Shown here piece after piece: positions 1 through 56,308 of a stretch of 56,308 nucleotides of DNA. The stretch's first letter is position 1. Every line of letters starts with the position of its first letter. The stretch comes from Armatimonadota bacterium (lineage in GTDB: Bacteria; Armatimonadota; Fimbriimonadia; Fimbriimonadales; ATM1): the NCBI GenBank assembly GCA_021324165.1, contig JAJPJR010000044.1, positions 1-56,308 on the forward strand. Direction: 5' to 3'. The position numbers and the translations under genes are program-made. The notes below the pieces were generated by a model. The model was given only the letters and a program-made list of their open reading frames with translations. It did no database searches and had not been told where the DNA came from.

Positions 1-365
1 AGAATGGCGCGTTGGATGGGAGCCGCGCCGCGGTATTTGGGAAGAACGCTTGCGTGGATGTTGATGCCCCCACGCAATGCAGATTGGAGCAATGACTGCG
101 GCAGAATCTGTCCATAAGCGGCCACCAACAACGCGTCTGCGTTGAGAGAACGGATGAACTGAACGAACTCGGGAGCCTTGCAGTTGAGGGGAGTGGAAAC
201 CGGGAGTTCAAGTTTTTCGGCTGCGATGGCTACCGGCGATGGAATCAGCTGCCGGTTTCTTCCTTGCGGTTTGGGGGGTTGGGATATCACCTGCAGAACG
301 GAATCGCTGACGGCCTGCATTGCTGGAACCGCAAACGAACTGGTGCCGAAAAACACGAGCCGCAT
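1..365 (-). CDS. fmt: Methionyl-tRNA formyltransferase, N-terminal part (runs off the window)
   Basis: Formylates the amino group of initiator Met-tRNA using 10-formyl-tetrahydrofolate, in the cytoplasm. The translation from the ATG at 365 begins MRLVFFGTSSFAVPAM, the usual Fmt start. It reaches NIHASVLPKYRGAAP, the conserved formyl-transferase loop (family form NxHxSLLPxYRGAAP) with its catalytic Asn and His. The gene leaves the window at base 1, so the C-terminal two thirds are not visible. It follows def by 3 bases, the widespread def-fmt pairing that couples formylation with deformylation. The family assignment is secure; completeness of the gene cannot be judged. Confidence 0.95.
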   Translation of the reverse strand, partial: MRLVFFGTSSFAVPAMQAVSDSVLQVISQPPKPQGRNRQLIPSPVAIAAEKLELPVSTPLNCKAPEFVQFIRSLNADALLVAAYGQILPQSLLQSALRGGINIHASVLPKYRGAAPIQRAI

Positions 366-368
366 GCG

Positions 369-899
369 CTACTCGTCGTTGTACCCCGCGGGATACTGCC
401 AATGAAGGGTTGCCTGATCTACTTTGTCAATGAACAGGATTCCATCCAAGTGATCAATTTCGTGTTGAACAACGCGCGCGGCCATGCCTTCCAACCGCAG
501 CTTCACCGGCCTGCCATCACGATCCAACCCTTTGACTTCGACAACGGCAGCCCGCTCGACATCGCCATAAAGCCCAGGAAGGCTGAGACATCCTTCTTCA
601 CCTACTGCATTGCCCTCGCTGAAAACGATTTCGGGGTTCGCGAGCGCGATCGGTTTCCTTCCCGCTGGGACGAACACGATGATGCGTTGGAGCTCTCCAA
701 TCTGATTCCCCGCGAGACCGACTCCGTGCGCGTCGGTCATCGCCTGAATCATCTGGTCCATCAGCGCGCGGGTTTTTTTTGTAACTCTTTCGATGGGCAG
801 CGCGCGCGCCCGAAGCACGTCCGCGGGATACTTGACGATGGGACGCTCTTCGGTTTGCACCCACAGGTGCTGAAACTCCTTCGGTACGACGATATCCAT
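369..899 (-). CDS. def: Peptide deformylase
   Basis: Removes the N-formyl group from nascent proteins; a metal-dependent cytoplasmic hydrolase. The 176-aa product is normal length. All three family motifs are present: GVGLAGNQIG (motif 1, near residue 59), EGCLSLPG (motif 2, with the metal-binding Cys) and QHEIDHLDG (motif 3, two His ligands and the catalytic Glu). In motif 1 a Gly replaces the common Ala of GLAAxQ. The ATG at 899 is the only sensible start. fmt follows after 3 bases, so the two are co-transcribed. The 39-base gap to the divergent gene at 939 must hold promoters for both directions. Confidence 0.96.
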   Translation of the reverse strand: MDIVVPKEFQHLWVQTEERPIVKYPADVLRARALPIERVTKKTRALMDQMIQAMTDAHGVGLAGNQIGELQRIIVFVPAGRKPIALANPEIVFSEGNAVGEEGCLSLPGLYGDVERAAVVEVKGLDRDGRPVKLRLEGMAARVVQHEIDHLDGILFIDKVDQATLHWQYPAGYNDE

Positions 900-924
900 A
901 ATCCGTTCGATATAAATTATCTCC

Positions 925-930
925 TATAAT
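925..930 (+). promoter_or_regulatory. Candidate -10 box (TATAAT) for the ceramidase-like gene
   Basis: A perfect TATAAT ends 8 bases before the ATG at 939. Transcription would start about 2 bases before the start codon, giving a nearly leaderless mRNA, and no Shine-Dalgarno sequence fits in between. No clear -35 was found. Sequence match only; the start site is inferred. Confidence 0.5.
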
Positions 931-938
931 GCGTTGAG

Positions 939-2207
939 ATGTTGAGTTTGGCATTGGGATTGTTCTTGGCGCGGGCCGACCGTTTGGAGATTGCTGTTGG
1001 AATTCACGAATTGGGCGCAGGCAGACGGCTGCCGCTCGGCGGCTACACCGAACGGCGCGACAAGATGGCGGATTCCGGCGGCAAGCCGCTGGAGGCGCGG
1101 GCGTTTGTGTTTCGTCAGGGCGATCTGAAGTTGGCGCTGGTGTCGGTGGAACTGCTCACCGTGCCACGATCTTTTTATTTGGACGTGAAAAGGCTGCTGC
1201 CTGGGTATGAGGTGCTGGTTTGCGCGAGCCACACGCATTGCGCGCCCGACAGTCAGATGCTCAACTCCAACATGACCATGAAGATCCCAGGAATCGCTGC
1301 TTTTGACAAAGAAGTTGCCGCCGCGTTTGCGCGCGATGTTGCCGAGGCTGTTCGCGCAGCCAAAAGTTTTCGAGTGGTTCAGTGGATCAGGTGGAATGAA
1401 TCGCACGTAGAGTTGAATCGAACGCGTCGCGGCGATGGTTCGAGCCGGCCGCGGTTCGTTCGGCTGCAGATTTCTGACGGCACGAGGCTTTATACGGTTG
1501 GTCAGTTTTCCGCTCACCCAACCGTTTTGGGTCCCGAATGGAACAAGACCGACGGCGATTGGCCCGGCGCATGGATGCGATTGGCACCCGCTGGCGAAAC
1601 TCGGATGTTTTTGAACGGAGCGATGGGCGACGTTTCGCCGGTTCCGCCGAACGGTGCGAGCGGGATGAAGGGGGTTGAGGCGATGGCATCGGCCCTGGAA
1701 AAAGCCAAAACGGAGTTTTCTGAATCGGTTGCATCGCCGCAAATTTCGCTTGAAGAGTCGCCGATTGATCTGCCGCCGGTGCGGCCGCATCCCGATTTTG
1801 CAAAACTCAACGGGATTCCATCGGCGCTCGCGAACCTGTTGGTTTCGAAGTTTGCGGAAACCGAAGGCAGCGTGCAGGTGCTGAAGTTTTCGAACCGATT
1901 TGCGCTCGTTTTTGTGCCAGCCGAACCGACCGATGCGCTGGGAGCGGCGATCGAGGCGCAGGTTGCGGGCAGATCGGCAACGGTTTCATTTTGCAACGGC
2001 TGGCTGGGATATGAACTCACCCGCAGCCAGTATCGGAATGGGGGATACGAGGCGTCGCTTTCATTTCATGGAGAGGAGATTGCCGACAGAATTGTGGATG
2101 CGGCGAAGCGCGCGGATCACACTTTGGCCTTCGAAAAGATTTCGAGACCTGCAGCGTTCCAATCATCCAGAAACCGTTTCAGACCCGCTTCGGAAAGCGG
2201 GTGGTGA
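939..2207 (+). CDS. Neutral/alkaline ceramidase-like protein
   Basis: Resembles the N-terminal domain of neutral, non-lysosomal ceramidases, which hydrolyse amide bonds of ceramide-like lipids. In bacteria the substrate of such short homologues is usually unknown. The 422-aa product has a short hydrophobic N-terminus (export plausible), the metal-site-like ASHTHCAPDSQ near residue 96, and FLNGAMGDVSPVPP near residue 225, matching the family GNxGDVSP segment. It lacks the C-terminal domain of full-length ceramidases. The last 30 codons overlap the transaldolase gene on the opposite strand by 91 bases. The terminal residues (rich in Arg, Ser and Pro) look like read-through rather than conserved sequence. 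The likely promoter is the TATAAT at 925. Confidence 0.8.
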   Translation: MLSLALGLFLARADRLEIAVGIHELGAGRRLPLGGYTERRDKMADSGGKPLEARAFVFRQGDLKLALVSVELLTVPRSFYLDVKRLLPGYEVLVCASHTHCAPDSQMLNSNMTMKIPGIAAFDKEVAAAFARDVAEAVRAAKSFRVVQWIRWNESHVELNRTRRGDGSSRPRFVRLQISDGTRLYTVGQFSAHPTVLGPEWNKTDGDWPGAWMRLAPAGETRMFLNGAMGDVSPVPPNGASGMKGVEAMASALEKAKTEFSESVASPQISLEESPIDLPPVRPHPDFAKLNGIPSALANLLVSKFAETEGSVQVLKFSNRFALVFVPAEPTDALGAAIEAQVAGRSATVSFCNGWLGYELTRSQYRNGGYEASLSFHGEEIADRIVDAAKRADHTLAFEKISRPAAFQSSRNRFRPASESGW

Positions 2208-2788
2208 AACAACTGTTGGAAGATTTTGAACGGCATGGTGGCGATGTGCGCGCCGCACCTTAGCGATTCGACCACGTGCATCGGGTGTCTTATGCTTGCG
2301 ACCAGCACTTCGCTGTCGAATCCGTAAGATTCGACCATTTCAACGGTTTCGCGCACGGCTTGCATGCCGTCGCCGCCGATATCGTCCACGCGGCCGACGA
2401 AATTGCTGATGAACGTGGCGCCGGCTTTGGCTGCAAGCAGCGCTTGATTCACCGAAAACACCAACGTAACGTTGGTGCGCACTCCGCGGTCGGAAAGTGT
2501 TCTGGTCAGCCGAACTCCATTTTCAGTCATCGGCACTTTCACAACGATCTGTTCGTGCCAGGAATGGATTTCGAGCGCCTCTTTCAGCATGGCGTCGTAA
2601 TCGGTTGCGACCAGTTCGGCGCTGATGGCGCCGCCCGGAACGCATTCGCAGATTTCCAAAACCGTTTCGCGGAACCCCCGCCCCGATTTGGCTATCAGCG
2701 ACGGGTTGGTGGTAACGCCGTCGAGCACGCCCCATTCGGCTGCGGCTTTAACTTCGCGCACATCGCCGGTATCCAGGAACAGTTTCAT
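2117..2788 (-). CDS. tal: Transaldolase, small (TalC/FSA-like) type
   Basis: Transfers a dihydroxyacetone unit between sugar phosphates in the pentose phosphate pathway (or acts as fructose-6-phosphate aldolase). At 223 aa it belongs to the short subfamily. It begins MKLFLDTGD, carries GVTTNPSL near residue 25 and the Schiff-base Lys in VVKVPMTENG near residue 85, and ends with the usual HPLSEAGLKRFLDDW. It starts 9 bases after the oxidase subunit IV gene, so it is probably the last gene of the Act/cox operon, an unusual metabolic passenger there. Its 3' end overlaps the convergent ceramidase-like gene by 91 bases; because the C-terminal family sequence lies in the overlap, this reading frame is certainly real. 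Confidence 0.95.
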   Translation of the reverse strand: MKLFLDTGDVREVKAAAEWGVLDGVTTNPSLIAKSGRGFRETVLEICECVPGGAISAELVATDYDAMLKEALEIHSWHEQIVVKVPMTENGVRLTRTLSDRGVRTNVTLVFSVNQALLAAKAGATFISNFVGRVDDIGGDGMQAVRETVEMVESYGFDSEVLVASIRHPMHVVESLRCGAHIATMPFKIFQQLFHHPLSEAGLKRFLDDWNAAGLEIFSKAKV

Positions 2789-2797
2789 GCGGAGATT

Positions 2798-3166
2798 CTA
2801 CTCGGCAGGAGGCTGCTCGCCGCCGCGCTGAGGCTGTGTGGGGCTGGACGTTGCATCCATGTGCCGGCTGGAATAGTCCGTGAGGTTCAAACCGATCATG
2901 ATGAGGAAGAAGAAAATACCGGTGAGCGCCCAGATGCGTGACAACCGCCCGGCTTTTCCAAGATGCATAAAAAACAGCACAACCAAAACCGTTTTGACCA
3001 TAGCAATCAGCATCGCGGCGTACATGTTTAGGATTCCTAAATCCACGCGGGCAACTGCGACCGTTATGATGAGCAGCCCGAGAAGGGCGAAGTAGTTTGC
3101 CAAGTACGATCCCACGCTTGCAGCGTGGACAACGTCACTGTGTTCTTCGTCGTGCAAATTGGTCAT
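2798..3166 (-). CDS. coxD: Cytochrome c oxidase subunit IV (caa3 type)
   Basis: Small accessory membrane subunit of the haem-copper oxidase. The 122-aa product has three predicted membrane helices (about 25-45, 50-70 and 80-100) with the family segment AMLIAMVKTVLVVLFFMHL between the second and third. It is followed by a polar Pro/Gln-rich tail. It sits 4 bases downstream of subunit III, at the end of the coxB-A-C-D order typical of caa3 oxidases. Its function in the complex is structural or assembly-related and not catalytic. Confidence 0.9.
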   Translation of the reverse strand: MTNLHDEEHSDVVHAASVGSYLANYFALLGLLIITVAVARVDLGILNMYAAMLIAMVKTVLVVLFFMHLGKAGRLSRIWALTGIFFFLIMIGLNLTDYSSRHMDATSSPTQPQRGGEQPPAE

Positions 3167-3170
3167 GGTT

Positions 3171-3812
3171 TTATTTCGAAATCAGATACAAAAGGGGATA
3201 GAGGAAAATCCAAACGATATCCACGAAGTGCCAATACAGCCCCACGAGTTCAACGGGAATGAAATCCTGCCTCATTCTGCGCATGTTGATCGTTCGAATC
3301 GTAATGGCGCTGATGACCAAAATTCCGATGAGGACGTGAAATCCGTGCAGTCCCGTGAGTGCGAAATACAGCCCCATAAACAGTTCCTGTCCAGGATCGT
3401 CTTTGTGGGCGAACAGCGGCCCGGGAACGATGTGCTCGCGGAATTTTTTGGAATACTCAAAATACTTGACAATCATGAATCCAAACGCGAGCAGAACGGT
3501 GCAAACCAAAAACAGCACCTGCGGCTTCCATTTGTTGAGCATAGCGGCGCGCACCGCCAGCGCCATGGTGAGCGAACTGGTGAGGAGGATGAGCGTGTTC
3601 AGGCCGCCGAGCCGCCAATCTAAATGATGATGGCCGTGCACCCAGCCTTCGGGGAACTTCGCTCGGTAGATGATATATGCGGTGAACAGGCCGCCGAAAA
3701 ACATCACCTCGGTCACCAGGAAGATCCACATGCCGATCGTGTAGGATTCGATCTGCTGTTTTAAATCTTCGAACTGATGTCCTAAGTGCAGTTCCTGTTC
3801 ATGCGCGCTCAT
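3171..3812 (-). CDS. coxC: Cytochrome c oxidase subunit III
   Basis: Integral membrane subunit III of the caa3-type oxidase, without redox cofactors; in the family it stabilises proton uptake. About five predicted helices follow [21 protein letters not shown], the family signature containing the conserved Glu, and the protein ends with [20 protein letters not shown], the conserved last helix. I chose the ATG at 3812 because a GGAGG lies 6 bases before it; an in-frame TTG six bases upstream is less likely. The start overlaps the end of coxA by 14 bases, implying translational coupling. A second subunit III gene lies at 16428-17069. Confidence 0.95.
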
Positions 3813-5424
3813 GCACAACCTCCGGCGCCTCGTAATCGGGCTTATAGGCGTACGCTTCTTCGCGCATTACGGGCTTGAAATCAAAGTTGTCGGTGGGCGG
3901 CGGCGAATCGGTAACCCATTCGAACCCTTTTGCGCCCCATGGGTTTTTGGGAGCCTTCGCGCCGAATTTCACCGAATAGAGCAGGTAGCAAAACGTGAGA
4001 ATGTAACCGAATCCCAAAACTGTGGCACCAAGCGAGGAACAGACGTGCAGCACCTGAAATTCGTCGCTGTAACTGTGATACCTTCGCGGCATTCCCAAAT
4101 AGCCCAAAATGAACTGTGGGAAGAACGTGAAGTTGAAGCCCAAAAAGATAATGACGGCAGCCCACCTTGCCAGACCTTCCGCATACAGTTTGCCTGTAAT
4201 CTTCGGCCACCAAAAATGCAGCCCTCCCAAAAAGCCCATGATGGCCGAACCCACCATCACATAATGGAAGTGCGCAACCACGAAATAGGTGTCTTGAAAA
4301 TGAATGTCGGTGCCGAGCGATGCCAGGAACAAACCCGTGAGGCCGCCGATCAAGAACAAGCCGATGAAACCGATGGCGAAATACATCGGCGATTCGAAAT
4401 GGATTTCTCCTTTATAGAATGTGGCTGTCCAGTTGAACACCTTCACCGCAGAAGGAATCGCCACCAAAAACGTGAGGAACGAAAACACCATGGCCGAATA
4501 GGTGGAAAGCCCGCTCGTGAACAGGTGATGCGCCCAAACAATAAAACCGATGATCGCAATGGCCAAACTGGAATATGCGACGAACTCGTATCCGAAGATG
4601 CGCTTGCGGCAGAAGCAGGCGACGATTTCGCTGATCACCCCCATCGGCGGCAGAATCATGATGTAAACCGCGGGATGCGAATAAAACCAGAACATGTGCT
4701 GAAACAGAATGGGATCGCCCCCCAAAGCCGGGTCGAAAATCCCGATGTGCGCAACCTTTTCAAGGCCGACAAGAAACACCGTGATGGCGATCACAGGAGT
4801 TGCAAGCACCATGATCAAACTGGTTGCGTAGTTGGCCCAAACGAACAGCGGCAGCCTGAACCACGTCATCCCCGGAGCGCGCATTTTGTGAATGGTAACG
4901 ATGAAATTCAGCCCCGTCATAATGGATGAGAAACCGGTGATGAACACCGCCGTAACTGCCAGCACAACCGATGTGTGCGAGAAACTTGTGCTGTAAGGCG
5001 TGTAAAACGTCCATCCCGTATCAATGCCGCCGAAGATGACGGCCATGATGCCGAACACGCCGCCAATGGTAAACACATACCAGCTGAGCAGATTCAGCCT
5101 GGGAAATGCCACGTCGCGCGCGCCGATCATCAGCGGCAGACAGAAGTTGCCAAGCACCGCGGGCACCGCCGGAATCAGCACCCAGAAAACCAGCGTAACG
5201 CCGTGAATCGTGAACGCTTTGTTGTAGGCATCGGAAGTCAGAAGGTCACCTTTGGGAGTCAGCAGTTCTGCTCTTATCAATGCGGCCATCGAGCCGCCGA
5301 CAATGAAGAACACACAGATGACCAAAAGGTACATGATTCCGATGCGCTTGTGATCGAGCGTGGTAAGCCAGCTTTTGATTCCCAATTCGGAATCCAGATA
5401 GTTCGGTTTTTGGGCGATGCTCAT
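3799..5424 (-). CDS. coxA: Cytochrome c oxidase subunit I (caa3, A2-type)
   Basis: Catalytic subunit carrying haem a and the haem a3-CuB centre, where oxygen is reduced to water with proton pumping. The 541-aa product has 12 predicted helices. [13 protein letters not shown] includes a haem ligand, and [10 protein letters not shown] includes two His ligands to the haems. The CuB helix reads [15 protein letters not shown]: Ala replaces the Glu of the A1 motif HPEVY, while the cross-linked His and Tyr are kept. YSHPxV is the recognised A2-type pattern of Rhodothermus and Thermus caa3 enzymes, where the helix VI Tyr-Ser replaces the Glu. It overlaps coxB by ATGA, so translation is coupled. Confidence 0.98.
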
Positions 5425-6422
5425 TGCTTTGTTTCCTGTTTTCGGCTTGCGGTGGGCAGGGTTGTCCCCGCTTGAATCTGCGGATTAGAAAGCGAGTTAA
5501 TGTATGCGATGATTTCGAACACCTGCTGTTCGTCAATCTGCCCTTTGAACGAAGGCATGATGTTTTGATACCCTTTCACAACCATCGCATCGGGTTCGTA
5601 AATGGATCTTCGAATGTAATCTTCATCGGCCGTGATGCGCCGCCCATCGGCCATTTCGCGTTCTTTTCCGAACAGGCCGGCGAGCGAAGGCGCTGTGGCT
5701 GCTTTGCCAGCGCCATGGCAGCCGGCGCAGCGCGTAACAAACAGCTTTTCTCCCTGCTCCACCATGGTATCCGGGCGGCCGAATTTGTTCATGCCCCATT
5801 TGGTATCCGATAGCCACTTTTGATAATCTTCTGGGGTCATCACATAAACCGTTCCGATCATCTCGGAATGGTTCGTTCCGCAATATTCGGCACAGAAAAG
5901 ATGGTATTTGCCGACTTTGGTCGCGCGGAACCATTGGGTGGAAAAGTATTCCGGCAAAACGTCCTTTTTGATGCGGAAATCGGGAATGAAAAATGAATGA
6001 ATCACGTCCTGCGAAATCATCATGAGTTTGATGTCGCGGTTGACCGGAATGTGAAGTTCATTATTTTCCCGTTGGCCCGTTGGGTGCTGAATGTGCCACA
6101 TCCGCTGCTTGCCCACCACCGAGATGTTGAGCGCGCCTGCGGTGTTCTTGGGGGAATACATCTCGACGTACAACTTGGCCGACCAAAGAAACACCGGCAC
6201 GCCCATCAGGAACGGGATCACCGACCACGCGAGTTCCAGCGCGGTGTTGTGATGCGGAGGCCTGGTGCGGTTCGCCTTGGATCCGGCGCGATATTTCACG
6301 CTTAGATAAATGATGGCGAACACCACGCCAAACGTGAAGAAGATCGTCAACGCCAGAAGGACATAGAATATGTAATCAACTTCGGGCGCAAAATTCGACG
6401 CTTGTTCTGGAACGAATCTCAT
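5421..6422 (-). CDS. coxB: Cytochrome c oxidase subunit II fused to cytochrome c (caa3)
   Basis: Electron entry subunit of the caa3 oxidase. In order: two N-terminal membrane helices, a periplasmic cupredoxin domain with the CuA ligands in [13 protein letters not shown] (about residue 180), and a C-terminal cytochrome c domain with haem site CAGCH (about residue 232) and a likely axial Met in NIMPSFKGQ. At 333 aa this is the usual size of a subunit II plus one haem domain. No lipobox Cys was seen. The fused haem domain lets the oxidase take electrons directly from alternative complex III. It overlaps SCO upstream (4 bases) and coxA downstream (ATGA). Confidence 0.97.
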
Positions 6423-7252
6423 CGGCTGTCCTCTTCAACCTCGTCGCCTGTCGTCAGAGGCGTCCGCTTGTCTTTCTTGATGGATCGAATGATGAACACG
6501 GCAAGCGCTCCAATCACAAGAATCGCCATAATCCGCATGGCGGGAATGATCACGAAGCCATATTTGCCCTGAATGGGATCGTAATCCAAGCAAAGCAAAA
6601 GCGCCGTGTCAACCAGGCTGCCGATTCGTTCTTCCGAACTCTGAACCAACGCGAGTCTCAAATCGCGTTCGCTGAACTCGATTCCATAATAGTACTGCGC
6701 GATTTTTCCTTTTGGCGTGATCACCATAATCGCCGCGCCGTGAACATACAGCTTGGTGGTCGGATCATACTTGTATCGGAACCCCGTCGCGTCGGCAACT
6801 TTTTTGATTTCCGACTCGTCGCCCGTAAGAAAGTGCCAGCCGTTTTCCGAGCCGGGCCGTCTGTACTCTTGAACATAAGACTGTTTCTTTTTCGCGGCTA
6901 AATCCGATGTCTCGGTGGGATCAATGCTGATGAACATCACGTCGAACTGATTGCCCGCATCGAACGGAAGCACCTTGAGGGTTTGCAGCAAACCGTTCAT
7001 CACTTGGCCGCACAGCTTCGGACAGCGATAATACACAAGCGCCAAAATCACAGGTTTTTTGCCGCCGAAATAGTCGCCGAGCGGCGTTTGTCGCCCCGTT
7101 TCGTCGCGAAACTGCGCATCCAAAGGCAGCTGCCAGTTCAAATGCTGATCAATTCTAACCCCGTTGGTAATGTTTTGCAGTTTGCCCTGAGCAAAACCGG
7201 CTGCAAACAGACCGATAACCAACCCGATTCCAAATATTCTTATGGAGTTCAT
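6419..7252 (-). CDS. SCO1/SenC-family copper chaperone with C-terminal membrane anchor
   Basis: Delivers copper to, or reduces the Cys of, the CuA site of subunit II. The 277-aa product has an N-terminal hydrophobic segment (signal or anchor), a thioredoxin-like domain with the copper-binding CPKLC near residue 80 and its partner His in YVHGAAIMV, and a C-terminal helix near residue 250 followed by a basic tail. I place the start at the ATG at 7252, one base after the stop of the upstream gene; longer in-frame extensions overlap that gene and look unlike a signal peptide. The long type with a C-terminal helix is usual in Act/cox operons. A second SCO gene lies at 15817. Confidence 0.92.
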   Translation of the reverse strand: MNSIRIFGIGLVIGLFAAGFAQGKLQNITNGVRIDQHLNWQLPLDAQFRDETGRQTPLGDYFGGKKPVILALVYYRCPKLCGQVMNGLLQTLKVLPFDAGNQFDVMFISIDPTETSDLAAKKKQSYVQEYRRPGSENGWHFLTGDESEIKKVADATGFRYKYDPTTKLYVHGAAIMVITPKGKIAQYYYGIEFSERDLRLALVQSSEERIGSLVDTALLLCLDYDPIQGKYGFVIIPAMRIMAILVIGALAVFIIRSIKKDKRTPLTTGDEVEEDSR

Positions 7253-7253
7253 T

Positions 7254-7670
7254 TTAATGTTTCCCTCCTGCGGCTGCGGGCCGCGCAGGCAGCCCTTTCT
7301 TCGCGGTAATTTCGATCGCGCGTTCGATAGGAATGTGCACGATTCCTTTCTGCTTGTCCACCCACCCATACCCGTTCATTTCGACTTGCTGCCGCGTCGA
7401 AAACTGTTTCATATCAACACCGGGTTCCGATTGAAGCCTGGGCGCGGGCATCGCGGTGGGGCGCTGGAGCTGTAGGTCGGGGCTTGCCGATTGCGGCTGA
7501 TCCGGCGGACTCCATGCGCGGATAAGAAAGTATGAGATGATGACGACCGAGATGCAGCACACAGCCAGAACCACCGCCACAAGCAGCGCGCTTTTTGGAG
7601 TAAGCACTTCATCGGTAGCGATGCTGCCTTCGATGTTCGGTTCTGGATGTTCCGGCGTGTGATCATGCAT
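7254..7670 (-). CDS. Small membrane protein of the Act/cox operon
   Basis: A protein of about 138 aa with one predicted helix (about residues 28-55) and a periplasmic domain. The domain ends in a conserved-looking segment GYGWVDKQKGIVHIPIERA followed by the sequence ITAKKGLPARP. Similar short proteins with this 'IPIxRAMxLxxxxGLP' ending often sit between actF and SCO genes in other phyla, so a role in assembly of the oxidase or Act complex is likely but unproven. The ATG at 7670 overlaps the actF stop by 8 bases; an in-frame codon 15 bases further up is possible. It could correspond to a minor Act subunit. Confidence 0.75.
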   Translation of the reverse strand: MHDHTPEHPEPNIEGSIATDEVLTPKSALLVAVVLAVCCISVVIISYFLIRAWSPPDQPQSASPDLQLQRPTAMPAPRLQSEPGVDMKQFSTRQQVEMNGYGWVDKQKGIVHIPIERAIEITAKKGLPARPAAAGGKH

Positions 7671-8850
7671 GTTCGGCAACCTCACTCGGCTGTTGCAAAT
7701 ATCGCGGCAACAGCTGCGTAGACCTTAGAATCTGGCCGAAAACAGCAAACCAGATTCCTCCGATTCCAATGACGGCCGCCGCATCCACCCAACTGAACTG
7801 CACCCCCGTTCGGTGGAACGACGGCAAAACTTCCCACGTAACTTCCGCAATCCGGATAAGGAAAATCCAAATCGCTACAGGAAGCAGCATGCTCGGCGTG
7901 CGCTTCAAACGTGCGGAAAGCAGCAGCAAAAACGGCAGGAAAAAGTGCAGCAAAATGATGCCGGTGCCCACAGGCATCCACGGCCCCTCTTTCCTGTTCG
8001 CGTAATAAATAATCTCTTCGGGAAGATTGCCCGACCAGGTAATCAAAAACTGCGAAAATGCTAAATACGCCCAAAACACAACCAGCGTGAAAAGCAGGTT
8101 CCCAATATCATGAAAGTTCTTTGGATTTAAAAGTGAGGTGAACGGCTCCCGCTTCCACACCATGCCAAGATACGTCGCAGCAAGCGCCAGCGCCATCAGC
8201 GCGCCGCCAGCAACAAAAATCAAACCAAAAATCGTGGAATACCAATGCTGCTCCAGCGACATCACCCAGTCGGTTACCGCGAAATTCACCGTAAGCACCA
8301 ACAGCACCGCCCCAGGCGCGGCCAAATTCGTCCGCTTGATCAGATAGTTAACGTCTCCGGTCCGATCTTCATCCTTCGACCATTTGCTCAGCACGAATGC
8401 AAGCACAATCCAAACGGCAAAATAAACCGCCGAACGGATCGCAAACCATTGCAAATTCAACAGCGCAGCTCGGTGCTGCATCGTTTTGCTGGCCGCAACC
8501 AGGTCTGGATTCGCCCACGGATATATGTCTTTCAAAAAAGCAAGAATCGGAATGAACAGCACCGCCATCAACAGAACGGTTTTCGACCCCGCTTCCATCA
8601 CCCTGATGAACGTGTATCCCCACTTGCCGCGCGTCATGTGAATGAGCAAACTAATGCTGAGACAACCGAACGCCAGCACCGTCCACACCATAAAACCGTA
8701 CAGATACGACTGCCACGGATGTTCGACAGCCTTGGAAGACACACCGAAGAAAAACCCTCCCAAACCCACGATCGCCGCAACGACGCCGATCGCCTGCATC
8801 GTGCCGATGCCGCTGAGTTTCACGCGGGCTTCTTCAATGGGACTCGCCAT
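7663..8850 (-). CDS. actF: Alternative complex III subunit ActF (NrfD-related membrane protein)
   Basis: Quinol:cytochrome c oxidoreductase membrane subunit. The 395-aa product has about ten predicted helices. In the known structures, ActF is a shortened relative of the NrfD-like ActC and contributes to a possible proton path. Recognisable stretches are NFAVTDWVMSLEQHWYSTIF (mid-protein) and ITWSGNLPEEIIYY. The ATG at 8850 is preceded by GGAGGG at good spacing; a longer in-frame start at 8904 is less likely. It overlaps actE by 17 bases and the small membrane protein by 8. Confidence 0.93.
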   Translation of the reverse strand: MASPIEEARVKLSGIGTMQAIGVVAAIVGLGGFFFGVSSKAVEHPWQSYLYGFMVWTVLAFGCLSISLLIHMTRGKWGYTFIRVMEAGSKTVLLMAVLFIPILAFLKDIYPWANPDLVAASKTMQHRAALLNLQWFAIRSAVYFAVWIVLAFVLSKWSKDEDRTGDVNYLIKRTNLAAPGAVLLVLTVNFAVTDWVMSLEQHWYSTIFGLIFVAGGALMALALAATYLGMVWKREPFTSLLNPKNFHDIGNLLFTLVVFWAYLAFSQFLITWSGNLPEEIIYYANRKEGPWMPVGTGIILLHFFLPFLLLLSARLKRTPSMLLPVAIWIFLIRIAEVTWEVLPSFHRTGVQFSWVDAAAVIGIGGIWFAVFGQILRSTQLLPRYLQQPSEVAEHA

Positions 8851-9493
8851 TGCTGCCCTCCGTTTTTGGCTTGTCGAGTTCGCCTCGCTGCTCCATTGGA
8901 ACATCCTCGATCGTCGCGTTTTGGCTCAGTTGCAACGCCCGGATGTACGCAATGATCTGCCACCGCTCAACCGGCGAAAGTTTGTGCGCAACCGCCGGGT
9001 GCACTTTGTCATCATCGGGTTCGAATTTCACACCGGGCAGCTGCGTTGGACGAAGTCCGCGGATCAACACCGAATAAAAATATCCTGGCGTGGCGTTCCT
9101 AAGCCGATCAATGTGGAACGAAAACGGCTGCTTGTAGCCCCGCTGCACGATCATTCCCATTCCGTCGCCGCTCTTCGCATGGCAAGGCGAACAGAACGCA
9201 TCATATTTGTCGTGACCAGCGTTCAAATCGTTCTCAGTTATTTCAAACGGGAACCGTTCCGCCAGTTTTCCATTCTCCATGCCCCGATAAAGCAGATCGT
9301 CTTCTTGCAAATTGTCAGCCCCTCGTGCAACCGTTCCTTTTACGGGCATGCGAGCGCCCTGATCGTTATCGAAAAACTCATTGGTTCCAAGCACCGCCGT
9401 TTTGGGCTGCTCCCACATGTCGTCGCGCTCGCACCCGATAATCGCACCGCAAACCAACAGCGAACTTGCAATTACAATTGCGCCCGGCCTCAT
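8834..9493 (-). CDS. actE: Alternative complex III subunit ActE (monohaem cytochrome c lipoprotein)
   Basis: Periplasmic cytochrome c subunit that relays electrons out of the Act complex. The 219-aa product starts with a lipoprotein signal ending AIIGC (Cys about residue 21). It has a single haem-binding CSPCH near residue 101 and a distal segment LSPVERWQIIAYIRALQLSQ typical of class I cytochromes c. The tail is polar. The start ATG overlaps the actD stop (ATGA), indicating coupled translation. Confidence 0.94.
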   Translation of the reverse strand: MRPGAIVIASSLLVCGAIIGCERDDMWEQPKTAVLGTNEFFDNDQGARMPVKGTVARGADNLQEDDLLYRGMENGKLAERFPFEITENDLNAGHDKYDAFCSPCHAKSGDGMGMIVQRGYKQPFSFHIDRLRNATPGYFYSVLIRGLRPTQLPGVKFEPDDDKVHPAVAHKLSPVERWQIIAYIRALQLSQNATIEDVPMEQRGELDKPKTEGSNGESH

Positions 9494-10041
9494 AAGTTGG
9501 GCACCTCTTGAATGGAGTCGGGCTTAGTGGCCAGCAAAACTTCCTTCGCCAACCGCGCATCGAACCCTTCGTCTTCGGCTTCGATGCACAAAAAGAACTT
9601 GTCGCGCGTTGCGCGGTCGAATCCCGGCGCATCGAAAACGGGATGGTGCGGGCGCGGCAGTCCGTTCAATCCGAACATTCCTACAACGGCCGAAAAAGCC
9701 GCCACCAACACACCGCTCTCGAACGTTATAGGAATATACGAGGGCCAACTCAAATTCGGCCGTCCGCCGATGTTCATCGGATAGTCAACTCCTGTGATCC
9801 AATACTGCATTAAAAACCCAAGCCCCGCGCCGATCAGTCCGCAAATGAATACGATTCTGGGAACGCGGTCATCTTTATTTCCTAACGCGTCCACCAATCC
9901 CTCGACCATATACGGCGTGTATGCGTCCATCTTTTTGAAGCCTGCGTCGCGGGCGGCTTGCGCGGCAGCCAAAACCGCCTCGCCATCCGAATACTCCGCT
10001 ATCACGCCGAAAATCGTTGGTTCCTGTTTTGAAGTGTGCAT
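9490..10041 (-). CDS. actD: Alternative complex III subunit ActD (DUF3341)
   Basis: Membrane subunit of unknown direct role in the quinol:cytochrome c oxidoreductase. The 183-aa product carries the DUF3341 pattern: an N-terminal soluble part with GVIAEYSDGEAVLAAA and MDAYTPYMVEGL, two central helices separated by NIGGRPNLSWPSYIPITFE (the conserved loop), and a C-terminal part with RPHHPVFDAPGFDRAT. It lies 3 bases after actC and overlaps actE by 4. Confidence 0.95.
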   Translation of the reverse strand: MHTSKQEPTIFGVIAEYSDGEAVLAAAQAARDAGFKKMDAYTPYMVEGLVDALGNKDDRVPRIVFICGLIGAGLGFLMQYWITGVDYPMNIGGRPNLSWPSYIPITFESGVLVAAFSAVVGMFGLNGLPRPHHPVFDAPGFDRATRDKFFLCIEAEDEGFDARLAKEVLLATKPDSIQEVPNL

Positions 10042-10044
10042 GAT

Positions 10045-11463
10045 TCAGGCCACCGTCTCCGCTTGTGCAGCAGGATGCGATTCGTGTTTTTCCAAATGCA
10101 AAAGATGCTTGATCTCCGACATCGGAATCATTGGAAGGATTCGAACGAACGCCACCATTCCACCAAGAAAGATGCCGAACGTTCCCAGGAAGAACATCAC
10201 GTCGCCGAATGCGATCGTCGGCGTATAGCCGCCCCAAGCGCTCGGCATGAAATCGTGCGACAAGCTCACCGGAATAATCACGAACCGCTCCAGCCACATG
10301 CCGATGCTCACAATCAGGCTGACCACGAACAGCCCAGTCAAGCTGTGCCTCACCCTTTTCGACCACAGCACCTGCGGGGCCAAACCGTTGCAGAAGATCA
10401 ATGCGTAATACCAAAACTTGTAATCACCCGAAAGCCGATTCGATGCCAGCGCGATTTCAAACTGGTTTCCGCTGTACCACGCGTAATACATCTCCATCAG
10501 GTAGCCATAAAAAACGACCAATCCCGTCGCCAGCATGATTTTCGCCATCCAATCCATGTGCCGCATCGTAACGAAATCCGCAACGCCATACCACTTGCGA
10601 ATCGGAATCACCAACAGCAGCACCATCGCAAAACCGGCAAAAACAGCGCCCGCAACGAAATACGGCGGAAAAATAGTCGTGTGCCATCCGGGCACGATCG
10701 AAACCGCAAAGTCCAAACTCACGATCGAGTGAACCGACAAGACCAACGGCGTGGAGAGTCCAGCCAAAGCCAAATACGCCGCTTCATAACGATGCCAGTG
10801 AGCCGCCGAGCCGCGCCACCCCATCGCCATAATCCCCATTCCGATCTTCGCGAGTTTGTGCTTCGCCTTATCGCGGAGCGTTGCCAAGTCGGGAACCAAA
10901 CCCACATACCAAAACAGAGCCGAAACCGTTAAATACGTCGTTACCGCAAACACGTCCCAAACCAGCGGGCTTCGAAACTGCGGCCAAATCGCAAGCGCGT
11001 TCGGATAAGGCACCAGCCAATAAGCCACCCAAGGCCGGCCCGTGTGAAGCAGCGGGAACAACCCGGCGCAGCACACCGCAAACAACGTCATCGTTTCCGC
11101 AAGGCGGTTGATCGAAGTCCGCCACCGCTGACGCATCAGCAGCAAAATCGCCGAAATCAGCGTTCCAGCGTGGCCAATGCCGATCCACCAAACGAAGTTG
11201 ATAATATCGAATCCCCATCCGCACGGATTGTTGATTCCCCAAACGCCAACACCTTTATAAATTAACCAACAAAACGAAACCAGAAATGAGCCCAAACAGA
11301 TCCCTGCGATTCCACCCCAGATGTACCACTGTCTGGGTGAAGGCCGATCCAAAACGATGCTTCCGATTTTGTCGGTAACCGTTCCGTAATCGTGCTCGCC
11401 CTCGATCATCGGAGCGTCGCGAAGCCCCATATCTTCCGGATATTTGCCGTTCATCTCCGACAT
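10045..11463 (-). CDS. actC: Alternative complex III subunit ActC (NrfD/PsrC-like)
   Basis: Membrane subunit thought to hold the quinol oxidation site. The 472-aa product has ten predicted helices of the NrfD/PsrC family, starting WYIWGGIAGICLGSFLVSFC. The conserved stretches FVWWIGIGHAGTLISAILLL and SIVSLDFAVSIVPGWHTT follow. It starts 7 bases after actB and ends 3 bases before actD, in the standard actABCDEF order, so the assignment is secure. Confidence 0.97.
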   Translation of the reverse strand: MSEMNGKYPEDMGLRDAPMIEGEHDYGTVTDKIGSIVLDRPSPRQWYIWGGIAGICLGSFLVSFCWLIYKGVGVWGINNPCGWGFDIINFVWWIGIGHAGTLISAILLLMRQRWRTSINRLAETMTLFAVCCAGLFPLLHTGRPWVAYWLVPYPNALAIWPQFRSPLVWDVFAVTTYLTVSALFWYVGLVPDLATLRDKAKHKLAKIGMGIMAMGWRGSAAHWHRYEAAYLALAGLSTPLVLSVHSIVSLDFAVSIVPGWHTTIFPPYFVAGAVFAGFAMVLLLVIPIRKWYGVADFVTMRHMDWMAKIMLATGLVVFYGYLMEMYYAWYSGNQFEIALASNRLSGDYKFWYYALIFCNGLAPQVLWSKRVRHSLTGLFVVSLIVSIGMWLERFVIIPVSLSHDFMPSAWGGYTPTIAFGDVMFFLGTFGIFLGGMVAFVRILPMIPMSEIKHLLHLEKHESHPAAQAETVA

Positions 11464-11470
11464 CTTCGCC

Positions 11471-14400
11471 TTAGCCCTCCAACTCCGGATTTGGATTGGT
11501 GATCCGCGCCAAATAAGTCGTTCGCGGTTCGGTGTTCAGCGATTTCAGCAGCGCATAATTCGTCGGCTCGGCTTTCAGGCGTGCAACTGCGCTGTTCGAA
11601 TCGTTCTTGTTCCCAAACGTGATCGCCTGAGCCGGACAAGCCGCCTGGCATGCCGTTACAACTTCGCCGTCACGAATCTCTCGATTCTCTTTCTTCGCAC
11701 GCTTCCGCGCCGCGTTGATACGCTGAACGCAATACGTGCATTTCTCCATCACACCGCGCCCGCGCACCGTCACATCTGGATTGCGAAGCATCTTTAAAAG
11801 CGGAGTCGTCGTATCGGCATACTGCTTGAAGTTAAACCGCCGAACTTTGTAGGGACAGTTGTTCGAGCAGTACCGCGTGCCCACGCAGCGGTTGTAAACC
11901 ATTTCGTTCAGCCCTTCCGAACCGTGCGACGTTGCCGCTACAGGACACACCACTTCGCACGGCGCCTGTTCGCAATGCATGCACGGAACAGGAAGCATGT
12001 GCATTTTTGGATTGTCCAAACTCCCTTCATAGTAGCGGTCAATGCGAATCCAGTGCATCTCGCGTCCGCGCCGAACCTCTTCCCGCCCAACCGGAACGAT
12101 GTTGTTTTCTGCTTGGCATGCCGTAACGCAAGCGTTGCATCCGGTGCAAAGCGTCGTGTCAATCACCATCGCCCAAGCGTTGCCCTTGTATTCCCGCTGC
12201 GGATACATCGAAAGACGGATCGGCTCTTCGGCGTTCTCGCTGCCCATCGGCTTCTCTTCGTCTTCCAAATCGTACTCTTGGGCGAAGTCGGGCTTTTTCA
12301 AGTACTCACCGATCGGTGACATCCGCACCAATCCCCGCCCTTCCATCGAATAATGAAACTGCGTGCTTACCAGTTCATAAGGCTCGCCGGTCGAAGCGAT
12401 CGAACAGCCTGCCGCCGTCCACATCGTTTCGCTTGTCCTCAGATATTGTGAGTCGAAGCCGATGTTGTTTCCCACACTCCCCGCACGCGTGCGCCCATAA
12501 CCCAAGCGAAGCACAACCACGTCGTCCGCATGACCAGGAACGATGCTCACCGGACAGACCATCTTCTTGTTTCCAACGGTTACTTCCGCCTTCGTGGTAT
12601 GAAAGTTGCCGCCGATCAGGCCCATCGTGTCCTCGATTCCCAATTTCTGCGCCGTTTTCGGGCTCAGTTCAATGCTGTTTTCCCAAACCAGTTTGGTGAT
12701 CGGCTTCGGAAGCTCCTGCAGCCATGAGTTGTTTGCAAACCTGCCGTCATAAATCGTTTCATCCGGAAGAAAGACCAGTTCAGTTCCTGATGCAGGAGCG
12801 GCCGGACGAATCTGCGATAATGCGCTCAGGATTGGAGATACGTTCGTCCACTCGGTCTTGCCCACAACTCCATCGTGCAGCCTTCGGCGCCAAAGCTTTT
12901 CGTCTTTTGCCGCGTCCCAAGTTTCTCGAATCATCTGATAAGGATCGCGCGCGTCTCCTGCCATCAGTGCCAAAATCTCATGCGCGCTTTTTCCGCCCAC
13001 CAAAGGATCAATCAGCGGCTGAATAATGGATGCCGTGCCGTCGAAAGCATAACCATCGCTCCACTGCTCGAGGTCGTGCGCCAAAGGCACCTGCCAATGC
13101 GAATGGAATCCAGTTTCGTCGGAATGCGATGCCGCGCGCACGATCATCGGGACCTTTTTCATCGCGTCAATAAAGCCGATGTCCGAAGGCGCATCGTAGG
13201 CAGGATTGCCTCCGATGATCACAAGCAGCCCAACGCTTCCCGCATTCATATCCGCCGTCAGGCTGCGCAGCGATTCCAACTGCTTCGTTTCCTGCATCGG
13301 CAGCGGATCGGCATAAAACAGCGTCCGCCCCACGGCGCCCAAAACGTGCTTCATAGCGTGCGCAAGCGCATGCACTTCGGCAGGCTGATTTCTTCCTGCA
13401 ATCACAACGCACCGCCCTCCGCATCGTTTCAAATCGGCTGCAACCGCCCGAATCCATTTGGCATCCGAACTGTTCGGCCCCGTCGCCGAAACCCCAACCG
13501 CGGCGGCTAAATCCTGCGCAAACGCTCCGATCGCCGACGGCTTCAACGCCAATCGGTGATCCGCTTTGCCTCCCGTGATCGAGTGTGCGCTCTCGATCAC
13601 ATAAAGCCGATTCATCTGCTTGTTGCCGCCGACCATCTTGCGCCGGCTCATAAAGTCGCGCGTATAACGGATATGCCCGGAACCCGCACCGAAAATGTTC
13701 GCATCGAGCGAAACCACAACATCGGCGTTCGTGAAGTCATATCGAACGCGAAGCGGCTTTCCAAACGCCATCTCAGTACCGGCAAACTCGTTGTCGGTGC
13801 TCACAGGCTGATACTGATGCAACTCTACGTTCGGATTCGCCTGCTTCAGTTTCTGAATCTGACCGAACAGCGTCGGCGAACAGATCGGTTCGGAAAGGAT
13901 TTTGATTTTCTTCCCGCTGCCTTTCATCGCCGCGTTCACCGCGTTCGTCAGCTGATCCCACGTGCTCGGCTCGCCCAAATACAGAATGCTCGAAAGCCGA
14001 TCAGGATCATACAGTTCCAACATCGCGGCCTGAGCAAAAACGTCCGTAGAACCGAGCGAGGCCGGATGATCGGAATTTCCTTCCACCTTCAGCGGCCTTC
14101 CCGTATCGCTCCTTACCAACACCCCAAGCGCCGATCCATCGAACCGAAGCGACGTGGCGTAATAGTTCGAAAGCCCAGGGGTGATCTCTTCGGGCATTCG
14201 CACATAAGGCACGATCTTATCGGCATATTTCGGACGGCACGCCGAAAGGCTCGCCATCGCAAGCGTCGCCGCTGCAAGCTTCACGAACGTTCGGCGATCT
14301 AGATCCGATGCCCACGGCGCGGTCTGCTTCGGAAACTCGCGCTCCAATGCTTCTCGATACGCTTCGGTTTGAAGCGCATCCTCGATTCCGCGCCAATGCT

Positions 14401-14485
14401 GACCTTCGCGCCTCGATATCTCCGCGCGAACCTCATCCAGATTCAGCGGTTTTTCAATGCTTTTTTTTGGTTCGGCCTGTTTCAA
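11471..14485 (-). CDS. actB: Alternative complex III subunit ActB (molybdopterin-like domain fused to Fe-S domain)
   Basis: Large periplasmic subunit that wires electrons through iron-sulphur clusters. The 1004-aa product has a Tat-like signal region with DRRTFVKLAAA near residue 64 and a following SLSAC that could be a lipobox. A long molybdopterin-oxidoreductase-like domain comes next, which in this family holds no molybdenum. The C-terminal ferredoxin-like domain has Cys groups in TGCNACVTACQ, MHCEQAPCEVVCP, RYCSNNCPYKVR and QAACPAQAI. It starts 12 bases after actA. Length and domain order match ActB of characterised complexes. Confidence 0.97.
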   Translation of the reverse strand: MKQAEPKKSIEKPLNLDEVRAEISRREGQHWRGIEDALQTEAYREALEREFPKQTAPWASDLDRRTFVKLAAATLAMASLSACRPKYADKIVPYVRMPEEITPGLSNYYATSLRFDGSALGVLVRSDTGRPLKVEGNSDHPASLGSTDVFAQAAMLELYDPDRLSSILYLGEPSTWDQLTNAVNAAMKGSGKKIKILSEPICSPTLFGQIQKLKQANPNVELHQYQPVSTDNEFAGTEMAFGKPLRVRYDFTNADVVVSLDANIFGAGSGHIRYTRDFMSRRKMVGGNKQMNRLYVIESAHSITGGKADHRLALKPSAIGAFAQDLAAAVGVSATGPNSSDAKWIRAVAADLKRCGGRCVVIAGRNQPAEVHALAHAMKHVLGAVGRTLFYADPLPMQETKQLESLRSLTADMNAGSVGLLVIIGGNPAYDAPSDIGFIDAMKKVPMIVRAASHSDETGFHSHWQVPLAHDLEQWSDGYAFDGTASIIQPLIDPLVGGKSAHEILALMAGDARDPYQMIRETWDAAKDEKLWRRRLHDGVVGKTEWTNVSPILSALSQIRPAAPASGTELVFLPDETIYDGRFANNSWLQELPKPITKLVWENSIELSPKTAQKLGIEDTMGLIGGNFHTTKAEVTVGNKKMVCPVSIVPGHADDVVVLRLGYGRTRAGSVGNNIGFDSQYLRTSETMWTAAGCSIASTGEPYELVSTQFHYSMEGRGLVRMSPIGEYLKKPDFAQEYDLEDEEKPMGSENAEEPIRLSMYPQREYKGNAWAMVIDTTLCTGCNACVTACQAENNIVPVGREEVRRGREMHWIRIDRYYEGSLDNPKMHMLPVPCMHCEQAPCEVVCPVAATSHGSEGLNEMVYNRCVGTRYCSNNCPYKVRRFNFKQYADTTTPLLKMLRNPDVTVRGRGVMEKCTYCVQRINAARKRAKKENREIRDGEVVTACQAACPAQAITFGNKNDSNSAVARLKAEPTNYALLKSLNTEPRTTYLARITNPNPELEG

Positions 14486-14497
14486 ATCGCTGCCTTT

Positions 14498-15145
14498 TTA
14501 TCTGTGACAAATCCAGCAGTTCGTCAACTGCTCCTTCTTGATCCCATACTGTTCGACCAGCTGCTTCCCCAGCGTTTCGTGCTGAGAATAATCGTAATTC
14601 GGATTGAAAATTTCGCTCTTCGGCCTCACCTGCGCTTCGGGGTTTCGGTGGCATCGCAAACACCAGATCATCTCAAACGCGTTCTCTTTATACAGCAGGT
14701 TCATCTGATCAACCTGGCCGTGGCACGTGTAGCACGAAACGCCTTTCGCAACGTGCACACTGTGATCAAAGTAAACAAAATCAGGAAGGTTGTTCACGCG
14801 GTTCCACTCGATCGGAGTGTTCGTGGTGTAACTATCGCGCACCACTTTCAACAGCGGACTGTTCGTCCAGATCTGGCTGTGACATGTGTAGCAAGTCTCC
14901 GTCGGCGGCAGACCCGCAAACGGCCCTTTCTCCACCGACTGATGGCAGTACCGGCAGTCAATCCCAAGTTCCTTCACGTGGTGCTTGTGACTGAAAGGGG
15001 CAGGCTGCTGAAACGCAACGCCCAAATCGTGGGTATAGGCCGTAACGTTGTGGCTGATCAAAACGATCAGAACGAACACCACCCCGGTCATCACGATGCT
15101 CCCGCGCGCCAGGTAGTTCGCCTTCTTGCTAAAAATCTGGGGCAT
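14498..15145 (-). CDS. actA: Alternative complex III subunit ActA (pentahaem cytochrome c)
   Basis: Membrane-anchored multihaem cytochrome c that passes electrons from the Fe-S chain of ActB to the acceptor. The 215-aa product has one N-terminal helix (about residues 10-32) and five CxxCH sites: CRYCH, CYTCH, CYTCH, CLRCH and CWICH, the last at the very C-terminus. Five haems agree with known ActA. The ATG at 15145 has GGGAGG upstream; an in-frame TTG 12 bases earlier overlaps that ribosome site and is rejected. First gene of the operon, preceded by a structured leader and candidate promoter. Confidence 0.96.
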   Translation of the reverse strand: MPQIFSKKANYLARGSIVMTGVVFVLIVLISHNVTAYTHDLGVAFQQPAPFSHKHHVKELGIDCRYCHQSVEKGPFAGLPPTETCYTCHSQIWTNSPLLKVVRDSYTTNTPIEWNRVNNLPDFVYFDHSVHVAKGVSCYTCHGQVDQMNLLYKENAFEMIWCLRCHRNPEAQVRPKSEIFNPNYDYSQHETLGKQLVEQYGIKKEQLTNCWICHR

Positions 15146-15166
15146 TCTGCCTCCCAACGCCGCCAG

Positions 15167-15262
15167 CGGCTGACTGAGATGAAAGGGTTGGCTCTCGTCG
15201 AGAACCGCTGCCAGCCCACATTCCGTTGCACCTTTTCATCCGCGCACTGTCTTCGTCAGCCG
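15167..15262 (-). ncRNA. Structured 5' leader upstream of actA (class unknown)
   Basis: Nested inverted repeats predict a long hairpin in the actA leader. The outer arms CGGCTGAC (15167-15174) and GTCAGCCG (15255-15262) pair perfectly over 8 bp. The next arms (15178-15187 and 15231-15240, GATGAAAGGG against CCTTTTCATC) match at 9 of 10. Near the tip CTCG-T-CGAG (15194-15202) can form a mini-hairpin. I do not recognise a known riboswitch class. Function as a regulatory leader for the respiratory operon is inference. Confidence 0.45.
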
Positions 15263-15323
15263 ATCCTTCGTCCCTATTCCGCACCGCCAACCCGGCGCGC
15301 CCCACCTTCGACTGCGTTTCCAA

Positions 15324-15353
15324 ATCTTATCCCCTGATTCATCATTTGCGCAA
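15324..15353 (-). promoter_or_regulatory. Candidate sigma-70-like promoter of the Act/cox operon
   Basis: On the minus strand TTGCGC (15348-15353) and TAAGAT (15324-15329) are separated by 18 bases. Transcription would begin near 15317 and give a leader of about 170 bases that contains the hairpin at 15167-15262. The remaining bases of this 246-base gap hold no gene I can support. Confidence 0.4.
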
Positions 15354-15391
15354 CGTTTTCGGCAGACTTTGTGCAATTTTTCACGAAGTTT

Positions 15392-15820
15392 TTAGCCGCC
15401 GGGGGGCCAAATCCGGTACAGCATCAGATAGATCAGCACCCCCGTCACCGAGACGTACAGCCAAAGCGGAAAGGTCCACCGGGCGATCGCCTTATGCCTG
15501 TCGAACCGCTCCCTAAGCGCCCGGCTCAGGGTGATCGCAACCATCGGCACGATCACCCCGGCCAAAACCGTGTGCGTGCTCAAAATGGACAGATATACAA
15601 CCCGCGGCCATCCGGGATGGGTGAACCGCGTCGTCCCCGCCTGCGAGTGATACGTCAAATACCCCACCAAAAACAGGCTCGAAGTCACCACGGCAGTCAG
15701 CATGCACGCCCGGTGCCGCCGCCAGTCCCCCTTGCCGATAAACCACCTTCCCAGCAATAGCAGCACCGCGCTGGCCGCATTCAGGCAGGCGTTGAGCGCG
15801 GGCAGATCGTGAAATTTCAC
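15392..15820 (-). CDS. DUF420 membrane protein (CtaM-like oxidase assembly factor)
   Basis: DUF420 proteins are needed for caa3/aa3 oxidase maturation in Gram-positive bacteria (CtaM); the mechanism is unclear. The 142-aa product has four predicted helices. It starts FHDLPALNACLNAASAVLLL and holds the family His residues in RRHRACML, YLTYHSQAGTT and LSTHTVLAG. It overlaps the SCO gene upstream by ATGA and is the last gene of the module subunit III - SCO - DUF420. Family assignment is good; the role here is by analogy. Confidence 0.88.
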   Translation of the reverse strand: MKFHDLPALNACLNAASAVLLLLGRWFIGKGDWRRHRACMLTAVVTSSLFLVGYLTYHSQAGTTRFTHPGWPRVVYLSILSTHTVLAGVIVPMVAITLSRALRERFDRHKAIARWTFPLWLYVSVTGVLIYLMLYRIWPPGG

Positions 15821-16431
15821 CGAGTACTTTTGTTTGAGAGCAGCGCCAAGTCCGACCGGAGACGCGCGATCTCATCCTCATCCGTGCCGTGGTAGTAGCC
15901 CCTGATTCGTCCCTCGGCATCAACCAGAATCAGCCGATCGCTGTGCAAAATCGCTCCGGGAACTTCCGTAGCGCCCAGTTTGAAGCCGTTTCGGGAGATT
16001 CGCTGCACTTCTCCCGGCTTGCCGCACAAAAACAGCCACCGCTCAGGTTTGGCTCCTGCCTTTTGCGCATACCGTTCGAGCACGCTCGGCGTGTCGTGTT
16101 CTGGGTCAACCGAAAACGAGATCAGTTTCACGTCGGTGGTGTCTTGAAGCGCCTTCATGCTCGAAGTGAGTTTCGGGCAGATGCCTTTGCACGAGGTAAA
16201 AAAGAAATCGCAAACCCACGGCTTTCCCAGCAGGCTCCGGTTTGAGATCATGACCCCGGTGTGCGCGGTCATCTCGAAATCCGGCGCCCAGCCGAACCTC
16301 TCAGGCTGGTGCTGCTCGGCAGCCTTGTTGGGAGCACGAAAAGCCAAAACTGCCCAGCCCGCGGCCGCGATGACCAGACCCACGCCCAACAAAACGAACA
16401 GCGCGCGCTGCAGCGAACTCATCGAACTCAT
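15817..16431 (-). CDS. SCO1/SenC-family protein (second copy)
   Basis: Copper chaperone or thiol reductase for the CuA centre. The 204-aa product has one N-terminal membrane anchor (about residues 7-30) and a thioredoxin-like domain with TSCKGICPKL (CxxxC, about residue 81) and the ligand His in GAILHSDRLILVD (about residue 163). I set the start at the ATG at 16431, which overlaps the stop of the upstream subunit III gene as ATGA; an ATG three codons later is possible. It is the short SCO type without a C-terminal helix, unlike the copy at 6419, so the two may have different jobs. Confidence 0.92.
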   Translation of the reverse strand: MSSMSSLQRALFVLLGVGLVIAAAGWAVLAFRAPNKAAEQHQPERFGWAPDFEMTAHTGVMISNRSLLGKPWVCDFFFTSCKGICPKLTSSMKALQDTTDVKLISFSVDPEHDTPSVLERYAQKAGAKPERWLFLCGKPGEVQRISRNGFKLGATEVPGAILHSDRLILVDAEGRIRGYYHGTDEDEIARLRSDLALLSNKSTR

Positions 16432-17069
16432 CGAAGCATCAACACTGTGAACAGAATCAGCCAGCCTACATCCAAAAAGTGCCAATAAACCGCGCACAAT
16501 TCGGGGCCGAGTTTTCTTTTGGAAGTATACACGCCGGCGCGCGATTGCCAAACCAAAACGCCCAGCCACACCAGACCCACGAACAGGTGCGCCGCATGGA
16601 TTCCCGTTACCACATAAAACAGGTTTCTGATCGGCGCAGGCGATGCGCTCACAATCTGCTGTCTCACATGCCACCACGCATACGATTGGCTGGCCAAGAA
16701 ACAACAGCCCAGCGCGAGCGTGAGAACGATCATCGCAGAAAACATTTTTTGATTTCCGCGCTGAATCGCCCTGATTGCCCAAATGCACGTGAAACTGCTC
16801 ATCACAATGAACGCCGTGCTCACCCACAAACTTTTGGGTGTGGTGAACGGATAACTCAACTTGTCCGAAGTGCGCAGAATGTAAATGAGCGCAAGCGCCG
16901 CAAACCCCACCGAAAGCGAGCACACCAGCAGATAAATCAGCAGTTTTGCGGTCGAGATCCGATGCTCGAATCCTCCGGTTCCGTCTCCGCCGTTACGCCA
17001 TCGGCCATGGTCGTCGCCGTTGTTTCCACCGTTTCCCTTACGCGGAGGCTGGAGTTCTGTTTGAGCCAT
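16428..17069 (-). CDS. Haem-copper oxidase subunit III (second copy)
   Basis: A second subunit-III-type membrane protein, 213 aa with five predicted helices. Conserved parts are LWVSTAFIVMSSFTCIWAIRA, ASQSYAWWHV and, at the end, GPELCAVYWHFLDVGWLILF, the standard last helix. The first 35 residues are Gly/Asn/Asp-rich low-complexity sequence, absent from the copy at 3171. No subunit I or II lies beside it, so it may serve the caa3 oxidase encoded next door or an oxidase elsewhere. The start was taken at the ATG at 17069; a longer in-frame start at 17129 would run through the likely promoter. Confidence 0.9.
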   Translation of the reverse strand: MAQTELQPPRKGNGGNNGDDHGRWRNGGDGTGGFEHRISTAKLLIYLLVCSLSVGFAALALIYILRTSDKLSYPFTTPKSLWVSTAFIVMSSFTCIWAIRAIQRGNQKMFSAMIVLTLALGCCFLASQSYAWWHVRQQIVSASPAPIRNLFYVVTGIHAAHLFVGLVWLGVLVWQSRAGVYTSKRKLGPELCAVYWHFLDVGWLILFTVLMLR

Positions 17070-17086
17070 CTGTAGTGTGCACACCG

Positions 17087-17092
17087 ATTGTA
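17087..17092 (-). promoter_or_regulatory. Candidate -10 box for the subunit III - SCO - DUF420 module
   Basis: TACAAT on the minus strand, 17 bases before the ATG at 17069. No convincing -35 was seen. It is placed between two divergent genes. Weak evidence. Confidence 0.3.
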
Positions 17093-17191
17093 CCGGCACC
17101 CAGTAAATGAACTTGGAGCGAACGCTCAAAACCCTGGAATAACCGGGGAAGCCGCCCCGGCGCTTCGGGGCAATCTCTGGAGGTAACGAAG

Positions 17192-17491
17192 ATGAAGAGG
17201 AATATTCTCGCGTTTCTTGCGTGCGGCGCGCTCATGGCGACCGCCGCGGCATCAGGCAAAACGGTTCAAGGCGAAATGGGCGGAGTGAAAGTGCCGATTT
17301 CGTCGGGCTTCAAAAAGGGCGCCAAAGTTCAAGTGCTTTGGCACAACAAGTGGTACAACGCCACGATCATTGACATCAAGGCGCCGAAGTTCAAAGTTCA
17401 CTTCACGAAGTTCAGCGATGCGTGGGACACCTGGACGACCAGCGACAAAATCCGCAAAATGCCCACCGCCAAAACCAAGGCAGCTGTCTAA
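17192..17491 (+). CDS. Secreted small protein with Tudor/chromo-barrel-like (Agenet-type) domain
   Basis: A 99-aa product. Residues 1-21 form a signal peptide (basic start, hydrophobic core, Ala-rich cleavage region). Residues about 40-90 read KKGAKVQVLWHNKWYNATI followed by a strand KFKVHFTKFSDAWDTWTTSDKI. This matches the SH3-like barrel shared by Tudor-knot, Agenet and chromo-barrel domains (pattern VxVxWxxxWYxAxI...VHYxGWxxxWDEWVxxxRI). In eukaryotes these read methylated histones; exported bacterial versions have no established ligand. GGAGG lies 8 bases before the ATG, and a GC hairpin (17154-17171) precedes it. Divergent from the oxidase accessory module. The function is unknown. Confidence 0.75.
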   Translation: MKRNILAFLACGALMATAAASGKTVQGEMGGVKVPISSGFKKGAKVQVLWHNKWYNATIIDIKAPKFKVHFTKFSDAWDTWTTSDKIRKMPTAKTKAAV

Positions 17492-17503
17492 AGCACCATC
17501 CCA

Positions 17504-17579
17504 CCCCCTCCTTTCGCTTGCGAGAGGAGGGGGCAAGGGGGTGGAGAGCCCGCCCGGCTTGCAACTAAAGATCGGACTT
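17504..17579 (+). repeat. Hairpin repeat unit A (tandem pair with B)
   Basis: Begins with a near-perfect hairpin, CCCCCTCCTTTCGC facing GCGAGAGGAGGGGG, then a G-rich segment and a tail ending in AAGATCGGACTTG. Unit B repeats it 87 bases later with only scattered differences. Confidence 0.85.
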
Positions 17580-18062
17580 GCGCCCCTTTTCCCCCTCCTT
17601 TCGCTTGCGAGAGGAGGGGGCAGGGGGTGGAGAGCCGGCCCGGCTTGCGCACAAAGATCGGATTTCCACAAGCCATGCGACAAACTTGTCATGGTCGCGT
17701 CGAAACAGATCTAACGAAGGCACCCGCACGGTAAGAATCCCGAACTGTGCTAAGTACTCATCGCGTTTTGAATCCTTATCCGCGCGAAGTGCGTGCTGCT
17801 CACCGTCAACTTCAACGCAAAGTCTCGCCGCGGGCACATAAAAATCCAGAAAATACGGCCCGATGCGGTACTGCCTGCGAAACCTGAAACCTAACACATC
17901 TTTCCGCACGGCCGACCAAAACCATTTCTCGCTCACGCTCATATTCGATCGAAGTTCACGGGCTGTCAACTTCGCGTGCAGACTTCTATTGATTCGAATG
18001 CGCCGCACCCTCTCCCTCCCCCTGCCCCCTCCCTCTCGCAAGCGAAAGGGAGGGGGTGTCAC
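17565..18062 (-). CDS. DUF559 (vsr/restriction-endonuclease-like) nuclease-fold protein
   Basis: DUF559 proteins share the fold of very-short-patch and type II restriction nucleases; most have no proven substrate. The core (about residues 35-130 of 165) reads LRSNMSVSEKWFWSAVR, FRRQYRIGPYFLDFYVP, and LCVEVDGEQHALRADKDSKRD, with the catalytic-type Glu-x-Asp and His/Asp. The open frame starts at a GTG inside hairpin repeat C and ends inside repeat B, so about 20 residues at each end (Pro/Gly/Arg-rich) are repeat-encoded. The true start may be a codon near residue 25. Repeats in opposite orientation flank it, suggesting a mobile or selfish unit. Confidence 0.8.
   Translation of the reverse strand: MTPPPFRLREGGGRGRERVRRIRINRSLHAKLTARELRSNMSVSEKWFWSAVRKDVLGFRFRRQYRIGPYFLDFYVPAARLCVEVDGEQHALRADKDSKRDEYLAQFGILTVRVPSLDLFRRDHDKFVAWLVEIRSLCASRAGSPPPAPSSRKRKEGEKGRKSDL
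17591..17668 (+). repeat. Hairpin repeat unit B (tandem copy of A)
   Basis: Same hairpin and tail as unit A (CCCCCTCCTTTCGC / GCGAGAGGAGGGGG; tail with AAAGATCGGATTT). It encodes the C-terminal end of the DUF559 frame on the opposite strand. Confidence 0.85.
18021..18057 (-). repeat. Hairpin repeat unit C (inverted relative to A and B)
   Basis: Holds the same hairpin in opposite orientation, CCCTCTCGCAAGCGAAAGGG on the plus strand, at the 5' side of the DUF559 gene. Together with A and B it makes inverted terminal repeats around that gene. Confidence 0.8.
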
Positions 18063-18064
18063 TA

Positions 18065-18580
18065 TTATGCCTTCGTCTTTCCTGACGCTTTCGCTATCCG
18101 CGCCCTAAAGTTGGCAGCCAGCTGATCCCACGTGTTGAACTCAGCCTCCATTCCGGCGCCTTTCGCCAGCATCAAGCCCGATATCCCGGTCGCCTGAAGT
18201 TGATCGTGGTTCTGCTCCAACACTTTCAGCCAAAACTGAAATTTCCCAATCCCGCTCGGCGGCGGAGAGTTAGGCGGCACCTCCGCCGAGCATGCGTTGA
18301 AGAAAAGGCTGCTCATAAGCGCCGTAACCTTCGGCCCATCTTCCGACTCCAACGCCGCGATATCCAATGTTATCGTCCTTCCGTCGGGGTTGCTCATCTT
18401 TTGCCGCAGCTGAACGATTCCCTGGAATTCGAAAAACGTCTCGATCGGACGGCCCACGGCTGAAAATCCCGAAAGTTTTGGCTGGTAGTATGTTTTCAAA
18501 AACATATCCAGACGGTCGCGGCTCAGCCCTTCCATCTGCCGTTCATCGTCTCGCACATAACGCATCAAAACTGGCCACAC
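18065..18580 (-). CDS. Hypothetical protein
   Basis: I do not recognise this family. The 171-aa product starts at a GTG (18580); eight more in-frame codons precede it before a TAG, with no ATG. It is soluble with no signal peptide; it contains DRLDMFLKTYYQPKL, a central strand-rich part (TITLDIAALESEDGPKVTAL) and a C-terminal helical stretch with FNTWDQLAANFRARI and a Lys-rich end. The missing ATG and abrupt N-terminus could mean a truncated gene next to the repeat-flanked DUF559 unit. It lies between that unit and the ABC transporter, on the same strand. Codon structure supports a real gene; the start is uncertain. Confidence 0.5.
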   Translation of the reverse strand: MWPVLMRYVRDDERQMEGLSRDRLDMFLKTYYQPKLSGFSAVGRPIETFFEFQGIVQLRQKMSNPDGRTITLDIAALESEDGPKVTALMSSLFFNACSAEVPPNSPPPSGIGKFQFWLKVLEQNHDQLQATGISGLMLAKGAGMEAEFNTWDQLAANFRARIAKASGKTKA

Positions 18581-18641
18581 TGATTCGCGGATCCGCTGCT
18601 TCTACAGCATGCAAGTGCCCCTTCAAAAGAAAAATCGTAAT

Positions 18642-20885
18642 CTAAACGGGCTCAGGCTCGACATCTGGTTCGATGAACTCCGACCGCATTCTTGCAATCT
18701 CCAACTGCATCGTTACCAGTTTGTGATACGTCCCGCCCAGTTCCATCAACTCTTCGTGCGTCCCAGATTCCGTCAGCCGTCCTTCTTCCAAAACGATGAT
18801 CCGATCGGCGTTCCTCAGCGTGCTCAATCGGTGCGCGATCGCGAACACCGTCCTCCCACTCACCAAAGCCTGAATTGCGTCTTGAATCATCCGTTCAGTT
18901 TCTGTGTCAACGCTCGAGGTCGCCTCATCGAGCACCAGCAGCCGCGGGTTGTGCAAAATCGCGCGCGCGATCGAAATTCGCTGCCTTTCTCCGCCCGACA
19001 GCCTTTGTCCCCGTTCTCCGACATACGTGTCGTAGCCGTCGGCAAACTTCGTGATGAACCCGTGAGCGTTCGCAGCCTGCGCCGCCGCGATCACCTCTTC
19101 GGGAGTCGCGCTCGGCCGACCATAGGCGATATTGTAGTAAATGCTCCCTGGGAACAGATACGATTCTTGCGGCACAACTCCCACGCTCGATCTAAGCTGT
19201 TCTAAATCCAAATCCCGCAAGTCCACGCCGTCCAATTCAATCGAACCCTCGCTCGGGTCATAAAACCGCAACAGCAGACTCATTAAAGTCGTCTTTCCGC
19301 TGCCGCTTGCCCCCACGATTCCGATCATCTCGCCCGCATGCACCTCAAGGTTGATTCCATGCAGAACTTCGTGCGCCTTGTCATATCCGAAGTGCACGTT
19401 GTTGAATCGAACGCTCCCTTCGAACCGTGAAACTTTTCGTGCGTCTTTCGACTGCTGAATTTCGGGCACCGTATCCAACACCTCGAACACCCGTTCCGCA
19501 GCGGTCAATGCGCGCGAAGTCCAATCAATCAAACGCGTGAGCGTCTGCTGCGGCCCTTGCAGCATGGTAAGGAGTGTCAAAAACGCCACAAATGTTCCGG
19601 TCTGAATCTCAGAATCCAACACGGCAACCCCGCCCACGAACCACGCCAGCGCCGTGCCCACACTCACGCTGAATGTAATCATCGGAAAAAACGTCGCCCA
19701 CGCGCCTTCGGCGGCAAACGCAGTGTCTGCCAAATCTTGTATCCGACGTTGAAACCGATCCACTTCGCGCTCTTCTCCCCTGAACGCCTTCACAACTCTC
19801 ATTCCGCTCAGAACTCCGTTAAGCGCGCCGCTCAATCGCGACCAGCTATGCCAAAACCTCCGCCAAACGCGCATGATTCGCGTTCGAAACTTGTGCACAA
19901 ACCAGATCACAAACGGCACAGGAACAAGCGTCCACAACGCAACCTTCCAATCCAAATAAAGCAGCAGAATCGGAATGCCGACCAACTTCAATCCGTCGCG
20001 AAGAATCATCGGGATTCCGTCCACCAAAACCTCATAAAGCGCTCCAGTGTCGTTGGTCACCCTCGACATCGTGCTGCCGATCGTCCGCTTATCATAAAAA
20101 GCCAACGACAACGCTTGCAAATGCGAAAACAGTTTCGCGCGGATGTCTACCGTAACGCGGTTTCCCAAAAATGCGTTCAGCCACAGCCGCGCGCTGTTCA
20201 ATGCCGACGAAAGCGCATACGAACCCAACAGCAAAACGCAAACCCAAACAAACCCAGAGGTCATCCGTTTCTGCGGCAAAACGTCGTCAATCAGATGTTT
20301 CAAAAGCAGCGACGGATACATCTCGACATACGTCAGCGAAATCAGAAGCGCGCAGCTCAGAACCACAAGCCATTTGTAAGGTTTCAGGTAGCCGAACATC
20401 CGCCGCAGAGTCCGGCCTCGATTCAAACAACCCTCGCAAATGTCACTGTCTTTCGGAAGCGGCCTGTGGCATTTCGGGCACACGCGCTTCGTTTCGAAAT
20501 GCGCATCCGTAACGCCCGATTCCTTCAGCTTGTTAAGTTTTTTGGCAATGGCGGCGATCTGAGGCGCATGCGACGTCGAGCCGCGAATCAACTCGACATC
20601 TTTGCCGTTGTCGCTGGCAATCAAGCATCCGGCATCTACCAACTCCTCGTACCGAAAATCTCGCAGACGCGAAAGATCCCACACCGAGTGAACTTCCGCC
20701 GATCCGTCCAGATGAATCCGGCCCGCAGGCGGCTCGATCCGCGCAATTCGACGAGGGGTCGCCGCGAGCCAACACTCCCCAAACCTGCCCGAAGAAAGCA
20801 GATCGGACTGAAGCGCAACCGCTATCTCCTCTCCATCTTCAAGGTCAACCGCGCGCGCGAGCGTCTCGCGCAAATCCAAAGACAT
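18642..20885 (-). CDS. ABC exporter with N-terminal PH-like region and zinc ribbon
   Basis: A 747-aa fused half-transporter. Residues 1-135 form a PH-like beta-rich region. Residues about 137-165 are a zinc ribbon (CPKCHRPLPKDSDICEGC). Residues about 170-460 hold six helices of a type 1 exporter membrane domain. The ATPase domain has Walker A GASGSGKT near 525, signature LSGGE near 630, Walker B LLVLDE near 650 and the switch His in FAIAHRLST. It probably works as a homodimer exporting lipid, peptide or drug. The ATG at 20885 was chosen because it opens a plausible N-terminus (MSLDLRETLARAV); the longer frame overlaps the upstream intergenic region. Substrate unknown. Confidence 0.9.
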   Translation of the reverse strand: MSLDLRETLARAVDLEDGEEIAVALQSDLLSSGRFGECWLAATPRRIARIEPPAGRIHLDGSAEVHSVWDLSRLRDFRYEELVDAGCLIASDNGKDVELIRGSTSHAPQIAAIAKKLNKLKESGVTDAHFETKRVCPKCHRPLPKDSDICEGCLNRGRTLRRMFGYLKPYKWLVVLSCALLISLTYVEMYPSLLLKHLIDDVLPQKRMTSGFVWVCVLLLGSYALSSALNSARLWLNAFLGNRVTVDIRAKLFSHLQALSLAFYDKRTIGSTMSRVTNDTGALYEVLVDGIPMILRDGLKLVGIPILLLYLDWKVALWTLVPVPFVIWFVHKFRTRIMRVWRRFWHSWSRLSGALNGVLSGMRVVKAFRGEEREVDRFQRRIQDLADTAFAAEGAWATFFPMITFSVSVGTALAWFVGGVAVLDSEIQTGTFVAFLTLLTMLQGPQQTLTRLIDWTSRALTAAERVFEVLDTVPEIQQSKDARKVSRFEGSVRFNNVHFGYDKAHEVLHGINLEVHAGEMIGIVGASGSGKTTLMSLLLRFYDPSEGSIELDGVDLRDLDLEQLRSSVGVVPQESYLFPGSIYYNIAYGRPSATPEEVIAAAQAANAHGFITKFADGYDTYVGERGQRLSGGERQRISIARAILHNPRLLVLDEATSSVDTETERMIQDAIQALVSGRTVFAIAHRLSTLRNADRIIVLEEGRLTESGTHEELMELGGTYHKLVTMQLEIARMRSEFIEPDVEPEPV

Positions 20886-21031
20886 AAAAAAACATCCTGA
20901 GTTTACTCCCGCGATCTTGCCAGCCCGCACCTTTGCGAACTTGCTGCCAAACAGACCATTACCTGTCAATTCCGCATGCCCGTAATCAGGCGAGACACGG
21001 CAAAACGGCTTTACACGCATGAGGATTGGGG

Positions 21032-21241
21032 ATGGCAAAAAGAGAACTGAAAGTAGTCCGACTGATCGAGCCTGACTTGTGTCTGGACTGCCGATTCGCA
21101 AAACAAGCCGACGTTGCCACCTCCGATGGCAGGGTGCAAAAGATGTTGTACTGCCGCCGCCTCGATTGCGATAACTGGGATTATTCCAGCGCCGAACCCG
21201 CCGTCAGGGTGGATGTCCAACAGACCGACGAAGCGCCCTAA
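21032..21241 (+). CDS. Small Cys-rich protein (possible metal-binding)
   Basis: A 69-aa soluble product, MAKRELKVVRLIEPDLCLDC at the N-terminus. Two Cys pairs are visible: CLDC near residue 17 and CRRLDC near residue 47, separated by about 28 residues, which could bind zinc or a cluster. I do not recognise the family. The ATG at 21032 is preceded by a G-rich stretch (GAGGATTGGGG) that can serve as ribosome site. It is divergent from the ABC exporter and followed by an intrinsic terminator at 21378. Function unknown. Confidence 0.65.
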   Translation: MAKRELKVVRLIEPDLCLDCRFAKQADVATSDGRVQKMLYCRRLDCDNWDYSSAEPAVRVDVQQTDEAP

Positions 21242-21377
21242 CCCAAAGGGAACACTGCCGCCTTCGGAGACGTCAGCCTCGGTACGCGCTGCGACGAGGT
21301 CGCAGCCTGCACGAGGCGAAGGCGTCTCCCAAGCGCGGCACTTACTGATTAATACTTAGCCCCTGGACAAAGGTTAG

Positions 21378-21405
21378 CGAGCCCCTTGCCCTGGCAGGGG
21401 GCTCG
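21378..21405 (+). terminator. Intrinsic terminator (hairpin with T-rich tail)
   Basis: A 13-bp stem with one mismatch, CGAGCCCCTTGCC against GGCAGGGGGCTCG with loop CT, followed by ATTAATTTCTGTTTC. It separates the small Cys-rich gene from the rpsF leader. The tail is only moderately T-rich. Confidence 0.65.
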
Positions 21406-21480
21406 ATTAATTTCTGTTTCCCACCGCATACAGTCCCGCCACAAACGCCCCTTCACCTCGTCCCGCGCACTGGGTGGGTA

Positions 21481-21510
21481 AGCCCCGATGGCGATTTGCC
21501 TGCATCGGCT
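21481..21510 (+). promoter_or_regulatory. Candidate rpsF leader hairpin with CCG bulge
   Basis: AGCC/GGCT and GATG/CATC form two short helices around a bulged CC followed by G. This recalls the CCG bulge bound by the S6:S18 pair in rpsF leaders. It lies 112 bases before rpsF within a 216-base leader that has no gene. Weak: short helices, and no rpsR in the operon. Confidence 0.25.
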
Positions 21511-21577
21511 CCGCGAATCTTATCCAATCTCGCTGCCCGATGGCCGAATGGAGTAAACTCCCCCTCACTTTTCCTCT

Positions 21578-21604
21578 CTGCCGCCCGCACAAAACGGCGG
21601 CCAG
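21578..21604 (+). promoter_or_regulatory. Hairpin directly upstream of the rpsF ribosome site
   Basis: CTGCCGCC pairs with GGCGGCCAG (one bulge), ending 8 bases before the GGGAGG of rpsF. It could affect ribosome access or be part of S6 autoregulation; neither is shown. Confidence 0.35.
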
Positions 21605-21621
21605 AGACCAAAGGGAGGACT

Positions 21622-21921
21622 ATGACTGAAGGCATCCGCGCCTATGAGGCGATCTACATCCTGCCGGGAAGCTTCGACGAAGCAGCCGTAAACTCGGCCA
21701 TCGAAAAGCATTCCAAACTCATCAGCGATCATGGCGGTTCGATCGAAAAGGCCGAGCTGTGGGAGCGCCGCCGCTTGGCATATCCCATCAAAGGCCACCA
21801 AGACGGCAACTACTGCCTGATCCTTTTTACCGGCCCGCCAAAAGTTCCCGCCGAACTCAGCAGGTTATTCCGAATCTCCGACGAAATCATTCGCGGTAGA
21901 GTGTTCAAACGAGAGGGATAA
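21622..21921 (+). CDS. rpsF: 30S ribosomal protein S6
   Basis: Small-subunit protein that binds with S18 to the central domain of 16S rRNA. The 99-aa product starts MTEGIRAYEAIYILPGSFDE and has the family segment ELWERRRLAYPIKGHQDGNY and RISDEIIRGRVF. The ATG at 21622 follows AGGGAGG. It is followed 4 bases later by ssb, the common rpsF-ssb order, but rpsR and rplI, which usually follow, are missing here. Confidence 0.98.
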   Translation: MTEGIRAYEAIYILPGSFDEAAVNSAIEKHSKLISDHGGSIEKAELWERRRLAYPIKGHQDGNYCLILFTGPPKVPAELSRLFRISDEIIRGRVFKREG

Positions 21922-21925
21922 ATCC

Positions 21926-22357
21926 ATGTCAATCAACCGTGTCGTTCTAACAGGCCGCCTGGTGCGCGATCCCGAAATGCGAACCACGCCCAGCGGTCAG
22001 CAGGTCGTCAACTTTTCCATCGCCGTTCAAAAACGAATCAAACCTACCGATCCCAACGAACGCGATGCGTTCTTCTTTAGAATCGTCGCCTGGAACAAAC
22101 AGGCCGAATTCATGGCGAACTATGCGACCAAAGGCCGCATGGTCGGCATCGAAGGCCGCCTGGAGCAGCGAAGATACACCGGCAATGACGGGATCGAGCG
22201 CGAAACGGTCGAGGTGATCGCCGACAACGTGGCTCTGCTCGACCGCCCGCGCGACGATCAAAGCAGCGGCGAATATCAGCCAGCAACCGCGGCCGCCGCC
22301 GTATCCACAAGCCCCGAAGCCGAGGTTGACGATTACGATCCGTTTGCCGAGGAGTAA
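21926..22357 (+). CDS. ssb: Single-stranded DNA-binding protein
   Basis: Binds single-stranded DNA in replication, recombination and repair. The 143-aa product has an OB fold from MSINRVVLTGRLVRDPEMR to about residue 105, including FFFRIVAWNKQAEFMANY and GRLEQRRY. A short Ala/Thr-rich linker leads to the acidic tip DDYDPFAEE, close to the DDDIPF tip that recruits partner proteins, but extended by three residues. Sits between rpsF and a sugar-phosphate isomerase gene, with 4- and 3-base gaps. Confidence 0.97.
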   Translation: MSINRVVLTGRLVRDPEMRTTPSGQQVVNFSIAVQKRIKPTDPNERDAFFFRIVAWNKQAEFMANYATKGRMVGIEGRLEQRRYTGNDGIERETVEVIADNVALLDRPRDDQSSGEYQPATAAAAVSTSPEAEVDDYDPFAEE

Positions 22358-22360
22358 ACC

Positions 22361-23419
22361 TTGAGCCATCTTGACGACCCTTCGTTCGTCGCAAAAAACG
22401 ACCCGAAGGGGATGATGGCTCTTGCCGAACAGTTTCCGGATCAGTGCCGCCGCGCGTTATCGCTCGCATCGCAGCTTCAGCTGCCGCACGAACTTTCGGA
22501 TTGCGAGCAGGTCGTCGTTCTCGGTATGGGCGGCTCGGCGGCAGGCGGCGATTATCTGCGCGAACTGCTGCACGAAAAAGGCACCGTGCCGTGCATCGTC
22601 TGCCGCGATTATACGATTCCTGCATTCGTTTCTCCAAAAACGTTGGTGATCGCGTGCAGCTATAGCGGAGCAACCGAGGAAACCGTTTCGGCCGTCCGAT
22701 GCGCAATGGATCAAGGCGCGCAAATCATGGCCGTTACTTCGGGTGGAGAGTTGGCAGATTTGTGCGAAGAACACGGATATCCGTGCGTAAAGATTCCCGG
22801 CGGACAGCCGCCGCGAACCGCCCTCGGCTATCTATTCGTTCCAATAGCCTATGCGTGCGTGATGTTGGGCTATCTTCCTGAGCAGGATTTCGACGGTGCA
22901 TTTCGACTTCTGGAAACATGCCGCAGCGATTGGATGGTGAAAACCGAATCTAAATCCAATCCCACAAAACTGCTCGCAATGTCGCTCTATGGCAAACCGA
23001 TTCTGCTGTACGGCCTCGGCGGTTGGCAGTCGGTCGTGGCGTCGCGCTGGAAAGGTCAAATCAACGAAAACGCTAAGAACATGGCGTTTTGGCACGCCTT
23101 TCCCGAACTGTGTCACAACGAGATCATGGGTTGGACGCTCGCCGATAAACAAGGCGTGGACCGGTGGGCGGTTGTGATTCTCGCATCGGGCGATGAATCT
23201 CTTCGCATGCGTTTGCGCGCCGATGTGGTGAGAGAACTGATCGGTTCGAAAACCGACTTGCACGAAGTTCATTCCGTCGGCAGCGATCTGCTTTCGCGAA
23301 TGCTTTCGCTCACCTATTTCGGCGATTTTGTAAGCCTGTACCTTGCGGCTCTAAACGAAGTGGATCCAGAAACCATTTATTCCATCAACATTTTGAAGAA
23401 ACGCCTCAGCCAGGCTTGA
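22361..23419 (+). CDS. Bifunctional phosphoglucose/phosphomannose isomerase
   Basis: Interconverts glucose-6-P or mannose-6-P with fructose-6-P. The 352-aa product contains two SIS domains, with VVVLGMGGSAAGGDYLRELL (about 49-68) and ACSYSGATEETVSAV (about 101-115), and ends with the family-specific C-terminal part DFVSLYLAALNEVDPETI, where the catalytic His/Glu region maps. It starts at TTG (22361); no ATG is available nearby. It occupies the place where rpsR normally follows ssb, so it is probably co-transcribed with rpsF-ssb. Confidence 0.92.
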   Translation: MSHLDDPSFVAKNDPKGMMALAEQFPDQCRRALSLASQLQLPHELSDCEQVVVLGMGGSAAGGDYLRELLHEKGTVPCIVCRDYTIPAFVSPKTLVIACSYSGATEETVSAVRCAMDQGAQIMAVTSGGELADLCEEHGYPCVKIPGGQPPRTALGYLFVPIAYACVMLGYLPEQDFDGAFRLLETCRSDWMVKTESKSNPTKLLAMSLYGKPILLYGLGGWQSVVASRWKGQINENAKNMAFWHAFPELCHNEIMGWTLADKQGVDRWAVVILASGDESLRMRLRADVVRELIGSKTDLHEVHSVGSDLLSRMLSLTYFGDFVSLYLAALNEVDPETIYSINILKKRLSQA

Positions 23420-23517
23420 ACGAGTGTCGGGTTAGCCAACCGCAAATTGCCAACGGGTTACACAATTCTGCTCCCCCGGGACGGCGGGCTTCAAGGTCTT
23501 GCCGCGGCCGCCCGCGC

Positions 23518-23952
23518 CTAACCCCCATCTTTGAACCGTTTGCCATCGGAGGCGATCGCCGACGTAGGTTTCCGCTCGATGCCATCCAACTTTGCGATAC
23601 TAAACGCCACCACCTCGCCGTCCGTCCAACAATAGATGTAATTCCACCAACTGCGATGCGGTTCATCGTTAGGGTCGTACTCACAATTCAACGCAGCGCT
23701 ATAAACGGCACGCGCCTGAGACCTCGCTATCAAGGTGAGATGAAGCGCCGCATTCCTAAACTTGCCATCGGGGAAATATAATAGGTCATCGGCATATCGC
23801 TTGATCAAACTTTCAAACTCTGCCTGCGGCGCATCCGCGGGAACTGCAGTGGTGTGCGGCCGCACCAGAAAATCAATCCCGCCGATGTCTTCAATCACTT
23901 GCACATCATAGGCGCCCTTTGTGTATCTGCCCACAAGAACGTCCGCTCCCAA
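23518..23952 (-). CDS. Hypothetical protein, possibly 5'-truncated
   Basis: I do not recognise this family. The frame starts at TTG (23952), four codons after an in-frame stop. The first residues GADVLVGRYTKGAYDVQVIE already look like folded-domain sequence, so the original start may have been lost. The 144-aa product is soluble with an aromatic cluster HRSWWNYIYCWTDGEVVAFS near residue 98. The gene is isolated in a gene-poor stretch with repeats and the riboswitch. Real coding is likely from amino-acid composition but not certain. Confidence 0.45.
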   Translation of the reverse strand: MGADVLVGRYTKGAYDVQVIEDIGGIDFLVRPHTTAVPADAPQAEFESLIKRYADDLLYFPDGKFRNAALHLTLIARSQARAVYSAALNCEYDPNDEPHRSWWNYIYCWTDGEVVAFSIAKLDGIERKPTSAIASDGKRFKDGG

Positions 23953-24305
23953 ACCTTGTCATTATGGCTTTGGCACATCGGACTGCACAACGTATTCGAC
24001 TCGGTGCCGCCCAGTAGACGTTGGAACACACCACTTACCTGACGCCCGATCACACATCGAGGTTTTGCAAAGCACGCATCGTCGTGACATTCAGCGCTCT
24101 TTGGGCCAAAGAGGGGAAATGTAAGAAGCACGTTTCAATCGCAAAACTCACCCCACCGCCCCCTATTACGCTCCCCCCTTACCACGCTGCCCCCTGCCAT
24201 GCAGGGGGAAGCCCCGTGAGCGAAAGCGAACGGTGAAGGGGGTTCTCGCACCGGCGCACCCGCAAATAAAACACAACGGATCTTTGCGGGACGCAAACCG
24301 TCGCG
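23953..24305. other. Gene-poor stretch with a dispersed repeat
   Basis: I see no supported gene. Short frames on either strand have compositions like repeat translations. The segment holds a pyrimidine-rich part (24150-24200) and the hairpin repeat at 24188-24242. Possibly remnants of lost genes. Confidence 0.5.
24188..24242. repeat. Dispersed repeat, copy D
   Basis: Contains CCCCCTGCCATGCAGGGGG (perfect hairpin) then AAGCCCCGTGAG and a stretch ending in AACGGTGAAGGGGG. The same order occurs at 56168-56221 with small changes, 32 kb away. It resembles the genome-wide palindromic repeats that often lie between genes. Confidence 0.8.
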
Positions 24306-24347
24306 AAAAAAGAAGGGGCATCTCGTCTCGGCCAAACGAAATGCCCC
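24306..24347 (-). terminator. Intrinsic terminator ending the riboswitch transcript
   Basis: On the minus strand GGGGCATTTCGT pairs with ACGAGATGCCCC (one G-U), followed by TTCTTTTTT. It lies about 115 bases after the riboswitch terminator, so read-through RNA would stop here. The sequence is strong for a terminator. Confidence 0.75.
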
Positions 24348-24350
24348 ATG

Positions 24351-24446
24351 TCAGGAGGTGTCATAGCCGGCCCGGGGCTCCTTCCCGCCCCAAAGCCAAC
24401 AGCGACGCTTCACGATGACCGTGCCTGACTCAACGATAAGCCTCAC
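24351..24446 (-). CDS. Possible short ORF between riboswitch and second terminator
   Basis: A 31-codon frame starts at GTG (24446) and ends at TGA just before the second terminator; the same frame is open further up, with an alternative GTG at 24509 (52 codons) inside the riboswitch terminator. It reads VRLIVESGTVIVKRRCWLWG then GGKEPRAGYDTS. No clear ribosome site was seen. It is the only frame that fits the space behind the c-di-AMP switch. Could be a regulated micro-protein, a remnant of a lost gene, or chance. Confidence 0.2.
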   Translation of the reverse strand: MRLIVESGTVIVKRRCWLWGGKEPRAGYDTS

Positions 24447-24461
24447 TTCTACGTGGCCGAC

Positions 24462-24497
24462 AAAAAAGCCGCGCTCGCCATTGGACGAAAACGCAGC
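24462..24497 (-). terminator. Riboswitch expression platform terminator
   Basis: On the minus strand GCTGCG pairs with CGCGGC (one G-U) before TTTTTTG. The loop holds TTCGTC (24484-24489), which can pair with GACGAA at the 3' strand of aptamer helix P1 (24541-24546). These are mutually exclusive pairings: ligand-bound P1 would free the terminator. This is an OFF-switch model from sequence only. Confidence 0.6.
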
Positions 24498-24542
24498 CGT
24501 CTCGACCACTCGGCAACGCTGCCGATGTTCGGGCCCTCGCTT

Positions 24543-24653
24543 CGTCTACGGGGTTAGCTGCCGGGCTCGGGCCAAGAGTTACCCTATCCGCTCTCGCGGA
24601 ATTCGCCCCAGGGTCTGGGTCCCCCGTTTTCCCCGGTCAAGGGAAATTAGACG
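24543..24653 (-). ncRNA. Cyclic di-AMP riboswitch (ydaO/yuaA type) aptamer
   Basis: The minus strand carries the conserved ydaO-class blocks in order: P1 5' strand CGTCTA, GGGGGACCC, GGGGCGAATTCC, a hairpin CCgcgagagcGG, TAGGGTAACTCTTGG, CCCGAGCCCGGCAGCTAAC and P1 3' strand TAGACG. These match the family pattern (GGGGGAACC, GGGGTGAAT, AGGGTAACTCT, CCGAACCCGtCAGCTAACC). A TATTAT at 24680-24685 could be its -10 box. The class senses c-di-AMP and usually represses cell-wall, potassium or osmolyte genes. Here no ordinary gene follows; see findings. It lies right after the rhomboid-like gene on the same strand. Confidence 0.9.
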
Positions 24654-24731
24654 TCGCCGGTGTCTCACCGGCTAATAGGATAATACCGCACAGTTTTCCA
24701 ATCCGTTCCGGCTCAAACAAAAAACTCGCAT

Positions 24732-25487
24732 CTATTTCGAGGCCGAACCGGGTTCGTCATCATCTGACCCCCAGCTTCGTTCGAACAGCTCCTTCAAACG
24801 CCGGCGCTCGTCCTCGGCTTGGCGGCGCTTCTCCCAGCTGATCCCTTCGTAATCGCCTTCTTTTGCGGCTCGGCGTGCCCTCTCCGGCACCCTAAGACGG
24901 CCGCTGGCATAAGCCCAAACCCCCGCAAACGGCAGTGCATAAAACGGAGCCTGAATCGGCGCCGAATATGAATACGCCATCACCGTGATGACCGCAACCG
25001 CCCAGCCGATCCACCTGGCCCCGACAGGAATCGCAAAATAGAGCAGCACGCGGGCCCTCGGATTCCGAACCGCCCATGCAACCACGCAATAACCCGTCAG
25101 CAGAGCCATCGAGCCGATGACCTTCGGGTTCCCGAACAGAGAGCATGCCGCCGACGCCAAAACCCCCGTGAAAACCGTGCTCGCAAAAGTAAACCCGACG
25201 AATCTGACCGTCCCCCAAGCGCGCTCGATCGGAATCGCGAAAAAATACAGCCCCATAATAATGAACAGGGTGCCTACCGGCTCCATCCCAAGCAGCGGAT
25301 AGGTGACCAGCGTCCACGGCCGCTGAAAACCCTCTGCCGTGTTCAACCCGACTGCCCAAACGAACGACGCAAGACGATCCGGCGACCCCGAAAGCGAAAA
25401 CGACACGAGCATTCCCGCCGCGGCCAGAGCCATCAACACATAGGCGGCAGGGCAGCCCGAACCGGCGAATCTCCTCAAGTTTTTCAT
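24732..25487 (-). CDS. Rhomboid-like membrane protein, probably not proteolytic
   Basis: The 251-aa product has about six predicted helices between residues 12 and 200 and a charged C-terminal tail (Arg/Glu/Lys-rich, acidic end). The arrangement GLYFFAIPIERAWGTVRFVG matches the rhomboid helix 2-loop region (xExxWG). At the catalytic position the sequence is GSMALLTGYC rather than GASGAxxG, and the His of the last helix is missing (PFAGVWAYASG). It is therefore likely a pseudoprotease or a rhomboid-fold scaffold. It ends about 80 bases before the c-di-AMP riboswitch on the same strand. Role unknown. Confidence 0.7.
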   Translation of the reverse strand: MKNLRRFAGSGCPAAYVLMALAAAGMLVSFSLSGSPDRLASFVWAVGLNTAEGFQRPWTLVTYPLLGMEPVGTLFIIMGLYFFAIPIERAWGTVRFVGFTFASTVFTGVLASAACSLFGNPKVIGSMALLTGYCVVAWAVRNPRARVLLYFAIPVGARWIGWAVAVITVMAYSYSAPIQAPFYALPFAGVWAYASGRLRVPERARRAAKEGDYEGISWEKRRQAEDERRRLKELFERSWGSDDDEPGSASK

Positions 25488-25597
25488 CGAACCTCAGGGG
25501 GTCAAAACTCAGACTACTGTATTACTTACGCGTTTTGGGCCTGGGGTATCCCGGCTCCAAGATTTGGCGTCTAAAATAGTCCGTTCAAGAAATCCGG

Positions 25598-25623
25598 GGA
25601 ACGTCCCAGGGTTGAGTGCGTTA
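25598..25623 (+). promoter_or_regulatory. Candidate ECF-type promoter of the sigma factor gene
   Basis: GGAAC (25598-25602) and CGTTA (25619-25623) are 16 bases apart, the spacing and type (GGAAC/AAC - N16 - CGTx) of many ECF autoregulated promoters. The start would fall at the ATG (25628), a leaderless mRNA. The 140-base gap to the divergent rhomboid-like gene holds no other feature I can support. Confidence 0.35.
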
Positions 25624-25627
25624 GGAA

Positions 25628-26209
25628 ATGAGTGAGTATTCAGGCGGGGCGATATCTGAACTCTCCGATGGAGAGTTGTTGGGGCTGGCACAGTCGGGCC
25701 AGCGCGCCGCCTTCGAGGTTCTTTTCCACCGTCATCAAGATCGCGTATATTCGATCGCATTGGGGATTCTGGGAGACGCAAACGAGGCGCGCGACGTGGT
25801 GCAGGAGACTTTTCTCAGGGCGTACAAGCGCCTGGGTTCGCTGAATCAGGACAAAGGTTTGTTGGCATACATCTGCCGAACTGCGAGCAACGCCGCCATA
25901 GATATTCTTCGAAGTCGAAGGCCGGCGAGAACCGTATCGTTGGACGCGCGGTTCGAACTGGGATTCGATACCGCCGATCCGCAATCAACTCCCGATATTC
26001 AAGTCATCCGCGACTCGCAGGCAGACGTTGTTTTGGATGCCGTGGTGAGCTTGCCCGAAGAGCAGCGATTGGTGATCGTGCTGCATCATTTGGAAGGTTT
26101 ACAACTCGATGAAATCTCTTCGCGGCTCAAAATTCCAGTGGGAACCGTAAAAAGCCGCTTGGGTCGAGGACGCGAAATGCTGCGAAGAAAACTGGTGGGA
26201 CGGGTTTAG
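25628..26209 (+). CDS. ECF-family RNA polymerase sigma factor
   Basis: Directs RNA polymerase to a stress or envelope regulon. The 193-aa product has sigma region 2 (FHRHQDRVYSIALGIL, then DVVQETFLRAYKRL near residues 57-70) and region 4 (SLPEEQRLVIVLHHLEGLQL through IPVGTVKSRLGRGREMLRRK), with a short linker and no region 1 or 3, as in ECF factors. The next gene, one base later, encodes its zinc anti-sigma factor, so the pair is a classic signalling unit. The upstream GGAAC-N16-CGTTA suggests autoregulation. Which signal it senses cannot be read from sequence. Confidence 0.95.
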   Translation: MSEYSGGAISELSDGELLGLAQSGQRAAFEVLFHRHQDRVYSIALGILGDANEARDVVQETFLRAYKRLGSLNQDKGLLAYICRTASNAAIDILRSRRPARTVSLDARFELGFDTADPQSTPDIQVIRDSQADVVLDAVVSLPEEQRLVIVLHHLEGLQLDEISSRLKIPVGTVKSRLGRGREMLRRKLVGRV

Positions 26210-26210
26210 A

Positions 26211-26639
26211 ATGCAAACGTTAGACTGCGCAAGAGTGAGACAGATGATTGCCGAGGCATCGTCGCAGCAGCTTGCCGCCGGAATGCCCGGTCTCGCCAAA
26301 GATCACATCGCAGATTGTGCGCAATGCGCGGCATATCTGAAGTCGCTGCAAGCGATTTCCGACACGCTTGGCAAATCCATCGTGCCTGCGCCGCCGGAGG
26401 TTTATCCAAACGTTGTGAGCGCTTTGAACCCCAGTCCAAGCATCTTCACTCGAAGATTGATTGTGCTGCTGTGTGTGCTCGTGGCGATCATGGCCGCAGC
26501 CGCTTACGTTTGGCATTACTATTACAAAATCAACAACCCCGAACCCGACACCATGGCTAATAAGGCAGGGTGCTCACTGCTTTCGAAGCCAACGCAAACG
26601 CAATCGAAAGCATCGCCATCAAACCGGTCCCGCAGCTGA
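26211..26639 (+). CDS. Zinc-finger anti-sigma factor, membrane-anchored
   Basis: Holds the ECF factor inactive at the membrane until a signal releases it. The 142-aa product has an N-terminal zinc anti-sigma domain with a Cys near residue 6 and HIADCAQC near residue 32 (the His-x3-Cys-x2-Cys of the ZAS family). One helix follows (about 83-103), then a periplasmic tail of about 35 residues. The tail (Ser/Thr/Gln-rich) overlaps the 3' end of the convergent OPT gene by 83 bases and looks like read-through of that gene. It begins one base after the sigma gene stop, so the two are translated together. Confidence 0.9.
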   Translation: MQTLDCARVRQMIAEASSQQLAAGMPGLAKDHIADCAQCAAYLKSLQAISDTLGKSIVPAPPEVYPNVVSALNPSPSIFTRRLIVLLCVLVAIMAAAAYVWHYYYKINNPEPDTMANKAGCSLLSKPTQTQSKASPSNRSRS

Positions 26640-28545
26640 AGCCCGCAAGAAGTACCGGCGCATACATGCTCCACCTTTCTTCGCCAAACTTCTTGGCGAA
26701 ATACTTCTTTCCAGCCAGCGCGCCCAGCGCCTGCGGAATTGTGTTTGCGGGCCAAAGTCCCACGCCCCCAATAAACCCGTAATACGTTAGCATCGGAAGT
26801 TTCAACGCCGCAAACAAACCATACAGCGCCAGCCCCGCCGCAGCTCCGCCCGATATCAATTCCGGCTTCACCACATTCAACACCTCGGTGTGCGCGCCCA
26901 AAACGCTCGACTGCTTCCACACCGCTTCCGACTGCGCGTAATATGGCCACATCGCCTGAGAAAACGGATACTGACCGCCATCCAAAGGTGTGGACTTCCA
27001 AAAGTACGCCCAGTAAACAAAACTCGCGATCATCACCAGCGGAAACATAACGATTTCGGCCTTGATCAAACTGCCAAACTTTGTCCCAGTTAGCTCCACT
27101 TCGCGGAACCTTTGTGCCGCCCAACCGAAATCGTTCAAAGGAAGCGGCGCATACCAAACATCCAGTTTCCGATAGCCGGTTGTTACAATCGCCGTTTCAC
27201 GCAGATAAGGAAACGCAACGCCGCGGCCCGTAAGCGCAATCATCCGCGCCGAAATGTAACTGTTTAGGGGGCTCCATAAAAAGCCGAAAAACAGTACGAT
27301 GCCGATGGGAAACGAAGGAACGAGCAGCCTGCACAACACGCACAACACCGTCGTGGCGCCAGCCCAAACCGCAACTCCGATCCAAACAGGAACATCACCC
27401 CGGCCAGGCGGCGGAGCCAACGTGGCGCGCGATAACTTCTGATTTCTGCAGCTTTCGCGCAAATGGCGGATGATCAGCCAGATTCCCAAAATTGCAACGG
27501 CGATGTTCAACCCGATGCCCACGCTCACCCAAAAATCCATGTCTACGATCAGTTTCGTGGTAAACGCATTGCCGCTTTTCCAATGAGGAAACATTCCTAA
27601 CCTAAACAGCACCGGATTCAACAGAATTTGGCAGACCACCGACCCAAGGCACGAGCCGAGCACAATCTGCCACGGCAGAACCGATCCCATGAGAACGTTG
27701 CCGAGCGAAAAACTCAGCCCAACGAGCGCGGTCGGCATCACGTTTTCTACCGCTTTGGTCGCATCGGCAAACGGAATCGGAAAGATCTGAAAATCCTGCC
27801 CCAACACGATGTACGAAAAAATCGGAACCGCCAGATAGAAAAACCCGAAAATCAGTCCCACCACGGCGCCGGTGCTGAAAACTGTCCACCGCCATCCTTC
27901 GCGCTGCGTCCCCGCTTCGGCAAGCGCTGTGGCACCGCTTGCAGCAATCGGCGCGGTTGGAAACGGAAGTTGTTCAACATCGCTTGTCAAACGAAAAAGC
28001 GCGTAGCCCAACCCCATCCAGCTGGCGCGATTGCACGCTTCCACAACAATCAAAAGCAAAATCGGAACAATCCAATCTATGCGCAATAAAGACCGCTCCA
28101 CCAGCGACACGCTGTGATGGTTCGGCGCAACCCAACTTGGAATCTGATCGGCGATCGGCTGAAACGCGCTGGATTGCGAAGTGTATGCCCTCCAGATAAG
28201 TTCGCCGAAAGGCCCGCCCGCAATCCCTTTTTCTATCGCAACCGCCGTGGTCAGCGACGCGGCAATGTAAAACAGAATGTAGATCTCCTGCTTGCCAAGC
28301 GGACGGAAGCTTCGCCGAGCAATTTCTGAAAAAAGAACGATCGTCACCCATTCTGCGGCCTCTCCGATTCCCTGCCCAGCAACCAAACCCAAGAAAATCC
28401 CGCCTGGAAGCATGATGAACGCCACAAAAATCGCACCCACGAACGTGCGGACCGTGAACCCTTCGCGGTATTCGATCGCGCCTTCCCGCGCTTGTGCTTC
28501 GGCGCGCCGCCGCGCAAGTTCAAGATCGGCGCCGAACTCAGGCAT
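26557..28545 (-). CDS. OPT-family oligopeptide/metal transporter-like membrane protein
   Basis: OPT proteins import oligopeptides or metal chelates by proton coupling. The 662-aa product has about 14 predicted helices after a charged N-terminus. Recognisable family features are GKQEIYILFYIAASLTTAV and LSFSLGNVLMGSVLPWQIVL. The protein ends at 26557, overlapping the anti-sigma gene on the other strand by 83 bases. It overlaps the GNAT gene upstream by 8 bases, so it closes the minus-strand operon that includes tsaE, tsaB and murB. The transported substrate is unknown. Confidence 0.8.
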   Translation of the reverse strand: MPEFGADLELARRRAEAQAREGAIEYREGFTVRTFVGAIFVAFIMLPGGIFLGLVAGQGIGEAAEWVTIVLFSEIARRSFRPLGKQEIYILFYIAASLTTAVAIEKGIAGGPFGELIWRAYTSQSSAFQPIADQIPSWVAPNHHSVSLVERSLLRIDWIVPILLLIVVEACNRASWMGLGYALFRLTSDVEQLPFPTAPIAASGATALAEAGTQREGWRWTVFSTGAVVGLIFGFFYLAVPIFSYIVLGQDFQIFPIPFADATKAVENVMPTALVGLSFSLGNVLMGSVLPWQIVLGSCLGSVVCQILLNPVLFRLGMFPHWKSGNAFTTKLIVDMDFWVSVGIGLNIAVAILGIWLIIRHLRESCRNQKLSRATLAPPPGRGDVPVWIGVAVWAGATTVLCVLCRLLVPSFPIGIVLFFGFLWSPLNSYISARMIALTGRGVAFPYLRETAIVTTGYRKLDVWYAPLPLNDFGWAAQRFREVELTGTKFGSLIKAEIVMFPLVMIASFVYWAYFWKSTPLDGGQYPFSQAMWPYYAQSEAVWKQSSVLGAHTEVLNVVKPELISGGAAAGLALYGLFAALKLPMLTYYGFIGGVGLWPANTIPQALGALAGKKYFAKKFGEERWSMYAPVLLAGFSCGTGLMAMLSIAFALASKAVSTLPY

Positions 28546-29062
28546 CGCGATTTCGAACCATCATCACGGCGTCGTGATATTTTCCGCGCTTGAAATACCT
28601 TGCCGGAATCACTCCGCGATTCACATATCCGCTTCTTTCAAGCATCTTGATTGAAGCCACGTTCTCGGCCATCACGTCGGAAGTCAAAATCCGCAAACCC
28701 AGCACGTCGAGAGCGTATTGCGTCCGCACCGCAACCGCGTCGGAACCGAACCCTTTTCCCCACAGTTCGCGCCGTCCGATCAGCGTGCCCGTACTGGCAT
28801 GCCCGTGCCTCCACTGAATGTTGTGAATTCCGCAAAAGCCGATATGATCCCCTTCGAGCGTCTCGATGGCAAACGGGATGTTCGTTTCGGTCTGCGCTCT
28901 TTGAAAGTATTCGCGCTCCATCACTTTGGTCAAAGGCATGTCGCCAACCAGCAGAAACCTTGTCACCTCAGGATCATTGAGCCACAAAACCGCGTTGTCG
29001 AAATGTCTGCCTTCGTCCAACGGAACCAATCGAACCAGATTCCCTTCCCAACCGAATGGCAT
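28538..29062 (-). CDS. GNAT-family N-acetyltransferase (RimJ/RimL-like)
   Basis: Transfers acetyl from acetyl-CoA, probably to a protein N-terminus or small amine. The 174-aa product has the GNAT core: an N-terminal strand VRLVPLDEGRH, the motif A region STGTLIGRRELWGKGFGSDA (about residues 93-112, acetyl-CoA binding), and motif B with MLERSGYVNRGVIPAR. It has a good GAGGAG ribosome site. It starts 3 bases after the TMEM14-like gene and overlaps the OPT gene by 8. Substrate unknown. Confidence 0.9.
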   Translation of the reverse strand: MPFGWEGNLVRLVPLDEGRHFDNAVLWLNDPEVTRFLLVGDMPLTKVMEREYFQRAQTETNIPFAIETLEGDHIGFCGIHNIQWRHGHASTGTLIGRRELWGKGFGSDAVAVRTQYALDVLGLRILTSDVMAENVASIKMLERSGYVNRGVIPARYFKRGKYHDAVMMVRNRDA

Positions 29063-29065
29063 GGC

Positions 29066-29398
29066 TTATCCTCCTCTTTGTGCGAAATGCTTCTGAATGA
29101 GAAACGCCAACGCAGCCGCGCTTGCCACAATCATAGGTATCGCTGGCCACACATGCGCCGACCTGATGAACCTAAAAGTGAAAAACGCCAACAGCGCAAA
29201 CGCAACGAACGCACACAAACCGTATCCCAAACTTTCATTCCTTTTTGAAACGATAATGCCCAACGTAATCAGAACATCTGCCGAAACCGCCGACACAAGG
29301 GACATCGTGCTGTGTTTGTCCAAATAGCCGACCACTCCGCCGATCAACGTGAGCGCCGCATAGAACAACAAAACCACATCCAGCAGAGTTAGACGCAT
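29066..29398 (-). CDS. TMEM14-family (UPF0136) small membrane protein
   Basis: The 110-aa product has four predicted helices with short loops. The first contains ALTLIGGVVGYLDKHST, the family glycine-rich signature. The third, with FRFIRSAHVWPAIPM after it, follows the usual TMEM14 pattern. Bacterial members have no established role (eukaryotic TMEM14 has been linked to lipid and haem transport). Operon neighbours are the GRP-type transporter (21 bases upstream) and the GNAT gene. Confidence 0.75.
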   Translation of the reverse strand: MRLTLLDVVLLFYAALTLIGGVVGYLDKHSTMSLVSAVSADVLITLGIIVSKRNESLGYGLCAFVAFALLAFFTFRFIRSAHVWPAIPMIVASAAALAFLIQKHFAQRGG

Positions 29399-29419
29399 CG
29401 CCGGATGTTACCTAACGGT

Positions 29420-30379
29420 TCAAACGCGGCCATGCGGAGCGGCCGCAATGAGAAAACCGAGACCGATAAGATACAGCGCCAAACTGATCCACAACTGTGT
29501 GAGGTGCGACTTCAAATCAACCTCTTTGAAAATGAAAACACCCCAGCAAACCGCGATGAGCGTTCCAAGATTGGCCGTCGGCCAACTGATGGCCATCGCC
29601 ACCTGCACCATCGCGGCCGTACCCATCACCTGCGCCACAGCCCAGATGCTGCCGGCATACTGCGTCAACGAAAACTCCCTCACCGAAGGCAGCGGCGGCG
29701 AAACCTTGCGGTTCGCGGCTGCATAGATCAACACTCCGGCAATCCACACTCCAAGCCCCAAATACACACATGCCGTGAACGGATTCAGTCCGCCGCGCGC
29801 AACGGCGATTTTCAGCGGCGCGGCATACAAACCGTAAAAAAACGCGGCGCCGAAAGAATATATCCATCCCAACACGAACGCGCGTTTGCGATCGCCAGCC
29901 GTCGCTCCGGCCAAAAACGCGAGCGCAGTTTCGTGCGATGGTGCCGATGCTCCGCCCAAAATCCATGCCGCCGCAAGCATCAACAATAATCCAGCAACCG
30001 CGCACAAAAGATAAAGCGGCCGGCTGATTGTGTATTCATGAAACAACACGATGCCATAGAGCGAAGCGAATGCCGGCGCAAAGTTTTTTACAGGCGTGCT
30101 TCGCGCCACGCCGATGCAATCCACAGCCGAACTATAACTGAGTGAACCCAAAACCCAAATCGGCCCGCACACCGCCGACCACAATAACAGATCGGCCCTG
30201 CCCCACAGCGGCGCATCGGCCAGAATCGCAAGCAGAACGCAAACCGGAACCACCGCGAAACCTAGCCAATACTGATATTCCAACACAGGCAGCCGGCACA
30301 GTTTTCGCGGCAGAATGTATGCCGCAAACGGAACGGAACTGGCTGCAGCCAAGCCGATTCCGACTATCGGGTTGGGCAC
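29420..30379 (-). CDS. GRP/RhaT-type sugar transporter of the DMT superfamily
   Basis: A 319-aa membrane protein with ten predicted helices, the size and repeat layout of the glucose/rhamnose porter branch of the drug/metabolite superfamily. N-terminal half: SSVPFAAYILPRKL and SVAxSTP-type loop (CIGVARSTPVKNFAPAFASL). C-terminal half: SWPTANLGTLIAVCWGVFIF, then FKEVD. It lies 21 bases before TMEM14 and overlaps murB by 16. Substrate, possibly a sugar or nucleoside, is unknown. Confidence 0.75.
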   Translation of the reverse strand: MPNPIVGIGLAAASSVPFAAYILPRKLCRLPVLEYQYWLGFAVVPVCVLLAILADAPLWGRADLLLWSAVCGPIWVLGSLSYSSAVDCIGVARSTPVKNFAPAFASLYGIVLFHEYTISRPLYLLCAVAGLLLMLAAAWILGGASAPSHETALAFLAGATAGDRKRAFVLGWIYSFGAAFFYGLYAAPLKIAVARGGLNPFTACVYLGLGVWIAGVLIYAAANRKVSPPLPSVREFSLTQYAGSIWAVAQVMGTAAMVQVAMAISWPTANLGTLIAVCWGVFIFKEVDLKSHLTQLWISLALYLIGLGFLIAAAPHGRV

Positions 30380-31359
30380 TCAGGCTCCCAATCTCCAAAA
30401 TACAGCACTTCTTCTTCCAGCCAAACTCCGAACTTTTCGAACACTTTGTGCTTTGCCAGCTCGGCAAGCGCTCGCAGATCGTTTGCCGATGCCCCGCCAA
30501 GATTGCAGACGAAATTGGCATGACGCGATGAAATGCACGCACCATCAATCCGCTGGCCGCGCAAACCGCACAATTCAATAAGAAAACCTGCTGGAACGCG
30601 GCCCGCTTCCTTCAAATGTTTCGGAAGCCTCTCGAGCGATTCGGCCAACTGTTTGTCATGAATATTTTTGAAAAACGATCCCGCGCTCGCATGCGGCGGC
30701 TGCTTTGCGATTCTCTGCCGTTGAAATTCACGCGCCGCATCATAAATCGCTTTCGGATCGCCCCGCTTCAATTCGAACGCCGCCGACAAAAGCACGATTC
30801 CCGAGTTCGGCTGCTCCCGCAAAACCGAATTGCGATAAGAAAATCGAAGATGCGCCGGCTCGACCCATCGCCTCTCGCCGCCTTCAACAATCTCTACCGA
30901 AGACAGGTAGTTGGCGATGCTCGCCTGATACGCGCCAGCATTGCTCACCAACGCGCCGCCCAACGTGCCCGGTATTCCAACGGCAAACTCCAAACCTGCA
31001 AGCCCGCGCTGCGCCGCAAACAAAAACAGATCTTGAAACCAAACTCCCGTCTCCGCAAAAAGCAGTTCCGCAAATCGGATTTTTGAACATAAATTCACAA
31101 TCGTGATTCCGGGTGCGCCTTTATCGCTCACCAATAAATTGCTTCCTGATCCGATGACCTGATGCGGCGCACCGATCTCCTGACAGATCATCGCCGCCTG
31201 AGCAAGCGTGTCCAAATCGCGAATTTCCACGAGCCATTCGGCCCGCCCGCCCACGCGCAGTGTCGAATAAGGCGCAAGAGGCACCTGGCTGCGAATGTCA
31301 ATAGCATTCGTCATCCGTTCGCGCAAAACCTGCACAGCACGGTCAACTTGAGTGATCAT
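30364..31359 (-). CDS. murB: UDP-N-acetylenolpyruvoylglucosamine reductase
   Basis: Reduces the enolpyruvyl group to lactyl, the second committed step of peptidoglycan precursor synthesis, with FAD and NADPH. The 331-aa product has the FAD-binding IGSGSNLLVSDKG and GIPGTLGGALVSNAGAY, then FSYRNSVLRE, a catalytic SAGSFFKNI (Ser about residue 240) and a C-terminal EEEVLYFGD that places the catalytic Glu. The ATG at 31359 overlaps the tsaB stop (ATGA); a later ATG (residue 16) is possible. Co-transcribed with tsaB and tsaE. Confidence 0.95.
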   Translation of the reverse strand: MITQVDRAVQVLRERMTNAIDIRSQVPLAPYSTLRVGGRAEWLVEIRDLDTLAQAAMICQEIGAPHQVIGSGSNLLVSDKGAPGITIVNLCSKIRFAELLFAETGVWFQDLFLFAAQRGLAGLEFAVGIPGTLGGALVSNAGAYQASIANYLSSVEIVEGGERRWVEPAHLRFSYRNSVLREQPNSGIVLLSAAFELKRGDPKAIYDAAREFQRQRIAKQPPHASAGSFFKNIHDKQLAESLERLPKHLKEAGRVPAGFLIELCGLRGQRIDGACISSRHANFVCNLGGASANDLRALAELAKHKVFEKFGVWLEEEVLYFGDWEPECPTR

Positions 31360-31931
31360 CTGCCGATGATCCCAAACGGTTTGTTCGGCACCGTAATGTT
31401 CGGTTCCACAAGGTATTTCGGCATAAGATGTTCCGGCTCGATCTTCGTCAAGTCCGCAAGGAAAGAGGCCGCGTTCACCGCATCAGGATACACCGGTTCG
31501 GAAAATGCCGCGCCATATCCAACCGCATCCGCCAAAGCCGCCGAATCTTCTGGCACCATTCGCGCTTCTTCCCCCATTGTGCGCAAAAAATACCAGCCCT
31601 TTTTCGCTGGAACCGCTGCCGCGCGCACGCGATGAATCAGATCAAATGCCGACACGGCCGCCACGGGTTTTCCCAGCACAAAACCGAACGTTTTTGCAAT
31701 CGTAATACCCACGCGAACTCCCGTGAACGAACCCGGACCCTCATCTGCCGCGAACAGATCCACGCTTTCCAGTTCTAAATCAAGTTGATCCAAAATCCAC
31801 GAAAAATTATTGAGCAGCGCGCCGCTCGCATTGTTCTGCGTCCGAAGTGAAGCAAAACCGAGAGGATGTCCATCTCTCAACAGCGCAACGCTTGCCGATG
31901 GCGAACTCGAACTGAACACGGCAGCGATCAA
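31356..31931 (-). CDS. tsaB: tRNA threonylcarbamoyladenosine biosynthesis protein TsaB
   Basis: Partner of TsaD in the t6A modification of tRNAs that decode ANN codons. The 191-aa product has an N-terminal ASKHA-like half with VDLFAADEGPGSFTGVRVGI (about residues 57-76), the TsaB signature, and SASVALLRDG near the start. It overlaps tsaE and murB by 4 bases each. TsaD is not in the window. Confidence 0.93.
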   Translation of the reverse strand: MIAAVFSSSSPSASVALLRDGHPLGFASLRTQNNASGALLNNFSWILDQLDLELESVDLFAADEGPGSFTGVRVGITIAKTFGFVLGKPVAAVSAFDLIHRVRAAAVPAKKGWYFLRTMGEEARMVPEDSAALADAVGYGAAFSEPVYPDAVNAASFLADLTKIEPEHLMPKYLVEPNITVPNKPFGIIGR

Positions 31932-32362
31932 CGCTCACGCTCCAGCAACATCATCCTGCGTCCGGCGCCCTCGAACTCGATGCGAATTTCGAACGTCGGC
32001 TCCAGCCAATCATCCAGTTTTTCCGGCCATTCGATCAGCAAAACGTGCGTCTGAGTGTAATCCTGCAAACCAAGATTGCGCACATCTTGAATCGTTTCCA
32101 ACCGATACAAATCCACGTGCGCAATCGGCGGCGACGTGTCATATTCGTGAACAAGATTGTACGTGGGCGATCTTACGTCGTCCACAACTCCCAGCCTGCG
32201 CAGCAGCCCGCGCACGAACGTTGTTTTTCCGGCACCAAGCGCACCGCGAATGAACACCAGATCGCCGGGCTGCAATCGTTCGGCAAGTTCACCGCCCAGC
32301 CGCATGGTTTCCTCGGCGTTTTCGGCAAATTCGCTTTTCGTTGCGCTAAGTGCGGATGACAC
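31928..32362 (-). CDS. tsaE: tRNA threonylcarbamoyladenosine biosynthesis ATPase TsaE
   Basis: P-loop ATPase that supports turnover of the TsaBD complex in t6A synthesis. The 144-aa product has the P-loop RGALGAGKTTFVRGLL near residue 40, the segment SPTYNLVHEYDT near 65 and HVDLYRLETIQD near 81, all standard. It overlaps the glycoside-hydrolase-like gene upstream by 17 bases and tsaB downstream by 4. Confidence 0.96.
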   Translation of the reverse strand: MSSALSATKSEFAENAEETMRLGGELAERLQPGDLVFIRGALGAGKTTFVRGLLRRLGVVDDVRSPTYNLVHEYDTSPPIAHVDLYRLETIQDVRNLGLQDYTQTHVLLIEWPEKLDDWLEPTFEIRIEFEGAGRRMMLLERER

Positions 32363-34946
32363 GAAACCCCTCGATGTGCGGGTCGTTTGTCAAAATCAAC
32401 TGATAAAACTTCACATCTTTGTTCGCGCGGAACGTGATTTTTTGCTGCCCTGCCGCCAAAGCAAACTCACCCACAAACAGGTATTCACCTTTCATCACGG
32501 AGGCCTGGCTCGAATCGGTCACCTGCTCTCCAATGCGAATTGTGCCTCCAATCGGAACACCGGCGTGCAGCGCCCGCGCAAAAACACGATAGGTGCCAGC
32601 CGTTTTGATCGTCACAGTCCCCGAAATCTGATTATCCGCAGGAACGTGCAGCGCATTTTCGCCATCCACAACAACCTGTTCGGCTTTTCCAATCGAATCA
32701 AAGCCGTCCGGCGCAATTCTCAAAACAGCCGTAGCATCCGAAGGACGAATCAAAGCCATCGCATTCGGTCCGATTTCAAACGGCACAGGTTCGGTGCGTT
32801 TTCCCTGCCGGGCATTCGAATTGAACACCGCGAAACTATCGCCGAAATCACAAAAATAAATGCCGTCTTTCACGCCGTCAATCAGCCTGATGTCTTTTTT
32901 CCCTTCCGAAAGTTTCGAAAGATTGCCCACGGCCTGACGAATCGCCCCGATATATTCGTGCCACTGCTCTTTGCGCACGGGCACAAAAACGCACAAACCC
33001 TTCTTTTGCGGTTTCGCCCAACTCTTCACCATTTCAAAAGGAATGTTCGATTCAAAACCTCCCACAAGCGGCGCGGGCTCCATCGAAGCGTCGGATGACA
33101 CCTCTATCAAACTCAATTCAAGTTTTCCGCCTTCGGGGATTCCCAAAAACGATATCACAGCAGCGCCGTTTGCAACCGAACCTCGGTTCAAAACGATCTG
33201 AAATCTTGAGGCGCCTTTGCCAACGCTGATTCCGGCTTCTTTCTTTCCGTCAACCAAAACCGACAAATTCGGCACCGATTCCGGCGGGTCGGCGAACGTC
33301 AATGTAACCGTTGCTTCGCCTTGCGTTCGCATCGGCAGCCAGATTTCCGAACCGTTTTCAAGCGCGCGCCCAGCCGCACTCGTCGGCCCCCACCTTCCGC
33401 CCAACAACCCTTCGGCAAAACGATCTTTCAACGCCACCGAATAGTTCGCAGGAATCGAACCCTTCCACTTGACATTCGGTTGAATCGGCGTAAGTTTCGA
33501 TGCATATCCGAACAGGTCTTGATACACTTCGGTCGAACCTTGCAAATCCGACATCTTGCCAAAGTCATAAGCAATCAAACTGCCTCCTGCCTCCACCCAA
33601 TCGCGCAAAACGCGCAGCGTTTTCGACTGCCAAAGCGATCCTTCAAACAATACCGCCGCACGATAATGATCCAAGGCTCCCGCCATCACCGCAGATTCAT
33701 CGAGAATATCAAAATCCATATAGTCGCGAAGTTCGGTCGCTCCGCGAAGCAAAAGCGGCGGCACGGGCTGCTGCGGACGCACGCCGTGAGTGGTGCTTGG
33801 ATACAACACCGCCACCTCGCACCGAGGCCTCAGAATCGGAATGTATTGCAAACCGCGCTCAGGCAGCTGCGAAGGAGAAACACACAAACCCGATGCGCCC
33901 AAAGCAAGCGCCTCAAACAACGACTGATCGAAAAGTTCGGGCGTCCTTACGCGAAGTTCAGCAAACGTTTTCATTCCAGCCGCTTGCGCAGCCCCGCGGA
34001 TTCTGCCAAGCGACAAAACCCAATCCGATGCGAAATCGAAAAAACATAAACTTGTTGCCTGAAGCGCACTGTTCGGTGTACACGACGCGGCGATCGAAAA
34101 AAGATCCACGCCCTGCTGCGGATAATCCAACGGCTGCCCAACTGGAATCAAGATCTGACTCTGCTTAAAAATCTCCGATCCAACGTCGCTCAATGCCCCC
34201 GCCGCAGCCGATATCCCGCCCCGATACCAATCCATAAACTCCGACCGGGCCGCGTAACCATAATCCGGCCCAACAGGAAAAACCAGTTCGCTCTTGGAAG
34301 GATCCAACCCCCAATCGCGAAGCGCATTTTCCACACTGCCATGTTTTTCGATCACGCGCTTCTGCCACGAACTCTTTGCAAAACCATCTCCACACCACCA
34401 ATCCAAACGCGGCGGATCGGAACCCGTTTTCGCACGAAATGCGCCGCCCAACGATTCGCTTTGCGAAATCGAACCCGTGAAATATCCGGCGCTGCCATAT
34501 TCGCCATAAACTCCAACCGTTACGGCATCCAGTTTCAGAACCGTTCGGTTGATCGTTCCCATCTGATTCGCCGTCCACCTGATTCTTTCAGGATTCCAAA
34601 CCGACCATGCGTTGGTTTTCGAACCGTTCAGTCCAATCGCCTCTTCTGCCTGAAACGTTGTGTAAATCCACAGCCCTACCATCAAACCGTGCTGCGCGGC
34701 GAGCGCCGCCTCCGCCGCGATCGAATCCACAATCCCTCCGCTGGTTGGAGCGCTCCAAGGATCGGTCGAAAACAGCACTCCCGAAATCCCTTCCCGCTCC
34801 AAAAAAGAAAAATCCATATCCCCCGACGCGGCGGCAACGAACCGAAATTTCTCGCCCACCGAAGGCACAAAACTCCGTCCTTCCGCATAAATCGGCAGCA
34901 CTTTTGCCGAAGCCTGCGCAATTGTCAGCGCCAAAAGAATCATCAT
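32346..34946 (-). CDS. Exported glycoside-hydrolase-like protein (GH42-related architecture)
   Basis: An 866-aa product with a short N-terminal signal (MMILLALTIAQASA). The first 380 residues resemble a TIM-barrel glycosidase, with a candidate acid Glu in VGVYGEYGSAG (E149) and FEALALGASGLCVSP near 347. Residues about 384-480 resemble the Rossmann-like trimerisation domain of beta-galactosidases (VAVLYPSTTHGVRPQQ, then WVEAGGSLIAYDFGKM). The C-terminal part is beta-rich, ending with a jelly-roll-like segment (TYRVFARALHAGVPIGG) of the sugar-binding kind. The nucleophile is not identified. Substrate unknown. Operonic with tsaE. Confidence 0.65.
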   Translation of the reverse strand: MMILLALTIAQASAKVLPIYAEGRSFVPSVGEKFRFVAAASGDMDFSFLEREGISGVLFSTDPWSAPTSGGIVDSIAAEAALAAQHGLMVGLWIYTTFQAEEAIGLNGSKTNAWSVWNPERIRWTANQMGTINRTVLKLDAVTVGVYGEYGSAGYFTGSISQSESLGGAFRAKTGSDPPRLDWWCGDGFAKSSWQKRVIEKHGSVENALRDWGLDPSKSELVFPVGPDYGYAARSEFMDWYRGGISAAAGALSDVGSEIFKQSQILIPVGQPLDYPQQGVDLFSIAASCTPNSALQATSLCFFDFASDWVLSLGRIRGAAQAAGMKTFAELRVRTPELFDQSLFEALALGASGLCVSPSQLPERGLQYIPILRPRCEVAVLYPSTTHGVRPQQPVPPLLLRGATELRDYMDFDILDESAVMAGALDHYRAAVLFEGSLWQSKTLRVLRDWVEAGGSLIAYDFGKMSDLQGSTEVYQDLFGYASKLTPIQPNVKWKGSIPANYSVALKDRFAEGLLGGRWGPTSAAGRALENGSEIWLPMRTQGEATVTLTFADPPESVPNLSVLVDGKKEAGISVGKGASRFQIVLNRGSVANGAAVISFLGIPEGGKLELSLIEVSSDASMEPAPLVGGFESNIPFEMVKSWAKPQKKGLCVFVPVRKEQWHEYIGAIRQAVGNLSKLSEGKKDIRLIDGVKDGIYFCDFGDSFAVFNSNARQGKRTEPVPFEIGPNAMALIRPSDATAVLRIAPDGFDSIGKAEQVVVDGENALHVPADNQISGTVTIKTAGTYRVFARALHAGVPIGGTIRIGEQVTDSSQASVMKGEYLFVGEFALAAGQQKITFRANKDVKFYQLILTNDPHIEGFRVIRT

Positions 34947-34988
34947 TGCCTAACTTTCCAGACTGCGCTCACGCCGATTGCGTGTCGT

Positions 34989-36869
34989 TCAGCCGCGCTC
35001 GATTTCGGCCAAAGCCTGTTCGATTCCAGGATTCTCTGCCCCAACCGCTTCCCGAATGTTGCGGGCGATCTGCCTCGCTTCGGCTGTTCTTCCCGTCTGC
35101 TTAGCGACAAGCGCCAAATGCAGATGAATCGGCAGCGACTGCGGGTTCGCTCTTGCGGCTTGCGTCAAAAACGCATACGCCTCTTCCATCTTTCCCTGGC
35201 CGATCATCGCGTTCGCAAATTCGCTCAACCCAGGCTCAAACCCAGGATAGAGCGTCAATAACGTTTTGCAAGCGTTTTCGGCATCAACGAATCGCTGCGC
35301 ACGGTTATACAGCGCCGCAAGCATAAACCACGCCTTGTAATAATCCCGGTTCCACTGCGTGAGCCCTTCCAAATCGGCAATTGCCGAATCCACTTTTCCT
35401 TCTTCTGCGCTTTTTTGTGCCCGCTCCAAAGCCTCGACGCGCTTGGGCTGTTCCAGCTCATATTTTCGCGCCACCGCCAAGGCCCGAATCTGCGGCGGAA
35501 TCTCCAACGCAAGCAGCCGGTTGAGCGTGTCCGGCAGTTCGATCGTCCTTTCAGCGCGATCTTGCACCTGCGCATACTCCCACAACGCTGCGGCATCTTC
35601 GGGAGCAGCCTCCAAATAATCTTCATAATAATCCATTGCGGTGTGCACATCGCCTCGCTGCGCCAAATACGATGCATAAAACCGCTTCATCCCCGGCGAC
35701 TGGTCGGTCTTTTCCAACCCAGTCTTAAACGCTTGATCGGCCTCATCGAACCTGCCCATCTGCGCCAACGATATCGCATACTTCGTCCAAAACGCCGGAC
35801 TGTGTGGATGGCTTTTTGTAAACGGTTCGAACAGCGAGGGCACTTCAACCCCGCGGCCGTTCTGCGCCAAAAGATTCGCCAAAAAATCGAGCGAAGGTTT
35901 CTCATCGCCTTCCAGTTCAATCGCCCTCCGGAAGTTTCTCTCGGCATTCACCACCATGCCCAACCCTTGCTGCGCGAGCGCGAGTTGATTGAACAGCGCA
36001 GGTTCCTGCGGTCCCGGATCTTCTCCTTCTTTCTGTTTTCTCGCGCGCTCCATGTCCTGCTTCAGCACCGCTTTTTCCAGCATTTCGGTCGCTTTGTCAA
36101 ACCTTCCGCCCGCAAGATAAATCTGCCCGAGTGTATAAAAACCCCGCCAATCTTCTTCTTCCAAATTCAGCAGCCGCTTCAGTTTCGATTCCACAAGCTC
36201 GAACGAACTGACATTGTTCTCGGCGCACAGCCTCGCAAGGTGCAGCGCCGCTTCATAAGGCCCCAAAAAAGCCGTGTCCTGCTCATACGCTTCGATCAGT
36301 GCGTCGAACGCTGCTCCCGCATCGAATTCGCGAGCGGTCTTTGCTCCAGCGTTCTGAACGTACGCAACCGCGTCATAGCCGATGACAAACTTTCGAAACG
36401 CATCCAGATTCGACGTGCCAAAGTTAAACGCATTCAGCCAATCGGTATCTGCATCTAATCCGATCGCCTTATCTACAGTCCCGGCAATCCACTTCAGCGC
36501 ATCGAACAAGCTGCCATCTGCAAAACTGTTTTCAAAAACCTTAGGATCCGATCCCACGCCTTCAAAAACCCGCACCTTGACATCCAAATGCCTTCCCGTT
36601 TCCGTCACCAGCCCATCTACCGCATATTCGCACTCCACTTGCCGCAGCAGTTCCCACACAAAATCGTTCTGGTTCAATTCGTTGCTCAGGTTTGCCATCG
36701 CCGCCCGCGGGTCTTGTTCCGTGCCCACTTCAATCAAAAAGTTTCCATAACTCACTTCGGCATTGGGGCGGTCTTTGATGATCTCACTGGTAAACCACGA
36801 CAACTGTCTGCCAAGTTGAGGCGGAGTGGATTCGGACACATTGAAAGGAAGAAAAGCGATCTTGGGCAT
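34989..36869 (-). CDS. TolB-N-like domain plus TPR-repeat protein
   Basis: The 626-aa product has an N-terminal alpha/beta domain (IAFLPFNVSESTPPQLGRQL, about residues 4-130) like the TolB N-terminal or FlgO-type fold. About ten tetratricopeptide repeats follow, such as ALFNQLALAQQGLGMVVNAE and AWFMLAALYNRAQRFVDAEN, which act in protein-protein scaffolding. No signal peptide or membrane helix was seen, so it is cytoplasmic. It sits 48 bases after the Cys-rich gene and 42 before the hydrolase-like gene. Partner unknown. Confidence 0.8.
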   Translation of the reverse strand: MPKIAFLPFNVSESTPPQLGRQLSWFTSEIIKDRPNAEVSYGNFLIEVGTEQDPRAAMANLSNELNQNDFVWELLRQVECEYAVDGLVTETGRHLDVKVRVFEGVGSDPKVFENSFADGSLFDALKWIAGTVDKAIGLDADTDWLNAFNFGTSNLDAFRKFVIGYDAVAYVQNAGAKTAREFDAGAAFDALIEAYEQDTAFLGPYEAALHLARLCAENNVSSFELVESKLKRLLNLEEEDWRGFYTLGQIYLAGGRFDKATEMLEKAVLKQDMERARKQKEGEDPGPQEPALFNQLALAQQGLGMVVNAERNFRRAIELEGDEKPSLDFLANLLAQNGRGVEVPSLFEPFTKSHPHSPAFWTKYAISLAQMGRFDEADQAFKTGLEKTDQSPGMKRFYASYLAQRGDVHTAMDYYEDYLEAAPEDAAALWEYAQVQDRAERTIELPDTLNRLLALEIPPQIRALAVARKYELEQPKRVEALERAQKSAEEGKVDSAIADLEGLTQWNRDYYKAWFMLAALYNRAQRFVDAENACKTLLTLYPGFEPGLSEFANAMIGQGKMEEAYAFLTQAARANPQSLPIHLHLALVAKQTGRTAEARQIARNIREAVGAENPGIEQALAEIERG

Positions 36870-36917
36870 ACGGCTTACGCCGATTTTATCTGATCTTCGC
36901 CCCTAAGCACCCAACGC

Positions 36918-37160
36918 TTATCGCCTCTCGATCGTTTCGCCTTTGAACTGAAGCGAATTCCCCTCGATCTGCTCGGAAAAACAGCCGCGCCCGGCCTGAC
37001 AGTCTTCCAGGCTTGCCGGCTCGCCGTCCGGCCCGAACGAACCCAACGTTTTGCCGCACCACCAGATTCTTGGAACCATCGAATCGGCGTTCGGCTCCTC
37101 TAACGTATACGAATCCTGCTTGCACCGAAGAAAAGAACACGCGCTGATTCTATCGCTCAT
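36918..37160 (-). CDS. Small Cys-rich protein of the aldehyde oxidoreductase operon
   Basis: An 80-aa soluble product with five Cys: CSFLRC (8 and 13), WWCGKTLG (35), EDCQAGRGCF (54 and 60). Spacing suggests a metal site, but the family is unknown to me. It overlaps the FAD-subunit stop by ATGA, so its translation is coupled to the oxidoreductase genes, implying a role with that enzyme such as cofactor insertion or electron transfer. An alternative frame (36886-37140) has an Arg/Gly-rich composition and is rejected. Confidence 0.7.
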   Translation of the reverse strand: MSDRISACSFLRCKQDSYTLEEPNADSMVPRIWWCGKTLGSFGPDGEPASLEDCQAGRGCFSEQIEGNSLQFKGETIERR

Positions 37161-38110
37161 TGCACTGCCTGAAGCGCCGCCATCACCAAAGTGTTAACGG
37201 CCAGCTCAACCTTATAAGGGTTATCGGCCAATGGCAGTGCGTCGGCCATCGCCGCGCGACCCGCCGTCCTTGCCGTACTTTCCGAAATCTCTTTGCCAAC
37301 CAACTCTTCTTCCGCTTCTTTGCTTCGCCACGGAATCGGCGCAACCCCGCCGAACGCGATGCGCGCAGCCGAGACTTTCGATCCGTTCATTTTGAACGCC
37401 ACAGCGCAGCTCGTAAGAGCCCAATCGAAACTCGGACGTTCGCGCACTTTCACATAACTCGATTTAGCATCCAGCCATTCAGCGGGAAGCTCCACTTCGG
37501 TGATGATTTCGCCCGGCTCCAACACATTCTCGGCGTGAACGTTCTTTTCGGGCAGAACAAAAAACTCATCAATCTTGATCGTTCGTGTGTTCGTTTTCAC
37601 GGTTGCATCCAAAGAGATCAGTGCCGGCGCCAGATCGCTCGGGTGCACGATGAAACACGGCCCTCCGCCCAAAATTGCGTGATACTCGTTGCTTCCATCC
37701 ACCGAATAACACCGATCGCCGCCCTTTTTCAAACAAAACACATCTTTATCGCGGAAATACCAGCAGCGCGGACGCTGACAAAGGTTGCCGCCCAGCGTGC
37801 CCACGTTGCGGATTTGCGGCGATGCCACCACCGATGCCGCCTCAGCCAACACCGTCGCGCGCTTGCGCAAATTCGCATCACCTTCAATCGTCTCCGGCGT
37901 TACCAACGCACCGATCCTAATCGTCTTTCCGTTCTCGATCGTGCGCATTCCCGAAACCGATTTCAAATTCACCACGCGCTTCGGTTCGATCAGCCTTTCT
38001 TTGAGCATGCACAGCAGATCAATGCCGCCTGCCATCAACGCGCCGTCCGACTTCATCGCTGCCGAGGCTTGCTCGATCGTTTTCGGTTCATACCATCCAA
38101 AGTTGTTCAT
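37157..38110 (-). CDS. Aldehyde/xanthine dehydrogenase FAD subunit (YagS/PaoB-like)
   Basis: FAD-binding medium subunit of a molybdenum hydroxylase. The 317-aa product has the family start YEPKTIEQASAAM, the FAD site with AGGIDLLCMLKE near 32 and RNVGTLGGNLCQRPRCWYFR near 100-119. As in E. coli PaoB, an inserted Cys cluster (CQRPRC, then CLKKGGDRC) is the expected site of an extra [4Fe-4S] cluster. It overlaps the molybdopterin subunit gene by ATGA and the Cys-rich gene by 4 bases. Confidence 0.9.
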   Translation of the reverse strand: MNNFGWYEPKTIEQASAAMKSDGALMAGGIDLLCMLKERLIEPKRVVNLKSVSGMRTIENGKTIRIGALVTPETIEGDANLRKRATVLAEAASVVASPQIRNVGTLGGNLCQRPRCWYFRDKDVFCLKKGGDRCYSVDGSNEYHAILGGGPCFIVHPSDLAPALISLDATVKTNTRTIKIDEFFVLPEKNVHAENVLEPGEIITEVELPAEWLDAKSSYVKVRERPSFDWALTSCAVAFKMNGSKVSAARIAFGGVAPIPWRSKEAEEELVGKEISESTARTAGRAAMADALPLADNPYKVELAVNTLVMAALQAVQ

Positions 38111-40194
38111 CGTCGTCCCTCCACCGCGTCGAAATAACGTTTTGGAGTAATCGGCAGACGCCGAATCCTAACGCCCGTGGCATCGAAAACCGCGTTAGCA
38201 ACAGCCGCCGCAGTTGGAATGCACGCGGGCTCGCCGATGCCGGTTACCTTGTCGTGCGTAGCAAACAGCACCGGAACGATCTCCGGAATCTCCACGCTGC
38301 CGATCGGCTTATACGTCTCCATGTTCGGATTCAGCTGTCTGCCGGTCCGCTCATCTATCTTCCGATCTTCCAGCAGCGCCATGCTCAAACCTTGAATCAC
38401 TCCGCCGATCAACTGACTTTCTGTCGCCAATTTGTTCAGCCAATAGCCGCAGTCCTGCACTGCTACAACCTTAATCGGCTTCACCAATCCCGTCCACGTA
38501 TCTACCTCGACCTCGACGAACTGCACTCCCGCGGCGCCGCCCGCCTGCAAGTCAGGATTGAACGTCCCCACTTCTTCCAAACCTCCTGCGGGCAGGGCGG
38601 AACACAGCCTTTCGAACGTCACTTTCTTAGTTCCGTCGGCGTTGCTCACAAACCCGTCTTTAAACACCGCCTCCGCCGCAGTAATCCCCATCTGATTCGC
38701 AGCCAGTTCCGATAGTCTCGTCCGCGCCTGAAACGCCGCCATTTTCACAGCCGGCGAAACCGATGCGGCCGTTGTGGATCCACCCGATCCTCCCGAAAGG
38801 CCCAGCTTCGAAGAACCGATTTCGGCTTTCACCTTTTTGATGTCAATGCCGAGCTCTTCGGCTACGATCGCCGCAACATACGTCCGAGTGCCCGTGCCCA
38901 GGTCTTGCGTTCCGATTCCCACCCAAACCGAGCCGTCTTTGCCGATCTTCACGGTGCACACCGACCCGCGGCCGCCTCCGCCGCCCCACGTTCCGGTCGC
39001 GCAGCCGATGCCCCGCCGGTACCTTCCTTCGCCTTTTCCTTTCGATCTTTTAAGCCAGTTGATCATCTGTGCCCCAAGATCGAACTGTCTCCTTCTCACA
39101 TCGCTGTCGGTATTCGCTTTCCGCACTTCCAACGGATCGAGGTTCGCTTTCACCGCGAGTTCATCCACAACCGATTCCATCAAGAAACACGCTTGCGGAT
39201 GCATCGGCGCGCGAAGCGCGCGGGCGCCTCCTGCATTCACCGAAACCGATGTGGACTTCACGCGCACGTTCGGCACCGAATAGATGTAAGGAAACGGCAA
39301 TCCCCACCCGCCGCCGAATCCCGATGTGCCAGCAAGCTGCGCGTCAATCGCCAAAAGTTTTCCGTCGCTGCCGATCGCCGCTTTGCATTTCATATAAGCG
39401 TCCGGACCGTTGCCGCTTGCAACCTGCTCTTCGTATCTTTCGAGCATCAGCTTCACCGGCTTTCCGGTCATTTTTGCAAGGCGGGCTGCCACAGCGCCCT
39501 CGATGCCGGCGGAAAACTTGCTCCCAAATCCGCCGCCCATATATTCGCAAATCAACGTAACGTTCGATTTCGGTATCCCTAAGTTTCCAGCAATCTCACC
39601 CGCGGCGTCATGCACCGCTTGGGTGCTGCACCAAACCGTAACGTTATCCGCGTTATCCCATCGTGCAACAACTCCGTGCGATTCCAAACAAAGGTGCTCC
39701 CTTACAGGAACGTAATACTCGCCTTCGATCACCGCGGCGGCGCTGTTCCAAAAAGATGCCGGATCTTCGCCCCTGTTCACTTCGCGCCCCACCCGCGTGC
39801 GGCTCGGATCGGTCAACCCCTGCTGCGTGCTCGAAATGTGCGGCGAGGTCTCCCACTCCATCTTCACGGCGTGCACCGCATCCCGGGCGATCTCCTCTGT
39901 GTCGGCGGCGATCGCCGCGATCTCCTGTCCCGCAAACCGTGCATTCCTTCCCAAATCTTCGATAATCGCGCGCACGCCTTTCATCGCTTTTGCTTCGCTG
40001 AAGTCAATGGATTTCAACGTGCCGCTGGGTATCGGAGAACGGACGATTTTTGCATACAGCATCCCCGGAAGAACGATGTCGAACGTGTACTTCGCCGCGC
40101 CCGAAACTTTCGCCGGACCATCCACACGCGGAATGTTTTTGCCCAGATATTTCGATGTGGCCGGGTTCGCCCATTCAGGCTGTCGTTGTGCCAT
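38107..40194 (-). CDS. Aldehyde/xanthine dehydrogenase molybdopterin subunit (YagR/PaoC-like)
   Basis: Catalytic large subunit of a molybdenum hydroxylase that oxidises aldehydes or purines. The 695-aa product has MGGGFGSKFSAGIEGAVAAR near 218, GTQDLGTGTRTYVA near 416 and GGSGGSTTAASVSPAV near 450, all cofactor-binding stretches. The active-site base is the Glu in GIGEPACIPTAAAV near the C-terminus. It lies 3 bases after the Fe-S subunit gene. Substrate unknown; the PaoABC-like architecture favours aromatic or other aldehydes, and the export signal of the small subunit places the enzyme in the periplasm. Confidence 0.92.
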   Translation of the reverse strand: MAQRQPEWANPATSKYLGKNIPRVDGPAKVSGAAKYTFDIVLPGMLYAKIVRSPIPSGTLKSIDFSEAKAMKGVRAIIEDLGRNARFAGQEIAAIAADTEEIARDAVHAVKMEWETSPHISSTQQGLTDPSRTRVGREVNRGEDPASFWNSAAAVIEGEYYVPVREHLCLESHGVVARWDNADNVTVWCSTQAVHDAAGEIAGNLGIPKSNVTLICEYMGGGFGSKFSAGIEGAVAARLAKMTGKPVKLMLERYEEQVASGNGPDAYMKCKAAIGSDGKLLAIDAQLAGTSGFGGGWGLPFPYIYSVPNVRVKSTSVSVNAGGARALRAPMHPQACFLMESVVDELAVKANLDPLEVRKANTDSDVRRRQFDLGAQMINWLKRSKGKGEGRYRRGIGCATGTWGGGGGRGSVCTVKIGKDGSVWVGIGTQDLGTGTRTYVAAIVAEELGIDIKKVKAEIGSSKLGLSGGSGGSTTAASVSPAVKMAAFQARTRLSELAANQMGITAAEAVFKDGFVSNADGTKKVTFERLCSALPAGGLEEVGTFNPDLQAGGAAGVQFVEVEVDTWTGLVKPIKVVAVQDCGYWLNKLATESQLIGGVIQGLSMALLEDRKIDERTGRQLNPNMETYKPIGSVEIPEIVPVLFATHDKVTGIGEPACIPTAAAVANAVFDATGVRIRRLPITPKRYFDAVEGRR

Positions 40195-40197
40195 CCG

Positions 40198-40830
40198 TTA
40201 TGCGCTCCTCATCTTTTTAGCTGCGGCCAAAGCCGCTTCGAAAACCCGGTTGAATGTGCCGCACCTGCAGATGTTGCCCGCGCACGCACGTTTGATATCT
40301 TCAAGAGTAGCTTTCGGGTTCGCCTTCAGTGCCGCGTGACAACTTGTCACAAACCCCGGCGTGCAAAACCCGCACATCAAACCGTCGTGCTCCACGAACT
40401 GCTTTTGCAGTTCGGAAAGGTTATCAGGAGTTCCGATCCCCTCTACGGTTGTCAGCGCGCTGTTTTGCGCATCCACCGCAAGCATCATGCAAGCATAAAT
40501 CGGCTTGCCGTCTTTCAGAACCGTGCATCCGCCGCAGTTGCCTCGATCGCACACCCGTTTCGGACCCGTAATCTGAAGCCGTTCGCGCAGCGCATCCAAA
40601 AGCGTAACCCGCGGCTGAACTTTCAGATTATAAATCTTGCCGTTCACTCGCAGCTTCACATCCACTGCGCCTTCTACGTCGTCAATCTCATCAACCGGTT
40701 TCGGAACGGCTGCGCCGTCGGTTTTTGTGAGCAACCCGCCCGCAACTCCGGCAGCGGCGATCGCCCCGCCCGCGCTTGCAAGAAACTTCCTTCTTGAAAC
40801 AGAACCCGATTTATCGGCATCTTCAGGCAT
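40198..40830 (-). CDS. (2Fe-2S) subunit with Tat signal (YagT/PaoA-like)
   Basis: Electron-transfer small subunit with two [2Fe-2S] clusters. The 210-aa product has a Tat signal, SRRKFLASAGGAIAAAGVAG, so the folded heterotrimer is exported with cofactors. The plant-type cluster is CDRGNCGGCTVLKDGKPIYAC and the second CGFCTPGFVTSCHAA plus CAGNICRCGTFNRV. I chose the ATG at 40830, with GGAGAA upstream, over a GTG 12 bases earlier. First gene of the operon yagT-R-S plus the Cys-rich gene. Confidence 0.93.
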   Translation of the reverse strand: MPEDADKSGSVSRRKFLASAGGAIAAAGVAGGLLTKTDGAAVPKPVDEIDDVEGAVDVKLRVNGKIYNLKVQPRVTLLDALRERLQITGPKRVCDRGNCGGCTVLKDGKPIYACMMLAVDAQNSALTTVEGIGTPDNLSELQKQFVEHDGLMCGFCTPGFVTSCHAALKANPKATLEDIKRACAGNICRCGTFNRVFEAALAAAKKMRSA

Positions 40831-40894
40831 TGATTTCTCCACGGTTAACTATCCTGACGCAAAAGCCAATGCAAATGTCGAACTCCGCAGGCAG

Positions 40895-41281
40895 TTAGTT
40901 GAAACCTGCAACCGGCTCGGACAGCAGAATCGAATAGCCGTCAGGGTCGGCGATGAGCAGCGTCCGGTCACCGTGCGAAGGGTCGTCGAGGTCGCGAAGC
41001 ACGTCAATACGCTCTTTTTTAAGGGTTTCTGCCAAACGCGGCAGGTTCGAAACGCGGAAGTTCATCACGACCCCGCCGCCGCGGAGTGCCGGGGGCATTT
41101 GGTCGCGGTTCGGCTGCTCCAAAAGGAGCAGTTCGAAGCCGTCGGAAGTCATGTAGGCCAGCCTGTGGCCCTCGAATTCGTCGGTCTTGAACACGTCCAA
41201 GCCGAGCGAATCCCGGTAGAAGCCGACCGAGGCATCAACGTTTCGAACGTCCAAAATCAGTTGAGAAAACACGCTTTGCAC
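40895..41281 (-). CDS. VOC-superfamily (glyoxalase-like) protein
   Basis: Members bind a metal in a paired beta-alpha-beta-beta-beta fold and act as dioxygenases, lyases or resistance proteins. The 128-aa product reads LILDVRNVDASVGFYRDSLG at the N-terminus and HGDRTLLIADPDGYSILLSE at the C-terminus, the normal VOC halves. Stands alone 52 bases upstream of the oxidoreductase operon. Function cannot be assigned. Confidence 0.88.
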   Translation of the reverse strand: MQSVFSQLILDVRNVDASVGFYRDSLGLDVFKTDEFEGHRLAYMTSDGFELLLLEQPNRDQMPPALRGGGVVMNFRVSNLPRLAETLKKERIDVLRDLDDPSHGDRTLLIADPDGYSILLSEPVAGFN

Positions 41282-41357
41282 AACGCTTCCCGCCTGTTCT
41301 TATCCCTATTCGTCCACCAGGGGGCGGTTTCCTGCATCCCGCAGCGAAAAACTCCGC

Positions 41358-41735
41358 TTATCCTCTTAGTGTGTTTGGAGCCAGTTTTTCAACCATCGCC
41401 CGCGCGGAAGCGTGATCGGGCTTGTGGCGGAGAACCTCTTTTGCGAACCTGCACGCCTCCTGCCGCTCGCCAAGGGCGTAAAGCATGGCCGCCAGGTTAT
41501 ACAGATACACCGGATTCAGAGGGTCGAGGAACACGGCGCGCCGATATTCCCGAACAGCCTCCTGCTTCCGACCGGTGAGGTGCAGAATGGTGCCGAGCAG
41601 CTCGTGGGCGTGGGCGCAGCGAGGTTCCGCCCGCACGGCCATTTCCAGCCGTGCCTGAGCCTCTTTGAGCTTGCCTTCGGCCACCAGCAGGCCGACCGCC
41701 GCCTCGAGGTCGCTTACGGTCGAATTCGGGCCCAT
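41358..41735 (-). CDS. Small TPR-repeat protein
   Basis: A 125-aa soluble protein with three tetratricopeptide repeats (LKEAQARLEMAVRAEPRCAH, QEAVREYRRAVFLDPLNPVY and ACRFAKEVLRHKPDHASARA). The ATG at 41735 was chosen; an in-frame extension to 41798 crosses the region that also serves the divergent gene. Role unknown. Confidence 0.75.
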   Translation of the reverse strand: MGPNSTVSDLEAAVGLLVAEGKLKEAQARLEMAVRAEPRCAHAHELLGTILHLTGRKQEAVREYRRAVFLDPLNPVYLYNLAAMLYALGERQEACRFAKEVLRHKPDHASARAMVEKLAPNTLRG

Positions 41736-41819
41736 GGGCGACCTGAACCCCCTGAAGATTGCATAAGTACAATGTAACACAGGTTCGGCCAGTTTCAACC
41801 ATCTTTTTTTGGCCGTGGA

Positions 41820-41825
41820 TATAAT
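41820..41825 (+). promoter_or_regulatory. Candidate -10 box (TATAAT) of the zinc-ribbon gene
   Basis: TATAAT lies 11 bases before the ATG at 41837, so the mRNA would have a leader of about five bases and no usual ribosome site. Same arrangement as at 925-939. Confidence 0.45.
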
Positions 41826-41836
41826 GGATGGGTTAA

Positions 41837-42544
41837 ATGCTCACCGAAGAATTGAGGCGGCTTGGCAGGTTGCAAAAGGTTGACGCCTCGATTGTGGAGC
41901 TGAAACGCCGATTCGAAGCGATTGACCCGGGCGCGGCCGCGAAACAACTTGTAGATCAGGCGCGCGAAAGATTTTCCCAAGCCGAAGAGCGCCTTAAATC
42001 CGTGCGCGGAGAACTTTCCGACAGCGAACTGGAACAGAAGCGGCTGGAACAAAAGCGCGAGAGCGAACAGAAAAAACTTTATGCGGGCGGAATCTACAAT
42101 GCGCGGGACGCCGAAGCTATCGAACGCGAAACCGCCAACCTGAAAGAGCGCATAGCAAAACTGGATGAACGGATTTTGGAATTGTGGGAGATGGTGCCCC
42201 CCGCGCAAGCCGAACTGGATGAAGCGAAACAGAAACTGGCCGCAGCCGAAGAAAACTACGCGAAATATCTTGAAAAGTATTCCAAAATCCAGCACGAATA
42301 TGAAGCCAAAATGGCTTCGCTCAATCAAGAACGCGCAAAAGCCGTCGAAGACTGCGATGCTTCGCTGCTTTTGAAATACGACATCATGCGCGAAAAGAAA
42401 GGCGGCATCGGCCTTGCCAAAGTTGTAGGCGGCCAATGCAGCATCTGCCACTCCTCGCTCTCAAAAATCCAGTTGGAATCTGTGACCCTCGGCCGGTCGC
42501 TCGAAACGTGCGAAGGCTGCGGACGTTATCTTTACGTGGAATAA
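41837..42544 (+). CDS. Coiled-coil protein with C4 zinc ribbon (CdsZ-like)
   Basis: The 235-aa product has a long coiled coil (about residues 10-180, e.g. ERFSQAEERLKSVRGELSDS). The C-terminal zinc ribbon has GQCSICHSSLSKIQ and ETCEGCGRYLY, each with a Cys pair. This architecture is widespread in bacteria next to GTP cyclohydrolase-type and RNase HI genes; chlamydial CdsZ is a secretion-linked member. Function in this organism unknown. Followed 6 bases later by the gene at 42551, so probably one transcript. Confidence 0.88.
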   Translation: MLTEELRRLGRLQKVDASIVELKRRFEAIDPGAAAKQLVDQARERFSQAEERLKSVRGELSDSELEQKRLEQKRESEQKKLYAGGIYNARDAEAIERETANLKERIAKLDERILELWEMVPPAQAELDEAKQKLAAAEENYAKYLEKYSKIQHEYEAKMASLNQERAKAVEDCDASLLLKYDIMREKKGGIGLAKVVGGQCSICHSSLSKIQLESVTLGRSLETCEGCGRYLYVE

Positions 42545-42550
42545 ACCGCA

Positions 42551-43477
42551 ATGACCGAAGCGGAACTGTTCGCGTTTTTTGGCAAACCGCTTGGCTTGAA
42601 TCCTGAAGCAGCGCTGCAGCCCGTCAATCTTCCTGTTTGGAAGCCTGAAACCGGGCCGTATTACAAAGTGCAGTATGTGATCGAACTGATCGGACCGAAT
42701 TTGATTTCGGCACAACAAGCCAAAGCACTTCTTGAACAAAACGCACGAACCGCGCTCGGAAACCCAGAAATCTATGTGATGATTCCAGGCCAATCGAGGT
42801 GGCAGACGTTGTGGCCCGGCGAGCCGAATCTCACTTACGACAGTTTGGCGTTCGCATGGGATCTGGTTTCCGAAAACGGGCAGATCACAGCCGCCACCGC
42901 GAACGAACTGTGGAAACGCACCGAAACGGTGGGCAAGACTTTGCAGCGCCGCGCCGCGCCCCTTCCACCCCCCGATGATGCGGCGCGTGCCGCCAGCAAC
43001 CTTCGCACGATCAAAGATTCGCTCGACATCGGACTCGACATTCTCATCAGCCCTAAAAGCGATCCGTTCGATGCAAAACGTGTGTTCGAATGCGCTTATG
43101 AAATGGGATTTGCGCTTCGCAATTCGGGACTCTTAGAGTGGAAACAGCAAGGGTGGCCCGAACCTCTCCTGACGATTTTTCCTGCCTACGAAGGCGATCT
43201 TCTTGATCCGAAATCGTGTCCTACGCTCGACGGCTTGGCGATCGGTTTTTCGGTGCCGTGTTCGCCTGCGCCGGAACAGATGTTGGAACGAACCGTCCTC
43301 GCTTCGGACGCGTTCTGCGAAAAACTGGGCGGCACCGCGGCAGATGACGACGGCAGACCGATGACGCCCGAAGCCGTCGTTCGTTTGGGAAGTTCCTTGG
43401 CAAACGCGGTGCGCGAACTTCGATCAGCAGGCTTGGAGCCCGGAAGCGCAGAGGCGCTGCGGCTGTTCAGTCCATAG
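42551..43477 (+). CDS. Uncharacterised protein with ZipA-C-like C-terminal region
   Basis: The 308-aa product is soluble. Residues about 60-120 form an alpha/beta region with a Pro-rich linker (RRAAPLPPPDDAARAA near 134). The last 80 residues, IGFSVPCSPAPEQMLERTVL then FCEKLGGTAADDDGRPMTPE, resemble the FtsZ-binding C-terminal domain of ZipA (strand, helix with LGG, DxxxxPLT, then a C-terminal helix). No N-terminal membrane anchor is present. Identification is by eye and uncertain. It overlaps the convergent nucleotidyltransferase gene by 11 bases. Confidence 0.5.
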   Translation: MTEAELFAFFGKPLGLNPEAALQPVNLPVWKPETGPYYKVQYVIELIGPNLISAQQAKALLEQNARTALGNPEIYVMIPGQSRWQTLWPGEPNLTYDSLAFAWDLVSENGQITAATANELWKRTETVGKTLQRRAAPLPPPDDAARAASNLRTIKDSLDIGLDILISPKSDPFDAKRVFECAYEMGFALRNSGLLEWKQQGWPEPLLTIFPAYEGDLLDPKSCPTLDGLAIGFSVPCSPAPEQMLERTVLASDAFCEKLGGTAADDDGRPMTPEAVVRLGSSLANAVRELRSAGLEPGSAEALRLFSP

Positions 43478-44231
43478 GTCGAAAACTCTGCGCATATTTC
43501 CAATCGTTTTCATCATCAATATCAAAGGTCGTGTAAGGATGGACGCCTTGCACCAACACGCTTTTCGAACCGAACATCATCGAACCGATCCGTTCGATGT
43601 CGTGCAGACTCAGCCTTCGCATTGCGAACTTCAAAAGAGTTCCGATGCCGACCTGCCTCAACACCGCAAACTGCGACTTTCGATTCCTGCTGATCGAGAT
43701 CAGCACATCGAGCGCCTTTTGAACCGCGGATGCCGTGCCCGCCTGCAGCGAACTTGTGGCGAACGAACCTTCGCGAAGCCGAACGTAGCGGTATTTTGCG
43801 CCGGACAGCGCGCGCATGACCGACTGTTTGTCGCACACGCCGATCGCCAAAAAATCCTCAGGAATCGTTTCGAGCTGGGAAATGAACTCCGCAATCTGGC
43901 TGCCTGCGATGAACGGCGTATCTGCAGGAAGGAACAGAATGCGGCGGCTTTCTTTCAACGCGGCGATGCCGTTGGATGCGCTCTCGACTGGAGAATTGCC
44001 GCGGTCGGCGATGGTCACATGAGCGCAAAACGACCGCGCCGCAATCTGAATCGGCTCATCTCCGCACACGGCGATGCGTTCGATGCCTGCATCGCGCACG
44101 GCCTCGACGGCGCGCTGCAAAAGCGTTCGGCCCTTGAGATTCGCAAGCGACTTGTGATCTGTTTGAACCGTTTTGCGCAGCTCTCCCTCGGCATAGCCGC
44201 CGGCTGTGATCACCGCCGACCAGTCATTCAT
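43467..44231 (-). CDS. MobA-like nucleotidyltransferase
   Basis: Transfers a nucleotide to a phosphorylated substrate such as a sugar, alditol or molybdenum cofactor. The 254-aa product starts WSAVITAGGYAEGELRKTVQ (the AGG loop, though the canonical GxSxRMG is weaker) and has FLPADTPFIAGSQIAEFISQ with the metal-binding Asp, then a C-terminal TTFDIDDENDW. I chose the ATG at 44231, which overlaps the upstream stop (ATGA); the frame is open for 42 further codons upstream but looks Arg/Ser-rich and non-homologous. Substrate unknown. Confidence 0.8.
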   Translation of the reverse strand: MNDWSAVITAGGYAEGELRKTVQTDHKSLANLKGRTLLQRAVEAVRDAGIERIAVCGDEPIQIAARSFCAHVTIADRGNSPVESASNGIAALKESRRILFLPADTPFIAGSQIAEFISQLETIPEDFLAIGVCDKQSVMRALSGAKYRYVRLREGSFATSSLQAGTASAVQKALDVLISISRNRKSQFAVLRQVGIGTLLKFAMRRLSLHDIERIGSMMFGSKSVLVQGVHPYTTFDIDDENDWKYAQSFRPMD

Positions 44232-44671
44232 TTCAGCGCGACGGGACGAAGAAACTCGAATGCGGAGATGGGCAGGTTCCGCAACACCGCAAAGCCGATG
44301 AGAACGGAAAGGACGATCACGAGAACGCGGCTTGGATTGAGATTGAGCGGAACCCAAACACCGGTCGCGCCGAATTTAACGCATCGAACGAGCAGCCAGA
44401 TGACGGCGGGCAGAAGCAGAAGCACGAACAGCGCGTTCTGATGCAAGGCGTTCAACAAATGAAAATGGAGCAGCTCGTAAGCCGCGCGAGTCGAACCGCA
44501 CGTTGGACAAAACAGCCCGGTTGTTTCATACAAAACGCACTTAGGATAGGGCGAATGGGATGTTGGAGGAACGTTGTAAACAAAAACAGCCGAGGCGATG
44601 AACACCGCCAGCGGAATCCAAGCCGCAAGCCGCAAAGGTTTGAAGGGCGAAACTGCCGTTGCGCTCATCAC
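44228..44671 (-). CDS. DUF2752 membrane protein
   Basis: The 147-aa product has three predicted helices and the DUF2752 signature FCPTCGSTRAAYELLHFHLL (Cys-x2-Cys-Gly). No function is known for the family. A double ATG start is possible (44671 or 44668). Overlaps the nucleotidyltransferase by ATGA, so the two are co-translated. Confidence 0.85.
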   Translation of the reverse strand: MMSATAVSPFKPLRLAAWIPLAVFIASAVFVYNVPPTSHSPYPKCVLYETTGLFCPTCGSTRAAYELLHFHLLNALHQNALFVLLLLPAVIWLLVRCVKFGATGVWVPLNLNPSRVLVIVLSVLIGFAVLRNLPISAFEFLRPVALK

Positions 44672-44746
44672 CTGGTGATTTTACGACAAACGTCCTGCCG
44701 AATTGCCGCAGGCGGCCAAAAGCAATCAAAATAGCGCAGACCTGAA

Positions 44747-46153
44747 ATGAGCGATTCTCAAACTGCCACGCTGGAACGAGCCGAACGATCCGAATATCAC
44801 CGGATCGTTTGGCACTTGGCTTGGCCTGCCATCGCGCTGAACTCGCTGCAGTCAATCAACACGCTTGTGGATCGAAAGTTTTTGGATGCGATTGGGCCGG
44901 ACGCTCTTGCCGCTTCGGGCGGCGCGTTCAGCATCGTGTTCATTCTGTTCGCTTTGGCGCTTGCGATCGGAACGGGCGCCACCGCGCTGGTCAGCCGTTT
45001 TTATGGCGCCGATGAGAAGATGCGGCTGCTCAAGGCGAGCCGTCAATCGGTTTCGCTTGGAATTTTTGCGGGAACCGCGTTCGGCCTTGCCGCTTACTGG
45101 TCGGCGCCGCTGCTCACTTCGATGTTTCTGGATACGCACACCAGCGCGGCGGCATATCGCTACTCGATTCAGTATCTGCGGCCTGTGGCTTTGGCGATGC
45201 CCGCGATGTTCGTTTTCAACGTGCTGGCTTCGTGCATGAGGGCAGTGGGCGATACGCGCACGCCGATGTATGTATCCAGCATTCAGATTCTTTTGCACAT
45301 GGGTTTGAACTGGCTTTTGATGTTTCCAACCCGCGATGTGCATCTGTTTGGTCATGTGGTGAGAATGCCGGGAATGAATATGGGCGCTGCAGGATCGGGC
45401 ACGGCGTTTTGCATCAGCGCATGGATTGCGGCCGTGATGTATTTTGCAACCTCGAACCGCACCGTGCTGGGGCGGACATGGAATTTGCAATGGCCCGAAA
45501 ACGCATGGATGCGGCGCATTTTGAGAATCGCAACTCCGGCGGCGATTCAGAATCTTGTCCGTGCAGTCAGCATGACGGTTTTTATGATCGCGCTAAGACT
45601 CACGCCGCAAGGCGCCGAAGCAACGGGCGCGATGAGCATGAGTCTTTCGCTGGAAAGCATGGCGTTCATGCCGGTTTTTGGATATATGATTGCGGCGGCA
45701 ACGCTTGTGGGCCAAAGTTTGGGAATGCGCAACCCGGTGCGTGCGGAACGTTTGGCTTGGAGCGCAACGCATCAAGGCGTGGGGGTGATGACGGTGGTTG
45801 GAATCCTCCTGTTCGTTTTCGCATCTCCGCTGGCCGCCGTGTTCGTTACCGACCCCGAGCAGCGCTGTCTTACGATGCGTTATCTTCAGATTGTGGCGCT
45901 TTCTGAGCCGCTGTTTGGATATGCGATGGTTTTGGCAGGAGCGCATCAGGGCGCAGGTGACACCGTGAGGCCGGGATGGGTTACGGTGATTGCGAATTTC
46001 GGAATCCGCGTTCCGTTCGCGCTGATTTTTGCGGTGTGGATGCGGCTTGGGACGATCGCCGCCTGGTGGGCGCTGTCGCTTTCTTCGATGGCGCAAGGCG
46101 TGATGATGATCGTGGCTTTTCGCCAAGGAAAGTGGAAAGAAAAACAGGTTTGA
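44747..46153 (+). CDS. MATE-family efflux transporter
   Basis: Sodium- or proton-coupled exporter of cationic drugs or metabolites. The 468-aa product has 12 predicted helices in two similar halves. The first half has LAWPAIALNSLQSINTLVDR and the second IATPAAIQNLVRAVSMTVFM, with MNMGAAGSGTAFCISAW between. Substrate unknown. The gene is divergent from DUF2752; 75 bases separate them with no strong promoter seen. Confidence 0.92.
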   Translation: MSDSQTATLERAERSEYHRIVWHLAWPAIALNSLQSINTLVDRKFLDAIGPDALAASGGAFSIVFILFALALAIGTGATALVSRFYGADEKMRLLKASRQSVSLGIFAGTAFGLAAYWSAPLLTSMFLDTHTSAAAYRYSIQYLRPVALAMPAMFVFNVLASCMRAVGDTRTPMYVSSIQILLHMGLNWLLMFPTRDVHLFGHVVRMPGMNMGAAGSGTAFCISAWIAAVMYFATSNRTVLGRTWNLQWPENAWMRRILRIATPAAIQNLVRAVSMTVFMIALRLTPQGAEATGAMSMSLSLESMAFMPVFGYMIAAATLVGQSLGMRNPVRAERLAWSATHQGVGVMTVVGILLFVFASPLAAVFVTDPEQRCLTMRYLQIVALSEPLFGYAMVLAGAHQGAGDTVRPGWVTVIANFGIRVPFALIFAVWMRLGTIAAWWALSLSSMAQGVMMIVAFRQGKWKEKQV

Positions 46154-46172
46154 TCTGGTAACTTGCGCATCA

Positions 46173-47015
46173 ATGAAAAGGCTGCTTGGCGCGCACATGC
46201 CCACCAAAGGCGGTTTGCACACCGCCGTGATTAACGGACACGATATCGGGTGCAACTGCGTGCAGGTTTTCACGAGCAGCCCTCAGCAGTGGGGCTCGAA
46301 ACCGATCACCGACGAGATGGCCGAAGCGATGGCCGAAGCAAAACGCGCGACGAAAATTGATTCGCTGGTTTCGCACGATTCGTATCTTGTGAATTTGGCG
46401 GCATCCGATCCTGCTGTGCGCAAGCGGAGCATTTCGACGCTCATCGGCGAGATGCATCGCTGCTCGCGGCTGGGCATCGGCGTGGTGGTTTCGCATATGG
46501 GCTCGCACTTGGGAGACGGTGAAGACGTGGGCCTTCAGCGGCTTGCCGAAGGCGCACGCGAAGTGCTGAATGAAGCCCCAGGCGATGTGGTTTTCGCCAT
46601 GGAAACCACCGCCGGACAAGGCACGAACTTAGGCTATAAGTTTGAACACGTTGCCTTTGTGATGGAACATTGCAAGGCGCACGCTTCGCTTGCATGCTGC
46701 ATGGACACGTGCCATATTTTCGCGGCAGGATATGATCTGCGCACTGCGGAGGCGTATGAAAACACAATGAAGCAGTTCGACAAGATCATCGGCTTCGACA
46801 AACTTCGGTGCATCCATTTGAACGATTCGCAAAAGGAGTTTGGCTCGCGCAAAGATCGTCACGCGCACATCGGCGAAGGATGCATCGGCGAAACCGCGTT
46901 CAAACTGATTGTGAATGACAAGCGGTTTTCGAATATTCCGATGATTATTGAAACGCCCGACGCCGAAACGATGCACAAAGTGAACTTAGACAGGCTGACA
47001 TCTTTCATAAAATGA
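46173..47015 (+). CDS. nfo: Endonuclease IV (AP endonuclease)
   Basis: Cuts DNA at abasic sites in base-excision repair, using three zinc ions. The 280-aa product is a TIM barrel starting MKRLLGAHMPTKGGLHTAVI, with VVVSHMGSH, FAMETTAGQGTNLG, CMDTCHIFAAGYDL, CIHLNDSQKEFGSRKDRHAH and IIETPDAE, which contain the metal-binding His, Glu and Asp residues. Overlaps the next gene by ATGA. Confidence 0.97.
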   Translation: MKRLLGAHMPTKGGLHTAVINGHDIGCNCVQVFTSSPQQWGSKPITDEMAEAMAEAKRATKIDSLVSHDSYLVNLAASDPAVRKRSISTLIGEMHRCSRLGIGVVVSHMGSHLGDGEDVGLQRLAEGAREVLNEAPGDVVFAMETTAGQGTNLGYKFEHVAFVMEHCKAHASLACCMDTCHIFAAGYDLRTAEAYENTMKQFDKIIGFDKLRCIHLNDSQKEFGSRKDRHAHIGEGCIGETAFKLIVNDKRFSNIPMIIETPDAETMHKVNLDRLTSFIK

Positions 47016-47296
47016 ACGACAAACAACCGCTTTCCGTGAACGATCTGCTTGCCTTTGCCGTTGATCAGTTTGCCGAAATGGCTTGGCAGAAGATGGGACT
47101 GCACCCCGACCCGATAACGGGCGAGCCGGCGCCCGATCTTTTTCAGGCGAAAACAGCCATTGATGCGGCTTCGCTATTGGCGGATTTTCTATTGCCCAAG
47201 CTGGACGATGAAGACAAACGAAAACTGCAAACCTTGATCGCCGATCTCAAAATCAATTTCGTTCAAAAATCATCGCAGCCGGGCGGCGGCCTCTGA
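47012..47296 (+). CDS. DUF1844 protein
   Basis: The 94-aa soluble product has the family features VNDLLAFAVDQFAEMAWQKM and AASLLADFLLPKLDDEDKRK. Function unknown. Overlaps nfo by ATGA, so co-translated, and its last 27 bases overlap the convergent DUF167 gene. Confidence 0.85.
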   Translation: MNDKQPLSVNDLLAFAVDQFAEMAWQKMGLHPDPITGEPAPDLFQAKTAIDAASLLADFLLPKLDDEDKRKLQTLIADLKINFVQKSSQPGGGL

Positions 47297-47536
47297 TTGC
47301 GAAATGCCCAGAATTTCAAACGATTTGTTTCGGGATTTCATGCCGGAAACGAGCCTGACTCTGCTTTTGGGAATCGAAAGTTTTTTGGATAGAATCGCAA
47401 TGGCCGCTTCGTTCGCTCGGTTATCGGATGCGGGCGCGGTTACATGAATTTTTAATCCGTCCGATTCGAAATGGATTCGATTCGATTTTGCGCGGGGAAT
47501 GACCCGCGCTTTTAAAATCCAGCGCTGATCATCCAC
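47270..47536 (-). CDS. DUF167 (YggU-type) protein
   Basis: The 88-aa product has the family pattern: RVIPRAKSNRIHFESDGL, then VTAPASDNRANEAAIAILSK and SRVRLVSGMKSRNKSFEI. Structures of YggU are known but no function is established. Overlaps the gene upstream by 8 bases and DUF1844 on the other strand by 27. Confidence 0.9.
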   Translation of the reverse strand: MDDQRWILKARVIPRAKSNRIHFESDGLKIHVTAPASDNRANEAAIAILSKKLSIPKSRVRLVSGMKSRNKSFEILGISQSEAAARLR

Positions 47537-48128
47537 CGAGCATTTTCTTCAATCGTTCGATTTTTACGTCCACGGCACGGTCGTTCAATTTCTCTTTGCG
47601 AAGCAGCAGAATGCGCATCGCCTCGTGCCATTGTCCCATCTCCATATATGCGCGCTCCAACAAAACGAATGTGCCCAAGATGTCGGATTTCGCAATCAGC
47701 CGTTCGAGGATGGGTGGGATTCGCGTCCAAAGTTTTCGGGTGCTGCACCATTCTGCTTCGGTGAGCGCACCGACGATGTTGTCGGGATTCTCTTGTCGGA
47801 ATCGGTGAATCTCGATGAACGCAAGGTCTTCGCGCTCAACGTTGCCGAGCATCCACACGAGCGTCGAATTGATGTCGCCGTCTTCGGGATACATTCCTTG
47901 CTGCACTTGCAGCGCGCCGATGCATTCCCAATATTGTCCATCGTGAAACAGAAAATCTTTTCGATATTCGAGTTTTTCGAAGATGCGGGAATAGATGATA
48001 TCGGCGCGCTGCCTTCCCGGGGGAATGCTGATCGGTTTCCAAGTTCCCACTTCTTCGTCTTCTTCGATTTGCGAATACGCCGTGAGGACGGCGAAAACTC
48101 CGCAGGCGAAGGCAAACCACCGCGTCAT
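47529..48128 (-). CDS. Exported TPR-like hypothetical protein
   Basis: The 199-aa product has an N-terminal signal ([19 protein letters not shown]). Helical repeats of TPR character follow ([20 protein letters not shown] and [20 protein letters not shown]). I do not recognise a specific family. It overlaps gatB by ATGA and the DUF167 gene by 8 bases, so it forms an operon gatB - this gene - DUF167. Confidence 0.7.
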
Positions 48129-49555
48129 CGCTTCAGTTCCTCGATCAACAGTTCGTTCACCAACTGCGGGTTTGCCCGCCCCGAACTTTGTTGAATCACT
48201 TTTCCAACCAAAAAGCCCAGCACGCCGGTTTTTCCCGATCTGTATTTTTGCGCCGAATCGGCATTTTCATTTAAGACGGCGATCACGATCTTTCGGATCG
48301 CCTCTTTATCGGAAAGCTGCGACAGCCCCTGCTTTTGCGCGATGTCCCGCGGCATTTGGCCGGTTGCAAACGAAGTTTCAAACACCTCTTTGGCCATTTT
48401 TCCGCTGATTTGGCCCGAGCTCACGAGCGCAACCAGGTCGGCTAAATGATCGGGCGTTATTCTGCTTTCGCTCACCACGGTTCCCGATTCGTTGAGCATT
48501 TTGGCAAAATCGCCGTTCATCCAGTTGCAAACCGCTTTCGGCTCGCCGCCTTTGTTCACGCACGCGTCGAAAAACTCCGCCCACGCAGGCTCCGCAATGA
48601 GCAGCTCGGCATCATAATCAGATAACCCAAAACTCGAAGTGTAGCGGCGGTGCCGAGCCGTTGGAAGTTCGGGCAGACTGTTTCTAACTTCCTCGATGAA
48701 TGCGTCCTCAAACTTCATCGGCGGAAGATCGGGATCGGGGAAATAACGATAGTCGCTTTCGAACTCTTTAACGCGCATCGGATAACTGCGTTCTGCTTTT
48801 TCATCCCAACCACGTGTTTCCTGCCGCAATGTTTCGCCTTTTGCAACGGCCGCCTCCATCCGTTCGGCTTCGTGCTGAATCCCCAAAGCAACCGCTTTGA
48901 ACGATCCCAAATTCTTGAGTTCGGTTTTGACTCCCAAACTTTTGCTTCCTTCTTCGGCTATCGAAATGTTCGGTTCGCATCGCAGACTGCCTTGCTCCAT
49001 CTTTCCATCGCACACTCCCAAATAAATCAACGTGAGTCGCAGATATTGCAAATACTGCTTGGCTTCTTCGGAAGAATGAATGTCCGGTGGGAAGTCGGTA
49101 ACGATCTCCATGAGCGGAACGCCGGCGCGGTTGTAATCAATGCCGCTTCTTCCGTCGGGCAGATGCAAAAGTTTGCCGGTGTCTTCTTCCAGATGCACGC
49201 GCTTGATTCCAATCCGTTTTCCAGTTGGAAGTTCCAAATGTCCGTGATAACCGATCGGATTGGTCTCTTCGTATTGGCTGATTTGATACCCTTTCGGCAG
49301 ATCAGGATAAAAATAGTTCTTCCTGTGAAAAAGACTCCGTCGCGCGATGCTGCAATTCAACGCGAGCGCCGTTGCCAAAACGTGACGAACAGCCGCCCGA
49401 TTGATCACAGGAAGCGAACCAGGCAGCCCCAAACAAACCGGACACACCCGCGTGTTCACCTCGCCGCCAAACGCATTTGGGCAGCCGCAAAACATCTTCG
49501 TTTTGGTAAGAAGTTCGGCGTGAACTTCCATCCCAACGCTCACCACAAATCCCAT
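48125..49555 (-). CDS. gatB: Aspartyl/glutamyl-tRNA amidotransferase subunit B
   Basis: Transamidates Glu-tRNA(Gln) and Asp-tRNA(Asn) to the correct amides, with GatA and GatC. The 476-aa product has the family start [20 protein letters not shown] (zinc-site Cys) and [17 protein letters not shown], then [34 protein letters not shown], and ends with a YqeY-like tail ([20 protein letters not shown]). I chose the ATG at 49555; 51 further in-frame codons overlap a regulatory gap and are Arg-rich. gatA and gatC are not in the window. Confidence 0.97.
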
Positions 49556-49565
49556 CCGTTTCGAT

Positions 49566-49610
49566 TTTGGCACGAACCCGGCTTGACGCGGGCATCCGCC
49601 GCGTGCCAAA
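49566..49610. promoter_or_regulatory. Nested inverted repeat covering a candidate promoter
   Basis: TTTGGCACG (49566-49574) and CGTGCCAAA (49602-49610) are perfect 9-bp arms, with CCCG/CGGG nested inside. The plus-strand TTGACG (49583-49588) and CAAACT (49607-49612), 18 bases apart, form a candidate promoter for the gene at 49648. It lies between gatB (divergent) and that gene. A repressor operator is one reading. Confidence 0.45.
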
Positions 49611-49647
49611 CTCAGGCGCGCAACAAGCGCACGGAGGTTCAAACCCA

Positions 49648-50160
49648 ATGAAACGGACTTTGCCATTTCTGGCTGGCGGCGCGCTGTTTTGCTTCGCCTT
49701 CGCCGCACTCGACCAGTTATCCGAATTCAAAAGCTTCGTAACGGCGATGAACATGAAAATCGCCAAAGCGTTCGATAACAAAGATACGAAGTTCTTCGAC
49801 TCGATTTCCACACCCGATTTCACCATCGTCGAACGCGGGCAGACCATCAATCGGAGGCAAGCGATGGACGAGATGAAACACCAGTTCGCTCAAACCAAAA
49901 CGATGACTTGCTCCATCAAAGTTCTCAGCGTAAAACTCAACGGCAACACCGGAACAGTCGCAACGCAGGGACACGCCATCATTCACCCAAAAAACATGAA
50001 TCCGAAAGACAAAAAGGATCACGTGATCACCATGGACTTTTGGGAAACACAAACGTGGGTGAAATCCGGCAAAACCTGGAAAATCAGCAAACTCGTCGAA
50101 ACCAAGCCCTCAAAAATGATGATGGACGGCAAACCGATGGCCGCCAACGGCATGGGCTGA
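49648..50160 (+). CDS. Exported NTF2/SnoaL-like (DUF4440-type) protein
   Basis: The 170-aa product has a signal peptide ([20 protein letters not shown]) and a cone-shaped alpha+beta domain of the NTF2 type: [36 protein letters not shown] and [20 protein letters not shown]. Such domains bind small ligands or serve as scaffolds; no catalytic residues are evident. GGAGG lies 10 bases before the ATG. Followed by a strong terminator. Confidence 0.8.
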
Positions 50161-50176
50161 ACCTTTTCCAAAAAAA

Positions 50177-50200
50177 TGGGCCCCGATTGTTCGGGGCCCA
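50177..50200 (+). terminator. Intrinsic terminator (10-bp GC hairpin)
   Basis: TGGGCCCCGA pairs perfectly with TCGGGGCCCA around a TTGT loop; A7 precedes it and a T-rich CTCTCCTTTC follows. It could work in both directions. Ends the gene at 49648. Confidence 0.85.
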
Positions 50201-50319
50201 CTCTCCTTTCTTCGATCCACGTAGGATCGAGAAGCGGCGCTGAACTTCGAGGGCGCCGTCCTCGGTCGGGAGAACCGATGTATTCAATCGCAAACCCCGT
50301 GCCAAATCCGCACCGCCGG

Positions 50320-50349
50320 TATAATTTCTCCAGCCAGTTTTTTTCTGGC
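50320..50349 (+). promoter_or_regulatory. Candidate -10 box and short hairpin before ribBA
   Basis: TATAAT (50320-50325) is followed by GCCAG-TTTTTTT-CTGGC (50333-50349), a 5-bp hairpin with a T-rich loop ending 5 bases before the ATG. It could affect ribosome access. I saw no FMN riboswitch elements in the 150-base gap upstream of ribBA. Confidence 0.35.
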
Positions 50350-50354
50350 ATCTC

Positions 50355-51584
50355 ATGACCAGCCCGTTCGCCGCCGTAGAAGAAGCCATCGAACAGATTC
50401 GTGCCGGCAAAGTTCTGATCGTCGTTGACGATCCCGACCGCGAAAACGAGGGCGATTTCGTCGTCGCCGCCGAACGCATCACCCCCGAGACGATGAACTT
50501 CATGCTCATCCACGGCCGGGGAATCCCTTGTGTGCCCACAACCGCCCAGCGCCTCGAAGAGCTCGGCATTCCCCTCATGACCAAGTCCAACACCTCGCGC
50601 CTCGGAACGGCGATGGGTGAAACCGTTGACGCCCGATACGGCACAACTACCGGCGTTTCGGCGTTCGACAGAGCAAAAACCGTTCAACTGTTCTGCGATC
50701 CCAACGCAAAACCGAGCGATCTCGTAAGGCCGGGACACGTGATCCCGCTCCGCGCCGAACCAGGCGGCGTGCTGAAAAGAGCCGGGCACACCGAAGCCAC
50801 AGTAGACCTTTGCGTCCTTGCCGGATTTCAGCCCGTCGGCGTTCTGTGCGAAATCCTCGATGAGGACGGAACGATGGCGCGATTGCCCAAACTTCGTCAG
50901 ATCGCCGAGGAATTCGATCTGAAAATCATCACGATCGCCGACATCATCGCCTATCGCAGGCGCAAAGAAAAACTGATCGAACGCCAAGCAGGGCCGCTGC
51001 CCCTGCCAACGAAATTCGGCACTTTCAATGTGTATGCCTACCAGTCGCCGATTGATCCTGTTCCTTACATCGCACTCACCATGGGCGATCTTTCCGATCC
51101 GACTCCGATCCTGGTGCGTGTGCATTCTGGATGCCTTACAGGCGACGTGCTCGATTCTTTGCGGTGCGATTGCGGCGATCAGCTTCATCAAGCAATGGAA
51201 CGCATCGCAGCGGAAGGCCGCGGCTGTCTGCTGTATATCGCTCACGAAGGCCGAGGCATCGGAATCATCAACAAACTCAAAGCATATGAACTTCAAGATC
51301 GTGGAATGGACACTGTAGAAGCCAATCAGGCTTTGGGCTTCAAACCCGACCTCCGTGATTACGGCCTCGGCGCTCAAGTGCTCGCAGATTTGGGAATCAA
51401 AAAAATTCGCCTGATGACCAACAACCCGTCAAAAGTCGCGGGCATCGCAGGGCATGGTCTCGAAATCGTCGAACACGTGCCCCTGCTCACGCAGCGTCAT
51501 GCGCACAACGAAAAATATCTCGACGCAAAACGCGAAAAGATGGGGCACTGGCTCCCGGCCGACGGATCGAATGACAAGAATTGA
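50355..51584 (+). CDS. ribBA: Bifunctional 3,4-dihydroxy-2-butanone-4-phosphate synthase / GTP cyclohydrolase II
   Basis: Catalyses both entry reactions of riboflavin synthesis. The 409-aa product has the DHBP synthase domain (residues 1-205): VDDPDRENEGDFVVAAE, VDARYGTTTGVSAFDRAKT and GHTEATVDLCVLAG. The cyclohydrolase domain follows, with HSGCLTGDVLDSLRCDCGDQ (zinc Cys), HEGRGIGIINKLKAYEL and LRDYGLGAQVLADLGIKKIR. Followed by ribH with a 14-base overlap. Confidence 0.97.
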   Translation: MTSPFAAVEEAIEQIRAGKVLIVVDDPDRENEGDFVVAAERITPETMNFMLIHGRGIPCVPTTAQRLEELGIPLMTKSNTSRLGTAMGETVDARYGTTTGVSAFDRAKTVQLFCDPNAKPSDLVRPGHVIPLRAEPGGVLKRAGHTEATVDLCVLAGFQPVGVLCEILDEDGTMARLPKLRQIAEEFDLKIITIADIIAYRRRKEKLIERQAGPLPLPTKFGTFNVYAYQSPIDPVPYIALTMGDLSDPTPILVRVHSGCLTGDVLDSLRCDCGDQLHQAMERIAAEGRGCLLYIAHEGRGIGIINKLKAYELQDRGMDTVEANQALGFKPDLRDYGLGAQVLADLGIKKIRLMTNNPSKVAGIAGHGLEIVEHVPLLTQRHAHNEKYLDAKREKMGHWLPADGSNDKN

Positions 51585-52029
51585 AGGCTCGATGTCCGGC
51601 GCGGGCAGGCGGTTCGTGATCGTTGCATCGCGCTTCAATGAAATGATCACGAACGCGCTGGTCGAAGGCGCGAACCGCGCATTGAGAATGCACGGCGTAA
51701 ACGAAGTCACCGAAATCTGGGTGCCCGGTTCGTGGGAAATCCCTTTGGCGGCGAAAAAAGCCGCCGAATCCCGCCCCGCCGCCATCATCGCCGTCGGCTG
51801 CATTTTGCAGGGAGCCACCATTCACGCGTCCCAACTTTCTAATCAAGTGGCGGCCGCCGTGTGCGACATCGCGCTGAAAACCGGCGTACCAATAACCTGG
51901 GGAGTGCTGACTTGCGCAACCCAACAAGAAGCGATGGAAAGAGCCGGAATGAAACTGGGAAATAAGGGCGAGGAGGCCGCGCGCGCCGCAATCGAACTCG
52001 CATCCGCTTTGGAAAGGATCGCGCAATGA
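51571..52029 (+). CDS. ribH: 6,7-Dimethyl-8-ribityllumazine synthase
   Basis: Condenses the RibB and RibA/D products to lumazine, the penultimate riboflavin step; forms 60-mer or pentamer assemblies. The 152-aa product has RFVIVASRFNEMITNALVEG, EIWVPGSWEIPLAAKKAAE, AVGCILQGATIHASQLSNQV (the catalytic His) and GVLTCATQQEAMERAG. I took the ATG at 51571 because the EGSxSGxGxRF start matches family N-termini; an ATG 21 bases later is possible. ribE, ribD not in the window. Confidence 0.95.
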   Translation: MTRIEGSMSGAGRRFVIVASRFNEMITNALVEGANRALRMHGVNEVTEIWVPGSWEIPLAAKKAAESRPAAIIAVGCILQGATIHASQLSNQVAAAVCDIALKTGVPITWGVLTCATQQEAMERAGMKLGNKGEEAARAAIELASALERIAQ

Positions 52030-53135
52030 AGCGATATCGAAGTTATCTGCTTATGTTCGTGATCTGCTTCTTGGGTGTGTATGCCGCGCTCGAAGTGCAT
52101 GATTTTCTTCTGAGCCGTTCCAACCGCTCTGCAGCGCTCGAAGCGTTCGCCACCCGCCCGCTTCCCGCTTCAACGGTCACTAACTCGGGCGGATTCGAAA
52201 TCGCAGCATCCAAACTGATGCCCGCGGTGGTCGCCGTGTTTCGCAAATCTCAGGATCCGTGGAGCATGGATCGCAGGCTCGAAACTGTGGGCGAAGGGTC
52301 GGGCGTGATCATCACCCCCGATGGATACATCGTCACCAATCACCATGTGATCGAAGATGGCGTCGCGATTACCGTCCGGCTGAGCGACGGCCGCGCGATG
52401 GAAGCAGAAATCGTGGGCAAAGACCCGATATCTGATCTCGCTCTGCTCAAAGTGAATGCCAAACACCTGCCGTTTGCCGAACTCGCAAACGATGCCGATC
52501 TAAAAATCGGAGAGTGGGTTCTGGCGGTCGGAAACCCGCTGGGATACGAAGGCACGCTTAGTGTGGGAGTGGTGAGCGCCCTGCATCGCGATTTGGAAGG
52601 CGATGAGCGCCGGGCGCCGCTCGTTGGAGCGATTCAAACCGACGCCGCGATCAATGCAGGCAACAGCGGCGGCGCGCTTGCAAATGTGCACGGGCAGGTT
52701 GTAGGAATCAACACGCAGATCGCAACCATCAACCGCGGAAACATCGGCATCGGGTTTGCGATTCCCGCACAGCAAGTGCAGCGCTTCGTGCGCGATATCC
52801 AAAAATATGGCAGGCCGCGCCATCCCGACCTCGGCCTCCAGCAGCCGCTGCCTTCGTTCTGGCTGCAAGATCCGCGATTCGAAAAGTATGTCGGACCCAA
52901 TCCTCCTACTGAAGGAATCATCATCAACGTTCTTTCCGAAGGTTCGCCTTTGGCAAAGGCAGGGCTCGGCCAGTTCGATGTGATCCTGCAACTTAACGGT
53001 CAGCCGATGCGCGATCTGAACGACTATATGAAGTTCCTGTTGAAATCAGAGATCGGCGACAAAGTCACCGTGAAGTACTGGCAGAAAGGCCAGGTGAAAA
53101 CCACGATCGTGCAGATGCCCGAAATGCAAACTTAG
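52026..53135 (+). CDS. HtrA/DegP-like serine protease with one PDZ domain
   Basis: Periplasmic or membrane-bound quality-control protease. The 369-aa product has one N-terminal helix (residues 6-24), a trypsin-like domain with the triad His in TNHHVIEDG (about 101), Asp in DPISDLALLKV (about 137) and Ser in NAGNSGGALANVHGQ (about 217), and a C-terminal PDZ domain (about 280-360) with SEGSPLAKAGLGQFDVILQL. Overlaps ribH by ATGA, an unusual operon partner. Confidence 0.95.
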   Translation: MKRYRSYLLMFVICFLGVYAALEVHDFLLSRSNRSAALEAFATRPLPASTVTNSGGFEIAASKLMPAVVAVFRKSQDPWSMDRRLETVGEGSGVIITPDGYIVTNHHVIEDGVAITVRLSDGRAMEAEIVGKDPISDLALLKVNAKHLPFAELANDADLKIGEWVLAVGNPLGYEGTLSVGVVSALHRDLEGDERRAPLVGAIQTDAAINAGNSGGALANVHGQVVGINTQIATINRGNIGIGFAIPAQQVQRFVRDIQKYGRPRHPDLGLQQPLPSFWLQDPRFEKYVGPNPPTEGIIINVLSEGSPLAKAGLGQFDVILQLNGQPMRDLNDYMKFLLKSEIGDKVTVKYWQKGQVKTTIVQMPEMQT

Positions 53136-53229
53136 GTGCGCCGGGCCATGAAACCAGCAGATACGCCCTGCCGTTTAATATCGTAACGGTGCTATCCTAT
53201 TGCCCTCCCCTCAAAAGCGCATAACAGAA

Positions 53230-54771
53230 ATGGACAACGGATTCTATCAAGAGTTAGAGCTTCTGCTTTCCACACTGCCGCCCACCGTGCGGGCTCGCAT
53301 TGACGCCGCAGCCGACAAAGAGCGCCTCATCGAAGTCGTTCTTGATTACGGCCGGCCCGCCGAGCTCAGATTCATTGATCGTTATGAACGCTTGGATACT
53401 CAGCTCGTAACCGACGACGATCTGCGCTACGTAAGCAGCCGCGTAAGCGAATTCGGCGGCGACAACCGCGCGGGCATCGAGCGCACGCTTCACCGCATCA
53501 GCGCCATCCGCAACCGTCAAGGAAAAGTGATCGGCCTAACCTGCCGCGTGGGCCGCGCAATTCACGGAACGATTGACGTGATACAAGATCTGGTTGCAAG
53601 CAACAAATCCATTCTTCTTTTAGGAAAACCCGGAGTTGGAAAAACGACCAAACTTCGAGAAATGGCCCGCACCTTGGCCGACGATCTGCACAAACGCGTG
53701 GTGATCGTTGATACCAGCAACGAAATCGCCGGCGACGGCGATGTTCCTCACCCCAGCATCGGCTGCGCGCGGCGCATGCCCGTGAGCGATCCTCTGCGCC
53801 AGCATCAAGTGATGATCGAAGCCGTCGAAAACCATATGCCCGAAGTGATCATCATTGATGAAATCGGAACCGAAGCCGAAGCCTATGCCGCACGAACCAT
53901 CAACGAAAGAGGCGTGCAGCTGATCGGCACGGCGCATGGCCGAACGTTGGAAAACCTGATGATGAACCCCACGCTTTGCGACCTGGTAGGCGGAATTCAG
54001 GCCGTAACGCTTTCCGATGAAGAAGCCAAACGTAGAGGCACGCAAAAAACCGTTCTTGAACGCAAAGCCCCGCCCACCTTCGATGTTTTGATCGAACTCA
54101 TTGATTACGAACGGGTTGCGATTCATCACGACGTTCAAAAAACGGTTGACACGATTCTTCGCGGTCTCGTTCCGCAGCCCGAAATCCGCGTTCGAACCGC
54201 AAAAGGCGATTACGAAGTCCTAACGCAGCCGCGGCTTCCGGAAACCGAATTGCGTTCCGACGACGGCAACGGCTTCGATCAAATTGCCGCTTCGCCACTG
54301 CCCAAAATTCTTCGCATCTTCCCTTATGGCATCGCCCGCACACGCCTCGAGCGCGCCATTCGAGAAAAACGTGCGCCTGCGGTCATTTCTAACGACCTTT
54401 CGGATGCCGATGCCGTGATCGCGATGCGAAGTTCACTCATTCAAAAGCCGCACAAACTCCGCGAGCGGGCCGGAAGAAACGTGCCCACGTTCATCGTGAA
54501 AAGCAACACGCTCGTGCAGATTCTTCAAGCGCTCGAAGACATCATCCACGGCAAGGCCGCATCCGGCGTCGAAGAAGAAGAGGAAGCGCGCAATGAGGTG
54601 CTCGAAGCGATCGAAATCGTCAAGTCGCAGGGCAAACCTTTCGAACTCACGCCGCGATCCCACAACATCCGAAGACTTCAGCACGGAATCGTGGAATCAT
54701 TTCGTCTGCGAAGCGAAGCGGTCGGCCAGGAGCCTGACCGCCGCGTTCGCGTGCTTCCGGTTGCGTCGTGA
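53230..54771 (+). CDS. Ycf45-like AAA ATPase with C-terminal R3H domain
   Basis: The 513-aa product has an N-terminal region related to SpoIIIAA/Ycf45, a P-loop LLGKPGVGKTTKLREMART near residue 135, Walker B EVIIIDEIGTEAEA near 212, and an arm VQLIGTAHGRTLENLM. A C-terminal R3H domain, LTPRSHNIRRLQHGIVESF then the tail EPDRRVRVLPV, binds single-stranded nucleic acid in other proteins. The role of Ycf45 is not settled. The ATG at 53230 was chosen; a frame ten codons longer is possible. No clear ribosome site. Confidence 0.9.
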   Translation: MDNGFYQELELLLSTLPPTVRARIDAAADKERLIEVVLDYGRPAELRFIDRYERLDTQLVTDDDLRYVSSRVSEFGGDNRAGIERTLHRISAIRNRQGKVIGLTCRVGRAIHGTIDVIQDLVASNKSILLLGKPGVGKTTKLREMARTLADDLHKRVVIVDTSNEIAGDGDVPHPSIGCARRMPVSDPLRQHQVMIEAVENHMPEVIIIDEIGTEAEAYAARTINERGVQLIGTAHGRTLENLMMNPTLCDLVGGIQAVTLSDEEAKRRGTQKTVLERKAPPTFDVLIELIDYERVAIHHDVQKTVDTILRGLVPQPEIRVRTAKGDYEVLTQPRLPETELRSDDGNGFDQIAASPLPKILRIFPYGIARTRLERAIREKRAPAVISNDLSDADAVIAMRSSLIQKPHKLRERAGRNVPTFIVKSNTLVQILQALEDIIHGKAASGVEEEEEARNEVLEAIEIVKSQGKPFELTPRSHNIRRLQHGIVESFRLRSEAVGQEPDRRVRVLPVAS

Positions 54772-54778
54772 TCTGCGG

Positions 54779-55246
54779 TCAGGCGTTCGCGCCCATCGCT
54801 TCCTTAATCCGCCGATCCATTTCGTCCGGAGAAACATCTTCGATGTGCGTGGCGATCGTCCACTTGTGTCCAAACGGATCAACGAGCGTTCCCGACCTGT
54901 CGCCATAAAACTGATCTTTCACTTCGCGGGTTTGCCGGGCTCCCTGCGAAAGCGCCCGCTCGAACATCGCATCCACATCCGGAACATACAGCATGATCAA
55001 ACCGATCGAACGCCCATCGGCGCCTGGCGCGAGAAATCCGATCTCCGGGCTTTCATCGGCGAGCATGATCCTGGAATCCCCGATCTGAATCTCCGCGTGA
55101 CCGATCTTTCCGCTTTCATCCTCCAGCCGGAAAAGTTCGGTTGCGCCGAATGCGTTCTTGTAGAACTCGAGCGCCTTCGCCGCGCCGTTGATCGCTAAGT
55201 ACGGCGTAACAGTGTGATACCCATCTGGAATGTGATTGACTGACAT
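54779..55246 (-). CDS. VOC-superfamily protein (PhnB-like)
   Basis: The 155-aa product reads VTPYLAINGAAKALEFYKNA at the start, AEIQIGDSRIMLADESPEIG in the middle and DQFYGDRSGTLVDPFGHKWT near the end, the pattern of PhnB-type VOC proteins (3-demethylubiquinone methyltransferase-like in annotation, but function unproven). GGAG precedes the ATG at 55246. Convergent with the Ycf45-like gene, 7 bases apart. Confidence 0.88.
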   Translation of the reverse strand: MSVNHIPDGYHTVTPYLAINGAAKALEFYKNAFGATELFRLEDESGKIGHAEIQIGDSRIMLADESPEIGFLAPGADGRSIGLIMLYVPDVDAMFERALSQGARQTREVKDQFYGDRSGTLVDPFGHKWTIATHIEDVSPDEMDRRIKEAMGANA

Positions 55247-55349
55247 CTTGTTCTCCTTTTTCGGCCCGGCTTTGACTGCCGGTTTTCAGCGCCTTCACAC
55301 TACCCGGTTTGCGCACAAATGTGGGGTAAAACTTCTAAAAGCATAAAAG

Positions 55350-55367
55350 CGTTAATCCGAATTAACG
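55350..55367 (+). promoter_or_regulatory. Palindrome overlapping the ribosome site of the 59-aa gene
   Basis: CGTTAAT-CCGA-ATTAACG is a perfect 7-bp inverted repeat whose last base is the first G of the GGAGGG ribosome site. It could be an operator or a translational hairpin. The remaining 100 bases upstream, to the divergent VOC gene, hold no gene I can support. Confidence 0.45.
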
Positions 55368-55380
55368 GAGGGATAACCCT

Positions 55381-55560
55381 ATGGCTCACGAACGAAAAAA
55401 ACACGGCATGCGAAAAGACAAAAAGAATGAACGCATGCGCGAAGACATCGCGGAACGAAAGGCTTCATCCAAGAAACAGCCGCACAAGAGCGACCAAAAA
55501 GACATCCAATCGTACAAACCCGGCGGCCCAACCGACCGCACTTCGCACCCAAAAAAATAG
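55381..55560 (+). CDS. Small highly basic protein (59 aa)
   Basis: The frame from ATG 55381 to TAG encodes 59 residues beginning MAHERKKHGMRKDKKNERMR and ending GGPTDRTSHPKK. It is Lys/Arg-rich with alternating acid groups and no Cys, membrane helix or signal. GGAGGG lies 8 bases before the ATG. Such proteins may bind nucleic acid or be stress-type hydrophilins; no family is recognised. The strong ribosome site and upstream palindrome support a real gene. Confidence 0.6.
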   Translation: MAHERKKHGMRKDKKNERMREDIAERKASSKKQPHKSDQKDIQSYKPGGPTDRTSHPKK

Positions 55561-55570
55561 CGGATCGGGC

Positions 55571-56068
55571 TCAGCCTGGCAGCCGCCAAAGATCCCACAC
55601 GTTCATCTCTTCCCACTCTTCTGGCGGCTCGTGCCCGCCGATTCGCAGCGCCAGCATGATCAGCGCGAAATGCCAGCCTTCATGCCATATCATGTGCTGC
55701 AAAAACAGCGCCGGGTGATCGTAATGTCCAACCTGTTGCGCGCCTTCATCAAGTTTCTCGCAAACCCAATTTCTAACCAGCGCCGCGCTCTCGTTCAGCC
55801 GTTCCCGAATTTCGTTCAGGTCGCTTGATGGGATCGGCTCCTCGTGCGAAACGTCATAAAGGCTTCGCCCCACAGGCGCATCGAGCTCTGCGGCTTTCAT
55901 GTGCCAAAAACGCCGGGTGGAATGCAAATGCGCCAAATGAAACGCGATCGTCCAGCCGTCAGCTGACGGCTTCAATTCCAAGAATTCTGGGGTCAGCCTG
56001 CCGATCAGATTGTCGAGCGCCTTGCACGCGCGATCCCACGAATCGAGAACCGCCTCTTGTGTTGTCAT
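55571..56068 (-). CDS. DinB-family protein
   Basis: Four-helix-bundle metal-binding fold, often thiol-transferase or unknown. The 165-aa product has TIAFHLAHLHSTRRFWHMKA and FLQHMIWHEGWHFALIMLAL, whose His residues form the usual metal triad, and EMNVWDLWRL at the end. The ATG at 56068 was chosen; an extension to 56107 overlaps the repeat-containing gap. Function unknown. Confidence 0.85.
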   Translation of the reverse strand: MTTQEAVLDSWDRACKALDNLIGRLTPEFLELKPSADGWTIAFHLAHLHSTRRFWHMKAAELDAPVGRSLYDVSHEEPIPSSDLNEIRERLNESAALVRNWVCEKLDEGAQQVGHYDHPALFLQHMIWHEGWHFALIMLALRIGGHEPPEEWEEMNVWDLWRLPG

Positions 56069-56098
56069 CGGGGAAGCATACTTCGGAAACCGAGAACA

Positions 56099-56308
56099 TG
56101 CCCGCACCTGCCGCTGCCGCGCAGGGGGAAGGATGGAAGCAGTGTCCCACGCTGGTCACATTTCATGCTGCCCCCTGGAATCAGGGGGAAGCCCCGTGAG
56201 GGAAGCGAACGGTGATGGGGGTAAGCGAGCAAACCGACCCCCATCCGGCGCTTCGCGCCACCTTCCCCCTAAATCAGGGGGAAGGATGGAAAGCAGAACT
56301 CCACGCTG
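56099..56308. repeat. Cluster of dispersed hairpin repeats at the window edge
   Basis: 56168-56221 repeats copy D at 24188-24242 almost base for base (hairpin CCCCCTGGAATCAGGGGG, then AAGCCCCGTGAG). The next 60 bases hold GGCGCTTCGCGCC and CTTCCCCCTAAATCAGGGGG with AAGGATGG, and 56120-56135 a similar GCAGGGGGAAGGATGG. No gene seen; the array may continue beyond the window. Confidence 0.75.

Follow-up and report, generated by a model that had tools for sequence, protein, structure and literature searches.

What does a c-di-AMP riboswitch control when no consistent gene follows it? To our knowledge, the known examples of this class are leaders that control protein genes. The question is raised by a minus-strand locus in the window analyzed here, a stretch of 56,308 nucleotides that corresponds to contig C56 of genome G000 (2.33 Mb, 97% complete). 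An earlier note, made from the letters of this DNA, described there an aptamer followed by two terminators, and proposed that the switch controls a short RNA or a micro-protein, was orphaned by gene loss, or belongs to the 3′-end of the transcript of the preceding rhomboid-like gene. The locus was compared with those of the nearest relatives, G001 to G007, which together with G000 make up family f1 of the poorly studied Fimbriimonadales (n = 8). All eight genomes carry the same unit, consisting of a promoter motif, a 5′ hairpin, the aptamer, a first terminator (T1), a structured noncoding element, and a second terminator (T2). The reading preferred here, with a probability of about two in three, is that this unit represents a free-standing RNA gene, in which a c-di-AMP OFF switch would have a conserved small noncoding RNA as its regulated product.

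The aptamer and its expression platform

The aptamer matches RF00379 at 24663-24529 on the minus strand, where its cmscan score of 82.5 bits (E 9.9e-18) exceeds the gathering score of 38. The match spans all 134 model positions (1-134) with no broken pair marked, is the sole Rfam match within the window, and was also recovered in whole-genome searches for RF00379, which covered 61 genomes. The earlier note had named the RF00379 covariance model as the check on its minus-strand ydaO/yuaA aptamer, which is thereby borne out over its full length and above the gathering score. The probable transcript start is marked by a 5′ hairpin, GCCGGTG/CACCGGC (24656-24672, minus strand), visible in the sequence and in the family alignment. 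Family comparison also reveals a promoter-like motif upstream (24680-24709, minus strand), composed of GGAAC (24709-24705)-N17-GGTATTAT (24687-24680). In the form G[AGT]AAC-N17/18-[AG]GTA, it stands at a near-equal distance from the aptamer in all eight genomes. Its frequency in shuffled upstream regions is at most 0.55% for each genome, a significance that is descriptive because the pattern was written after inspecting the same f1 sequences. The motif does not precede any c-di-AMP aptamer of f1 outside these eight loci, and a sigma-70 consensus scan did not detect it.

T1 (24462-24497, minus strand) is a hairpin with a U tract in all eight genomes; that of G000 folds at -15 to -17 kcal/mol and is followed by six T, in agreement with the terminator first placed there from the sequence. 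A simple consensus terminator scan, which does detect T2, misses T1, probably because its stem is bulged. The 5′ arm and loop of T1 form the antiterminator partner, as the P1 3′ strand (GACGAAGCGAGGGCCC, 24531-24546, minus strand) can form an alternative duplex with 24498-24483. The complementarity claimed at the outset between the T1 loop and the P1 3′ strand (GACGAA/TTCGTC) holds, and the pairing continues beyond the loop into the T1 5′ arm (GGCTGCGTTTTCGTC, 24498-24484). In G000, the duplex reaches -16.4 kcal/mol, a value equalled or bettered by 75 of 1000 shuffles of the partner. Equivalent duplexes range from -16.6 to -21.6 kcal/mol in six relatives, with a weak one of -8.9 in G005, where 88 of 1000 shuffles do as well. 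An antiterminator that overlaps P1 is present in seven of the eight genomes and beats shuffles strongly in G001-G004, G006, and G007; across the family, the usual P1 3′ strand is GACGAAGCGAGAGCC and the usual T1 5′ arm GGCTGTGCTTCGT. The expression platform of T1 and antiterminator is therefore coupled to P1 in the family, more weakly in G000 and G005.

This layout is that of an OFF switch, a direction we infer from anatomy and precedent. For kdpFABC in B. thuringiensis, c-di-AMP has been shown to switch expression off by way of a terminator (PMC6488665). The unit resembles the ydaO/yuaA riboswitches of RF00379, such as the kdpFABC leader, in its full aptamer and intrinsic-terminator platform and in the OFF response expected of it. 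It differs in its output: protein genes are controlled there, whereas here a structured RNA is the conserved read-through product.

In the proposed mechanism, transcription would start at the unit's own promoter just past the rhomboid-like gene, and the first ~140 bases would fold into the c-di-AMP aptamer. At high c-di-AMP, P1 would be stabilized and T1 would form, stopping transcription to leave a leader RNA of ~210 nt. At low c-di-AMP, the P1 3′ strand would instead pair with the T1 5′ arm, so that RNA polymerase would pass T1 and read through into a ~365-nt RNA carrying the element (24429-24350) and ending at T2. The element would then act in trans, by base pairing or protein binding, as EutX/Rli55 does. 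The parts of this scheme (aptamer, T1, alternative pairing, promoter motif, element, and T2) are established at the level of sequence and comparison; action of the element in trans is what we infer. In EutX/Rli55 (adenosylcobalamin; Enterococcus, Listeria), a ligand-controlled terminator decides the transcription of a noncoding effector that acts in trans (PMC5821096), and the f1 element is by comparison a candidate trans-actor. The f1 unit is like it in its aptamer, in its first terminator, which c-di-AMP would stabilize, and in the conserved, putatively noncoding effector that comes next. The two systems differ in the ligand class, which is c-di-AMP in f1, in the host, which belongs to Armatimonadota, and in the element, which is unlike the EutV dual-hairpin site. 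An own terminator, such as the EutX/Rli55 effector has, together with no controlled protein gene in cis, is clear in G000 and G001; in several of the others, T2 has a weak tail and a surA-like gene follows.

A conserved element between the terminators

In the alignment of the eight loci, conservation runs past T1, where a variable spacer is followed by a conserved block, GTCAGG(N)1-2CGGTCA...GAA...CGTC...GAYACCTCCTGAC, and then by the long hairpin of T2. The element core of G000 (GTCAGG..CGGTCA .. GACACCTCCTGAC), supported by covariance model R1 and a consensus fold, occupies 24350-24429 on the minus strand. It ends in the near-invariant GAYACCTCCTGAC (24350-24362, minus strand), seen in the alignments as the 3′ strand of the main helix, with GTCAGG, GGT, and GTC as its partners in the consensus fold. 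R1 was trained on six f1 sequences with G000 and G002 left out, and these two genomes serve as model-independent tests. The model scores 64.2 bits for the element of G000 (24433-24312; E 2.5e-13) and 51.7 bits for that of G002, whose unit is divided over two contigs; there the element sits at the end of a contig, and its 5′ strand is possibly affected. The element is present in all eight f1 genomes and, among the 291 genomes of the phylum surveyed with R1, these are the only ones with convincing matches. Given that identity to the rhomboid-like protein of G000 is only 32-44% in the relatives, this conservation of the RNA counts as strong.

Several candidate matches and assignments were rejected. 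Two 28-bit R1 matches elsewhere in the phylum were treated as chance, as were exact-pattern matches in Dyadobacter, Streptomyces, one deltaproteobacterial record, and one alphaproteobacterial record, which score 7.6-16.9 bits; they come from a pattern scan of named genomes that also recovered family f1. A record labelled 'Phycisphaerae' (L072, JAPKGY010000067.1), whose element equals that of Armatimonadetes ATM1 in both score (130.2 bits) and length, is probably a mis-binned contig. Rfam holds no credible match to the element, the best being L31-Firmicutes at 11.8 bits (E 5.6, chance), and the element was not found in viral contigs. A multi-copy element was ruled out, the stretch being single-copy in G000. 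A tRNA-like 5′ half suspected by eye after the aptamer (GCCGAGTGGTCGAGACGGC) was also dropped, as ARAGORN reports no tRNA and the family alignment has a variable hairpin there.

The fold of the element was assessed in several ways. With the eight sequences, 99.4% of cells are paired in the stated structure, compared with 92.3% for shuffles and 41-54% when the structure is slid, figures that lean toward that structure because the alignment was fitted to the model. RNAalifold, applied to the same eight sequences, pairs GTCAGG/GGT/GTC with GAYACC-T-CCTGAC, thus extending the closing helix by GGT/ACC and GTC/GAY; this extension and an alternative P2 hairpin are mutually exclusive. The closing helix GTCAGG/CCTGAC appears in the unconstrained minimum-energy fold of all seven sequences tested, and the G000 element is predicted to fold at -38.7 kcal/mol with this helix present. 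As the helix is almost invariant, it gains little from covariation, and its support comes from folding energy.

No reading frame in the element is shared across the family. The frames that follow T1 differ between genomes, and indels of one or two bases break the frame within the conserved core, which speaks against the micro-protein once considered as an output. The short-RNA option has fared better, being backed comparatively by a conserved, structured, and apparently noncoding read-through product in all eight genomes.

The RNA is closed by T2 (24306-24347, minus strand), which in G000 is a hairpin of 14 pairs at -23 kcal/mol with the tail TTCTTTTTT, consistent with the second strong terminator that had been described. 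The measured gap between T1 and T2 is 114 bases, close to the ~115 bases of read-through first estimated. Double-sided changes affect nine of the 11 modelled T2 pairs across the eight sequences. The U tract of T2 is good in G000 and G001 and weak in G003, G004, G006, and G007. Directly past T2, at 24170-24245, a REP-like palindromic intergenic sequence lies where surA synteny breaks in G000; repeats likewise follow T2 in G001.

Neighboring genes and alternative readings

A surA-like gene lies downstream of the unit on the same strand in six of the eight genomes, in G005 beyond one inserted gene, and in G002, G003, G004, G006, and G007 it is followed in the same direction by a mazG/methylase gene. 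This arrangement would suit a long dual-terminator leader of a surA-like/mazG operon, one that originally regulated in cis and is vestigial in G000 and G001. The weak T2 U tracts keep such a leader alive as an explanation in the surA-bearing G003, G004, G006, and G007, and a dual terminator after one aptamer is known from the Bc1 c-di-GMP riboswitch (PMC11218506). Bc1 is alike in having two successive terminators behind a single aptamer, but there the terminators are 28 bp apart and protein genes follow, whereas the gap here holds a conserved element. Against the leader, a conserved -10-like motif, GCGTCTATACT, is located just before the surA-like start codon in G002, G003, G004, and G006. Furthermore, the surA-like orthologues of G000 and G001 are found on other contigs (C28 and C258, respectively) without the element, while the unit, with the only strong element match and a T2 with a good U tract, stays beside the rhomboid-like gene, and the G001 element still scores 112 bits. 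A leader of this kind is considered unlikely. The gene for a rhomboid-like membrane protein (24732-25487, minus strand; PF01694, E 8e-7) adjoins the aptamer in seven of the eight genomes and is ~3.7 kb away in G007. Together with the displaced surA-like genes of G000 and G001, this indicates that the unit persists when either neighbor changes. The suggestion of orphaning by gene loss holds in part: a surA-like neighbor does lie elsewhere in G000, but the RNA unit itself has been kept, with P2 weakened in that genome.

The element could also be an undescribed aptamer with T2 as its platform, which would make the locus a tandem riboswitch. A junction-like conserved sequence, a closing helix, and a hairpin immediately after it do recall an aptamer and its platform, and in some genomes GGGG of T2 offers a possible pairing partner for ACCTCC. 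However, this competitor of T2 would be short (4-6 pairs vs 11-14 pairs), no credible Rfam match supports an aptamer, and no consistent gene follows the unit in G000 and G001, all of which render a tandem arrangement very unlikely. A similarly low probability is given to a unit that is real in the relatives and decaying in G000. The G000 element has the second-lowest score of the family (64 bits), has partly lost P2, and contains an extra base before GACACC; in addition, Shine-Dalgarno sites that match the 3′ strand with at most one mismatch are absent at the start codons of convincing genes in this genome. Decay is opposed by the stable fold of the G000 element and by its intact promoter, aptamer, T1, closing helix, and T2. 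Finally, a 3′-end of the rhomboid-like mRNA with no separate unit, as would befit the common strand and an aptamer that starts 68 bases past the stop codon, is highly improbable, given the promoter motif between gene and aptamer in all eight genomes and the ~3.7 kb of other sequence in G007.

Possible action of the RNA and supply of c-di-AMP

If the free-standing RNA gene is real, it would provide a new output for the second messenger c-di-AMP with an unusual mode of action, a new RNA family, and a riboswitch-gated noncoding RNA that joins EutX/Rli55 from a distant phylum. It would also suggest a test for 'orphan' riboswitches, namely to seek a conserved noncoding element ahead of the next terminator. 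Searches of open-access papers gave none naming Fimbriimonadales together with riboswitches, and no title or abstract listed in them treats a c-di-AMP-controlled small RNA; most subscription papers fall outside this scope. The novelty of a c-di-AMP riboswitch with a putative noncoding RNA output in one Fimbriimonadales family, with an element outside Rfam, is thus provisional.

The GAYACCTCCTGAC strand, paired in the consensus fold, is similar to the end of 16S rRNA that carries the anti-Shine-Dalgarno sequence. Ribosome-binding sites complementary to this strand (ACACTCAGGAGGTGT) stand before small lipoprotein genes in G003, G004, and G006, and G005 has a similar site. Since a control Shine-Dalgarno pattern likewise finds lipoprotein and secreted genes, lipoprotein targets are a lead and not evidence.

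An ECF sigma factor gene (25628-26209, plus strand; PF04542, PF08281, PF07638) is divergent from the rhomboid-like gene, as it is in G002-G005. It is followed by a probable zinc anti-sigma factor (26211-26639, plus strand) with HIADCAQC (HxxxCxxC) and a hydrophobic stretch, which has no credible Pfam match and is named from motif and position. In G000, G002, G004, and G005, these two genes are neighbors of the one for the rhomboid-like protein; in G003, the sigma gene is. The rhomboid-like protein is perhaps a pseudoprotease rather than an active protease, as the GxSG serine-protease motif was not found in G000 or in relatives with a recovered frame. An ECF-type promoter motif, GGAAC-N16-CGTT (25598-25622, plus strand), precedes the sigma gene with the same spacing in relatives: GGAAC-N16-CGTT/CGTA (CGTW) occurs in four of five genomes (G000, G003, G004, and G005) and was not found in G002. 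This motif has the -35 in common with the RNA promoter and differs from it in -10 and spacing. A search for an ECF regulon by promoter pattern was abandoned, as the remaining exact matches give no coherent gene set.

ECF-sigma-dependent envelope small RNAs occur in enterobacteria. The likeness of the unit to these lies in the adjoining ECF sigma gene, GGAAC at -35, and an anti-Shine-Dalgarno-like strand. The difference lies in the RNA promoter, N17/18-GGTA against the N16-CGTW of the sigma gene, and sigma dependence is here a candidate property. It is a speculative and distinctly unlikely idea that the unit encodes an envelope-stress RNA, for which an ECF-sigma-type promoter and low c-di-AMP would both be needed and in which GAYACCUCCUGAC would repress small lipoprotein mRNAs at their ribosome-binding sites.

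Regarding the ligand, G000 has another RF00379 copy, on contig C13, and encodes a diadenylate cyclase domain on contig C67, so c-di-AMP is probably made in this organism. At the level of gene content, one DAC domain (PF02457) per genome is found in all eight f1 genomes.

The C13 copy (G000:C13:9795-9933; L001, L040) belongs to a second group of c-di-AMP aptamers, with L018, L019, L020, L029, L032, L034, L039, L004, L013, and L024 as further members. Aptamers of this group sit before a basic protein of ~100 aa (LTEFDVRRE..I....HP.RKARRLL.IAR..RR.A), for which a Pfam scan of the first 70 residues in two members gave no match, and these proteins look like a c-di-AMP-controlled small protein family. 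In neighboring families of the order (L003, L005, L006, L010, L011, L017, and L023), several aptamers precede apparent hisB and hisH genes, which look like an unexpected tie between c-di-AMP and histidine biosynthesis.
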